35,311 bases of DNA from positions 1 through 35,311 of IMG/VR virus record IMGVR_UViG_3300040793_000007. The stretch is one strand, 5' to 3'. A program made the position numbers and the translations under genes. The notes under the pieces were generated by a model. That model did no database searches, had not been told where the DNA came from, and saw nothing but the letters and a program-made list of their open reading frames with translations. The stretch comes from a virus. Positions 1-35,311 of the stretch are shown here, one piece after another (within the stretch, counting starts at the first letter, position 1; the number at the start of each line of letters is the position of its first letter).

Positions 1-1337
1 ACGCCCTCGGGCGTTGTGGGCTGTACACTTTGCGCCGGGCTGCTTTGGAGGTCAATCTCGAAAAGCTCTTTTTGCTCTTCCGGTGTTAACGCGGCTATAA
101 CCGAGTCTGGTATGAAGTCGAAAGGCTTTAGCGTGCTTAGCGTAAAGTCCGCGCCCGCCGGTAAGCCTTCGAGCTTTAAAAACGGTTTAATTTGGTCGAA
201 GCCTTCCTTTATTAATTCCTGTCTTTTGAAGACTGAAAGCGCGAAAAGGCTAAGCGTATTTTTAAGCTCTTGCACGTTGCCCAGCTGGCCCTCCTTCGCA
301 ATGCTTACCAAAACGTCTGGCACACCCATAACACGGCAAACGCGTTTAGCTATACGCTCGCTGGCGCGGTCCGTTTGGTCTAATATCTCCGCAATATTTA
401 TAGTCGTTACCGTGGGCTTAAACTCCTCGGTATTTCCTTTAAGGTGCAAAATAGGGCTGGCGTCTTCGCCTGTGAAGTCCTGCAGCGCTTCATCAAAATA
501 ATCCTGGGACGTGTTGCCGTCTTCGTCTTCGTTTTGGTCGTCGATTGGACCGGTTGAAATTATAACCGGGGTCCTAAATCCCTGGGCTATATTTCGGAGG
601 TCCAGGCGGCTTATTTTACCGTCGCTTACCAGGTCTTCGATTGAAGCGTAATAGCGGGGCACTGGGTAAATATCGTAAAACCGCCCGAGGCCTTTTCGGT
701 AAACGTAAAGTATCTCGCCCAGCTGCTCGCCGTGCTTTCCTATTTGTTTTTTGATTGTCTGCAGGCGCTCCGCCGGCGGGCGTTCCGCGTCAAATTCTGG
801 ATAGAAAACCGTCTCGCTTTTGTCTTCACCTAGCTCGCCGTTTAGTGGGTTGAACTCAAAGCCGCCGTTAACCCTCCTAAGGTTGCTAACGTTTATATTA
901 TAAATTTTTCTTATTGAGCCGTCGTTATTAAATACCAGGCGGAGCGCGTACCCTTCAAGGTAAGCGACGTTTGTAACAATCTCGGCGGTAACGGCTAAAA
1001 GGCTTTGTTTGCTGTTTGCCTTAACGGCGTTTAGGCCTTCCAATATAAAGCCGTCCGCCTGTATAAACTGCTCCAGGCGCTCTATACATGCCGTCGCGGT
1101 TCCGCTATTGTCCACGGTCGCTATAATGGTATTTGGCAGGTTATCGAGCTCGCCGTAATAGTAGCGCTCATTTCCTTTGTTTCTGAGTATAACCGCAACG
1201 GCATTTTTTGCCGCGCTGGCTATCTTCTTTTTGAAGTCACCAACCGCCGCCAGTGCTCCGCGTGTTAACGTGGAGGCGTTCGCCTGTAGGTTAATAACCT
1301 TTTGCGCCTGGCGGACCTGCTTAGGGTTCTTAGCCAT
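1..1337 (-). CDS. Phage portal protein (3' end cut by window edge)
   Basis: The reading frame is open from an ATG at 1337 to the window edge (445 codons, no stop), so the C-terminus is missing. Portal proteins form the dodecameric ring at one capsid vertex through which DNA enters and to which the tail attaches. Portal-like signs are an N-terminal YYYGELDNLP region followed by a segment on passing multiple ligand-like positions, then near the end 'TTINIAEILDQTDRASERIAKR', 'MGVPDVLVS' and 'GQLGNVQELKNTLRLFA', which match the conserved helical stem/clip region where portals read 'iPp.Ll' and 'G..s.E'. The last residues visible (ALTPEEQKELFEIDL) resemble a portal C-terminus, so little is probably lost. 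It starts 3 nt after the stop of the small gene at 1340. Assignment is by recognised pattern, not by search. Confidence 0.8.
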   Translation of the reverse strand, partial: MAKNPKQVRQAQKVINLQANASTLTRGALAAVGDFKKKIASAAKNAVAVILRNKGNERYYYGELDNLPNTIIATVDNSGTATACIERLEQFIQADGFILEGLNAVKANSKQSLLAVTAEIVTNVAYLEGYALRLVFNNDGSIRKIYNINVSNLRRVNGGFEFNPLNGELGEDKSETVFYPEFDAERPPAERLQTIKKQIGKHGEQLGEILYVYRKGLGRFYDIYPVPRYYASIEDLVSDGKISRLDLRNIAQGFRTPVIISTGPIDDQNEDEDGNTSQDYFDEALQDFTGEDASPILHLKGNTEEFKPTVTTINIAEILDQTDRASERIAKRVCRVMGVPDVLVSIAKEGQLGNVQELKNTLSLFALSVFKRQELIKEGFDQIKPFLKLEGLPAGADFTLSTLKPFDFIPDSVIAALTPEEQKELFEIDLQSSPAQSVQPTTPEG

Positions 1338-1339
1338 TT

Positions 1340-1585
1340 TTATTTTTTAGTTCTGATTCGTGTCTTCTTTGGGCGTGGGTCGCCCGCTCCGCCTCCTCCG
1401 GTTGCTGGTTGTTTCGGCGGTTCCGCCTCCGCTGCTTGTTCCTCCGGCACGTCCTCCAGCATAAAATGATTAAGGCCTTTCACGGCTTTTTGAACCGCCG
1501 CCCGCTTAATTGACTCCGAGTCGATAAGCAGGCCGCTGGTTAAAACTATAGTCTGGTTTGAATATTGCTTTTTAAATCGCTTCAT
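1340..1585 (-). CDS. Small lysine/proline-rich protein upstream of portal
   Basis: An 81-residue protein that I do not recognise. The ATG at 1585 (MKRFKKQYSN) is preferred; a TTG seven codons upstream is possible but lies close to the terminator hairpin. The N-terminal half looks folded (SGLLIDSESIKRAAVQKAVKGLNHF, two short helices), and the second half is disordered: acidic/alanine-rich, then Pro/Gly (PATGGGGAGDPRPKK) and a basic tail ending KTRIRTKK. A basic tail and the position between the tail-tube-like gene and the portal suggest a head or connector accessory protein, but this is only context. The stop codon lies 2 nt before the portal start, so the two are probably translated together. 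Confidence 0.65.
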   Translation of the reverse strand: MKRFKKQYSNQTIVLTSGLLIDSESIKRAAVQKAVKGLNHFMLEDVPEEQAAEAEPPKQPATGGGGAGDPRPKKTRIRTKK

Positions 1586-1612
1586 AGCTTCTAAAATTTT
1601 GAACAAAGTAGT

Positions 1613-1655
1613 GAATAAAATTGAAAAGCCCCTAACCCGTGGAGGCTAAGGGCTT
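1613..1655 (-). terminator. Rho-independent terminator-like hairpin
   Basis: In minus-strand RNA, arms at 1647-1655 and 1626-1634 form a 9-bp stem (AAGCCCTTA with TAGGGGCTT, one G-U pair), followed by TTTTCAATTTT. It lies 24 nt after the stop of the gene at 1679 and before the small gene and portal. In plus-strand RNA the G-U becomes a C-A mismatch, so the minus direction is favoured. Confidence 0.7.
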
Positions 1656-1678
1656 CTTTATTTTTCCGCTGCAGGCTG

Positions 1679-2281
1679 TTATTCTACCGGCGGAACTGGC
1701 CAAACTACCAGCGCGTCCAGAATAGCTATGTCCTCCGCTAAAGTACTGGCGGGCTCCTGCACTGATTGAAAATACCCTTGCAGGTTTTCATGGTTGCCGG
1801 TAAACCCTAAAGTATAAACATTACTGTCTAAGATAACCGTACCGCTTCCACCCTCAACGCTGGCCGCTTTTAGGCCAAAGTTTGCGAAATTCGCGCCCTT
1901 ATTCATACCCCAAACCTCAAGCTCGCCGCTATTAGTTTCCGCAATCATAAAAAGCCCTTCGACGTCTATAAGTTCGTCAAGTGCTGCAAGTTCGCCAGCC
2001 GTGCTGTAGTAAGCGACTAAGTTAACCGCGTGGTTACGCAAATTAAAATTGTCCCCTACCTCTAAAGTCATAGCGGTATTATGCTTTTCGCGCTTCCCGA
2101 TAAACTTAACCAGACCCTTGTCAGCCGCAAAGGTTAGCGCGGTTATTACGTTGTCAACTCCGAACGCTACCGTCGCAAGGTCTGAAAGGACCCCGATATA
2201 AACGCGTTTATTAAGGCCTCCCGGCTTTCTTAGCGCGTCACAATTTGGATCAATACCCCTCGTTAATTCATTACATGCCAT
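1679..2281 (-). CDS. Putative major tail-tube-like structural protein
   Basis: A 200-residue protein starting MACNELTRGIDPNCDALRKPGGLNKRVYIG. The opening pattern (MA-C..LT.GI...C....GG....VYI) is one I associate with a family of Bacteroidota phage structural proteins, usually of tail-tube size (about 150-220 residues). No membrane segment or signal peptide is visible, and the composition is that of a soluble beta-rich protein with repeated short hydrophobic strands. It sits directly downstream of the major capsid gene and is separated from it by a weak hairpin, and it is followed by another hairpin, so its expression level may be set separately. Tail tube is the best guess; a head decoration protein is the main alternative. 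Confidence 0.5.
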   Translation of the reverse strand: MACNELTRGIDPNCDALRKPGGLNKRVYIGVLSDLATVAFGVDNVITALTFAADKGLVKFIGKREKHNTAMTLEVGDNFNLRNHAVNLVAYYSTAGELAALDELIDVEGLFMIAETNSGELEVWGMNKGANFANFGLKAASVEGGSGTVILDSNVYTLGFTGNHENLQGYFQSVQEPASTLAEDIAILDALVVWPVPPVE

Positions 2282-2302
2282 AAGTTTTTTACATCTAAAT
2301 AG

Positions 2303-2334
2303 TTAGAAAATAGGCGGAGTTTTTACGCTCCGCC
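2303..2334 (-). terminator. Hairpin after major capsid gene (weak terminator/attenuator)
   Basis: Arms GGCGGAG (2334-2328 on the minus strand) and CTCCGCC (2319-2313) form a perfect 7-bp stem with an 8-nt loop, followed by TATTTTCTAAC. It begins 7 nt after the capsid stop codon. The U-tract is interrupted, so partial read-through into the next structural gene is likely. Confidence 0.6.
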
Positions 2335-2340
2335 CTCAAA

Positions 2341-3576
2341 TTACAAAGGCTTGTATAAAAAGACCTCTTGACCGTATTTATAGGTAATATCCGATTTCAT
2401 TCGGTTTTTCACTCTGTAAACGTCGTCGCCGGTTACGTCACCAAGGAATAAAACGCGCGCGTTAACTTCGTCAGAAAGCAAATCCACTCCTAGGAAAACG
2501 TTTCCTGGGTTCCATACCGCCGCGGTGTTGTCCGCCCAGTGTGGCATTGCTACTACATCAAAATCCAAGTACTTGAAAATTGAATCTTGTTCGAAGTAAC
2601 TAACCAGCGTAAAGTCTCCACCGTTGCCCTGGATTAGGCCGTTTGCAACGCGGTAAGCGTCTGCCATACGGTCAGATAAGAATATCTTAGTCCGCCCGTT
2701 TCCGGTCTTACTTACCTGCTTCTTTACCTTTTGCGGAACGCTCATGTAAATAGCAGTGATTACGCTCATTATGTTGGTCTGGTTAACATACCAGCCAAAG
2801 CCTTCCGTTGCCGCCGTCGCGCCTGTTACGGCCTCTTCGATTGTCAAAACGAGCGCGTTAATAGCAATAACCGTAACCGTCTGGCCTGCGATTGTTGCTC
2901 CGCCTATTGTCTGGTTTCCGTCCGTGCCTGTCAAGGTTACGCGGTCCCCTACTATAATATTGTCAGCGTTTGCGACCGTAACCGTTGCCGCGTTAGCAGC
3001 TCCAGACGCGATAGCAGTAACCGCCACTTTTGCCGTCGGAGGCAAAGCCGTTTTTCTTACTGTAGCGTCCGCGATAGCCAAAGGCAAAAGACCCACGTAA
3101 GGCGCCGTAAATGTAGCCGTAGCAACCCCGCCAGCGTTAACTCCCGCTTTACCTAAGATATATAGCTGCTCGTTTCCGATCGCCATTTTAGGTGCGTAAA
3201 CCTCCGACAAAAGGAAGTTGTAAAGCTCGGGCGTTAGCTTGTAATCTTCAAAGCTTCCTGGCTTTTGCTGCTCCGATTCCCAAGATAGCCGCAAGTCCAC
3301 CGCGTCGATCTCGTCCATTACTTCGTAAGCTTTCATCTCCAAAGCCTTCTCGCTTAGTGCAATGTTACCCGCCTGGGCTACGAACTTAGCGCTCGGCTCT
3401 TGAAATTCAATAGCGCGGTTAACACCTCTTAAAATTTCCTTGCTCTTAACCGTCTCGATGCCTGTAACCAGGCCCCGGTTTACAATGCCGGCTGGTGCTA
3501 ACATTGCCGGCGTCATTAGCTCCGCATAGAGCTTGCCGCCGTAAGTGTTCCCGTTAGGGTAAATAATTTCTGCCAT
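2341..3576 (-). CDS. Major capsid protein (HK97-type fold) with inserted beta domain
   Basis: A 411-residue protein, somewhat longer than many Bacteroidota siphophage capsid proteins. Residues 1-170 look like the N-arm, E-loop and P-domain helix (VDLRLSWESEQQKPGSFEDY; TPELYNFLLSEVYAPKMAIGNEQLY), and residues 265-411 like the A-domain (VITAIYMSVPQKVKKQ, TKIFLSDRMADAYRVANGL, LDFDVVAMPHW). Residues about 180-262 are a separate Ala/Thr/Val-rich beta segment with the motif IIVGDRVTLTGTDGNQTIGG and TVTVIAINALVLTI, resembling the FCCH-like small beta domains seen in other phage structural proteins. The gene lies directly downstream of the protease-scaffold gene, the usual partner of a capsid gene. 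The start ATG at 3576 follows an A-rich leader. The inserted domain probably projects from the capsomer; this is inference. Confidence 0.8.
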   Translation of the reverse strand: MAEIIYPNGNTYGGKLYAELMTPAMLAPAGIVNRGLVTGIETVKSKEILRGVNRAIEFQEPSAKFVAQAGNIALSEKALEMKAYEVMDEIDAVDLRLSWESEQQKPGSFEDYKLTPELYNFLLSEVYAPKMAIGNEQLYILGKAGVNAGGVATATFTAPYVGLLPLAIADATVRKTALPPTAKVAVTAIASGAANAATVTVANADNIIVGDRVTLTGTDGNQTIGGATIAGQTVTVIAINALVLTIEEAVTGATAATEGFGWYVNQTNIMSVITAIYMSVPQKVKKQVSKTGNGRTKIFLSDRMADAYRVANGLIQGNGGDFTLVSYFEQDSIFKYLDFDVVAMPHWADNTAAVWNPGNVFLGVDLLSDEVNARVLFLGDVTGDDVYRVKNRMKSDITYKYGQEVFLYKPL

Positions 3577-3606
3577 TTTTTCCGTATGGTTTTGAAAGTT
3601 GAATAT

Positions 3607-5229
3607 TTATTTTTTAGCCTCTGCTTTGTTCATGGCCTGCAACCTGAGTTTCTCGCCCGGGCTTAGTGCCTTGAACTCTTCCGGCGTTAAGCTTTTCGGG
3701 GTTAAGCTTTTCGGGGTTTTTGCCTTTTCGTCTGGGTCGCCCAGCACCTGGTTTTTAAGGTCCGCGAAGTCTTTAACCAAAGCGTTAAGCTTTTCGGTTG
3801 CGTCTCCTTTATCCTTTTTTAGGTTCGCGATTTGAGCGGAAAGACCAGCAACCGTGGAGGCGTGGCGCGCTTCAATCTCTTTTTTCTCTTCGTCAAAAGC
3901 AAGCTTTAAGGCCTCCATCTCTTCTGGAGCGGGTGCCGCTGCTGGTTCCGATGCTTCACTGATTACGCCGCTTTCGTCAACCGTAATAGTTTTGCCGTCT
4001 TCTAGCTCATAGCTGCCAGCCGGTGCCTTTTCTTCTGTTGGTAGTCCTTCGACCGCCAAAAATACCGGCTTACCTATAAGCTCGCCGCCCTCTTCGCCTC
4101 CAATAAACAAGGCCGTCCCGTCTTTTGCGAGTACTGCCATATTTTTAAGCGAAGTCTTAAAGAAGTTCTTAACCCCTGCGAGCGCTTTTTCAAAGGCGCT
4201 AACTTTGTCTTTGTGATCCATATTAAGTTTATTTAAAATTTGATTAACTAGATTTATAAAGCGCTCGTTTTGCCCTTTGATAACCGCTAAGGCTTTCAGC
4301 TCTTCGACTGTTTTATAAGCTGCTAATTCGTGCTCGGGCGTTTCACCCGGCGCGGCTATGTCTCCACTGGCATAAAAGTAAACCGTTAAACTTTCGTCCT
4401 CGTTAACCTCTTCGCCTAGGCGCTCCACGCCTTCAAGCTTAGCGCCTGTTTCCTCTTCGAACTCCCTAAGGGCGCCCGCCTCGGTTGTTTCACCCTGCAT
4501 AACCTTGCCGCCCGGAAAGCCCCACGCGCCTGGCTCGAAGTCGTCCTGGGCGGACCGCTTAAGCATTAACACGCTGCCGGCTTCATTAATATAAATAACG
4601 TCCGCGTAAATCTTAACGGGGCCGTCCTGTAAATTTAACGCACCTATTTGATTCTGGCTATAGGTTAGCACCCTGTTTTTAAAGTAAGCCGTTGCTGGCT
4701 CCGCTTCGACTATCTCGGTTGCAAAGCCTAACGCCAGTGCCATGTTAGCACCTACGTTCGTCTCGACTGCCATAAGGGCCAGGATTTTAGCGGCGTTTTC
4801 GTGGCCTGCTACGCCCGCGTAAATATCCAAAATTTGCATATCGGTCTGGGCAAAAGATTCCGTTAAAGCTTTCAGGGTGTGAAAGTTTAACTTTTCGCCC
4901 GCTAAGGTGTCCGCGTCTATCCAGGCGTTATGAATAATCATCTCGGAGCCCCTAAAAACTTTTCGGGTTTTACCGGCTAAAAACATAACGCTGGCTATGC
5001 TGTTAGCTACAATTGCCTCGGTGTGCACTTCGTGCTTTTTAAGCTCTTCGAAGATTTTAAAACCCTCTTCGACTGAGCCGCCAGGGCTTTTAAAAATAGC
5101 CCGAAAAGGTCCACCGCCGTAAGAATCCAAAAAGTTTTGGAGGTCCGCAAAGCTAAAAACCTTCTCGCCCTTGGTTACGGTCGTGTCGTTTTTGCTGCCT
5201 ATTACACCTTCAATGTTTAGTATCTTCAT
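3607..5229 (-). CDS. Head maturation protease (ClpP/S14-like) fused to Nudix domain and scaffold-like C-terminus
   Basis: 540 residues with three parts. Residues 1-200 are a ClpP/SppA-like serine protease: a 'SPGGSVEEG' turn (48-56), likely catalytic Ser77 in VANSIASVMFLAG and His100 in MIIHNAW; such enzymes trim the scaffold and capsid protein in the prohead. Residues about 205-335 form a Nudix domain with a complete box at 241-263: the pattern G-x5-E-x7-R-E-U-x-E-E-x-G-U is matched residue for residue (R255, E256, E259, E260). Nudix enzymes hydrolyse nucleoside diphosphates linked to another group; the substrate here is unknown. Residues 337-540 are charged, with a coiled-coil stretch (about 430-500) and a tail carrying a duplicated KSLTP unit, as in scaffolding proteins. 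The gene is immediately upstream of the capsid gene. Protease and Nudix calls are firm; the scaffold call is inferred from position and composition. Confidence 0.85.
   Translation of the reverse strand: MKILNIEGVIGSKNDTTVTKGEKVFSFADLQNFLDSYGGGPFRAIFKSPGGSVEEGFKIFEELKKHEVHTEAIVANSIASVMFLAGKTRKVFRGSEMIIHNAWIDADTLAGEKLNFHTLKALTESFAQTDMQILDIYAGVAGHENAAKILALMAVETNVGANMALALGFATEIVEAEPATAYFKNRVLTYSQNQIGALNLQDGPVKIYADVIYINEAGSVLMLKRSAQDDFEPGAWGFPGGKVMQGETTEAGALREFEEETGAKLEGVERLGEEVNEDESLTVYFYASGDIAAPGETPEHELAAYKTVEELKALAVIKGQNERFINLVNQILNKLNMDHKDKVSAFEKALAGVKNFFKTSLKNMAVLAKDGTALFIGGEEGGELIGKPVFLAVEGLPTEEKAPAGSYELEDGKTITVDESGVISEASEPAAAPAPEEMEALKLAFDEEKKEIEARHASTVAGLSAQIANLKKDKGDATEKLNALVKDFADLKNQVLGDPDEKAKTPKSLTPKSLTPEEFKALSPGEKLRLQAMNKAEAKK
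3686..3715 (-). repeat. In-frame tandem 15-bp repeat in scaffold tail
   Basis: Two exact copies of GTTAAGCTTTTCGGG (3686-3700 and 3701-3715) duplicate the five residues KSLTP near the C-terminus of the protease-scaffold protein. This looks like recent slippage or unequal exchange in a flexible tail. Confidence 0.9.
4219..4240 (-). promoter_or_regulatory. Candidate internal translation start for free scaffold
   Basis: Met337 of the protease-Nudix protein (ATG at 4221) comes right after the Nudix domain and is preceded by an A/T-only-like stretch (AAATTTTAAATAAACTTAAT) that resembles the leaders in front of other start codons in this phage. Initiation here would give a 204-residue protein made only of the scaffold part, as in lambda C/Nu3. 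Confidence 0.4.
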
Positions 5230-5306
5230 AATTTAGCGGTTAATATACTGTAAAGTTTTAAGATAAATTCTTAATTTGCCTAAATAATTTAAACCTAATT
5301 CAAAAA

Positions 5307-5447
5307 ATGAAATACCTAAACCGCCTAACCGCCTCTTTTCTTGTCCTGCTTTCGTGCCTTTTCGCTTTGATTCTTTGGCCCTTCGCGGCGCCTGTTTTCA
5401 TAATTACCGGTAAGGACTTAACGGCCCGGTTTAAATTTTTCAAATAA
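5307..5447 (+). CDS. Small single-pass membrane protein on the opposite strand
   Basis: A 46-residue ORF starting MKYLNRLTASFLVLLSC. Residues about 10-35 form one hydrophobic segment (FLVLLSCLFALILWPFAAPVFII), followed by GKDLTARFKFFK, a basic cytoplasm-like tail. The shape (hydrophobic segment, then 'TGKD', then basic/aromatic tail) resembles short membrane proteins I have seen in Bacteroidota phages, but I cannot name a family. It lies alone in a 221-bp gap between the tape measure and the protease genes, in reverse orientation, convergent with the tape measure (stops 3 nt apart) and divergent from the protease. The leader upstream is A-rich (ATTCAAAAA before ATG). Independent expression is implied; a role at the host membrane is inference. 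Confidence 0.55.
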   Translation: MKYLNRLTASFLVLLSCLFALILWPFAAPVFIITGKDLTARFKFFK

Positions 5448-5450
5448 CTC

Positions 5451-7835
5451 TTAGCTTAAATCGCTTATAGCCTTCACCTGGTTAACCTCCGCGTTTACGC
5501 GGTTAATATCCGTAACCCTTACGACTAAGTTTAGCGCGCTTACTGCCTGCTCAAAACCCTGCTGGGTTTCCTGTAAGGCGCGGCGGTCAATACCTGGCAC
5601 ACCGGCCCGGCTTATGGCTCCGCCGTCCGCTAAGTAATTAGACGAGCCACGGGTCCAACTACGCCCGCCGTAAAGCTGGTTATAATTACTTAGCGCCTTA
5701 ATTGACTGAAAGGCGTTTTTCTTCATAACGAAAAGGCCCTCGCCTCCCTCCACGTTTGCCACGGTCCGCCCTCCTATCGCTACGTCCGAGCCGCCGCCCG
5801 CGTGCGACGGTCCGCCAATCTCTATGCCTCCGCCCTCTTCGAACTTTGGCGCGGGCTTGCTGTTTATCTTCGCTACGTTGGCCAGACCAGTTGCCACGGT
5901 TGCCGCGGCTGCTATGGCTCCGAACGGCGGCGGCAAAGTTCCCAGGGCTAAGTTCGCCCCGCGGTACGTGTCCAGAAGTGCCTGAAAGCTGGCGGCTATC
6001 TTGCCGGCGGCGCTTTGTTCTCCAAAGATATTTTTAGCGGCATTTAGAACGGCGTCCTGGGCCGCAACCTCCGCCGCGGCGGTATCTATTGCCAGTTGTT
6101 TCTTTTCCTCCGCTAACTTAGCCGCCGCGCTTAGTTGGGCTTGTTGCGCCGCAACTCCACGGCTAACCGTTTCATCCTGCAGCGCTCTAAGTTGCGCCTG
6201 TAAATCTGTCTCTATAGCTACGCGCGTCTCGGCGTCTATAGCCGCGTTTTCCTGAGTAGCTACGAGCTGGCCCTGTAAAGCCGCCGCGCGCGTCTCGATA
6301 GCCAAAGCCTCCACCTGGTCCAATTGTTCCTGGTAGGTGTCTAAGTCTATGAGGCCGTCCGCAAATTGCTGCTTAACGCTGTTTATTGAACCCCTTATAG
6401 CTAAGTCAGTCTCGGCGGCGCGTGTCTTTATAGCCTCCGAGTAGTTAGCGTTTAATTCCTTCTGGAGCTCCGCGGCTTTCTTAAGTGCCTCGGCGTCCGC
6501 GGCGTCTTGATCCTTAGTAACCTGGGCCGCCGCGGCTTTGTTTTTGTCCGCCGCTTCTTTGTTTAAAGCGTTCCTTTTGTTTTGGAGTTCTATTTGTTTA
6601 GTTGCGCTTTCTTGCTGCAGGTTTGCCAGCTCTATTTCTGCATCAATAACCCGGTTAACGTCCGCGTCCGTGCTGCTGCTTAGGTCGTTTTGCTGCTTTA
6701 AAATACTAATTCTTTGCTTCTGCAGGTCAATGCTTTTTTGCTCCAGGCCTTGCTCCAGTGCCTCCGCCTTCGCTATAGCCGCCGCGCGCTCCGAGGTGCT
6801 CTTCGTTACGTCTTCGCCTAACTTCTTAAGGTCTTCCAACTGCTGGCGGCTTTGCGCCCTTTCAAGGCTTAGCGCCTTCTCGGCTCTTACAAGGTTTTGC
6901 AGTTCGCCTTCAAGGCGTGCGGCTTCTTTACCGGCCTGGACCGCGGCGGCCCCTACCTCTAAAATGTTAATACCGTCAATATTACCGGCGGCCTCTGCCA
7001 CGCCGTCAATGCCGCGCTTTACTCGGTCAAAGTCTAAAGTAATTATGCCGGCTATAATGTCGCCCAAACCCTCAAAGGCCGGTATTACGTTATCAAAAAT
7101 TTGCTTTCCTAGGCCTATTAACGCGTCAGCCAGAACACTTACGAACGTGCTAACGGCGGAGGTTGCCCGAGCTAGTTTGTCCATGCCTTCCTGGCTTTGG
7201 GTTAAGTAAGCAACCAGCGAGCCTAGCACCACCACGAAAGCACCAACGCCCGACGTAATAAGTATTTTATTAAAAGACGAAGTAGCCGCGCCCGCCGCGC
7301 CGGTTGTTGCTGTTACAACTTTGTTAACTGCTGCCAGGGCTTGCTGGGCTTTTGCAAATAGTCCGGTTTGGTCCACGGCCTCAACTATAGAGCCGGTATA
7401 ATTACCCACGTTTCGCCCGGTTACTCCTATTTGACCTTCCAACCGCTTAAGCTCCTCGGTCTGGGCTAATAAAGCTTTTTGAAGCGCCACGCCTGTTTTT
7501 TCGTTGTTGCGTTCCTCGGCGCTTAGGTTAACATATTCCTGCTTTAAGCGTGAAACGTTCGCCCTCATGTCTGCTATCGAACCCGTATTACTTTTTTGTA
7601 TTTTGTCGGAGGCCTGCAAAATACGCTGGTTTTCGCGTACGGTATTATTTAAGCCTTTTATAGCCGTTTCGTTTCTAACATACTCTACTGAGTTCTTTTT
7701 ACCCTGGTCCGCTAAGGCTTTGTTTGCTTCCTTTAGGCCGTCAATCTCGTTGCGTAAATCTACAATAGCTTTCTCGCTGCTGGCTATTTGATTTTCATCA
7801 ATTCCGACTTTTAATAAAATGCTTTCCTCTGCCAT
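5451..7835 (-). CDS. Tail tape measure protein
   Basis: 794 residues, the second longest product in the window. Tape measure proteins fill the tail tube, set its length and help DNA pass into the cell. The sequence shows the expected layout: an N-terminal coiled coil (about 20-140, e.g. KAIVDLRNEIDGLKEANKAL), a hydrophobic glycine/alanine segment (about 185-215, ILITSGVGAFVVVLGSLVAYL) plus further hydrophobic stretches to about 290, a long Ala/Glu/Gln/Lys coiled coil (300-590), a hydrophobic stretch near 640-665 (PPPFGAIAAAATVATGLANVAKI) and a Gly-rich C-terminal region (FEEGGGIEIGGPSHAGGG; VEGGEGLFVMKK) typical of tape measure C-termini. Its start lies 3 nt after the stop of a 46-residue gene. 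Unusually, it is transcribed before the capsid genes and after the putative tail-tip genes. Confidence 0.88.
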   Translation of the reverse strand: MAEESILLKVGIDENQIASSEKAIVDLRNEIDGLKEANKALADQGKKNSVEYVRNETAIKGLNNTVRENQRILQASDKIQKSNTGSIADMRANVSRLKQEYVNLSAEERNNEKTGVALQKALLAQTEELKRLEGQIGVTGRNVGNYTGSIVEAVDQTGLFAKAQQALAAVNKVVTATTGAAGAATSSFNKILITSGVGAFVVVLGSLVAYLTQSQEGMDKLARATSAVSTFVSVLADALIGLGKQIFDNVIPAFEGLGDIIAGIITLDFDRVKRGIDGVAEAAGNIDGINILEVGAAAVQAGKEAARLEGELQNLVRAEKALSLERAQSRQQLEDLKKLGEDVTKSTSERAAAIAKAEALEQGLEQKSIDLQKQRISILKQQNDLSSSTDADVNRVIDAEIELANLQQESATKQIELQNKRNALNKEAADKNKAAAAQVTKDQDAADAEALKKAAELQKELNANYSEAIKTRAAETDLAIRGSINSVKQQFADGLIDLDTYQEQLDQVEALAIETRAAALQGQLVATQENAAIDAETRVAIETDLQAQLRALQDETVSRGVAAQQAQLSAAAKLAEEKKQLAIDTAAAEVAAQDAVLNAAKNIFGEQSAAGKIAASFQALLDTYRGANLALGTLPPPFGAIAAAATVATGLANVAKINSKPAPKFEEGGGIEIGGPSHAGGGSDVAIGGRTVANVEGGEGLFVMKKNAFQSIKALSNYNQLYGGRSWTRGSSNYLADGGAISRAGVPGIDRRALQETQQGFEQAVSALNLVVRVTDINRVNAEVNQVKAISDLS

Positions 7836-7838
7836 ATC

Positions 7839-7979
7839 CTACGCCTTTTTTATACTTGCTTCTAGGGCTTTTATCTGAGCGCTTAGCCTTATCATTTGGT
7901 CCTTATATACTTTGCAGCCACAACCCTCAAACAGGCGCTTAGCCCGGTCGTACTCGCTTCTTAGTGTCTCTAATGTCAT
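7839..7979 (-). CDS. Small cysteine-containing protein before tape measure
   Basis: A 46-residue ORF, MTLETLRSEYDRAKRLFEGCGCKVY followed by a helical KDQMIRLSAQIKALEASIKKA. Its ATG overlaps the stop of the upstream tail gene as ATGA (7979-7976) and its stop lies 3 nt from the tape measure start, so it is embedded in a tightly coupled translational chain. The product appears to be two helices joined by a GCGC turn. Similar-sized ORFs at this place in other phages can be tail chaperones, but nothing specific supports that here; I do not recognise it. Confidence 0.65.
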   Translation of the reverse strand: MTLETLRSEYDRAKRLFEGCGCKVYKDQMIRLSAQIKALEASIKKA

Positions 7980-10027
7980 ACGCCTAATTTTATAAGTTTA
8001 ACCCAGCAGCTTTCGCGCTTATTTATTTTGAACTGTTTAACCTCTTCGACTATAAAGAAGTCGCCAAAGTAATCAACGTAAACCGGTACGCTAAAATCTA
8101 AGCGCTGCACGTCTATTAAATCTAACAAAAATAAGGCTTCGACGGTTTTCGTGTTATCCAGTACCGCGCGTAAAAGCCCGTAATTGTCAGAAAGCGCCCG
8201 GCTAAAACTAAGCGCCGCGCCGTTAACTTCGAAGTTAATCTCGTTGCCGTCCTCTTCTATCTGCAGCGACGCCTCGGCCTCCGCTAAGATAGCGACCCGC
8301 GCGCTAAAGTCTGCTATTTTGGTGTCTTCGTTTAGTACGTAGTCGAAGCCGTCAAAGGTGTATTTGTCCCCTGTGAAAACGCGGCCCATAGTTCGCGAAC
8401 TCTGCAAAGTAGGCAGGACCGGAACGGGCGAAAACTTACTGGTAAATATAGACTTTTCCGCCTCTAGGTTTACGTTAACAACCTCCACAACCCCGCGCCC
8501 GTAATTTGGCTCTAGTAGGTTGTCTTTGTCGTCCCCTTTGAAGTTATAAAAGTTTCGTTTTGCAAAGACGTTAATTGAGTAACCCACTATTGGCTCGTCT
8601 GTTATGTCCAGTTTGCCGCTCCAATCAAGCGCGCGCGCTTTGTTTTTTGCTATCGTGTCCAGCTTAGCGGTGTTAACTTTCTTAGTCGTTTCATCTACTT
8701 GGATTAACAACCCTTCAAGGTTCGCCACTGTTAAAAGCAGGTCGCCCACTGTAGGCTCGGACGGCAGGACGTTAGCAGCGCGGACCGTTACCGGAGCTAT
8801 GAAAGCCGGGGCGGTTATCCGTTGCCCTGCCTTTGGTGTCTGGTTAATTATAAACTCTAAATTTTCAAAGCGTAGATACTTTAAGCCGTAGCCGGGGCGG
8901 TTGCTCCTAACCTGCCAGCCAAACCTTAAAAGGGTGTAGTCCGGGTTTGCCGCCAGCATTGCATTAAATGCCGCCGTATCGTCGCGCGTGGAGGGAAAGA
9001 CCGAGTTAATATCTCGCTCTAGAGTTCCGCTGGCCGGCGCTTTGTAAACGTTAAAAGGCCCTTTAAACCTATCCTCAAACTGTACGGGAGCGCTTGAAAT
9101 TGTTAAGAGTTCCGCGCCTGCAGCGTTGTAAATTATTAAGTCGATCCATACGAGCGCGTTAGTGTAGCGCCGGGGCAAATTGGTAATAACTTTGCCGGCT
9201 ACACTTATTTCAAAGCGCGCCTGCTGGCCGGTCGCCACGTTTGGGCTATAGACAAACTGGCCTATAGTCAAATCATTTCTATATAAAAGGGACTTATCGG
9301 AAACGCGCTCGGGAAAGTTTATTTTTTCCTCTTCGTCTCCGGTTAGCCTATTATAATCAATAGTAAATTTGTACTGGGCTAAGCTGTCTAACAGGTCCGC
9401 GACGGCTCCGCGGCAAAGGACCACTAAGCGGCGCCAGGTAAGCGTCTGCAATATGTCGCCGTGAAGCGTGTAGCCCGCCTCGCTTATCGCTTTTAATAGG
9501 ATAGTATTAGCCCAAAAGCTGGGATGAAAAAACCTAAAAGAATACGTTAATGCGTCCGGGTCCGCGTACTCCAGAAAGCCGTAATCTATGTTTGGGTAAA
9601 CGAAGCCGTCCAAAGTTTCGCGGCGCGGGATAACTTCGACGGCTTCGTATTCGTGGTCATACTCTGCTAAATCTACCTCGGTAAGTTTAACCGAACTAAG
9701 GGCCTTAAAAAAATCCGTATTGCCTGCGCTCACAAAAAGCCGGTATTTTTCCTGGGTTTCTAAAATTGTAGCCGTGCCGTCAATTATTAGCATACCATCA
9801 ATAAAATGCTTGAAGGTGTTTAGCTGGTAGGGTAGGGCTGTTAAGCTTGTCACTATTTCGCAATTATCAAAAAGCGCCTTATTTGCGTTAGTCTTACTAA
9901 GTTCGAAGACGTTGGAGTAACTGCCTTTGCGGCTGCCTAAAGTCTCAAAGCTTAGCGCCTGCAAAGTCATAACTATCTCGGCGTCCTGGGTATCTACTAA
10001 AAGGCCGTTTATATAGGTTTCTGTCAT
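7976..10027 (-). CDS. Putative tail tip / tail-associated structural protein
   Basis: 683 residues. The opening (MTETYINGLLVDTQDAEIVMTLQALSFETLGSRKG.YSNVFELSKT) is characteristic of a large protein widely found in Bacteroidota phages and prophages, where it lies next to the tape measure; I place it as tail-associated (hub or Tal-like) on that basis. The rest is beta-rich with many short strands and aromatic residues (DYGFLEYADPDALTYSFRFFHPSFWANTILLK; NFYNFKGDDKDNLLEPNYGRG), no signal peptide and no membrane segment. Its ATG overlaps the upstream stop as TAATG (10029-10025), and its own stop overlaps the next start as ATGA. The module position supports a tail role; the exact position in the tail tip is inference. 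Confidence 0.6.
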   Translation of the reverse strand: MTETYINGLLVDTQDAEIVMTLQALSFETLGSRKGSYSNVFELSKTNANKALFDNCEIVTSLTALPYQLNTFKHFIDGMLIIDGTATILETQEKYRLFVSAGNTDFFKALSSVKLTEVDLAEYDHEYEAVEVIPRRETLDGFVYPNIDYGFLEYADPDALTYSFRFFHPSFWANTILLKAISEAGYTLHGDILQTLTWRRLVVLCRGAVADLLDSLAQYKFTIDYNRLTGDEEEKINFPERVSDKSLLYRNDLTIGQFVYSPNVATGQQARFEISVAGKVITNLPRRYTNALVWIDLIIYNAAGAELLTISSAPVQFEDRFKGPFNVYKAPASGTLERDINSVFPSTRDDTAAFNAMLAANPDYTLLRFGWQVRSNRPGYGLKYLRFENLEFIINQTPKAGQRITAPAFIAPVTVRAANVLPSEPTVGDLLLTVANLEGLLIQVDETTKKVNTAKLDTIAKNKARALDWSGKLDITDEPIVGYSINVFAKRNFYNFKGDDKDNLLEPNYGRGVVEVVNVNLEAEKSIFTSKFSPVPVLPTLQSSRTMGRVFTGDKYTFDGFDYVLNEDTKIADFSARVAILAEAEASLQIEEDGNEINFEVNGAALSFSRALSDNYGLLRAVLDNTKTVEALFLLDLIDVQRLDFSVPVYVDYFGDFFIVEEVKQFKINKRESCWVKLIKLGV

Positions 10028-11493
10028 TACTGAGTCTGGACTGGTACGCGTTGCGCTATCTTAAAACGGAAATTAAACCGCGTCTCGCTTTGGTTAAACT
10101 TGTTGCCGTACGTGCTAAAATTCTGTTTATCTAGCACTATTGGTATATCCCAGGCTTGCGTGGAGGTGTTAAATAAATAAACCTGAATCGCGGACCGCAT
10201 GGAGGCCAGCGCGTCTATTTGAACTTTGGTCAATACTCCACCGCTTACGCTGTAAGAGTCGTAAACCTCGCCCAGCTCTACACGCTTAAGCAGCCCCGAC
10301 GCTCCAACGGTTAGGCTTTCTTTGCCAAACTCCCGGCCCTTAATATAGCGCGTATCTAATGCCATAGACGAAAAGCCGCCGCGCTGGTTTAGCCATGCAA
10401 AATTTAACGCGTCCGGGCAAATCTCCACTATTTCCGAAATCGGAGTAATACAAGTGTTAAGGGTAAAAAGCGGCGAGCCTCCTACCGAAAAGTCGAAGCT
10501 ATAGCAGCCCGTCACGCTGTTAACTTCACCGGCTACCAGGTAGTCGAACGGGTTATAGTCCGCCGCTAAGTAGTCACCGGCGCCCGCCGTGCATGGATTA
10601 ATAACCAGGTCTATTCCGTTGCCGTTCGCGGTCGCTTGAATCCATGAAGGCAAAGCGGGCGTAACGTCAAAGCCTGCAGTAGGCGCCACGCCTAACCAGT
10701 TAATTACTTTAGGCTCGCAACTTAATAGTTGGAGCTCTACGACCGCCCCGGACGCCGTGGAGGGCGCCGCGTCCGGCTCTGCTATAAAGTTGTTTATTAT
10801 GCCTTTGGCGAGCGCTAAGCTGTATAATACAGGCGCCCCACCAAAGAACAAAACAGGCCTTTCGCCCACTGCCTCCTCGCCTTCCTGCTGGGCCGTGGTT
10901 AAATCTGCTAAACCATAGTAAGCCGTTAGCGCGTTCGTGTCGTCTGGTATAGCCGTCTCGCTTTTTAGCCTTACTAAATACCGTATGCTTATAGGTACGT
11001 CAGGACCCACGAGCGGAGCCCCCACGGCAAACCGCGACCGTATAAAGCCGCTAATGTCGAAGCGGTAACGCCCGTTTGAAACGCTCGGGCTTACTCTTAT
11101 TTCGTCCGTTACCTGCCACGGCTTAAGAGCCGCCTCGGGTCCGCTACTATAGCCGGCTATTAGTTGGAAGTCTGCCAGGCCTTCCGGTGTGAATCTATTG
11201 GAGCCGGTCGCGGCGCTGCTTCCTATGTAAGGCGTGTTTAAGCTTAGCCTAAAATCCAGGCCGAGGTCTAACGTTTCAATAATAGTATAGACGCCTAAAT
11301 AGGCGCCGTTCGTTATCCTTACCTGGTCGCCCTCTTCTAAGAACCCGATATATAGAGCGCTTACAACTATAGCCGCCCCGCCTTCGACCTCCACAAACTG
11401 AGCGCTGGCCGCCGTAAAGGCGAACTCGTAAACCATAGGGCTAAAAACGTCCTGGCCGTTTACCGGGGTTAGTGTTGCATTTATTAAGCTCAT
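10027..11493 (-). CDS. Putative distal tail / tail structural protein
   Basis: 488 residues, beta-rich and poor in lysine, beginning MSLINATLTPVNGQDVFSPMVYEFAF. Residues about 40-110 have a strand-rich unit (GDQVRITNGAYLGVYTIIETLDLGLDF), the middle contains cysteines that may pair (about 255-355), and the C-terminal 120 residues (LNFAWLNQRGGFSSMALDTRYIKGREFGKE; QIDALASMRSAIQVYLF) have the look of the C-terminal part of Bacteroidota phage tail-tip proteins. The ATG overlaps the stop of the upstream gp10-like gene (ATGA) and its stop overlaps the next start (TAATG). A distal-tail or baseplate component is the best inference from the neighbours; I cannot assign a family with certainty. Confidence 0.5.
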   Translation of the reverse strand: MSLINATLTPVNGQDVFSPMVYEFAFTAASAQFVEVEGGAAIVVSALYIGFLEEGDQVRITNGAYLGVYTIIETLDLGLDFRLSLNTPYIGSSAATGSNRFTPEGLADFQLIAGYSSGPEAALKPWQVTDEIRVSPSVSNGRYRFDISGFIRSRFAVGAPLVGPDVPISIRYLVRLKSETAIPDDTNALTAYYGLADLTTAQQEGEEAVGERPVLFFGGAPVLYSLALAKGIINNFIAEPDAAPSTASGAVVELQLLSCEPKVINWLGVAPTAGFDVTPALPSWIQATANGNGIDLVINPCTAGAGDYLAADYNPFDYLVAGEVNSVTGCYSFDFSVGGSPLFTLNTCITPISEIVEICPDALNFAWLNQRGGFSSMALDTRYIKGREFGKESLTVGASGLLKRVELGEVYDSYSVSGGVLTKVQIDALASMRSAIQVYLFNTSTQAWDIPIVLDKQNFSTYGNKFNQSETRFNFRFKIAQRVPVQTQ

Positions 11494-11942
11494 GAAGTAC
11501 CGCGTTTTACAAATTCGTTAATAACCGCGCGCCTTAGTTTTTCGTCCAGTACGTCGGTTAAATTTTCTTTTATGCTTTGGGCGTTTATGCTTTTGGATAT
11601 AACGCCAGACTTACCGCCCTGCCTGTATAGTAACGAGCCCTCTTCGCCTATCTTACGCGCTATGAGGAACGCCAGCGAGCGGGTGCTAATATCGGAAGTA
11701 ACCGGCTTTTGCTTTACCCACTCTTCGATAACATCAATAGGCGGACGCTTGCCCGGCTTTCTGCCTGTCTCCAGGACCGTGAAGTATTTCTCGCTTGAAA
11801 ATATTGTAAGCGTTAGCCCTTCAATCCTGTAGCCCAGCGAGGCGCTGCTTTTGCCGCTAACGTCAGGAATCCGCGAGCGTATCTCTGCTATTGTCTTTTC
11901 GGCAAAGGACGCCAGCACGGCCCGCGTTAGCCCGCTTAGCAC
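11490..11942 (-). CDS. Putative HK97 gp10-like tail completion protein
   Basis: 150 residues. Proteins of the gp10/neck group join the tail to the head. The features I use are the overall length, the N-terminal helix (LTRAVLASFAEKTIAEIRSRIP), a central strand pair followed by YFTVLETGRKPGKRPPIDVIEEWVKQK (a motif commonly present in these small morphogenesis proteins), and a C-terminal helix (SIKENLTDVLDEKLRRAVINEFVKRG). The start at 11942 is GTG; no downstream ATG is present before the conserved part. It overlaps the upstream stop by 7 nt and the next gene by an ATGA. Confidence 0.55.
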   Translation of the reverse strand: MLSGLTRAVLASFAEKTIAEIRSRIPDVSGKSSASLGYRIEGLTLTIFSSEKYFTVLETGRKPGKRPPIDVIEEWVKQKPVTSDISTRSLAFLIARKIGEEGSLLYRQGGKSGVISKSINAQSIKENLTDVLDEKLRRAVINEFVKRGTS

Positions 11943-12349
11943 GGTGCCAAAATGTTAAGGGTAAAAGATACCGCCACGCCGCTAAGCGTTCCCTGGAACA
12001 TTTGATACTGGGGCTCTTTTAAAACGCTGTTTAGTTGTAAATCTGTACGGTCTAAAAGGTTGTTTATAAAATCATCGCTTAGCGTGTCCATCTCAGCTAT
12101 TAAAGCTTCGCGCTCTTCTGGTGTGGTGTCCGGGCGGTCCTGCTTCCAAAAGCCAATTATTACCGGCGTGGAGTCGAAGCGGTTCTCGGACGTTCCGCGG
12201 GCGTCCGTTATCGTAAACGGTAAAAGTGTTATTAGTGGATAGGCGCCGCTGTACCCTTGCGAAAAGTCTATTAATCTGCCATGAATAAAGCGCTCGCCGT
12301 TAGGCACGGCGGCCCGGCACGCGTTTACAATGTTTTGATAGTTAGCCAT
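11936..12349 (-). CDS. Putative tail terminator / neck protein
   Basis: 137 residues from the ATG at 12349 (MANYQNIVNACRAAVPNGERFIHG). An upstream TTG at 12370 would add seven residues but falls in the U-tract of a terminator, so the ATG is preferred. Length, the pattern of an N-terminal helix followed by 'GRLIDFSQ...YPLITLLPFT' strands, and the location next to a gp10-like gene fit tail terminator/completion proteins (gp17-like) that cap the tail tube. The sequence has no cysteine pairs, signal or membrane segment. Because the gene begins 18 nt after a terminator hairpin, its expression depends on read-through from the terminase operon or on a promoter I could not identify. Confidence 0.45.
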   Translation of the reverse strand: MANYQNIVNACRAAVPNGERFIHGRLIDFSQGYSGAYPLITLLPFTITDARGTSENRFDSTPVIIGFWKQDRPDTTPEEREALIAEMDTLSDDFINNLLDRTDLQLNSVLKEPQYQMFQGTLSGVAVSFTLNILAPC

Positions 12350-12366
12350 ACTGGCGCCAATATAAA

Positions 12367-12396
12367 ACAAAAAAGCCCCGACCTCAAAGCCGGGGC
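12367..12396 (-). terminator. Rho-independent terminator closing the small-gene cassette
   Basis: Minus-strand arms at 12396-12389 and 12382-12375 form an 8-bp GC-rich stem (GCCCCGGC with GTCGGGGC, one G-U), a 6-nt loop, then TTTTTTGT. It follows the stop of the gene at 12410 by 13 nt. Confidence 0.85.
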
Positions 12397-12409
12397 GCTA
12401 TTTAATTAT

Positions 12410-12730
12410 TTAGCTCATAAAGTAACCGTAAACCAGCCGCCAGAAAATAGCTGAAATAACCACGGCGGCAAAGAAAGCAAGGCGGAACGCCTTAGGGCTT
12501 TTGTGCTCGTCGCCTGGCATTTCGGTGTATAGGTCTAAAGACCTTTTGCAGGAAGGGCACTCGGGCCAGCTCGTGTAATCCTTGTTTTCGTAAAAGTCGC
12601 CGTAATACAGCTGGTTTATTTCGTCGCCGTATTCGACGCGCCCGTACTGGTCCGCGACCTTAACCAGACCGTTAAACCCGAAGGCGGCAAATAGGCCGGC
12701 GCATTTTGTGCATTCTTTTTTATCTGTCAT
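12410..12730 (-). CDS. Zinc-ribbon-like protein with C-terminal membrane anchor
   Basis: 106 residues, unrecognised. Two CxxC pairs (C7-C10 in ECTKC and C58-C61 in ECPSC) could bind one zinc ion; between them is a tyrosine/acid-rich region (VEYGDEINQLYYGDFYENKDYTSW). Residues about 83-104 (LAFFAAVVISAIFWRLVYGYF) form one membrane helix, so the ribbon would be held at the membrane. It is the last gene of a four-gene cassette and is followed by a strong terminator. Its ATG overlaps the upstream stop as ATGA. A membrane-bound small zinc protein expressed from its own unit inside the structural region suits a host-takeover or exclusion role, but that is a guess. Confidence 0.7.
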   Translation of the reverse strand: MTDKKECTKCAGLFAAFGFNGLVKVADQYGRVEYGDEINQLYYGDFYENKDYTSWPECPSCKRSLDLYTEMPGDEHKSPKAFRLAFFAAVVISAIFWRLVYGYFMS

Positions 12731-12948
12731 TTGTCTATGGTGTTTACAGCCGTGGAGGCTTTTTTATAAAACTTTTCCGTTATCTGTACGCGCTCGCCGC
12801 TCCGCGCCGTAACCCAGCGGAGCGCTTCAAGCTGCACTATTTTAATGCCGTTAGCCTGAAAGGCCTGTTTAACTTTTGTAAGCCTAACCGCGTGCCCGTC
12901 GTGCTTTAGGTGCATACCGGCTTTTAGTTCAATCGCTTTTATTTTCAT
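12727..12948 (-). CDS. Small basic beta-rich protein of the moron-like cassette
   Basis: 73 residues from the ATG at 12948, which overlaps the previous stop as ATGA; longer upstream starts are not needed. The start MKIKAIELKAGMHLKHDGHAV and the later RSGERVQITEKF suggest a small SH3/KOW-like barrel, faintly resembling the N-terminal domain of elongation factor P (KxGM..xxDG...V), but the similarity is weak and by eye only. No cysteine, signal or membrane segment. Function unknown. Confidence 0.6.
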   Translation of the reverse strand: MKIKAIELKAGMHLKHDGHAVRLTKVKQAFQANGIKIVQLEALRWVTARSGERVQITEKFYKKASTAVNTIDK

Positions 12949-13169
12949 GGCCTTATCTGTTGCGCCCTCCAATATTCGAACCCTTGCGGGCTTAGCGACC
13001 AAACAAAAGCACTGGACAAAGCGACGCGGGCGCTGGGCACTAAGCGCGCAAGGCCTCCAAATTCCTTATCTGCTTCGCACCCGTAAACCGGGTTTTTTGC
13101 GTTCGCCAGCGCTTCGCTTCTTTGCGGCTCCGGTAACTCTTCCAAAAATTCTAATATAGTCTTATCCAT
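12945..13169 (-). CDS. Small phage protein with FVWSLSPQGFEYW motif
   Basis: 74 residues. The C-terminal segment AFVWSLSPQGFEYWRAQQ matches a pattern (F-W-S/T-x-x-G-x-x-Y/F-W) that occurs in many short uncharacterised phage proteins; function unknown. The N-terminus (MDKTILEFLEELPEPQRSEALANAK) is an acidic helix. The gene lies 10 nt after the stop of the 60-residue gene and overlaps the next start by ATGA, so the four cassette genes are translated as a chain. Confidence 0.65.
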   Translation of the reverse strand: MDKTILEFLEELPEPQRSEALANAKNPVYGCEADKEFGGLARLVPSARVALSSAFVWSLSPQGFEYWRAQQIRP

Positions 13170-13179
13170 TTTTTAGGGT

Positions 13180-13362
13180 TTAAAGGTCTAAATCTCGGGC
13201 GGCCTTTTTAAGTCTATCGCTAAAAGCCTCCGCGGCAAATCTCTGCCTGAAGAACTCGCCTTTATTCTCTCCGTTCTCTTGCCAATTTACGTAAAAAGGG
13301 GGTTCCCCTGTCTGGCACCTCCGATGGCAAAGGCCGGTATTAACTTTTTCTATCTTTTTCAT
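13180..13362 (-). CDS. Small basic protein, first gene of the moron-like cassette
   Basis: 60 residues, MKKIEKVNTGLCHRRCQTGEPPFYVNWQENGENKG, ending in a helix AEAFSDRLKKAARDLDL. The middle (PFYVNWQENGE...FFRQRF) looks like a three-stranded sheet followed by a helix, similar in outline to small DNA-binding folds such as AP2/integrase-arm domains, but I would not assign it. It is the first gene behind promoter/operator A, with the leader TTTTTCGGTTA (plus-strand 13368-13378) shared with two other genes in the window. Confidence 0.6.
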   Translation of the reverse strand: MKKIEKVNTGLCHRRCQTGEPPFYVNWQENGENKGEFFRQRFAAEAFSDRLKKAARDLDL

Positions 13363-13387
13363 AGTGCTTTTTCGGTTAAATGTTTAT

Positions 13388-13429
13388 CAATATTAAACAA
13401 AGTTTAATGAATCACCAAACAAAGTTTAA
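13388..13429 (-). promoter_or_regulatory. Promoter/operator A (moron-like cassette)
   Basis: Minus-strand -33 TTTG at 13419-13416, 20-nt spacer, -7 TAATATTG at 13395-13388. The 15-bp palindrome TTAAACAAAGTTTAA (13393-13407) overlaps the -7 element, and a second copy CCAAACAAAGTTTAA (13415-13429) covers the -33 element, exactly 22 bp away. It drives the gene at 13362 and abuts the stop codon of the gene at 13433. Confidence 0.75.
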
Positions 13430-13432
13430 TAT

Positions 13433-14125
13433 TTATTTTTTACCTCCACTTTTGCGGCGCTCTATATTCCTCAAATTTTCCTGGTAAGCTGCCTTCGTTT
13501 GCTGGTAGAGTAAATCTATATACACTTCCTCGGCGGCCCATTGGTAAACGTCGTAAGGTTTGCAGCCATACCGCGACGCGACGCCCTCCACTATCGCGTA
13601 AGTGCCGAACGTGTGCAGCGCACTAATTCCGGCCTCTTCCTGGTCTTCTGTAGGCGGCTCGCCTTTCAGGTCCTTAAACCTTTCAAACAGTTTTGTAAGC
13701 TCCGCAAAGATCAAAGCGCCCAGGGCCATAAGCTCCACGGCTGTAAAGTCCTGCAGGCGGTCCGGATAATAAACTTTAACCAAAGCCGGGAAAAGCAAAT
13801 AGGGTTTTTTATAATCGGTTAGGCGGAGCCGCCCCACCTCCGCGCGCTCGTACGTTCCGCCGGCTATGTCCACGTCTGGCAACTCCACCCCAGGCGCGAC
13901 GTTTGCCGCCAGGTCTTCCAGATCGTCAATAAAGCTAACAAGCTCGTACAGGGCCAAAACTTGCCCGCTGTCAAGCGCTCGGACCTCTTCGCCTGTTAGT
14001 GTGCTTAGCGCTTCGATAACAGCGCGCGGGTTATCCCTTTTGATTCCTAGCAGGTCCGCCGCAGTTACCTCAGTCCAGGAAGTCTTGATAGTGACTACCT
14101 TTTGACTTACGTTTAGTTTTACCAT
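13433..14125 (-). CDS. Possible tail-assembly chaperone-like protein
   Basis: 230 residues, no membrane segment or signal. It begins MVKLNVSQKVVTIKTSWTEVTAADLLGI, a strand-rich start followed by a helical protein with LSALHTFGTYAIVEGVASRYGC.PYDVYQWAAEEVYIDLLYQQTKAAYQENL near the end. The last part resembles the C-terminal helices of tail chaperone-type proteins (gpG-like), which are located upstream of tape measures. Here the gene follows the large terminase and overlaps its 3' end by 56 nt. The assignment rests on position and overall shape and is weak. The operator A palindrome lies just downstream of the stop. Confidence 0.45.
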   Translation of the reverse strand: MVKLNVSQKVVTIKTSWTEVTAADLLGIKRDNPRAVIEALSTLTGEEVRALDSGQVLALYELVSFIDDLEDLAANVAPGVELPDVDIAGGTYERAEVGRLRLTDYKKPYLLFPALVKVYYPDRLQDFTAVELMALGALIFAELTKLFERFKDLKGEPPTEDQEEAGISALHTFGTYAIVEGVASRYGCKPYDVYQWAAEEVYIDLLYQQTKAAYQENLRNIERRKSGGKK

Positions 14126-15419
14126 GTGAGCGGCTTTTATAGTTTGGGGTGTAGTTGGTTAGCAGCATTACGGCTAAATAGCGGGCCGCGTCTATAGCGT
14201 GATTAAAAGCGTCAACCGGTTTATTAGTCGCTTTGCCTGTCTTTTTATCCTTTGCCCAGCTGTAGGTTCTAAGTTCTTTTATTAGGTTTAGGCTCCGCGA
14301 CGTTACCAGCATCTCGTAACCCTGCAGTAAGTCAATCCCAAAGTTAACGCTGTCTTTCCCCTTGCCAGCCGGTAAGACGTTAAAGCCATAACTAACCAGC
14401 TCTTTAATGCTTTTCGGCTCCGCCTGGTCCGCGTAAATCACCACGCCCGGCTTAACTCCGACCTGCCTATACATCGCGGCCAGGTCGGAGTTTAGCAGGC
14501 CTTTCTGGTATATAAGCTCGTCAAGTATTATTTTACCGTCCCACGCGTAAACCGCAACGGTCGCCGCCGGGTCGTTAGTAAATCCAAAGTCCTGGCCGTA
14601 GCCTAAAAGCTTGGCGCCTTCTGGCACTCCGTTTATTTGCTTCCAGTTATCAAATATTACGCCCTCTAAGCTGCCAACTTGTCCCAGTCCGTAAACCTTC
14701 CACCAGTTCGCCCAATAGGAGTTTTTAATATTTGCCTCCGCAAAAAGCGCTTTGCCCTCCAGGCTTTCGTCATAAAAAGCTTTGGCCCGGTTTTTCTCAA
14801 TCTCTTTAACGATTGCCGGCGCCAGGGCTTCGTTATCCTTGTAAGTTAAAATAAGCTTTGCGGCGTCCGGGTCGTTAGCCAGCTCGGTGTGGGCCCAGAA
14901 TTCCGCGGTCGGGTTATAATCTAACCAAATCTTTAAGTTTGTCCGTATGGCTAACTGGTAATAAGTTTCAAAAGTTAGATTATTTGCTTCGTTTATGTAG
15001 AGAATATCCCGCCTCGGTCCTCGTACTTTTGCCTCCGATTCTGCACTAAAAAATTCGATATACGACCCGTTACGGAAATTATAAACGCGGTCCGTTTTAT
15101 TATAGTCCTTATCCCGCCAGCGGCCCGTGCTAACCATGAACTTTTTAAAATCCCTTATGGCTCCTTTCTTCAGGTGCGGCACGCTTTCCGCAACTACTGA
15201 AATAGTAGCGCCCGGCATCTCTATAGCGTCCTGGTATAGTTGCGGTATAATCCCGACCGTCTTACCTGCAGACGTTCCGCCTGGGACCTCTAAAGTCCGC
15301 TTGCCCGATAAGGATAGCTCGCGGAGTTTGCGGACCGCTGTAGTCACCAGCCAGCCCTCGGGCGAGACGGCTAAGTTTCTACTCAGTGCGGGCGCCTTAC
15401 TCTTTTTTGCTGCCTGCAT
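14070..15419 (-). CDS. Large terminase subunit (ATPase-nuclease)
   Basis: 449 residues from the ATG at 15419 (MQAAKKSKAPALSRN); an upstream TTG at 15464 lies inside the small terminase gene and is less likely. It powers DNA packaging and cuts the concatemer. Walker A is GGTSAGKT (47-54), Walker B DILYINEAN (138-146, Glu144 as base). The RNase H-like nuclease half shows Asp277 (GYGQDFGF), Asp331 (IYADQAEP) and Asp403/Asp410 (DAFNHAIDAARY). Length is normal for a terminase. It overlaps the small terminase stop by 23 nt and the next gene start by 56 nt. Confidence 0.92.
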   Translation of the reverse strand: MQAAKKSKAPALSRNLAVSPEGWLVTTAVRKLRELSLSGKRTLEVPGGTSAGKTVGIIPQLYQDAIEMPGATISVVAESVPHLKKGAIRDFKKFMVSTGRWRDKDYNKTDRVYNFRNGSYIEFFSAESEAKVRGPRRDILYINEANNLTFETYYQLAIRTNLKIWLDYNPTAEFWAHTELANDPDAAKLILTYKDNEALAPAIVKEIEKNRAKAFYDESLEGKALFAEANIKNSYWANWWKVYGLGQVGSLEGVIFDNWKQINGVPEGAKLLGYGQDFGFTNDPAATVAVYAWDGKIILDELIYQKGLLNSDLAAMYRQVGVKPGVVIYADQAEPKSIKELVSYGFNVLPAGKGKDSVNFGIDLLQGYEMLVTSRSLNLIKELRTYSWAKDKKTGKATNKPVDAFNHAIDAARYLAVMLLTNYTPNYKSRSHGKTKRKSKGSHYQDFLD

Positions 15420-15861
15420 CAAATATTGGCTGGTATGGCACCTCGGTATTTTCCACCCTTTCAACCAGGCCGAGCTCGCGCGCTATGATTGAAGGGTTTA
15501 GCAGGCCCGCCGCCGCGCCTTCGATCTTCTGGCCGTACATTATCTCGCGCGCCTGCGCTATGATTTCCTGAAAGCCGTCCCGCTTTTCGTACTCGTAGAG
15601 CGTCGAAGAGCCGCAACCCGTAAAGCCACAAAAGCCCTGTATAGTCATGCATCGCATTTTAGGGAGGCTGTAAACCTTCACCTTTTCGGCCCCGCCAGCC
15701 GCCTTAATCTTCTGTAAAACGGCCTCTTTTAGTGGGTTATCTTCTACGTGTTGAAAGTAGTCGTTAAACGCTTCGCGGAGTTCGTCGGGGCTGTCAAACT
15801 TTCGCGGCGCCCCGGTTTTTATTCTAAACATCCAGTGTTTGTTTCCTATCGGTCCAGGCAT
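15397..15861 (-). CDS. Small terminase subunit (GP3_package type)
   Basis: 154 residues. Small terminases recognise the packaging site on phage DNA and hand it to the large subunit. The sequence fits the P22 gp3-like family: an N-terminal MPGPIGNKHW.FRIKTG.PRKF (as in GKHPW..F..GRPR..), a helix-turn segment MTIQGFCGFTGCGSSTLYEYEKRDGF, and the oligomerisation segment REIMYGQKIEGAAAGLLNPSIIARELGL, which is highly diagnostic. It starts 2 nt downstream of a TTAAACTTTATTTGA element, giving a very short leader. The iteron region upstream is the natural place for its packaging site. Confidence 0.88.
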   Translation of the reverse strand: MPGPIGNKHWMFRIKTGAPRKFDSPDELREAFNDYFQHVEDNPLKEAVLQKIKAAGGAEKVKVYSLPKMRCMTIQGFCGFTGCGSSTLYEYEKRDGFQEIIAQAREIMYGQKIEGAAAGLLNPSIIARELGLVERVENTEVPYQPIFDAGSKKE

Positions 15862-15862
15862 A

Positions 15863-15911
15863 TCAAATAAAGTTTAATACAATGTTAAATCTTTTGAGGT
15901 TCAAAAGCAAG
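15863..15911 (-). promoter_or_regulatory. Promoter F (late/terminase) with displaced operator
   Basis: Minus-strand -33 TTG at 15910-15908, 20-nt spacer, -7 TAACATTG at 15887-15880. The operator-like element TCAAATAAAGTTTAA (15863-15877) lies downstream of the -7 element, about where transcription would begin, unlike promoters A-E where the palindrome is upstream of it. The ATG of the small terminase is at 15861, so the transcript has a leader of about 10-15 nt. Confidence 0.55.
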
Positions 15912-15934
15912 GGCGGACCCCTGAAAGCATAGAA

Positions 15935-16246
15935 GTAAACAAGTCTGGCGGCTCTAAAGTCTTGTTTACAAGCTAACCAATTAAAAACCAACTACTTACG
16001 CCAAAAAGTAAACAAGTAAACAAGTTTTACATATAATATTCTGGAGGCGTAGGGGTGTCTGGTTTACTACTGTGTATAACCTACTACCTAATACTATACA
16101 CCCCCCTTCCCTATTTATATCTTTCTTATTATTATTGTTTACTTGTTTACTTTATAGAGAATATAGTATAAAAAGGGCCTTTATAATACCGCCAAGGCTG
16201 TAAACAAAGAAAGTAAACAAGAGCCCCAAAAAGCGCCCTCGTTTAC
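15935..16246. repeat. Iteron region: repeated GTAAACAAG
   Basis: Exact copies of GTAAACAAG on the plus strand at 15935, 16008, 16016 and 16213, and on the minus strand (CTTGTTTAC) at 15961 and 16142; near-exact copies at 16134 (minus) and 16200 (plus); 6-bp cores at 16062 and 16241. Two tandem pairs with 8-bp period are inverted to each other (16008-16024 and 16134-16150). Between them lies an AT-rich stretch with an inverted repeat GTGTATA (16072-16078) / TATACAC (16095-16101). No ORF of note occupies 15912-16256. Candidate replication origin or packaging site. Confidence 0.75.
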
Positions 16247-16256
16247 ACCAAACAGG

Positions 16257-16284
16257 AAAAGCCGCCTTTTTACCGGCGGCTTTT
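16257..16284 (-). terminator. Terminator of the replication operon
   Basis: Arms AAAAGCCGCC (minus 16284-16275) and GGCGGCTTTT (16266-16257), a 10-bp perfect stem, 8-nt loop, trailing T-run from the arm itself. It lies 20 nt past the last replication-side gene (16304) and separates it from the iteron region. The stem is symmetrical and could also stop plus-strand transcription. Confidence 0.8.
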
Positions 16285-16303
16285 AACTTTATAACTTAAA
16301 ATT

Positions 16304-16519
16304 TTAACTTAAAACACTTAAAACTATATAGATTTTACCGTCAAAATTTAACTTAGCGGAGCTTAAAAAATTATCCACTTCGCTAAAAACCAGCTCGGGG
16401 TTGTGCCAGGATTCTACAGGCCCACCGCAAATATTTGTTAAAAGCTCCCACATAACAGCCGCCCCGGCTGCAGGCGTTCCGCTGTGTACCTTAATTTCCA
16501 CCTCTGTTAAAGTAGCCAT
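16304..16519 (-). CDS. Small protein at the end of the replication operon
   Basis: 71 residues, MATLTEVEIKVHSGTPAAGAAVMWELLTNICGGPVESWHNPEL. I do not recognise it. Hydrophobic and polar residues alternate as in a small alpha/beta domain, and there is no membrane segment. The ATG lies within the upstream gene (13-nt overlap), implying coupling. The gene is followed by a strong terminator. Its fourth- to seventh-residue start context and A-rich leader are like the neighbours. Function unknown. Confidence 0.6.
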   Translation of the reverse strand: MATLTEVEIKVHSGTPAAGAAVMWELLTNICGGPVESWHNPELVFSEVDNFLSSAKLNFDGKIYIVLSVLS

Positions 16520-16893
16520 ACTTTCCCGTTTTTGGCCGTGTACTTATCCTCTAAAACCGCCTCAATAGCGTCAAGCTTTGAAGGGTCTATAAACTCCCAG
16601 GCATCGGAAAGCTTTTCAAATACCGAGCTTTTTTGTATTGAATCCAATTCAAGAAAGCCTATTACCTCAGCGTCGATTTTCTGCCAAAAGGCCTCGCGCT
16701 CCGCGTTCTTTTCCTGCATCTCCTCTATTGTCTCTTCAAGCTCTCTTAACTCGTAGGCGTGGGCCGCTTTGGCTACTATAACCTCTTCGTTAATCTTCGC
16801 GCGTTCCCTTTCCAGCATGTCGGAGACGTCGCGCCCGGCTCTTTCGATTTCGGCCAGTAAATCTAGTAGTTTTGCTTTTAGTGTTTCGGTCAT
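16507..16893 (-). CDS. Acidic coiled-coil protein
   Basis: 128 residues. A long N-terminal coiled coil (about 5-75, ETLKAKLLDLLAEIERAGRDVSD; YELRELEETIEEMQEKNAEREAF) is followed by a compact helical part (DAEVIGFLELDSIQKSSVFEKLSDAWEFIDPSKLDAIEAVLEDK). It is strongly acidic, with no signal or membrane segment. It begins 12 nt after the helicase stop and overlaps the next start. No family is recognised; a helicase partner or scaffold for replication proteins is possible by position only. Confidence 0.6.
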   Translation of the reverse strand: MTETLKAKLLDLLAEIERAGRDVSDMLERERAKINEEVIVAKAAHAYELRELEETIEEMQEKNAEREAFWQKIDAEVIGFLELDSIQKSSVFEKLSDAWEFIDPSKLDAIEAVLEDKYTAKNGKVWLL

Positions 16894-16905
16894 TATCGTA
16901 TTTAT

Positions 16906-18324
16906 TTAGGTGTATTTTTTAACTAAGTCTTTTATAAATCCTATTTGGCTTTTGTCCGCTTTTACGGCGTGCATTAGTTCGCCCTCGGTTGCGTCCTTAT
17001 CTGCCAGGCTCCGCGCTACGCGCTCGTCGATAGTGCCCTGGGCTATTATCCTATAAATAAATACCTGCTTAGCCTTCTGGCCCTGCCTGTAGAGCCGCGC
17101 TATTAATTGTTTGTAAAGCTCCGAGCTCCAGTTCAAACCAAACCAGGCTATATAGTTAGAGCCGTGCTGGATGTTAAGCCCGTGCCCTCCGCTGGCTGGG
17201 TGTAAAACAAGCATAGGCACGCGCCCCGCGTTCCAGTCGTCTATGTCCTGCTGCCCACTGAGAACCCGCGCGCCGGCCTTCCCGAACCGCTTTAGAATCC
17301 GGGCGGTGTCGTGCTTAAAAGATACTGCCACCAGCAGCGGCTTGCCGTTGGTCGCCTCTACCACGTCTTCGAGCTTATCTAACTTTAGATCGTGGATTCT
17401 ATGCACGTTCCGCTCGGCGTCGTAAACCGCGCCGTTAGCATACTGCAGCAACTTATTAGAAAGCGCGGCGGCGTTCGCTACGCTTATTTCCTGGCCGGCT
17501 CCCAGCTCATTGATAAGGTCCAAAACTAATTCCTTTTCGAAGATGTCGTAGCCGTCGCGGACCGCCGCCGGGAATATTACCGGCTCGTCTATTATCAGTT
17601 TGTCCGGCATGTCTAAGAAGTCCTCGGCCTTCATGCTTATGCAAATGTCGCCTATCTCCTTATAAATCCTTTTTTGTTGCCGGTCGTCTCTCAGTGCATA
17701 GCTGTAAACTATTGAGCCGTTACGGGCGTCGGGTTTAAAGTACTCGTTTCTATACCTACCAATCGAAGCGCCTAATCGCTCGCCGCCGTCAATAAGATAA
17801 ACCTGGGCCCAAAGATCAATTAACCCATTAGGCGCCGCCGTACCGGTCAAACCTACCACGCGAGGCACCGACTTACGAACCCGCTTAAGAGCTTTAAACC
17901 TTTGGCTTTGGTGGTTCTTAAAGCTGCTTAGCTCATCCAGTAGCAGCATGTCAAAAGGCAACATTGAGCCGCCGAACTGCTCCACGAGCCAGGGCACGTT
18001 GTCCCGACTTACTAAGAAAATCTCGGCGTTAGCTTCCAAAGCTTTAAGGCGCTTAGCCGGCGTACCTGCTACCAGGCTAAACTTAAGCGAGCGCGTGTGC
18101 TCCCACTTAAGCGCCTCCTGGGTCCAGACGCTTTCTACAACCCGCTTAGGGCCTACAACCAGCACGCGCTCCACTTCCATAAGATCAAGTAACTCGCGTA
18201 TAGCTGTCAGGCTTATAATTGTTTTACCCAGCCCCATGTCCAGGAAGAGCCCGGCGCCGTCGTGCTTTAGTATATGCTTAACACCAAAGGTCTGGTAGTC
18301 GTGGAGGTTTGAAGCGTTTAACAT
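16906..18324 (-). CDS. SNF2-family DEAD/H-box helicase (translocase)
   Basis: 472 residues from ATG 18324, which overlaps the VRR-NUC stop as TGATG; a TTG one codon upstream is unlikely. Phage SNF2-like proteins are DNA translocases thought to act in recombination-dependent replication. Motifs in order: Q-like start YQTFGVKHIL (10-19), Walker A DMGLGKT (29-35), Ia VVGPKRVVESVW (56-67), II LLDELSSF (128-135), III GLTGTAAPNG (158-167), V HPASGGHGLNIQ (375-386) and VI QLIARLYRQGQ (406-416). The size is that of a minimal phage version. The VRR-NUC gene directly upstream is its frequent neighbour in phages. Confidence 0.9.
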   Translation of the reverse strand: MLNASNLHDYQTFGVKHILKHDGAGLFLDMGLGKTIISLTAIRELLDLMEVERVLVVGPKRVVESVWTQEALKWEHTRSLKFSLVAGTPAKRLKALEANAEIFLVSRDNVPWLVEQFGGSMLPFDMLLLDELSSFKNHQSQRFKALKRVRKSVPRVVGLTGTAAPNGLIDLWAQVYLIDGGERLGASIGRYRNEYFKPDARNGSIVYSYALRDDRQQKRIYKEIGDICISMKAEDFLDMPDKLIIDEPVIFPAAVRDGYDIFEKELVLDLINELGAGQEISVANAAALSNKLLQYANGAVYDAERNVHRIHDLKLDKLEDVVEATNGKPLLVAVSFKHDTARILKRFGKAGARVLSGQQDIDDWNAGRVPMLVLHPASGGHGLNIQHGSNYIAWFGLNWSSELYKQLIARLYRQGQKAKQVFIYRIIAQGTIDERVARSLADKDATEGELMHAVKADKSQIGFIKDLVKKYT

Positions 18325-18632
18325 CAATCTAAATTCTTAAGGGCCGGGCGGTAAAGGTCCGCCAGGACTTTTAACAGGCTGTCAACCATACCGGCGGAGT
18401 TCGCCACGTACACGCGGACGCCTAACGCTTCGAGCTTCTTAGCTACGTGGAGCTGGCGGGGCCTAAGCTTCAAGCCTTCGCCCTTAGTCTCCACGAAGAA
18501 CACCAGACCGCCCGGCATAATGCAAAGCCTGTCAGGTATGCCAGCGAAGTAAACCGCGGGAAACTTAAGGCAAAGCCCGCCTAACTTCTCGACGCCTAAG
18601 CGGAGCTTTTTTTCTATTTGTTTTTCAGTCAT
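18324..18632 (-). CDS. VRR-NUC domain nuclease
   Basis: 102 residues, entirely the VRR-NUC fold (PD-(D/E)xK superfamily). Seen: the conserved GIPDRL (31-36, Asp34), strand then VETKGEG (47-53, Glu48 and Lys50) and RPRQ (57-60, Gln60), followed by the ALGVRVYVANS strand. These small stand-alone phage nucleases pair with SNF2 helicases and probably resolve branched DNA. Start ATG 18632; the methylase stop overlaps it by 4 nt (ATGA). The stop is joined to the helicase start as TGATG, so the pair is translationally coupled. Confidence 0.9.
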   Translation of the reverse strand: MTEKQIEKKLRLGVEKLGGLCLKFPAVYFAGIPDRLCIMPGGLVFFVETKGEGLKLRPRQLHVAKKLEALGVRVYVANSAGMVDSLLKVLADLYRPALKNLD

Positions 18633-19912
18633 AAGGATATGTTTTTAAATATGTGGGCTACTGCGTCAACGGTCCAGCCGTTGCCCAGCATCCTATAGCG
18701 CTGGGTATTGCTCACCGAGGCGGTGTAGTTGTCTGGTACTGTCTGCAGGCGTTCGCATTCTATAGGGGTAAGCTTTCTTAAGTGTTCTTTATCTACACTA
18801 TCCCACTCGTGGCGGTCGTACGAACCGCGCCCACTGGAGCGGACGCATTTAGATTTTTTACGAACATCTAAAACTTGCGTTCTTTGCCCGTGGTTATCTA
18901 CTCCTTTGAAGTAGTTAGCATCAATACAAAGACTTTTATTTCCAGTTTCTCTAATTAGACCCCTGTTTTTTATAACGCCTTCGCCGCTTGTTTCCAAAAC
19001 GTCTTTTAATAAAAGGCCTCTATCTTCTGGCTGGGTTACGTTTGGTATATTAGTCCAATATAGGCGGCGGCGGTTCTGAGCGCTAACCAGCGCGCTGTTA
19101 ATCTCTATAGGCTCCACGCCTAAAAGCCCTGTGATAACGTCCTGAAATTCTTTTTTCATTTTCACATTTTCAAGCAAAAAATATTTTGGCTTTACTTCTT
19201 TTAGAATCCTTACAAACTCGAAAAATAGTTTGCTTCGCGGGTCTTCAAAATTAAGCTGCTTACCAGCAAAACTAAAGCCCTGGCAAGGCGAGCCGCCTAT
19301 CAGTAAATCTATCTCACCTACGTCTAAGCCCGTGACTTTTGTAACGTCTCCCAGCTGCACCGTCTTAGGGTAATTGCTTTGCGTGACTGCTATAGCGTGT
19401 TTGTCAACCTCGCTGGCGTAGTATTCCACCACATCAAAGCCCGCGCGGTTTAGTGCTATTTGTCCGCAGCTCATACCGTCGAAAAGACTAAGCACTTTTA
19501 TTTTATCCATGTCTATATTTTTAAATATGTGAGCTACTACGTCAACCGTCCAACCATTGCCCAGCATTCTATAGCGCTGGGCGTTGCTTACCGCGGCGCT
19601 GTAGTTGTCTGGTACTGTCTGCAGGCGTTCGCACTCTATAGGTGTAAGCTTTCGTACCCTACCATCAGCCAGAAGTACTTTTGCCTTTCCCGAGGCTCCA
19701 GTGTCTAAGCACCCGTGTTTTCCGTTCAAATAAAAGGCTCTTTGGTCTTGGCTCCCGTGGCCCCTACCATTAACATCATACTGCAGATAATTAGGTAATT
19801 TTTTAGTGTTTAGAATTTTTGAGTCAGGCACGAACTCAAAAGGGGTGCCCTCGGGCTGCAGTATATCCCCCAGCATAACGCCTTTATCGGGTACGTTAAT
19901 TTTTTTTAGCAT
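18629..19912 (-). CDS. DNA (cytosine-5) methyltransferase with an extra N-terminal copy of its C-terminal module
   Basis: 427 residues. A complete C5 methylase begins at Met135: motif I VLSLFDGMSCGQ (140-151), catalytic IV GGSPCQGFSF (206-215, Cys210), VI FLLENVK (245-251), VIII QNRRRLYW (279-286), IX RKLTPIECERLQTVPDNY (379-396), X YRMLGNGWTVDAVA (406-419). It methylates cytosine C5 in a short target site, probably to protect phage DNA. Residues 1-134 are extra: they contain a second target-recognition-like piece and a nearly identical copy of motifs IX-X (87-133). ATG 19912 follows promoter/operator B. Met135 (19510) could serve as an internal start after AAATATAGAC. Stop overlaps the VRR-NUC start. 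Confidence 0.9.
   Translation of the reverse strand: MLKKINVPDKGVMLGDILQPEGTPFEFVPDSKILNTKKLPNYLQYDVNGRGHGSQDQRAFYLNGKHGCLDTGASGKAKVLLADGRVRKLTPIECERLQTVPDNYSAAVSNAQRYRMLGNGWTVDVVAHIFKNIDMDKIKVLSLFDGMSCGQIALNRAGFDVVEYYASEVDKHAIAVTQSNYPKTVQLGDVTKVTGLDVGEIDLLIGGSPCQGFSFAGKQLNFEDPRSKLFFEFVRILKEVKPKYFLLENVKMKKEFQDVITGLLGVEPIEINSALVSAQNRRRLYWTNIPNVTQPEDRGLLLKDVLETSGEGVIKNRGLIRETGNKSLCIDANYFKGVDNHGQRTQVLDVRKKSKCVRSSGRGSYDRHEWDSVDKEHLRKLTPIECERLQTVPDNYTASVSNTQRYRMLGNGWTVDAVAHIFKNISL
18640..18781 (-). repeat. Duplicated methylase motif IX-X segment, C-terminal copy
   Basis: This segment encodes residues 379-425 of the methylase and matches 19513-19656 closely at the nucleotide level (most positions, about 85-90 percent by eye, differences mainly at third positions). 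Confidence 0.9.
19513..19656 (-). repeat. Duplicated methylase motif IX-X segment, N-terminal copy
   Basis: This segment encodes residues 87-133. It carries the same RKLTPIECERLQTVPDNY and YRMLGNGWTVD motifs as the C-terminal copy, about 880 bp away in direct orientation, and ends just before the internal methionine that begins the full catalytic domain. Confidence 0.9.
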
Positions 19913-19934
19913 AGTGTTTTGGTTAATTGTTATA

Positions 19935-19976
19935 CAATATTAAACAAAGTTTAATGAAATACCAAACAAAGTTTAA
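19935..19976 (-). promoter_or_regulatory. Promoter/operator B (methylase-nuclease-helicase unit)
   Basis: Minus-strand -33 TTTG at 19966-19963, 20-nt spacer, -7 TAATATTG at 19942-19935. Palindrome TTAAACAAAGTTTAA at 19940-19954; second copy CCAAACAAAGTTTAA at 19962-19976, 22 bp away, overlapping the stop codon of the adenine methylase gene. Start codon of the next gene is 23 nt downstream of the -7 element. Confidence 0.8.
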
Positions 19977-20670
19977 ATAAAAGTAAATAATTTTTCAATT
20001 CGACGCTCGCCCGCCTTGTTGCTTCTTACTTCCAGGTTAACATCTTTTCGCCAAACCTCCACGAAGTCAGGCGGCGCGGCGTACTCCGATATAAAAACAA
20101 GGTTCTCCTCGCTTAGGTCCCGGCACTTTTGCCAAAACGCCGCGGAGTCAAAACCGCCGGAACTATAGGCCGTCGTCCCAGCATAGGGAGGGTCGCAATA
20201 GATCACAAAGCCGCTATACTCTGAGGTTAAAAAATCTTCGTGCTTAAACGTTACACCTTTGCAGCGCCTAAACTTGTCCGCTAAAGTCTTCGAAGCTCTT
20301 AAGGCGAAGTTAACCTCGCCCCGCCTTTAGTTTCGGGCGCGTAACCCCCAAAGAATTTACCAGCGAAGCTGCAGGCGAAGCCCACAAAGCCCCGCATAGC
20401 AGACGGCCCGGGCGAAGCCTTAATAGCTTGGTAAGCCTGCTCGCTTATGCTGTTAGGGAGGCTAAACCCGTTTTGCATCCTTAAGTAAAGCTCTATTAAA
20501 TCTGGATGAAAATCCCGGGCGTGTCGCTCCGCTGCAGGGTTAACAAATTGAACAACGTTCAAAGCCCCGCAAAACGGCTCGGCGTATTTGCTAAACCGCC
20601 CGCCCAGGTTACTGTTTATAACCGCGGCCAGCTCTTTAGCTATCCGCGCTTTGCCTCCAAAGTATCGCAT
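19973..20670 (-). pseudogene. Frameshifted D12-class (Dam-like) adenine-N6 methyltransferase
   Basis: Two pieces of one gene. The first (20670-20299) reads MRYFGGKARIAKELA (motif X/GGK), AEPFCGALNVV (motif I), then stops soon after FFGGYAPETKGG. The second frame continues as VNFALRASKTLADKFRRC..., with motif IV YCDPPYAGTTAYS, and runs to 19973. Joining them needs a -1 shift at a run of four G (plus-strand CCCC at 20317-20320); one extra G gives GGGEVNFALR and a normal protein of about 232 residues. Such enzymes typically methylate A in GATC. The cause may be a true mutation, a programmed -1 shift or a homopolymer error in sequencing. It starts 2 nt after the primase stop. Confidence 0.85.
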
Positions 20671-20671
20671 T

Positions 20672-23050
20672 TTATAACTTTTTAAATATTCTTTGGCGTC
20701 CGTAAATCGGTACGTTTTTAACGGACCCGGTAAAGCGCCAGCCTAAGCTTCTTAAAATCTCGTTTACTTCTTTTGTATTATAGCGGCTCATGTCTTCGCG
20801 GCGTTTGTCCAAACACTCTACCCAAATCTCGGCGACCGTTACCTCGTGCCGTGGCTCGTCGTCTTCGTCCGCGGCGCCGTCGTCCTGCATAAAGGTATTA
20901 AAGTATGCCACGCGGTCAAAGGCTGCCATTTTCGCCCAGTCCATCGGTAAAGGCATTCCCAGAAAAGTGGATATAAGCCCGGCCCGCTCGTCTATTTCCA
21001 TGTGGTCCGCCTGAACCGCGCGCGCTTCCGCCGTCACCGCCTCCGACAAATAAAGCTTTTCGCCTTGCATAAAATAATGGACCGCCTCGGCCCAAATTTG
21101 GTTTACCTCTTCGCCTACCAGCTCCAGGTCAACCGAGCGCTTTACATATTGCATAAAACATTCAATAGGCAAAAAGCGCCTGTTTCCGGTCGGGTCCTTT
21201 AGAAAATCTCTTAAGTTTGTGGAGCCTACAAAAATATTTTGCCGCTCGTACTCTTCGCGGACGTGTCCATAAGCCGGGCGGTACTCGTCTTTTTGCTTTG
21301 TTATAAAATGCTTTACGGCCTCCGCTTCGCCTTTTCTCATACCTGCCAGCTCTGCTACCTCTATAATCCAGGCGCCTTGTATTTGCTCTACTGCTTCTTT
21401 GCCGTCAACCTTGAAAAACGTATCGCTAAACCACTGTTTGCCGAGGCGCTTCCAAAAGGTAGATTTATATAAGCCCTCTTCACCTACCAGGACCGGCATA
21501 AGATCAAATTTGCAGCCAGGGTTAAACACCCGAGCAACGGCTCCGCAAAGCGTTTTTCTTATCGCTTCGCGGGTGTAGGGTGAATCTTTAGCGCCCAGGT
21601 ACTCTATAAAAAGAGTATCTACGCGGGGCGTCTGGTCCCAAATTAAGCCATTTAAATATGTTTTGATAGGGTGCCAGGCGTTGCGGTATAACTCTAAGTT
21701 TAAACTATCCTGCACTATTTCTTTTCCGCGTATTCCGTACCGCTTACCTATGTAATTTCTAAGCCCGGAAAAGTCAACGTTTTTCATGGGGTCGCCTTCC
21801 TTTGTTTTTCTCCACGGTATCGGGCGCCTAAGGCTGGGTTTGCCGTTAAATTCATTAAGAGCAAAAAGGCCCTTTAGTGTGCCGTCGTTTTCCAGTATTA
21901 AATCTATATTCTTTTCGGTATTTAAAAACGTGGTGCCTTTGCCGTCCATGTCCATACCTTCAAGCCAGCTCGCGTCCGCCTCTTCATCCGTTCCAAAATT
22001 CTCGCTTTCGTCTTCAAAATCCGAGGCTAAGGCTTCCTTTAACTCGCGCGCTAAAATAGCTTTTACGGCCTTGTCTGCCATCGCAAAAGCTTCCATAGCC
22101 TTAAAGCTTTTTAAGCTATTAGGCGCCGCGTCTAAGGCTGCGAACTTATGCACCCGCACCAGGTCAAAAACATTACAAAGCATACCGCTGGCCGGGTCGG
22201 TTCCGTGGTGGCTGTAGGCGTATTTATTCTCGTATATAACCAGGCCGTTTGCCGTGCTGCCTTTGGTGTACGTATAGCGGCCCTCGGTGCCCTCTTCGTA
22301 TTGCTTAGGTAAGAACGCCGCCAGCGCCTCTTCGACCGTGTAGGCGCGGCAAAAAGCGCCTATAACTCCGCGCTTCTCCAGCGGGTCTTCTTGCTTGTCC
22401 GCACGGGTTAAAATATCTTCGTTACTCTTTTTATTCGTGGGCCACTCTGAGACGTCGCGCCAGTTCCGGTAAGAGTTTAAAACTTTGTCAACGTCTAACC
22501 AGTCGCCTTTCTGGTGCTCTATATAAAAATCCTTGTCGCTGCAGACCGTCGGCCAGTACATTAGTCTATTGACTTCAAAAGTCGTATTATCAAAAAATTC
22601 TATGCCTATGCCGCCGGCTATTTTTCTGGCGGTTGCGGTGTACTCGTCCGCGGCGCACTCCCGCGAAAGTGGAATAAGCAACCGGTAACGCGGGGCGCTG
22701 TCTTCGTGGCTCATGGTGCCGTGAATTACGGCCTCACAATCAAACGCAAATTGAAAGCCCTCCCAAAAGTCAAGCGTTCCAAAATCAATATCTAAAGTTA
22801 AAAGTTGTCTATAGCTTACGTTTGCCGGGCTCCGCTTTCCGGCTCTAAGATAGCCGCCCACATAGCCGCCTACGTCCTTAACTTTGCCGGCGTCGCTTTT
22901 CGAAAGGGCTCTAAATTTTTTAAATGGTATGTCTTTAATTTGTGGCGTGTTCAACTTCTGCACGAAGTCTGGCCAGCTTATTTTTTTGTTTTTCCAAACT
23001 TTCGCCTGGGCGGTAAAGGCTACCGCGATTTCGATAAATTCGCCTTGCAT
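20672..23050 (-). CDS. VapE/VirE-like primase-helicase
   Basis: 792 residues from ATG 23050 (MQGEFIEIAVAF); an upstream TTG is less likely, and the ATG follows the shared leader TTTTTCGGTTA. N-terminal part (about 1-190): archaeo-eukaryotic primase (PrimPol)-like, with TLDIDFG (85-91, Asp87 and Asp89), IHGTMSHEDSAPRYRLLIPLSR (109-130) and later NRLMYWPT. The middle (200-400) is a variable linker. The C-terminal half is a VirE-type P-loop ATPase: Walker A VGEEGLYKST (522-531), Walker B WIIEVAELAG (561-570), sensor GSTN (609-612) and TGNRRFLPIE (621-630). This combination makes primers and unwinds DNA in phages without DnaB/DnaG genes. It is the replication initiator candidate for the iteron region. 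Confidence 0.88.
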   Translation of the reverse strand: MQGEFIEIAVAFTAQAKVWKNKKISWPDFVQKLNTPQIKDIPFKKFRALSKSDAGKVKDVGGYVGGYLRAGKRSPANVSYRQLLTLDIDFGTLDFWEGFQFAFDCEAVIHGTMSHEDSAPRYRLLIPLSRECAADEYTATARKIAGGIGIEFFDNTTFEVNRLMYWPTVCSDKDFYIEHQKGDWLDVDKVLNSYRNWRDVSEWPTNKKSNEDILTRADKQEDPLEKRGVIGAFCRAYTVEEALAAFLPKQYEEGTEGRYTYTKGSTANGLVIYENKYAYSHHGTDPASGMLCNVFDLVRVHKFAALDAAPNSLKSFKAMEAFAMADKAVKAILARELKEALASDFEDESENFGTDEEADASWLEGMDMDGKGTTFLNTEKNIDLILENDGTLKGLFALNEFNGKPSLRRPIPWRKTKEGDPMKNVDFSGLRNYIGKRYGIRGKEIVQDSLNLELYRNAWHPIKTYLNGLIWDQTPRVDTLFIEYLGAKDSPYTREAIRKTLCGAVARVFNPGCKFDLMPVLVGEEGLYKSTFWKRLGKQWFSDTFFKVDGKEAVEQIQGAWIIEVAELAGMRKGEAEAVKHFITKQKDEYRPAYGHVREEYERQNIFVGSTNLRDFLKDPTGNRRFLPIECFMQYVKRSVDLELVGEEVNQIWAEAVHYFMQGEKLYLSEAVTAEARAVQADHMEIDERAGLISTFLGMPLPMDWAKMAAFDRVAYFNTFMQDDGAADEDDEPRHEVTVAEIWVECLDKRREDMSRYNTKEVNEILRSLGWRFTGSVKNVPIYGRQRIFKKL

Positions 23051-23081
23051 GTTTTTTCGGTTAATGGATAAGGGCAAAGTA

Positions 23082-23103
23082 ATAAAAAAGCCCCGGAGGG
23101 CTT
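23082..23103 (-). terminator. Terminator between secreted-protein gene and primase
   Basis: Minus-strand AAGCCC (23103-23098) and GGGCTT (23093-23088), 6-bp stem, loop TCCG, then TTTTTTATT. It lies 19 nt after the stop at 23122. The primase gene starts 32 nt further on, and I see no promoter between them, so the terminator is probably partial. Confidence 0.65.
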
Positions 23104-23121
23104 CACTTTTTTTATATAGGA

Positions 23122-23514
23122 TTAGTATATAATCCTGGCGGCGGCGCGGAGCGCGTTAAGCCTAACCGTTATAACCGTCACCCCGTCCGGCGCGGCTTTG
23201 GCCTCTTCCAGGCTCTCCACCTGTCTAAAAGCCAGCGGCCCTACGTCCGGCATTTGGACCAGTTTAATCAGTGGGTTTTTTGGGTCGTTGCCTTTCGCTT
23301 GATCGCTTAGGCGGTCGTAACCCATACTGGTAAACTGGTGCTGGCGGTCGTGTATCTGTAGTTCTACCGCGCCGTCGCCCTCTTCGCCTTCATATATAAA
23401 ATAGAACACCGGGCTGGCTGTTTGGACCTCTGAGACGGTCGCGCCTTTCTTCTGGGCGTAAGTCGTACCAATTGCCGCGAAGGCTAAAACGGATAACAAG
23501 ATTAATTTTTTCAT
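23122..23514 (-). CDS. Secreted/periplasmic protein of unknown function
   Basis: 130 residues. The N-terminus is a clear signal peptide (MKKLILLSVLAFAAIGTTYAQ, cleavage after AYA-Q or TYA-Q type site around 20-21). The mature part is about 110 residues, beta-rich (SPVFYFIYEGEEGDGAVELQIHD; VTVITVRLNALRAAARIIY) with no cysteine and no membrane helix. It has no recognised family. Its ATG overlaps the stop of the lipoprotein gene (ATGA), so the two exported proteins are made together, inside the replication operon and far from the lysis genes. Exclusion of other phages or modification of the envelope is a possible role. Confidence 0.7.
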   Translation of the reverse strand: MKKLILLSVLAFAAIGTTYAQKKGATVSEVQTASPVFYFIYEGEEGDGAVELQIHDRQHQFTSMGYDRLSDQAKGNDPKNPLIKLVQMPDVGPLAFRQVESLEEAKAAPDGVTVITVRLNALRAAARIIY

Positions 23515-23822
23515 TTGTTGCTTTTAAGTTTAGCGTTTATGGCTTCCGCCTTTTGGTTTAATTCATCTATCTGGCTTTGTGCCTTTTCCGCGGCTTCCTG
23601 CTTTTTTAGAGCCGCTTTACTTTGGGCCAGGTGCGCCTCGGCGCGGTCCTTCCTGGCGTCACCCCAGCCAAATATCGGAGTATGTCGTTTAAGCCATGCC
23701 GGGTATTCCCGCTCGGCGGCATACTTTTCATAATTGAAAGCTTTAGAGCTGCCGCAACTGGAAAGCATTGTAATAATGATTAAGGCGGCAAAAATTGCGA
23801 GTACTGGAAGTTTAATTTTCAT
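23511..23822 (-). CDS. Lipoprotein with coiled-coil tail
   Basis: 103 residues. N-terminal signal MKIKLPVLAIFAALIIITML followed by lipobox LSSC (Cys23), a type II signal. Residues after the cysteine (GSSKAFN) lack the acidic surface-export signal known in Bacteroidota, so a periplasmic-facing location is more likely than the cell surface. The middle EREYPAWLKRHTPIFGWGDARKDRAE is followed by a coiled coil (AHLAQSKAALKKQEAAEKAQSQIDELNQKAEAI). ATGA overlaps link it to both neighbours. The lipoprotein plus coiled coil recalls outer-membrane spanins, but the position in the early region argues instead for superinfection exclusion; both are inferences. Confidence 0.75.
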   Translation of the reverse strand: MKIKLPVLAIFAALIIITMLSSCGSSKAFNYEKYAAEREYPAWLKRHTPIFGWGDARKDRAEAHLAQSKAALKKQEAAEKAQSQIDELNQKAEAINAKLKSNK

Positions 23823-24070
23823 AATATCCGAAGTTCAGCAAGTTGAAAAGAATTTTCTGGGGTGGCGTCAGCGCCTAAAATAACGAAGCCCATAAAGTGA
23901 CCCGCTTTTCTTCTACTGGCCGGGTCTTTTTCGACCTCAGCCACCACCTCGCTCGCGGTCTTAATATTCATAATTACGGCGTTGGGCCTCCACCCTTTCT
24001 CGTGCTGTTTGGCGGCTTCTTTTGAAACCGCCATTTTTAGCGCTGGTAAATCTTCTGAGAATTTTATCAT
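23819..24070 (-). CDS. Small protein, first gene behind promoter C
   Basis: 83 residues, MIKFSEDLPALKMAVSKEAAKQHEKGW, a helix, then strands VIMNIKTASEVVAEVEKD and HFMGFVILGADATPENSFQLAELRIL. Soluble, no cysteine. I do not recognise a family. It is read from promoter/operator C and leads into the two exported proteins with ATGA coupling. ATG 24070 is the only plausible start, 24 nt after the -7 element. Confidence 0.65.
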   Translation of the reverse strand: MIKFSEDLPALKMAVSKEAAKQHEKGWRPNAVIMNIKTASEVVAEVEKDPASRRKAGHFMGFVILGADATPENSFQLAELRIL

Positions 24071-24093
24071 TCTATTAGTTGTTTATGTTCAGG

Positions 24094-24135
24094 CAATGTT
24101 AAACAAAGTTTAATGAAATACCAAATAAAATTTAA
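24094..24135 (-). promoter_or_regulatory. Promoter/operator C (exported proteins and primase unit)
   Basis: Minus-strand -33 TTTG at 24125-24122, 20-nt spacer, -7 TAACATTG at 24101-24094. Perfect palindrome TTAAACAAAGTTTAA at 24099-24113; the upstream copy is degenerate (CCAAATAAAATTTAA, 24121-24135) and overlaps the polymerase stop codon. Confidence 0.75.
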
Positions 24136-26063
24136 TCTTTTAAATAAAAGTCGCTTATAAACCCGTCCGCGGCCAGTGGCAACCCCGCCGCCCAGTCAGG
24201 TTTTTTGGTTATTACCTTTAGCAGTTCTTTATATTTAGCCTCCACGTTTTCGCTGGGTTGCTCTACTACTATTTCGTCGTGCACGTGTAAGACTATCTCG
24301 AAGCCCGCGCGCTCCGCGTTAAGCATTGAAAAGGCCAGCAGGTCTCGCGCTACTGCCTGCACTATATTCTCGGTAAGCTTTCCGCCGTAAGTGCTGAGAC
24401 GTGCCCACTTTCGCGAATATTGGTCAACGCCTAAATAGGCTATTTGCTCGCCGAACTTGCCCGGCCTAAGTTGAGGGCTTTGATACATGAGCGGACGGCC
24501 CGACGGCAAGAAACAAAGTAAAACTTTATTGTCATACTGGAAAGTAACGCCGCAACGGCTAACCCTTTTAAGCGGGTTTTTCATCGCTAAAACGGCGGCT
24601 TTCTCTACGTCGTGCCAGTACTTTTTTATGTTAGGGTTTGCCCGCCTCCAGGCGCTAACTATTGGCTGTAACTCTTCCTCTTTTAAACCCATAGCCTCGG
24701 CGCCCATCGAAAGAAGCGCATTAACGCCGCCCTGGTAGCCCAGCGCCAGCTCCGCTATCTTGCCTTTTTGCCTGTACTCCGAGCCCTTGGTTACGGATTC
24801 GAAAGGCACACCAAACATGAGCGCGGCGCTCGCTTCGTATATCTTGCCGTGTGTGTTAAATACGTCAAGCCTCCACGTTTCACCGGCGAGCCAGGCTATT
24901 ACGCGCGCTTCGATAGCGGAGTAGTCAGCTATCAAAAATTTGTGCCCCGGCTTAGGCGCCAGCATGGTCCTGGTTAATTGCTTTAAAACGTCCTGCAAAT
25001 CTTCATATAAGAAGACCAGCGCCTCGGTGTCGCCTTCCAGTAGTAGCGCCCGCGCTTCGCTTAGCGTCTTCATGTAATTACGCGGCATGTTTTGTAATTG
25101 GATGCCGCGCCCGGCCCAGCGGAACGTTCGCCCGGCTCCGCCAAACTGTAGAAGCCCGCGCGCCCTTCCATCTTTGCACGCGTAATTCTGGGCCGCGGCG
25201 TACTTCTTAACGCTTGTATTACTCATTTGCTGGCGGAGTTCCAGGGCCCTCTTAACTTCGCCCGACGCGCTTACTAAAAGGTTTTTAACCGTCTCCGCCT
25301 TTAGGTCTTGAATATTTCCACCTGTTCGAGCGTTAATCCATTTTTGAAGCTGCGCCGGGCTGTTAGGGTTTGTTAACCCTGTTAGCTTTCTGGCCTCCAC
25401 TGTTAACTCGTGGCTGCTTATTTTGTCAAGCTCCACGGCGTTTTTAATTAGGTCCAGCTCAAGCCTTACGCCGCGGTCGTTAATTTTTTGATCTATTATA
25501 TAGTTTTCCGTTTCTGTAAATTTGTAAGGCTCCAAAGCATAAAAAAGCTCGCGCGTTGTGCCTACGTCGTCGCGTAAATAATCTTTGAAAGCTTCCCACT
25601 TTTCCGGGTCGTGCTCGGGCCTGTTACGGGTCCGCCCTTCATTTGTTTTTGTAGGTTTACAAGGGATGCAAAAATAACGTATTAGCGCGGCGCCTCCCTT
25701 GTCTTTTTGGGTTGTAAGGTTAAGGGCTTCGCCCGCTTGCGAAAGGCTCATAGGTAGCCCGCAATAAGCCGCCTTAACCATTGTACAAACCCAGCGCTCG
25801 CTCGGTACGTCGAAGCCGTGCGCCCGGAAGGCTAAGCGCTCAAAGGTCGCGTTATGAGCTATAAGCTTTTCGGCTCTTTTGCAGGTGCCTAAAAAGTCTA
25901 TCCAGCTTTGCTGGTCGTCACGTTCAAAAACAACTATAGGCCCTTTATTTATGGCATAGCCTACCAGAATAATTTCGAAGTCAGGCGCCTCGGTGTAAGG
26001 GTACGCCCCGCCTTTTTTTATGTCCGCTCCGCTGAAAGTTTCGACGTCTATAAAAACATTCAT
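24132..26063 (-). CDS. Family A DNA polymerase (3'-5' exonuclease and polymerase domains)
   Basis: 643 residues. Exonuclease domain: exo I FIDVETFSG (Asp6, Glu8), exo II HNATFERL (70-77), exo III YLRDDVGTT (162-170). Polymerase: motif A FLIADYSAIEAR (376-387, Asp380), motif B RQKGKIAELALGYQGG (431-446), motif C LHVHDEIVVE (592-601, Asp596). It lacks a 5'-3' exonuclease domain, as expected for phage polymerases. This is the replicative enzyme. The start ATG 26063 overlaps the stop of a 41-residue membrane gene as ATGA. Its stop lies inside the operator of promoter C. Confidence 0.95.
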   Translation of the reverse strand: MNVFIDVETFSGADIKKGGAYPYTEAPDFEIILVGYAINKGPIVVFERDDQQSWIDFLGTCKRAEKLIAHNATFERLAFRAHGFDVPSERWVCTMVKAAYCGLPMSLSQAGEALNLTTQKDKGGAALIRYFCIPCKPTKTNEGRTRNRPEHDPEKWEAFKDYLRDDVGTTRELFYALEPYKFTETENYIIDQKINDRGVRLELDLIKNAVELDKISSHELTVEARKLTGLTNPNSPAQLQKWINARTGGNIQDLKAETVKNLLVSASGEVKRALELRQQMSNTSVKKYAAAQNYACKDGRARGLLQFGGAGRTFRWAGRGIQLQNMPRNYMKTLSEARALLLEGDTEALVFLYEDLQDVLKQLTRTMLAPKPGHKFLIADYSAIEARVIAWLAGETWRLDVFNTHGKIYEASAALMFGVPFESVTKGSEYRQKGKIAELALGYQGGVNALLSMGAEAMGLKEEELQPIVSAWRRANPNIKKYWHDVEKAAVLAMKNPLKRVSRCGVTFQYDNKVLLCFLPSGRPLMYQSPQLRPGKFGEQIAYLGVDQYSRKWARLSTYGGKLTENIVQAVARDLLAFSMLNAERAGFEIVLHVHDEIVVEQPSENVEAKYKELLKVITKKPDWAAGLPLAADGFISDFYLKD

Positions 26064-26185
26064 AGAAAGAAAGCCAGTAATAAAAGGGCATAGAATAAAA
26101 TGAGAGCGGCGGACATAAGCGCCAGGACTTCAAAGCCGTCAAAGCTTTGCATCCAGTCCGCTATTTTAGTTAATATCTTTTTCAT
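26060..26185 (-). CDS. Small membrane protein coupled to DNA polymerase
   Basis: 41 residues: MKKILTKIADWMQSFDGFEV, an amphipathic N-terminus, then one membrane helix (LALMSAALILFYALLLLAFFL, residues 21-41). Its stop overlaps the polymerase start (ATGA) and its ATG follows the leader TTTTTCGGTTA (26187-26197) shared with two other genes. It is too short for most gene callers. A role tethering replication or acting on the host membrane is possible, but nothing in the sequence decides this. Confidence 0.65.
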   Translation of the reverse strand: MKKILTKIADWMQSFDGFEVLALMSAALILFYALLLLAFFL

Positions 26186-26202
26186 GTTTTTCGGTTATAA
26201 AG

Positions 26203-26234
26203 TGAAAAGGCCCGCCAGAAACTAGCAGGCCTTT
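26203..26234 (-). terminator. Terminator after the ssDNA-binding protein gene
   Basis: Minus-strand AAAGGCCTGC (26234-26225) and GCGGGCCTTT (26215-26206), a 10-bp stem with one G-U pair and a 9-nt loop, followed by a short T-run. It lies 23 nt after the stop at 26258 and probably lowers expression of the polymerase relative to the abundant ssDNA-binding protein. Confidence 0.7.
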
Positions 26235-26257
26235 AAGGGTGAAATAAACAACTAATT

Positions 26258-26785
26258 CTAAATTTCGTCGTCTTCGTCGTACTCTTCCTCGTCTTCGAAG
26301 TCGTCCTCGCTCCAGCCGCCGCCGCCCAGCCTTTCGTCGTCTTTTAACCGCTGCACGGCGTTAAGCCCAACGGCTACACCTTTAGCCTCGTCACCTTCGA
26401 ACGCGTAAAAGTTGACGTTAACTTTAGCCCAGACGCCGCTGTAAATCTTATCTTCCTCTAAAACATCCTCGCGCCTCGCGTCAATCAGTCCGGGTTTGCT
26501 TTTTGACTTACAGTTAAAAAACATCATGCCTTCGAACTCTTCGCCGTCCTTTTCGTCGTCGCCGTCTCTTAGCGGCATTTTTAAACCCTTAGGTTTTTTG
26601 CTGCCCCACTTCGCGGTAATTGCAGCCTCAACCGCCCCGTTAATTTTCTTAATGGTTGCTTTGTCACTTTTCGGAACCATAGCGCAAAGGCTATAAAATT
26701 TGTCGCCTCGCTTGTCTGGCTTTGGTGCCCAGACCTCCACAAAGGAAAGTCTAACTAAACCGGTTGTAATTTTTGTCTCGCTCAT
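26258..26785 (-). CDS. Phage ssDNA-binding protein (DUF2815-like)
   Basis: 175 residues. Pattern of the DUF2815/gp2.5-like phage SSB: MSETKITTGLVRLSFVEVWAPK, then KFYSLCAMVPKSDKATIKKINGAVEAAI, PLRDGDDEK, IYSGVWAKVNVNFYAF, VAVGLNAVQRLKDDERLGGG, followed by an acidic tail (WSEDDFEDEEEYDEDDEI). Acidic C-termini of such proteins recruit polymerase and primase. Normal family length. It is the only gene between promoter D and a terminator, consistent with high expression. Confidence 0.88.
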   Translation of the reverse strand: MSETKITTGLVRLSFVEVWAPKPDKRGDKFYSLCAMVPKSDKATIKKINGAVEAAITAKWGSKKPKGLKMPLRDGDDEKDGEEFEGMMFFNCKSKSKPGLIDARREDVLEEDKIYSGVWAKVNVNFYAFEGDEAKGVAVGLNAVQRLKDDERLGGGGWSEDDFEDEEEYDEDDEI

Positions 26786-26821
26786 ACTGTTATTTGTTTT
26801 TAAGGTTAAATTTTAAGAACT

Positions 26822-26863
26822 CAATATTAAACAAAGTTTAATAAAATACCAAATAAATTTTAA
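26822..26863 (-). promoter_or_regulatory. Promoter/operator D (ssDNA-binding protein)
   Basis: Minus-strand -33 TTTG at 26853-26850, 20-nt spacer, -7 TAATATTG at 26829-26822. Perfect palindrome TTAAACAAAGTTTAA at 26827-26841; upstream copy CCAAATAAATTTTAA at 26849-26863, partly inside the stop codon of the DUF2800 gene. Confidence 0.75.
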
Positions 26864-28068
26864 ATATTCTCGCTTTCATCTTCGAACATATCAGCGACCG
26901 CCGCGGCGCTGTTTAGCTCGGGGCGCGGGTCGTCGATCGTAACCAGCGCGGGTTTGCCGGCAGGCTTAATAATGAAAGGACCCAGCACCGTGTCAAATTC
27001 TTTTTTACCCAGCAGCTTAGTAAGCTCGGTAATTCCCTTAAGCTTTGCCGTTTCGTAGTCGTGTATAGAAACGCCGGCTTTAGATAGGGCCGCGCGTGCC
27101 TTAGCTTCGTCGCCTATGCTTCGAATGCTCCGCCCTTCGATTAACTTATAGCCGGCCCACTTACGACCCGCCAGCGCTTCGCTTTTCACAAAGTCCGCTA
27201 TACTGTTAACCCACTTAACGAACGCGGGCGCCTTGTCGAAGACGTCTAACAGTTGCTCGTCTGTTAATAGTGCCGGCTCTTCAAAAGCGTCCTTAACCGC
27301 CTGCAGGTTGTGCGCCGCGTAAGTTCTACACTTAACCGCGGCTTTACACCAGCGGCAATGGTCCCCGGCTACGAACTCGCCCGCCCCTTCGAACGCCTCC
27401 GCCGCGCGGGGCTTTACATACTCTTCACCCCAGGTTACAAGCTCCGCCGCGCTAAGTTCAAACGTTGAAACGTTGTTAAGTCGCGGCTGGTTTATCTCCA
27501 GGTGTATTGCTTCAATGTCGTAGTTAAAGCCGTGCTTTTCAAGCGCACCCAAAGCGTATAGCTTTAGCTGGCTATTATCCTTAGCGCTAACTTTTACACC
27601 CTTCCCAAACTTTAAATCTTTTACGGAAAGCGTGGAGCCCGAAATTATAACTACGTCGTTAGAACCAAAGCCCTCGGGAATGTAGGCGGTTAGGTCTATT
27701 TTATCTTCGATAAGTATCTCGGCAAACTTATCTGCAACCTTTGAAGCCTTCCAGGTGTCGCGAACGTGTGCTATATATTTGTCAGTCTCTTCCACCATTT
27801 CCTCGGTGTAAAAGTCCGATTTCATTAGTTCGTTTTTCTTAGCTACGAACTCGTTGAGCGTTAGCAGGTCAAGCGCGTAACGTATTTCTAGCTCGCTCAA
27901 TTCATGGGCAAACGTACCCTCGGCGGCGTAAACGCTTTCTGGGCTTTCCGGAAAAGTCTCTTCTAACCTGGCGCTGGGCGTGCACGTCAACCAACGGCCA
28001 GAAGATGAAGCGCCCAGAAGGGCGTGCGCCCTTTCTGAGTGTTTTATATCTTTTTTAGTACTGCTCAT
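26860..28068 (-). CDS. DUF2800-like PD-(D/E)xK nuclease
   Basis: 402 residues. RecB-like nuclease core typical of DUF2800: GTFAHELSE (51-59), EDKIDLTAYIPEGFGSNDVVII (121-142, Asp138), LSVKDLKFGKGVKVSAKDNSQLKLYALG (147-174, catalytic DLK at 151-153, Gln167), and later a cysteine cluster DHCRWCKAAVKCRTYA that probably binds a metal or Fe-S centre. These genes lie next to the SSB and polymerase in many phages and are thought to act in recombination or end-processing. ATG 28068 overlaps the upstream stop by 14 nt. Confidence 0.85.
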   Translation of the reverse strand: MSSTKKDIKHSERAHALLGASSSGRWLTCTPSARLEETFPESPESVYAAEGTFAHELSELEIRYALDLLTLNEFVAKKNELMKSDFYTEEMVEETDKYIAHVRDTWKASKVADKFAEILIEDKIDLTAYIPEGFGSNDVVIISGSTLSVKDLKFGKGVKVSAKDNSQLKLYALGALEKHGFNYDIEAIHLEINQPRLNNVSTFELSAAELVTWGEEYVKPRAAEAFEGAGEFVAGDHCRWCKAAVKCRTYAAHNLQAVKDAFEEPALLTDEQLLDVFDKAPAFVKWVNSIADFVKSEALAGRKWAGYKLIEGRSIRSIGDEAKARAALSKAGVSIHDYETAKLKGITELTKLLGKKEFDTVLGPFIIKPAGKPALVTIDDPRPELNSAAAVADMFEDESENI

Positions 28069-28426
28069 TTTTCCAGGCTTCTTTTGCGGCGTTCATAATC
28101 CCGGTAACGTCCGTACTGTTGGTCAGGGCGTGAAACTCTACAAGGCGCAAGGCGTCAGTATAGGTCATTTCGTAAACCCGGACCGGTGCCGTAAAAACCG
28201 GTAATACGTGCTCCCTAAAAACATTTCTTAGGTTGTAATCTAGGTCGTCGAAGTCCGTACTTTCAAGCCCTAACGTTGATACTATCTTACGCCACGAAGC
28301 ACTGGCCCGCGCGGCCTCTAATTCTTTTTGCTCGGCTTTTTTATTTTCCGCGCGCGCGTCCCTGTTCCAGTCTGCACAAAGCTGGCGGGCTATTATGCCC
28401 GCGTCCCTGTTAGATAGCTTTCCCAT
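28055..28426 (-). CDS. Unrecognised early protein
   Basis: 123 residues, helical and charged, starting MGKLSNRDAGIIARQLCADWNRDARAENKK. The C-terminal half has a WRKIVSTLGLESTDFDDLDYNLRNVFREH region then EMTYTDALRLVEFHALT. No membrane segment, no signal. It lies between the low-complexity protein and the nuclease, coupled to both (TAATG upstream and 14-nt overlap downstream), so it is likely part of the same early unit. No family is recognised. Confidence 0.6.
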   Translation of the reverse strand: MGKLSNRDAGIIARQLCADWNRDARAENKKAEQKELEAARASASWRKIVSTLGLESTDFDDLDYNLRNVFREHVLPVFTAPVRVYEMTYTDALRLVEFHALTNSTDVTGIMNAAKEAWKNEQY

Positions 28427-28956
28427 TATTTCAACCCGTTAACGTAATCGAAAAATGCTGCGTAGTGCTCCACTGGCAATTTTGGAGTCGTAGCAACGCC
28501 GTAACGGTCCATAAGTTCCGCCTTCATCTTAGCAAAGTGCGTATCTTTTTTCTCTGCCACGGCGGCGCGTATGTCGTCTAAAGTAATGTTTTTGCCGTTG
28601 CGCTCCGCTGTACTTACTCTGCCTTCCTCGGCGTCTTGTTCCTCGGCGTCTTCGCCGTCGTTTTCCTCTTCTTGCTCTCCGTCTTCCTGCTCTTCGTTCG
28701 CGGCTTTTTCGGCTGCAATCTCTGCCTTTGTGCGGCGCTTTCTAGTCTTAGGCGCCTCTGTTTCCTGCTCTTCCTTTTCGGTTTTCTTTACCAAAGCTTC
28801 AAGCTCTTCGTTGTTTGGTAATTCCTTAACAGGTCTTAACTCGTTACTTCTCAAAGCAACGGGAATTCCAGCTCCGGCCAGCGTGGAGGCGAAAGCCGAA
28901 AGGGCTAACATTTGCGTTTTGTCCTTAGGGTCTAAGGAAAATTTTAATTTAATCAT
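28426..28956 (-). CDS. Acidic low-complexity protein with rrp5-like annotated C-terminal domain
   Basis: 176 residues. The N-terminus (MIKLKFSLDPKDKTQMLALSAFASTLA) is a folded strand-helix, followed by a basic (KTRKRRTKAEIAAEKAA) and then very acidic Glu/Asp repeat (about 85-115), and a compact C-terminal domain (LDDIRAAVAEKKDTHFAKMKAELMDRYGV; LPVEHYAAFFDYVNGLK) found in many phage proteins that databases often call rrp5-like. Function unknown; a recombination or DNA-binding accessory role fits the neighbours. First gene after the regulator, 13 nt downstream of it. Confidence 0.7.
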   Translation of the reverse strand: MIKLKFSLDPKDKTQMLALSAFASTLAGAGIPVALRSNELRPVKELPNNEELEALVKKTEKEEQETEAPKTRKRRTKAEIAAEKAANEEQEDGEQEEENDGEDAEEQDAEEGRVSTAERNGKNITLDDIRAAVAEKKDTHFAKMKAELMDRYGVATTPKLPVEHYAAFFDYVNGLK

Positions 28957-28969
28957 CGGTATATAGAAT

Positions 28970-29365
28970 TTAGTTTAACTTATTTATTTCAGTATCTAGC
29001 AAGGCCACAAAATCTCGCACGGAAATTTTAGGCTCTACGCTTATTTCGTGGAGCTTTACGCCGTCCCTCCAAAATTCCCAGATAGCATGTTCTGGCGAAC
29101 GGTTAACCGCGGAAACAATAACGCCCGAGCGGCTTAAAATTATGCCGGCGTGTGCCAGTTTGCCGGTCCAATTAAGGCCCAGAAGGGTGTCCGCGCTTAG
29201 CCCAGTAATCTCGGAAAGGGTTTTAACCTGCTCCGCCTTTAGGCCCCCGCCCTTCGACAAAACCCGGTTGAGTGCGTTGTAAGGGTGCGCGTTTTCTGGG
29301 AAAAGCTTAGCCGCTACAAAATCCATTTTTAGGCCGCTATCGGTAATTATTTTTTGTAAGTCCAT
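28970..29365 (-). CDS. HTH-like transcriptional regulator, candidate repressor of the operator set
   Basis: 131 residues from ATG 29365 (MDLQKIITDSGLKMDFVAAKLFP); an upstream TTG reaching into the promoter is rejected. The first 65 residues show a lambda-type pattern: helix DLQKIITDSGL, a turn at AAKLFPENAHPYNALNRVLSKG, then LKAEQVKTLSEITGLSADTLLGL, which I read as a helix-turn-helix. The remaining half (AHAGIILSRSGVIVSAV; ISVRDFVALLDTEINKLN) could be a dimerisation domain. Located directly after promoter E and opposite a small plus-strand gene, the arrangement of a cI/cro switch. Binding to the TTAAAC-N3-GTTTAA sites is inference. Confidence 0.65.
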   Translation of the reverse strand: MDLQKIITDSGLKMDFVAAKLFPENAHPYNALNRVLSKGGGLKAEQVKTLSEITGLSADTLLGLNWTGKLAHAGIILSRSGVIVSAVNRSPEHAIWEFWRDGVKLHEISVEPKISVRDFVALLDTEINKLN

Positions 29366-29385
29366 CTTTTTAAAATTATTTGATA

Positions 29386-29427
29386 CAATGTTAAACAAAC
29401 TTTGATAAAAAGCCAAACAGTTTTTAA
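29386..29427 (-). promoter_or_regulatory. Promoter/operator E (regulator gene, diverged operator)
   Basis: Minus-strand -33 TTTG at 29417-29414, 20-nt spacer, -7 TAACATTG at 29393-29386. Both palindromes are altered: TTAAACAAACTTTGA (29391-29405) and CCAAACAGTTTTTAA (29413-29427), while the promoter elements are intact, so the unit looks less tightly controlled than A-D. Confidence 0.7.
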
Positions 29428-29443
29428 TTTAAAATAAAAAGTT

Positions 29444-29473
29444 TTTGTTATTTGCTTGCGTTGGTTTACTTTG
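29444..29473 (+). promoter_or_regulatory. Possible plus-strand promoter opposing the regulator
   Basis: TTTG at 29444-29447, 19-nt gap, TACTTTG at 29467-29473, near the Bacteroidota consensus (TAnnTTTG) but one base short. It would give a transcript starting near 29480 and running into a hairpin before the gene at 29534. Confidence 0.3.
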
Positions 29474-29502
29474 TTATTCGGTTATTTGGATTTTAGGGAA
29501 TT

Positions 29503-29533
29503 AGGCGGGGCGGTTGTTCCGCCTCTTTTTATT
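29503..29533 (+). terminator. Terminator-like hairpin abutting a plus-strand start codon
   Basis: AGGCGG (29503-29508) and CCGCCT (29519-29524), 6-bp stem, 10-nt loop, then CTTTTTATT ending directly at the ATG at 29534. On the minus strand there is no T-run. It may attenuate the gene or end a short leader RNA. Confidence 0.5.
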
Positions 29534-29692
29534 ATGGAAAAAATATATCTGTTAACAGTCGGAAACAAAAGCGAGGCTTTCTACACGCTTAAAAAGTTGT
29601 GCCAATCAATAGGCATAGACCACAAAGGGCTAAAGGAAAAGCTACCCTTTTTACAAGGTAGCTTTAGTATTAAAGAAATAAATTTAAGTTAG
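29534..29692 (+). CDS. Small plus-strand protein divergent from the regulator
   Basis: 52 residues, MEKIYLLTVGNKSEAFYTLKKLCQSIGIDHKGLKEKLPFLQGSFSIKEINLS. It resembles short proteins of Bacteroidota phages and mobile elements (strand, then LKKLCQSIGIDHKGLKEK, a possible helix-turn-helix, then PF..G.F.I), and could be the cro-like partner of the regulator at 28970-29365. The longer in-frame start at a TTG upstream would run through the hairpin and is rejected. Stop codon overlaps the stop of the convergent gene at 29689. Confidence 0.6.
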   Translation: MEKIYLLTVGNKSEAFYTLKKLCQSIGIDHKGLKEKLPFLQGSFSIKEINLS

Positions 29693-30159
29693 CTTTTAAA
29701 CATCCTGCCAAACGCGGTTTGGGAAAGGACAAAAGAAAGCCAGTCTGGTAACTTTTTACCGGTTAGCACCCTGTAGGCCACCTGGATAAGCGCGGAGGCT
29801 ATAAGCGCGTAAGTTTTGCCGCGGCTTTCGTATTCAGTCTTTTTTATAAGCGAGACGAACTGCAGTAAAATAACCTCGTCCGTGTCGTCTGAGTTAAGCA
29901 GGCCGGCGCCCTCCACTACCACGCGCGCCACTTCCGGGAGTTGTGCACGTATGAAGGCGAGCGCTTTGTCGTCTTTTGTGCCCTCCGTAAGCAGAACTAA
30001 CCGTTCTAAATCGTCGCCGTGCTCCTCTACAAAGTCTTTTATCTCGTTGGTTATAATAACCGCCGGCTCGGCTAAACCCTCCGCCTCGTCGAAAACGTTC
30101 GCGATAAAGCCCCGCAACCAGGTACCAATACCTCGAAGAAAATTTTTTAATTTGCCCAT
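29689..30159 (-). CDS. Unrecognised protein after endolysin
   Basis: 156 residues, helical, no signal peptide. N-terminus MGKLKNFLRGIGTWLRGFIANVFDEAEGL is amphipathic (tryptophans and leucines on one face), then a hydrophobic stretch AEPAVIITNEIKDFVEE, and later LSFVLSQTAFGRMFKS. It follows the endolysin gene by 12 nt and is the last gene of the lysis group, so it may be a lysis accessory (an amphipathic membrane-active protein) or unrelated. The start is ATG 30159. No family recognised. Confidence 0.6.
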   Translation of the reverse strand: MGKLKNFLRGIGTWLRGFIANVFDEAEGLAEPAVIITNEIKDFVEEHGDDLERLVLLTEGTKDDKALAFIRAQLPEVARVVVEGAGLLNSDDTDEVILLQFVSLIKKTEYESRGKTYALIASALIQVAYRVLTGKKLPDWLSFVLSQTAFGRMFKS

Positions 30160-30171
30160 GAATAGAATTTT

Positions 30172-30795
30172 TTAAGTTATGAATTTTGAATAAAAGATAG
30201 TTTGCTTTTGCCTATCTGCCAAACCGTTAGGTTTTTTAGTGCTGTTTGGATTGCCCAGGTTAATAGCCCGGCTAACTTTTAGGACTGTTTCGGGCTCCAG
30301 GTCCCGGCACAAATCAAAAATTTTGTTAACTCTAAAAAACCAAATAGCGGAACTAAAAGCGTATTTAGTCGCCACCAGGTCCGGGGTGTCAACTATAGCC
30401 GGGAGGTTTAAACTTTCAGCCAGCGCCTCGTAGTTGCTCCGCCCGGTAAGCTGCAGCGGACCGCGCCCGCGAAAACGCCAGCCGTCGTTTGGCTCCGTGT
30501 TACCCATACGCCCGCCGTAAGCGTGGTTAGCTATTACGCTGGGTTTGTGCTCATGCTTAAGGGCCAGCGCGGTGTCGTACCGGTTAGGCCAAACGGCCAG
30601 CAGGCGCTCCGCGCTATAGTTTAGGTTTTCAGAAAGCAAAGCAAAGCCGCCGCTTTCGTGGTGGCATTGAGCCAGGAAGTGCGCCGCCTGTATTGGTGTT
30701 AAATCGTAAACCATGCAAAAAGCGCTAAACGTTAACCGGCCTATTAGGCCGTCCGCCTGCAGGCCGTTAGCCCGCTGAAAATCTTTAACTATCAT
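30172..30795 (-). CDS. Endolysin, GH19 chitinase-like with truncated peptidoglycan-binding start
   Basis: 207 residues. Residues 1-28 (VKDFQRANGLQADGLIGRLTFSAF) look like the last half of a PG_binding_1 domain. Residues 35-205 are a GH19-type lysozyme: AHFLAQCHHESGGF (39-51) with catalytic Glu47, SENLNYS with Glu56, then YGGRMGN, DGWRFRGRGPLQLTGRSNYE and a C-terminal NLGNPNSTKKPNGLADR. It cleaves the peptidoglycan glycan chain at the end of infection. No signal peptide, so release depends on the holin gene whose stop overlaps its start (ATGA). Confidence 0.92.
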   Translation of the reverse strand: MIVKDFQRANGLQADGLIGRLTFSAFCMVYDLTPIQAAHFLAQCHHESGGFALLSENLNYSAERLLAVWPNRYDTALALKHEHKPSVIANHAYGGRMGNTEPNDGWRFRGRGPLQLTGRSNYEALAESLNLPAIVDTPDLVATKYAFSSAIWFFRVNKIFDLCRDLEPETVLKVSRAINLGNPNSTKKPNGLADRQKQTIFYSKFIT

Positions 30796-31328
30796 CTTTT
30801 TAGTTTTGGTTTAGTATCTTCGTCTGGGGGGCACGCCTCGGAGTCTTTTAATTTTTTAATTGCTTCCTTAACGCCCGAGTAAATTAGCTGCCTAAAAGTG
30901 TTAATTAATAAAACTACTAAGTCTTTATTTGCTATGTCGCGGCCCCGCTTAACGCTTAAAATATTGGTGTAGCAGCTGGCCAGGTCGTTAGCTATCAAAG
31001 TATAAATAGCAGTCAAAACAAAAATATTCAGGTTAACACCGGCCAGCGCGCCAATCAAAGCAAGGCTAAGCGGCAAAAACAAAATAGCTATTTTGGTGCC
31101 AAAGCCTACATAAAACCGGGCCTTAGTTATGGACTCCGAACCGTAAAGGCTGTAAGACTTCCAGACGCCCAGGATTGAATCACTAACCATGAAAAACCAA
31201 AGCAAAAAGATTAGGCCGTAATTAACACCCAGAAAGGTAAAGGACGTAATTAAGGCAAGCTTTGCCCCTATAAAACTTTCCTCAGTAACCGGGTTATTGT
31301 TTAAGTTTGGTAATTTTTCGAACTGCAT
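30792..31328 (-). CDS. Holin (TIGR01593/phage_holin_4-like)
   Basis: 178 residues from ATG 31328 (MQFEKLPNLNNN); a TTG four codons upstream is disfavoured. Membrane segments at about 25-52 (LALITSFTFLGVNYGLIFLLWFF), 75-100 (GTKIAILFLPLSLALIGALAGV) and 100-125 (NIFVLTAIYTLIANDLA), with the family-like 'MVSDSILGVWKSY' after the first and a basic tail. Holins make holes that let the endolysin cross the inner membrane. ATGA overlap with the endolysin confirms a lysis cassette. Confidence 0.75.
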   Translation of the reverse strand: MQFEKLPNLNNNPVTEESFIGAKLALITSFTFLGVNYGLIFLLWFFMVSDSILGVWKSYSLYGSESITKARFYVGFGTKIAILFLPLSLALIGALAGVNLNIFVLTAIYTLIANDLASCYTNILSVKRGRDIANKDLVVLLINTFRQLIYSGVKEAIKKLKDSEACPPDEDTKPKLKR

Positions 31329-31387
31329 GTATTGGCGCAAAGATTAAGCAGGTCGCGAAAATGGCCCTGCCTACCGTGAATAATAGT

Positions 31388-31468
31388 TTAAAGGTACGAA
31401 AAGATACATAAGGGTCCGCCGCCTCCAATAGGGCGTTTTGGCTTTTCTTCTTCTGTCTTTTTCATCAT
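31388..31468 (-). CDS. Possible 26-residue peptide between fibre and holin genes
   Basis: ATG overlaps the upstream stop (TAATGATGAAA) and encodes MMKKTEEEKPKRPIGGGGPLCIFSYL, charged then glycine-rich, ending in a cysteine-hydrophobic tail. Coupling supports translation, but the length is at the noise level. Only a small stem (GCAGG/CCTGC, 31345-31371) follows, and the remaining gap to the holin holds nothing else. Confidence 0.3.
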   Translation of the reverse strand: MMKKTEEEKPKRPIGGGGPLCIFSYL

Positions 31469-32070
31469 TATGCTTTTTTAAATTGGTAATAAAGCTCTAT
31501 AGCGCCAGACGTAAAAGTGATTTCTTCGACTGGTAAGGCTGTAATTTTAGATCGTAAGGTTATTTTTGTTAAAGGCGAATCTACATTGTTTGGGTACAAC
31601 AAGCTAACATCTTCATTGCTTAGGCCTGATCCTCTAAAGAATCTTAAGGAACCACCTGGTATGCCTTCAATAGTGTACGAACCTGGGATGCCTCCAAATT
31701 CTAAATGTCCTGTTGGTAATCCTGATGTAGAGGCTACATTCATTGAAATGTAGACTATAACTAAATCACCGATAGTATATATTTGCCCAGCATTACCTGA
31801 AATAGAATAAGTAGCACCACCACCTGAGTCGGTCAGTGTTGGGGTAAAAGAATCTATGGCTTGACTGACTAACCCCGTCAATTGACTAAACCTAACCAAC
31901 TCATTTGCTGAATCTGCATCCTGTGCGCTCGTAGGTGGAGTAGCAAAACTATTTGATCCCGTGAAGGCGTTTGTTCCTGCTTGGGTTACGTCCCCGACCC
32001 CAGCATCAACCCCTTTAACCTGTCTTGATCCTTCTGCGTCTATTTTCCTGTTGTTTGGTATTGATGTCAT
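31468..32070 (-). CDS. Putative short tail fibre/appendage protein
   Basis: 200 residues from ATG 32070 (MTSIPNNRKIDAEGSRQ), preceded by AATAATAAATAAA, so preferred over an ATG eight codons upstream that overlaps the tailspike end. It has a repeat-rich start (TQAGTNAFTGSNSFATPPTSAQDADSANELVRFSQL), as in phage fibre proteins that sit in trimers, followed by a beta-rich C-terminal part (GQIYTIGDLVIVYISMNVASTSGLPTGHLEFGG; TLRSKITALPVEEITFT). AT-rich like the tailspike body, which suggests they came together. Confidence 0.6.
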   Translation of the reverse strand: MTSIPNNRKIDAEGSRQVKGVDAGVGDVTQAGTNAFTGSNSFATPPTSAQDADSANELVRFSQLTGLVSQAIDSFTPTLTDSGGGATYSISGNAGQIYTIGDLVIVYISMNVASTSGLPTGHLEFGGIPGSYTIEGIPGGSLRFFRGSGLSNEDVSLLYPNNVDSPLTKITLRSKITALPVEEITFTSGAIELYYQFKKA

Positions 32071-32078
32071 TTTATTTA

Positions 32079-34775
32079 TTATTTTGCTACCCATCCTGTA
32101 TTTCCTGTACCTGATTCCTTTACATAAAGAGTAGTACCTGCGCCACCAGATAAGTTGATATATTGAACTCCTATTTTAGCAGTAACTACACTTTCTGGAG
32201 TGCCTGTTCCTTTTAATATTCTTGGATCTCCTATACTTCCAGCCACTACCCACCTGGAGGGCACGATACCCGTTGAGAAATATAACCCGCTAGCATTTTC
32301 ATACTCGTTGCCTATCTCTAGTAAATTGTTAATTGTTTTACCTGAACTTAAAAATAAACCTCTTATGGCTGTGCCAACCATTTTAGAACTAATCATTTTA
32401 AAACTGTTAATGTTTTGTTCACAAAAACAAACAAATGCGCTAGCCGAAGAATTTTCAAAAGATGTTGAAACTATTTCAATATTCTGAACCTCAGAACGCA
32501 AATACAGATAGTGAGAAATGCCCCCAGTAAAGGTACAGTTATAAACGCCCACTTTATTAATTAGTGCCAAACCAGTAGTTAAGTATATAATGTGTGGGGC
32601 GTTTGATTCGCAGTTTTTTAAAATAACAGAAAGGCCGTCTTGGTAATTTCTAACAAAAGTTGATACGGATGAGTTGGTAGGCGGGGTGTCGTAATGGGAT
32701 TTGCAGTTATTTAAAGTTAAAACCGGTAACGTGTTGCCTGTTGTTATGGAGGCTATTCTCCCGCTGTTTTTAGCGTACAAATTTTCTAGCTTCCAACTAC
32801 TAATTATAGAAGATATACAAGTAAGTAAAGAACCATTTGTTGTAGAAATAAAATCTTGAAAAACGTTAGTAACAATTAAATTATTAATAGTAGATAGATT
32901 AATTATTATTAACTCAAATACATTTTTTGATACTAATCCGTCAATTTTTAACAGGTCTATTTCAAAAGAAGAAGTCGTTCTAATACCTATAGCGCAGTTT
33001 TTAACAAAGCAATTAATTATTTCGTTATTTCTACCCTCAATAGTAAATCCAATAGAAGTGTAAGGGGTGTTATTTCTCTCTATCCCCCCTATAGCTTGGC
33101 AATTTTCAAATCTAGCTCTTCCACAGCTGGCGTGAGTATTAAAAATTCCGCTACTAACACCGTCATCTTCCCCATCGCTGCCACTAAAATCTTTAACAGT
33201 GCAACCCCAACTAACTCCGCCAAAAGAGGGCGAACCCCCAAACATTACAGCGTGCCTGTTTCCTTGGCTAACACCACTAAAAGTCGAAAACATTGTAGAG
33301 TTACCAATTAAGATGCCGTAACCAATACCAGTTCTATTAGCTCCGTAATTATTAACTTTTACATTAACATTATAGCAATCGTAAACAGACAAGGCAACAT
33401 TAATAGCGTTATTAACTTCAACCTCAATATTTAATCCATCAGCAAAACGAACAAATAAACCGTTTGAGGAAGTATTTCCGCCTTGTGTTATTTTTAAATC
33501 TATCTTTTTGTTTTTCGGAGGTGTTATTTTTGCAATCCTAACTGAATCTGATACAAGGTAAGAATCCTCTAAATACCCATAAATACTAATAACTCCCGTG
33601 CTAGTGTTTACAGATTTTACTCTTTGGATTTCTCCTTGTGAAACACCCTCGCCACTTAAAGGCGCAAATTCTTTATTTGAAATAATCTTTACTAAATCAC
33701 CTTTTGCAAGATTCAAAGAGACGGAATCGGCTGGGGAAACTGTTAAGCTACTTTGTCCATTAACTCTGTCAACCAGTAGATTATAATAAGTGCTTAATGA
33801 GCCTTCAATTTTTATAACATAGTCTGCCGTATTACTTATAAATTCTGCGTTGCCTTCTACATCAACATTGGACAAATCTATAACTGAGGAAACAAAGTAT
33901 TTTCCTTTGATGCCTATTTTTTTTCCAGCTAACTTACTCGCATTTATCGAGGCTATTAAATTTGTGGTGTCATCTATAACGCCATCGTTTTCAACTCCGA
34001 ACCAGATAGGATCTAGTATTTCATAATCCCTCTTCCATAACCCGCCATCAGCAGCATTAAAATAAACTCCACCATCGGCAACAAATCCAGATCCAGACGG
34101 AATATAAGTAAAAGTACTACCACCTTGACCACCTCCATTAACATAAGCCCTAGTTCGGTTAATTCTGTTTTGGGTTGATAAATCAGTAACAACATCAAGT
34201 GAAAGTATAGAGGTGTCATTAGCAGCTATACCGCCGTCTTGGTCTTTCTGTAAGGCTAAACGTTGGTCGAATATGCTTGACGCCTCTGCGCTCCCTATGC
34301 CTACCAGGTTAAGCGGCTTAGTTGAATAGCACACTTGAATATAGTCGTCCGCCTGCAGGTCATAAAGAACTGTCAAGGTACTTCCGTCCAGCGTCCAGGC
34401 CAGTCCGTCCGAAGCTATAGTTTGCCCGTTAAGTGTAACGCCTATCACATCCAGAGGAGACTCGTTTAACTCAAATACCTGGGAACCTGAATAGTCAAAA
34501 GGTTCTGTCCTTATACGTCCGGAGTTGTTTGCTATAAGGCTATCCAACGGGACCAGGTACGCTTCGCCTTCCCGGATAATAAGCGCGGTATCTCCGCTAA
34601 CTACTGCGCTATCACCCTGCACCCCGGCGAGTAGATTGCCTCGGCTTTGAGCGCTGAAAAGCTCTTCTATAAGGGCTTGAATCATTGGGCGATGCTCGCC
34701 CGCTGCCGTTATTGGCTGCCCGCTGGCGAGTAGCGCGTTCTTAAGTGCTTCTAGTTGTGCTTTGGTAAAAGCCAT
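32079..34775 (-). CDS. Tailspike/tail fibre with pectate-lyase-like beta-helix
   Basis: 898 residues. Residues 1-about 170 are a particle-binding N-terminus with normal base composition (MAFTKAQLEALKNALLASG; VIGVTLNGQTIASDGLAWTLDGSTLTV). From about 180 the gene becomes AT-rich. Residues about 255-300 show WFGVENDGVIDDTTNLIASINASKLAGKKIGIKGKYFV, the start of the pectate lyase-like tailspike fold. Long repeating short strands with N/G-rich turns (300-830) form a right-handed beta helix, and the C-terminal end (about 855-898, GTGTPESVVTAKIGVQYINLSGG; TTLYVKESGTGNTGWVAK) is a common tailspike C-terminal motif. It likely binds or cleaves a host surface polysaccharide. Confidence 0.85.
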   Translation of the reverse strand: MAFTKAQLEALKNALLASGQPITAAGEHRPMIQALIEELFSAQSRGNLLAGVQGDSAVVSGDTALIIREGEAYLVPLDSLIANNSGRIRTEPFDYSGSQVFELNESPLDVIGVTLNGQTIASDGLAWTLDGSTLTVLYDLQADDYIQVCYSTKPLNLVGIGSAEASSIFDQRLALQKDQDGGIAANDTSILSLDVVTDLSTQNRINRTRAYVNGGGQGGSTFTYIPSGSGFVADGGVYFNAADGGLWKRDYEILDPIWFGVENDGVIDDTTNLIASINASKLAGKKIGIKGKYFVSSVIDLSNVDVEGNAEFISNTADYVIKIEGSLSTYYNLLVDRVNGQSSLTVSPADSVSLNLAKGDLVKIISNKEFAPLSGEGVSQGEIQRVKSVNTSTGVISIYGYLEDSYLVSDSVRIAKITPPKNKKIDLKITQGGNTSSNGLFVRFADGLNIEVEVNNAINVALSVYDCYNVNVKVNNYGANRTGIGYGILIGNSTMFSTFSGVSQGNRHAVMFGGSPSFGGVSWGCTVKDFSGSDGEDDGVSSGIFNTHASCGRARFENCQAIGGIERNNTPYTSIGFTIEGRNNEIINCFVKNCAIGIRTTSSFEIDLLKIDGLVSKNVFELIIINLSTINNLIVTNVFQDFISTTNGSLLTCISSIISSWKLENLYAKNSGRIASITTGNTLPVLTLNNCKSHYDTPPTNSSVSTFVRNYQDGLSVILKNCESNAPHIIYLTTGLALINKVGVYNCTFTGGISHYLYLRSEVQNIEIVSTSFENSSASAFVCFCEQNINSFKMISSKMVGTAIRGLFLSSGKTINNLLEIGNEYENASGLYFSTGIVPSRWVVAGSIGDPRILKGTGTPESVVTAKIGVQYINLSGGAGTTLYVKESGTGNTGWVAK

Positions 34776-34780
34776 ATTCT

Positions 34781-35311
34781 TTAGTTAATCAAGTTGAAAG
34801 GGTTGCAAGCAAGCCCGATAAATCCGAACCCTTTATTTCTGGATCGCTTTGGCGCCCGTATGCTTTGAGACTGATTGGCGCCTTTGCCCGTTTTCGTGTA
34901 GCTCACGCCGTCGAATGTAAACGGCACGGCGGTAAGCTTCGCCAGGGCTACGTTCGCGTCACTGTTAGCCTGTCTAATTATTATAGCTCGTTCCTGGGCG
35001 CTGCTTTGTTCAAAAGTTCCTTGCGGGTCCGCTGTCTTGCTTAACCCAAACTGGGTAACATTTAATCCGTGGGCGCTTATAAACCGGACGTAGGCAATCA
35101 AAACCAGGTAGCGCTTAACCGGCCCATTAAGAAAGGCGGTTATCTCAGGCTTTGCGGCGTCCGGTGTTTCGGCTATAAGCTCCAAGGCTTCGTAAAGCTC
35201 CACACCTAAGCGCGGCGCGAGGTCGTATTCCTGGGCCGCGTAGATGTACGGGTTTATTTGGTCCTCCAGGATATTCTGGGAGAACTTAACAAGGTTTGCC
35301 GCTGCAAAATC
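34781..35311 (-). CDS. Head-tail adaptor (DUF6712-like), 5' end cut by window edge
   Basis: The frame is open to the right edge (176 residues in the window); no start is reached, and a GTG at 35203 is not the true start because homologous-looking residues continue upstream (DFAAANLVKFSQNILEDQINPYIYAAQEYDLAPRLG.ELYEAL). This N-terminal pattern (PYI..AQE.DL.P.LG..LY) is typical of DUF6712 adaptor/connector proteins of Bacteroidota phages. The later part (YVRFISAHGLNVTQFG; ANSDANVALAKLTAV) is consistent. It presumably follows the portal gene on the intact genome. Confidence 0.7.
   Translation of the reverse strand, partial: DFAAANLVKFSQNILEDQINPYIYAAQEYDLAPRLGVELYEALELIAETPDAAKPEITAFLNGPVKRYLVLIAYVRFISAHGLNVTQFGLSKTADPQGTFEQSSAQERAIIIRQANSDANVALAKLTAVPFTFDGVSYTKTGKGANQSQSIRAPKRSRNKGFGFIGLACNPFNLIN

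Follow-up and report, generated by a model that had tools for sequence, protein, structure and literature searches.

Gene content of the window and layout of the protease gene

The window, that is, the whole stretch of viral DNA that was analyzed, is a 35.3 kb record (35,311 nucleotides) encoding a terminase, a tape measure protein, a DNA polymerase and a VapE-type helicase. The terminase was closest to those of Flavobacterium phages (54%), which makes a member of the Bacteroidota the likely host of the window phage. A holin and a GH19 endolysin were also identified, and the replication half contains genes for a C5 cytosine DNA methyltransferase and an SNF2-type helicase (18629-19912 and 16906-18327, respectively). 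An 898-aa tail protein (32079-34775) weakly matched the K1-lyase "Rider" domain and EPS depolymerase families, and is a putative enzyme that possibly degrades capsule or EPS. The region around the protease gene has the following features:

3..1337, minus strand: probable portal protein, an open-ended ORF running off the left window end (assigned by position and by eye)
2341..3576, minus strand: probable major capsid protein, 411 aa (assigned by position and size; matches phrog_11320, of unknown function)
3607..5229, minus strand: fusion gene for a ClpP-like head maturation protease, Nudix domain and scaffold-like tail, 540 aa, ATG start
3610..4221, minus strand: scaffold-like tail, aa 337-540 (AF2; conserved in Nudix-less relatives)
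4219..4221, minus strand: internal ATG (Met337), probable nested scaffold start (start-context score)
4225..4629, minus strand: Nudix cassette, aa 201-335 (PF00293, alignments, clean indel, AF2)
4441..4509, minus strand: Nudix box, aa 241-263, GKVMQGETTEAGALREFEEETGA (sequence; glutamates kept in all carriers)
4660..5229, minus strand: ClpP/S14-like protease domain, aa 1-190 (phrog_94 and PF00574; NF045542 below its cut-off)
5451..7835, minus strand: tape measure protein, the upstream neighbor (phrog_3336, 8.9e-9)

The probable major capsid protein gene is immediately downstream of the fusion gene, and a homologue comes after the protease in the relative L018. A tblastn search with its product gave no match among 50,697 records of deposited phages, and only uncultured relatives were found. 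The probable portal gene is cut by the left end of the window and a DUF6712-like gene (34781-35203) is situated close to the right one; the record is either incomplete or circularly permuted.

Analyses of the N-terminal part of the fusion protein supported its assignment as a head maturation protease. Residues 1-181 matched phrog_94 (4.4e-22), and Pfam CLP_protease (PF00574) scored 35.4 bits against a cut-off of 20.2 (1.3e-8). NCBIfam NF045542 gave 5.3e-19, yet its 68.8 bits fell under the cut-off of 120 for that family. Ser77 and His100, the two residues named for the ClpP/S14-like protease in the preliminary description, were both invariant across 11 aligned sequences, as was Glu156, a possible catalytic acid. 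The only PDB matches of the protease by phmmer were to designed repeat proteins, among them pentatricopeptide repeats, and were set aside. The AF2 model of the full-length protein had a mean pLDDT of 54, with a protease model too poor for use; in the tail it placed, at low confidence, a small beta region at 365-427 followed by a long helix at 436-496. The plus strand at 3607-5229 contains stop codons throughout.

The reading of this single ORF as a ClpP-like protease, a Nudix domain and a scaffold-like tail was borne out both by the profile matches and by the same fusion in IMG/VR contigs, which were 100% (L001), 87% (L002), 52% (L003) and 55% (L017) identical to it. L001 is probably the same phage as that of the window. 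The presence of the fusion in these relatives indicated that it is not an assembly artefact; an assembly join or a chance motif was ruled out by the independent contigs together with the E-value of the Nudix profile match (below).

The Nudix domain and the internal start codon beside it

The Nudix cassette starts at LQDG, and its last part is the helix preceding Met337. Comparison with Nudix profiles, as proposed in the preliminary description, gave PF00293 on aa 209-315 with 62.1 bits, well above the curated cut-off of 21.1 (E 7e-17). AF2 of the Nudix segment (window 4210-4641) produced a Nudix alpha/beta/alpha fold with a pLDDT of 85.9, and this model matched Nudix structures in the PDB at Z scores of 15-16.6. 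The box, G241-x5-E247-x7-R255-E256-F-E-E259-E260-T-G262-A263, is complete. It had been said to match GX5EX7REUXEEXGU exactly, which is slightly too strong because Phe and Ala occupy the two U (bulky aliphatic) positions. The relative L002 departs from the consensus too, the box Gly being missing and the glutamates kept. Loss of the catalytic glutamates in all relatives, an outcome that the preliminary description had named as refuting it, was not what we found, as they are present in all four distinct carriers.

Comparison of the window with L002 gave a dN/dS of 0.087 for the Nudix part (44.7 synonymous and 21.3 nonsynonymous differences), a value that falls between those of the protease (0.059) and the scaffold (0.168). 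The low value for the Nudix part indicates strong purifying selection on it, and the predicted enzyme is apparently intact.

The class of substrate was approached through structure. MutT, MutT2, DR1025, RppH, Ap4A/Ap6A hydrolases and the ADP-ribose-binding NrtR were nearly tied, within about one Z unit, and assignment of a substrate from structure was dropped because many Nudix subfamilies tie. For the same reason, a counter-defense reading based on ADP-ribose and a nucleotide house-cleaning reading were not separable. The best matches among solved structures were MutT/MTH1-like but mixed; those closest by sequence were MTH1/MutT-type 8-oxo-dGTPases, with weak scores (bits 35-38).

The Nudix insert stops directly ahead of Met337, an invariant residue. 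The ATG of this residue is preceded in the window by A or T at 19 of 20 bases, and its start-context score ranked second among the 77 internal ATGs of the window, using a matrix built from 26 window gene starts, a small set that includes the start of the fusion gene itself. Met337 was also the top-ranked internal ATG in nine of the 11 homologues scored, several of which are near-copies, with Nudix carriers and non-carriers behaving alike. Based on the insert being located just upstream of a start-like ATG, a Nudix-free scaffold is probably made as well, from Met337, and the Nudix domain would then be present only on the protease-bearing copies. The evidence for this predicted nested scaffold is suggestive. 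Phage lambda C and Nu3 are nested protease-scaffold genes, in which C is an S49-type protease and no Nudix domain is present. The window gene resembles them in having protease and scaffold in one frame, with its internal scaffold start being predicted.

Relatives with and without the Nudix segment

Nine distinct relatives (L005-L009, L018, L023, L049 and L050) retain the protease and scaffold and have no Nudix domain. The partial contig L024 is near-identical to L009, and the remote relatives L057 and L058 (36%) likewise have protease and scaffold without Nudix. Most of the relatives' contigs are fragments, and in the non-carrier records tested, which are incomplete contigs, no other Nudix gene was detected. 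Two loci (L019 and L020) represented relatives in bacterial genomes, and these have Nudix genes without a head protease.

The carrier L003 was compared with the non-carriers L006 and L007, which are collinear with it at 90-97% DNA identity. At the insertion point L003 has 421 nt versus 19 nt in L006 and L007, a net in-frame insert of 402 nt. In a gene tree built without the insert the carriers did not form a clade and three state changes were needed; a single carrier clade with simple inheritance was rejected on this tree (AU p 1.6e-5). L017 adjoins the L003 group in the gene tree. The inserted Nudix domains themselves formed one group (94/95), in which L003 was beside L017, indicating that one Nudix stock entered the linker. 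By these sequence comparisons, that stock would later have been lost repeatedly or have moved between phages. L006, L007, L008 and L018 have similar short linkers, which are also like the one in L049, and no insert is present in the outgroup; this favors, without proving, that L003 acquired the segment by transfer over the same loss having happened several times. Together, these data indicate that the Nudix segment is an optional, exchangeable cassette.

Another variable region was observed in the gap between the tape measure and protease genes (L003:5385-5627), which is common to L003 and L007 and different in L006 and L018. This suggests that recombination has occurred upstream of the protease gene as well.

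Nudix domains in phage head proteins and possible roles of the cassette

The preliminary description held up in its anatomy and in its inference of head targeting. Its statement that no described case was known is contradicted by Iyer, Burroughs and Aravind (2022, PMC9503650), whose section 3.5.2 lists phage Nudix domains fused to MuF, to portal and to a capsid-processing serine peptidase, and also by fusions in several named phages (below). The passages concerned propose that head-fused Nudix enzymes are packaged and injected, so that the likeness to the window protein extends to both the partner and the proposed fate. They name the clade of head-fused Nudix domains T4 NudE-like, whereas the best structural matches of the window Nudix are spread over several subfamilies. 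Set against the same passages, the window is distinguished by a ClpP-type protease, a Nudix domain in the protease-scaffold linker and a presence/absence polymorphism. Our literature search for a described ClpP-Nudix fusion gave nothing beyond the general statement in this part of PMC9503650. Among the matches listed for deposited phages (40 of 106 protease records, at limited sensitivity), none had a ClpP-type protease and a Nudix domain in one ORF.

Domain searches confirmed comparable proteins in several deposited phages. The same order was seen in Streptomyces phage Gilgamesh gp52, in which a protease is followed by a Nudix domain and a long tail, with the gene for the major capsid protein coming next; its protease is of the S78 type, a fold unrelated to ClpP, and its Nudix domain branches with those of Sonali and Pam4, apart from that of the window. 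Klebsiella phage Chronis gp4, Pantoea phage PdC23 gp04 and a Shewanella phage QDWS_44 protein, all from the head module, combine in one ORF a Nudix domain and a DUF2213 region resembling a head protease (Chronis and QDWS_44 by domain scan, PdC23 gp04 by its similarity as a close relative of Chronis gp4). These differ from the window protein in having the Nudix domain at the N-terminus and a protease of another family. No protease is present in Burkholderia phage Bcep781 gp17, a Nudix-portal fusion, or in Arthrobacter phage Sonali gp3, which is arranged portal-Nudix-MuF, and a domain search identified MuF and Nudix in one protein in Pam4_13.

A separate Nudix gene lies within the head module of phages Bm1 and MA9V-3. 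In Chryseobacterium phage MA9V-3 (region L044:4001-7858) this gene encodes 235 aa, is followed immediately by those for the head maturation protease and the major head protein, and is among the nearest Nudix relatives outside the window clade (38% identity); this arrangement is possibly the state before fusion. The best-scoring relative outside the clade among the deposited phages searched (37-38%) was in ORF123 of Flavobacterium phage MaF61 (L043:3035-5806). In this 924-aa protein the Nudix domain is ringed by several (L/F)xE|S/G motifs that, by eye, resemble T4-type prohead protease sites, and the MaF61 neighbors had no head-protein match. The window Nudix grouped weakly with those of MaF61 and MA9V-3 (support 45/77). 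A single clade of all head-fused Nudix domains was weakly rejected (AU p 0.009, from a short alignment with long branches), which fits repeated capture of Nudix domains. Fusions of a Nudix domain to a head protein are known in outline; what this locus brings is a ClpP-type protease, a precise position beside a probable nested start and unusually clean plus/minus pairs.

We give an even chance to the following reading, in which the Nudix domain is a head-targeted hydrolase and an optional accessory that rides the protease-scaffold protein into the prohead and is perhaps delivered with the DNA. The C-terminal scaffold tail would place the maturation protease inside the prohead, and the Nudix domain, inserted with an intact box in the protease-scaffold linker of the window lineage, would be carried there on the protease-bearing form, presumably at low copy. 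The bulk scaffold, started at Met337, would be free of Nudix, and head assembly would not need the accessory enzyme. The protease perhaps frees the Nudix domain in the head, from which it may enter the next host with the DNA and hydrolyze a small molecule linked to a nucleoside diphosphate, e.g., a defense signal or a toxic nucleotide. Head targeting is supported by protease, Nudix and scaffold sharing one ORF that adjoins head genes, and by the recurrence of Nudix domains in head proteins of unrelated phages (Gilgamesh, Chronis/PdC23/QDWS, Pam4, Sonali and Bcep781). T4 Alt is an example of a head-packaged, injected enzyme. Polyvalent proteins have at least two effector domains in an injected polypeptide (PMC5512222); the window protein does not fit this definition, as it has a single accessory enzymatic domain next to its protease and scaffold. 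A more specific reading, which we consider unlikely, makes the linker just ahead of the nested scaffold start a docking site for exchanged enzymatic cargo, with the protease delivering a Nudix domain and then freeing it inside the capsid, to be co-ejected with the DNA and destroy a nucleotide defense signal early in infection.

The Nudix domain might instead act in the producing cell, as a MutT-type house-cleaning enzyme that removes damaged or non-canonical nucleotides during replication, in which case an abundant late protein would serve as its partner purely for the sake of expression. The closeness to MTH1/MutT-type sequences, the NCBIfam MutT families listed (under their cut-offs) and the unfused Nudix genes in the head modules of Bm1 and MA9V-3 are consistent with such a role. 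However, the MTH1 similarity is weak, an enzyme of replication would be oddly placed on a protein made late and targeted to the head, and in the records examined Nudix domains were repeatedly fused to various head proteins and not to replication proteins; we therefore regard house-cleaning as improbable. Placement directly between protease and scaffold could also couple the Nudix domain to both, as a nucleotide-sensing regulator whose hydrolysis or binding gates maturation or assembly, and NrtR provides a precedent for Nudix domains serving as sensors (in the part of PMC9503650 that treats it). Such a regulator would have to be optional, given the close relatives without it, and the full catalytic box has been retained, which makes this reading very unlikely. 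The patchy presence and the tolerated absence of the segment would also suit an inert passenger, a neutral insert decaying in a flexible linker or serving as a spacer. We give this almost no weight, as a decayed passenger is rejected by the low dN/dS of the Nudix part and by catalytic glutamates conserved across ~43-49% amino-acid divergence.

As far as we found, the packaging and injection of head-fused Nudix enzymes is still a prediction. To it, this locus adds an optional 402-nt cassette that directly precedes a conserved internal ATG. Since the cassette is present in some phages and missing from others that are nearly identical to them, a natural plus/minus pair is available and the role of the Nudix domain is directly testable. 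If the head-targeted reading is correct, phages would have, in the protease-scaffold linker, a general route for loading an enzyme into a capsid.

Follow-up and report, generated by a model that had tools for sequence, protein, structure and literature searches.

The window, a stretch of 35,311 bases constituting a virus record classed as linear, carries its main genes on the minus strand and encodes virion genes for terminase, portal and tail. In gene direction, the replication cassette comprises genes for an exonuclease, an ssDNA-binding protein, DNA polymerase A, VapE (20672-23077, minus strand), methyltransferases, a VRR-NUC-type endonuclease and an SNF2-type helicase (16906-18327, minus strand), the helicase gene being assigned by domain match and by relatives as the last conserved gene of the cassette. 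Next come two small genes, then a gap without genes at 15862-16303, the small terminase gene (15397-15861, minus strand; P22 gp3-like, GP3_package by family match) and the large terminase gene. The short open reading frames at 19973-20206 and 20299-20670 match positions 239-321 and 65-156, respectively, of the 647 positions of phrog_56 (methyltransferase) and are, judging from these matches, probably one methyltransferase gene in pieces. The tail-fibre region (31001-34000) has a G+C content of 0.36-0.38 per 2 kb, compared with about 0.48 elsewhere, as if it had been acquired recently.

We detected in the gap a putative iteron array (15935-16246, without strand), made up of two sets of GTAAACAAG-type sites, ten in all and in mixed orientation, which we propose as the replication origin. 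Word matching placed exact single copies of GTAAACAAG at 15935-15943 (plus strand), 15961-15969 (minus) and 16213-16221 (plus), and single copies with one mismatch at 16059-16067 (minus), 16200-16208 (plus) and 16238-16246 (minus). The remaining sites form two tandem pairs with an 8-bp period, one at 16008-16024 on the plus strand, with exact iterons at 16008 and 16016, and one at 16134-16150 on the minus strand, with a one-mismatch iteron at 16134 and an exact one at 16142. An earlier note on this DNA had counted six exact and two near-exact copies; the six exact copies were confirmed, and the near-exact ones proved to be four one-mismatch sites, giving ten sites rather than eight. The mutual inversion of the two tandem pairs, the AT-rich core (the gap is 65% AT, versus 52%) and the absence of a gene were all as that note had described, with no open reading frame of at least 60 aa within 15862-16303, where the longest stop-free frame has 63 codons. 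The arms 15991-16023 and 16135-16167 are 82% complementary, and a terminator-like hairpin (16257-16284, minus strand; folding z -4.3) closes the upstream gene block ahead of the array. The nested GTGTATA/TATACAC dyad that had also been reported is present, but it was rejected as a conserved structure, its inner hairpin folding no better than shuffled sequence (z 0.19 and -1.05) and the dyad being absent from three relatives (L009, L011, L014). A search of the window for Rfam families gave no match.

The word counts were matched by none of 5000 dinucleotide shuffles. GTAAACAA occurs eight times in 15862-16303, compared with at most four copies of any non-simple 8-mer in the shuffles, and the 9-mer with at most one mismatch has 10 sites in the gap, compared with a shuffle maximum of 4. 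In a 312-bp scan of the window, no single 8-mer exceeded four copies outside the gap, and no second word cluster was found elsewhere in the 35,311 nt. The AT-rich segment beside the right tandem pair (16106-16175, without strand) contains the least stable DNA of the array, 60-bp windows at 16111, 16116 and 16106 ranking 3rd, 5th and 13th least stable of 7050, and by this rank it is a candidate unwinding element. The GC-skew check suggested in the earlier note revealed no switch at the array; all main genes, however, lie on one strand.

The array core also includes the sole match in the 35 kb (16071-16079, minus strand) to TTATNCACA, which we take to be the DnaA-box consensus, as would suit an origin opened by host DnaA with the iterons in a secondary role. 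We regard this as very unlikely: the box is a single match in the window, it is altered in the 86% relative, and over 130 arrays there was no clear enrichment, TTWTNCACA boxes occurring at about equal frequency inside (6 in 45.5 kb) and outside (179 in 2079 kb).

Both the gap and its words recur in an almost identical contig (L004) and in another with 86% small-terminase identity (L005/L006). Contigs L009 and L011, with large terminases 71% and 69% identical, share this layout, their words being of the GTAAACAAT or GTAAACAAA type; L014 also shares it, with the word changed to GGAAACAA throughout, and the word of locus L165 is GTAAACCAT. The words thus change as a set between relatives, pointing to one trans-acting reader.

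The best match of the window VapE (801 aa), both by sequence (E 6.5e-67) and by fold (TM 0.81 on the target), is PriRep1 (PDB 7pds), the staphylococcal-island initiator solved with dsDNA, and we propose VapE, a primase-helicase, as the initiator of the phage. Its AlphaFold model has a mean pLDDT of 84.8 and a pTM of 0.54, and the C-terminus of the model consists of helices 719-731, 748-755 and 765-777 with a two-strand wing, a secondary structure from which we name the predicted fold a winged helix (codons 719-801; 20675-20923, minus strand). The ATP-binding loop at residues 532-540 (GEEGLYKST) is without the usual Gly ahead of Lys. The loops of the BF503P1 and TCUEAP1 VapE proteins depart similarly (GEQGVYKST and GKQGQFKST), and the Bacillota VapE proteins retain GxGKS/T-like loops.

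VapE loci were gathered by alignment-based scans, 149 of 166 remaining after collapse at 95% VapE identity, and were analysed for clusters by a word-free definition (an 8-mer occurring at least five times within 350 bp and present in both orientations). A cluster was scored as 3' when it started from 100 bp before to 300 bp after the vapE end, and only loci with at least 700 bp of 3' sequence entered these counts. Among non-redundant loci with VapE below 46.5% identity to that of the window, 68/105 had a 3' cluster, compared with 9/3816 random zones of the same loci. A held-out set of 84 loci, whose VapE proteins are less than 90% identical to one another and to those of the first set, gave 45/73 below the same cut-off and 0/10 in the clade of the window, defined by VapE identity of at least 46.5%; loci without a 3' cluster numbered 37/105 and 28/73 in the two sets. 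The cluster words have a common form, roughly TGKNAACA, and the arrays exceed their own locus in AT content in 114/130 cases. Two loci with clusters of unrelated or coding-like words (L130, L206) were omitted from the word and covariation analyses. These distributions support the view that, in many phages and prophages, arrays of this kind are part of the VapE-type replication cassette.

In the clade of the window the placement is different from that in the other loci, with no array beside vapE in 41 loci (random zones, 22/1427); a cluster was found somewhere in the DNA examined in 18 of the 41 and none in the flanks of the other 23. Clusters of fitting words were present in 16 clade loci. In eight of these the array is confined to the region upstream of the exonuclease gene (L137, L140, L147, L149, L156, L157, L160, L161), in six it is confined to the region downstream of the SNF2 gene or of vapE (L119, L120, L129, L131, L132, L163), and the remaining two have arrays with the same word at both cassette ends (L128, 343-525 and 12655-13000; L165, 3451-3732 and 18908-19248). 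The window array is of the downstream-of-SNF2 kind, here ahead of the terminase gene, and 4.4 kb separate it from the initiator gene (vapE ends at 20672). A pattern search over whole contigs, covering 18 of the 23 clade loci without a flank cluster and L164, which falls below the clade cut-off, found matches in 9 of the 18 and likewise in 9 of all 19 records, compared with 3 single matches for the reversed control pattern; one of the contigs (L146) has two groups of matches, one on each side of vapE.

This placement bears on the packaging half of the earlier note, which had proposed an origin, a packaging site or both. A packaging start (pac) site bound by the adjacent small terminase would fit the position of the array immediately ahead of a P22 gp3-like small terminase gene, a position shared by Croceibacter phage P2559Y, L131 and L163. 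P2559Y, with a VapE 51% identical to that of the window, carries ten copies of ATTGTTTA in a cluster at about 42880-43095, close to where its circular record ends; this cluster precedes the small terminase gene and is 11 kb away from vapE. The search for a P22-like 22-mer in the terminase gene of the window gave a best match of 13/22, the same as in the array, so that no pac site was located. In a P22-like phage, pac is annotated within the small terminase gene, whereas the window array lies outside that gene, and the eight clade loci with the array only at the exonuclease gene argue against packaging as well. Among terminase relatives, a cluster preceded the terminase gene in only 7 of 64 loci (those of 80 with at least 1.5 kb upstream), six of them being near-family contigs (two on the near relatives of one contig), and a VapE domain was encoded by 1 of the 16 terminase-relative contigs searched, many of which are fragments. 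Staphylococcus phage QT1 has its cluster at 40010-40299, adjoining vapE and far from its annotated cohesive end, a 10-bp 5' overhang at base 1. Since the array is placed at either end of the cassette in the clade and the terminase relatives are mostly without it, it goes with the replication cassette and not with the terminase; the small terminase gene is probably not part of the system. Packaging was rejected as the main reading on the frequent exonuclease-end position, these relatives and the missing P22-type 22-mer, and we consider it very unlikely that the array is a pac site; the origin half of the earlier proposal was supported, the arrays tracking VapE-type cassettes in both sets of loci.

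The clade positions are also operon starts, and three promoter-like sites overlap the window array, with 1.3 expected, as would suit operators through which a regulator acts on the early and late operons, placed ahead of the exonuclease or the terminase operon. Outside the clade, however, the clusters directly follow vapE, an unsystematic look revealed no regulator gene accompanying the arrays, and the words co-vary with VapE and not with a candidate repressor, making operators an improbable explanation. VapE could itself have both roles, as initiator and as regulator.

The covariation was scored as mutual information between each VapE column and each word position, relative to shuffles, and averaged over 20-residue windows. 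The twelve highest-scoring windows of the first set (68 loci) begin at 746-758, the best scoring 0.97 (mean 0.39, sd 0.16), and for the held-out set (45 loci) the top eight start at 750-759, the best scoring 0.98 (mean 0.35, sd 0.20). In both sets the peak, VapE residues 750-777, lies on the predicted helix-turn-helix, suggesting that this part of VapE may be the reader of the word. As one example, each of the four loci with Arg at VapE column 768 has C at word position 4, and no more than five loci have that base there. Three control proteins encoded in the analysed loci (the SNF2 helicase, the DUF2800 nuclease and the ssDNA-binding protein) stayed below the VapE peak, but a fourth, the DNA polymerase, had one window at 1.23, compared with 1.06 for VapE (83 loci). 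When word similarity was set against VapE identity over whole domains, the relation was weak and did not single out the C-terminal domain, the local peak appearing only in the column-wise scan. Because the DNA polymerase window is equally strong and the whole-domain comparison unspecific, shared ancestry is only partly controlled, and the covariation is therefore good, not final, evidence. The VapE-like primase had been named in the earlier note as a putative binder of the repeats, and the covariation agrees with such a role.

We conclude that the array is probably the replication origin of the phage, bound by VapE through its C-terminal winged helix and opened by it, with helicase loading and priming. 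VapE would bind the GTAAACAAG words through the winged helix and assemble, presumably as a ring, on the two iteron sets; it may then melt the AT-rich DNA between and beside these sets, load as a helicase and prime DNA synthesis, so that replication would start at the array.

PMC6092414 describes PICI origins as two iteron sets with an AT-rich region, and PMC7581432 describes SaPI Rep as recognising, by its C-terminal domain, iterons that lie directly downstream of the rep gene. The window resembles these systems in an initiator of the SaPI Rep/Pri-Rep family (PriRep1, 7pds), in two iteron sets flanking an AT-rich, easily melted region, and in the C-terminal domain as the proposed reader, in line with the account of SaPI Rep in PMC7581432. 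It differs in that the array is not directly 3' of the initiator gene and in that the window belongs to a phage, which has its own terminase, portal and tail genes, and not to a satellite island; for these two reasons we did not file the array as a SaPI/PICI origin. By the sequence features tested, the best explanation is that it would work like a SaPI/PICI origin that has moved from the initiator gene. The kind of origin is known from satellite islands, and its placement and reading code look new.

The alpha protein of phage P4 is considered a single primase-helicase that reads one word at two separate sites, ori and crr. The paired arrays of L128 and L165, each pair with one word, resemble this arrangement, and the window differs from it in having one array only. 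On a wider scale, and tentatively, as something we would place a little below an even chance, the phage VapE ('virulence-associated protein E') proteins may constitute one large class of self-loading initiators, which read an iteron word that changes by means of the winged helix; within one phage clade of Bacteroidota type, the origin would have separated from the initiator gene and relocated to the cassette edges, in some genomes as a matched origin pair read by one protein. If the winged helix does read a changing word, the recognition code would therefore be derivable from sequence alone.

The vapE gene is common in phages and prophages and is often annotated as a virulence gene without a stated role; the analysis offers it a role as replication initiator, together with a means of locating the origin of vapE genomes by sequence and a testable protein-DNA code between VapE residues at about 750-777 and the iteron bases. 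No mapping of a VapE-phage origin was recognised in the literature searched, which included few subscription journals, and the accessible portions of PMC8637289 and PMC2605562 map no such origin.

Word clusters of other kinds were also observed. P2559Y (L121) has eleven same-direction GAAACTCC copies at 5077-5234, overlapping annotated genes, and L043 has seven mixed-orientation AGAAATTA copies at 8047-8334, upstream of a distant large-terminase relative. Elizabethkingia phage TCUEAP1 (L123) has six mixed-orientation TGTCTCAA copies between annotated genes at 24888-25115, 10 kb before vapE, and this cluster is a candidate origin.
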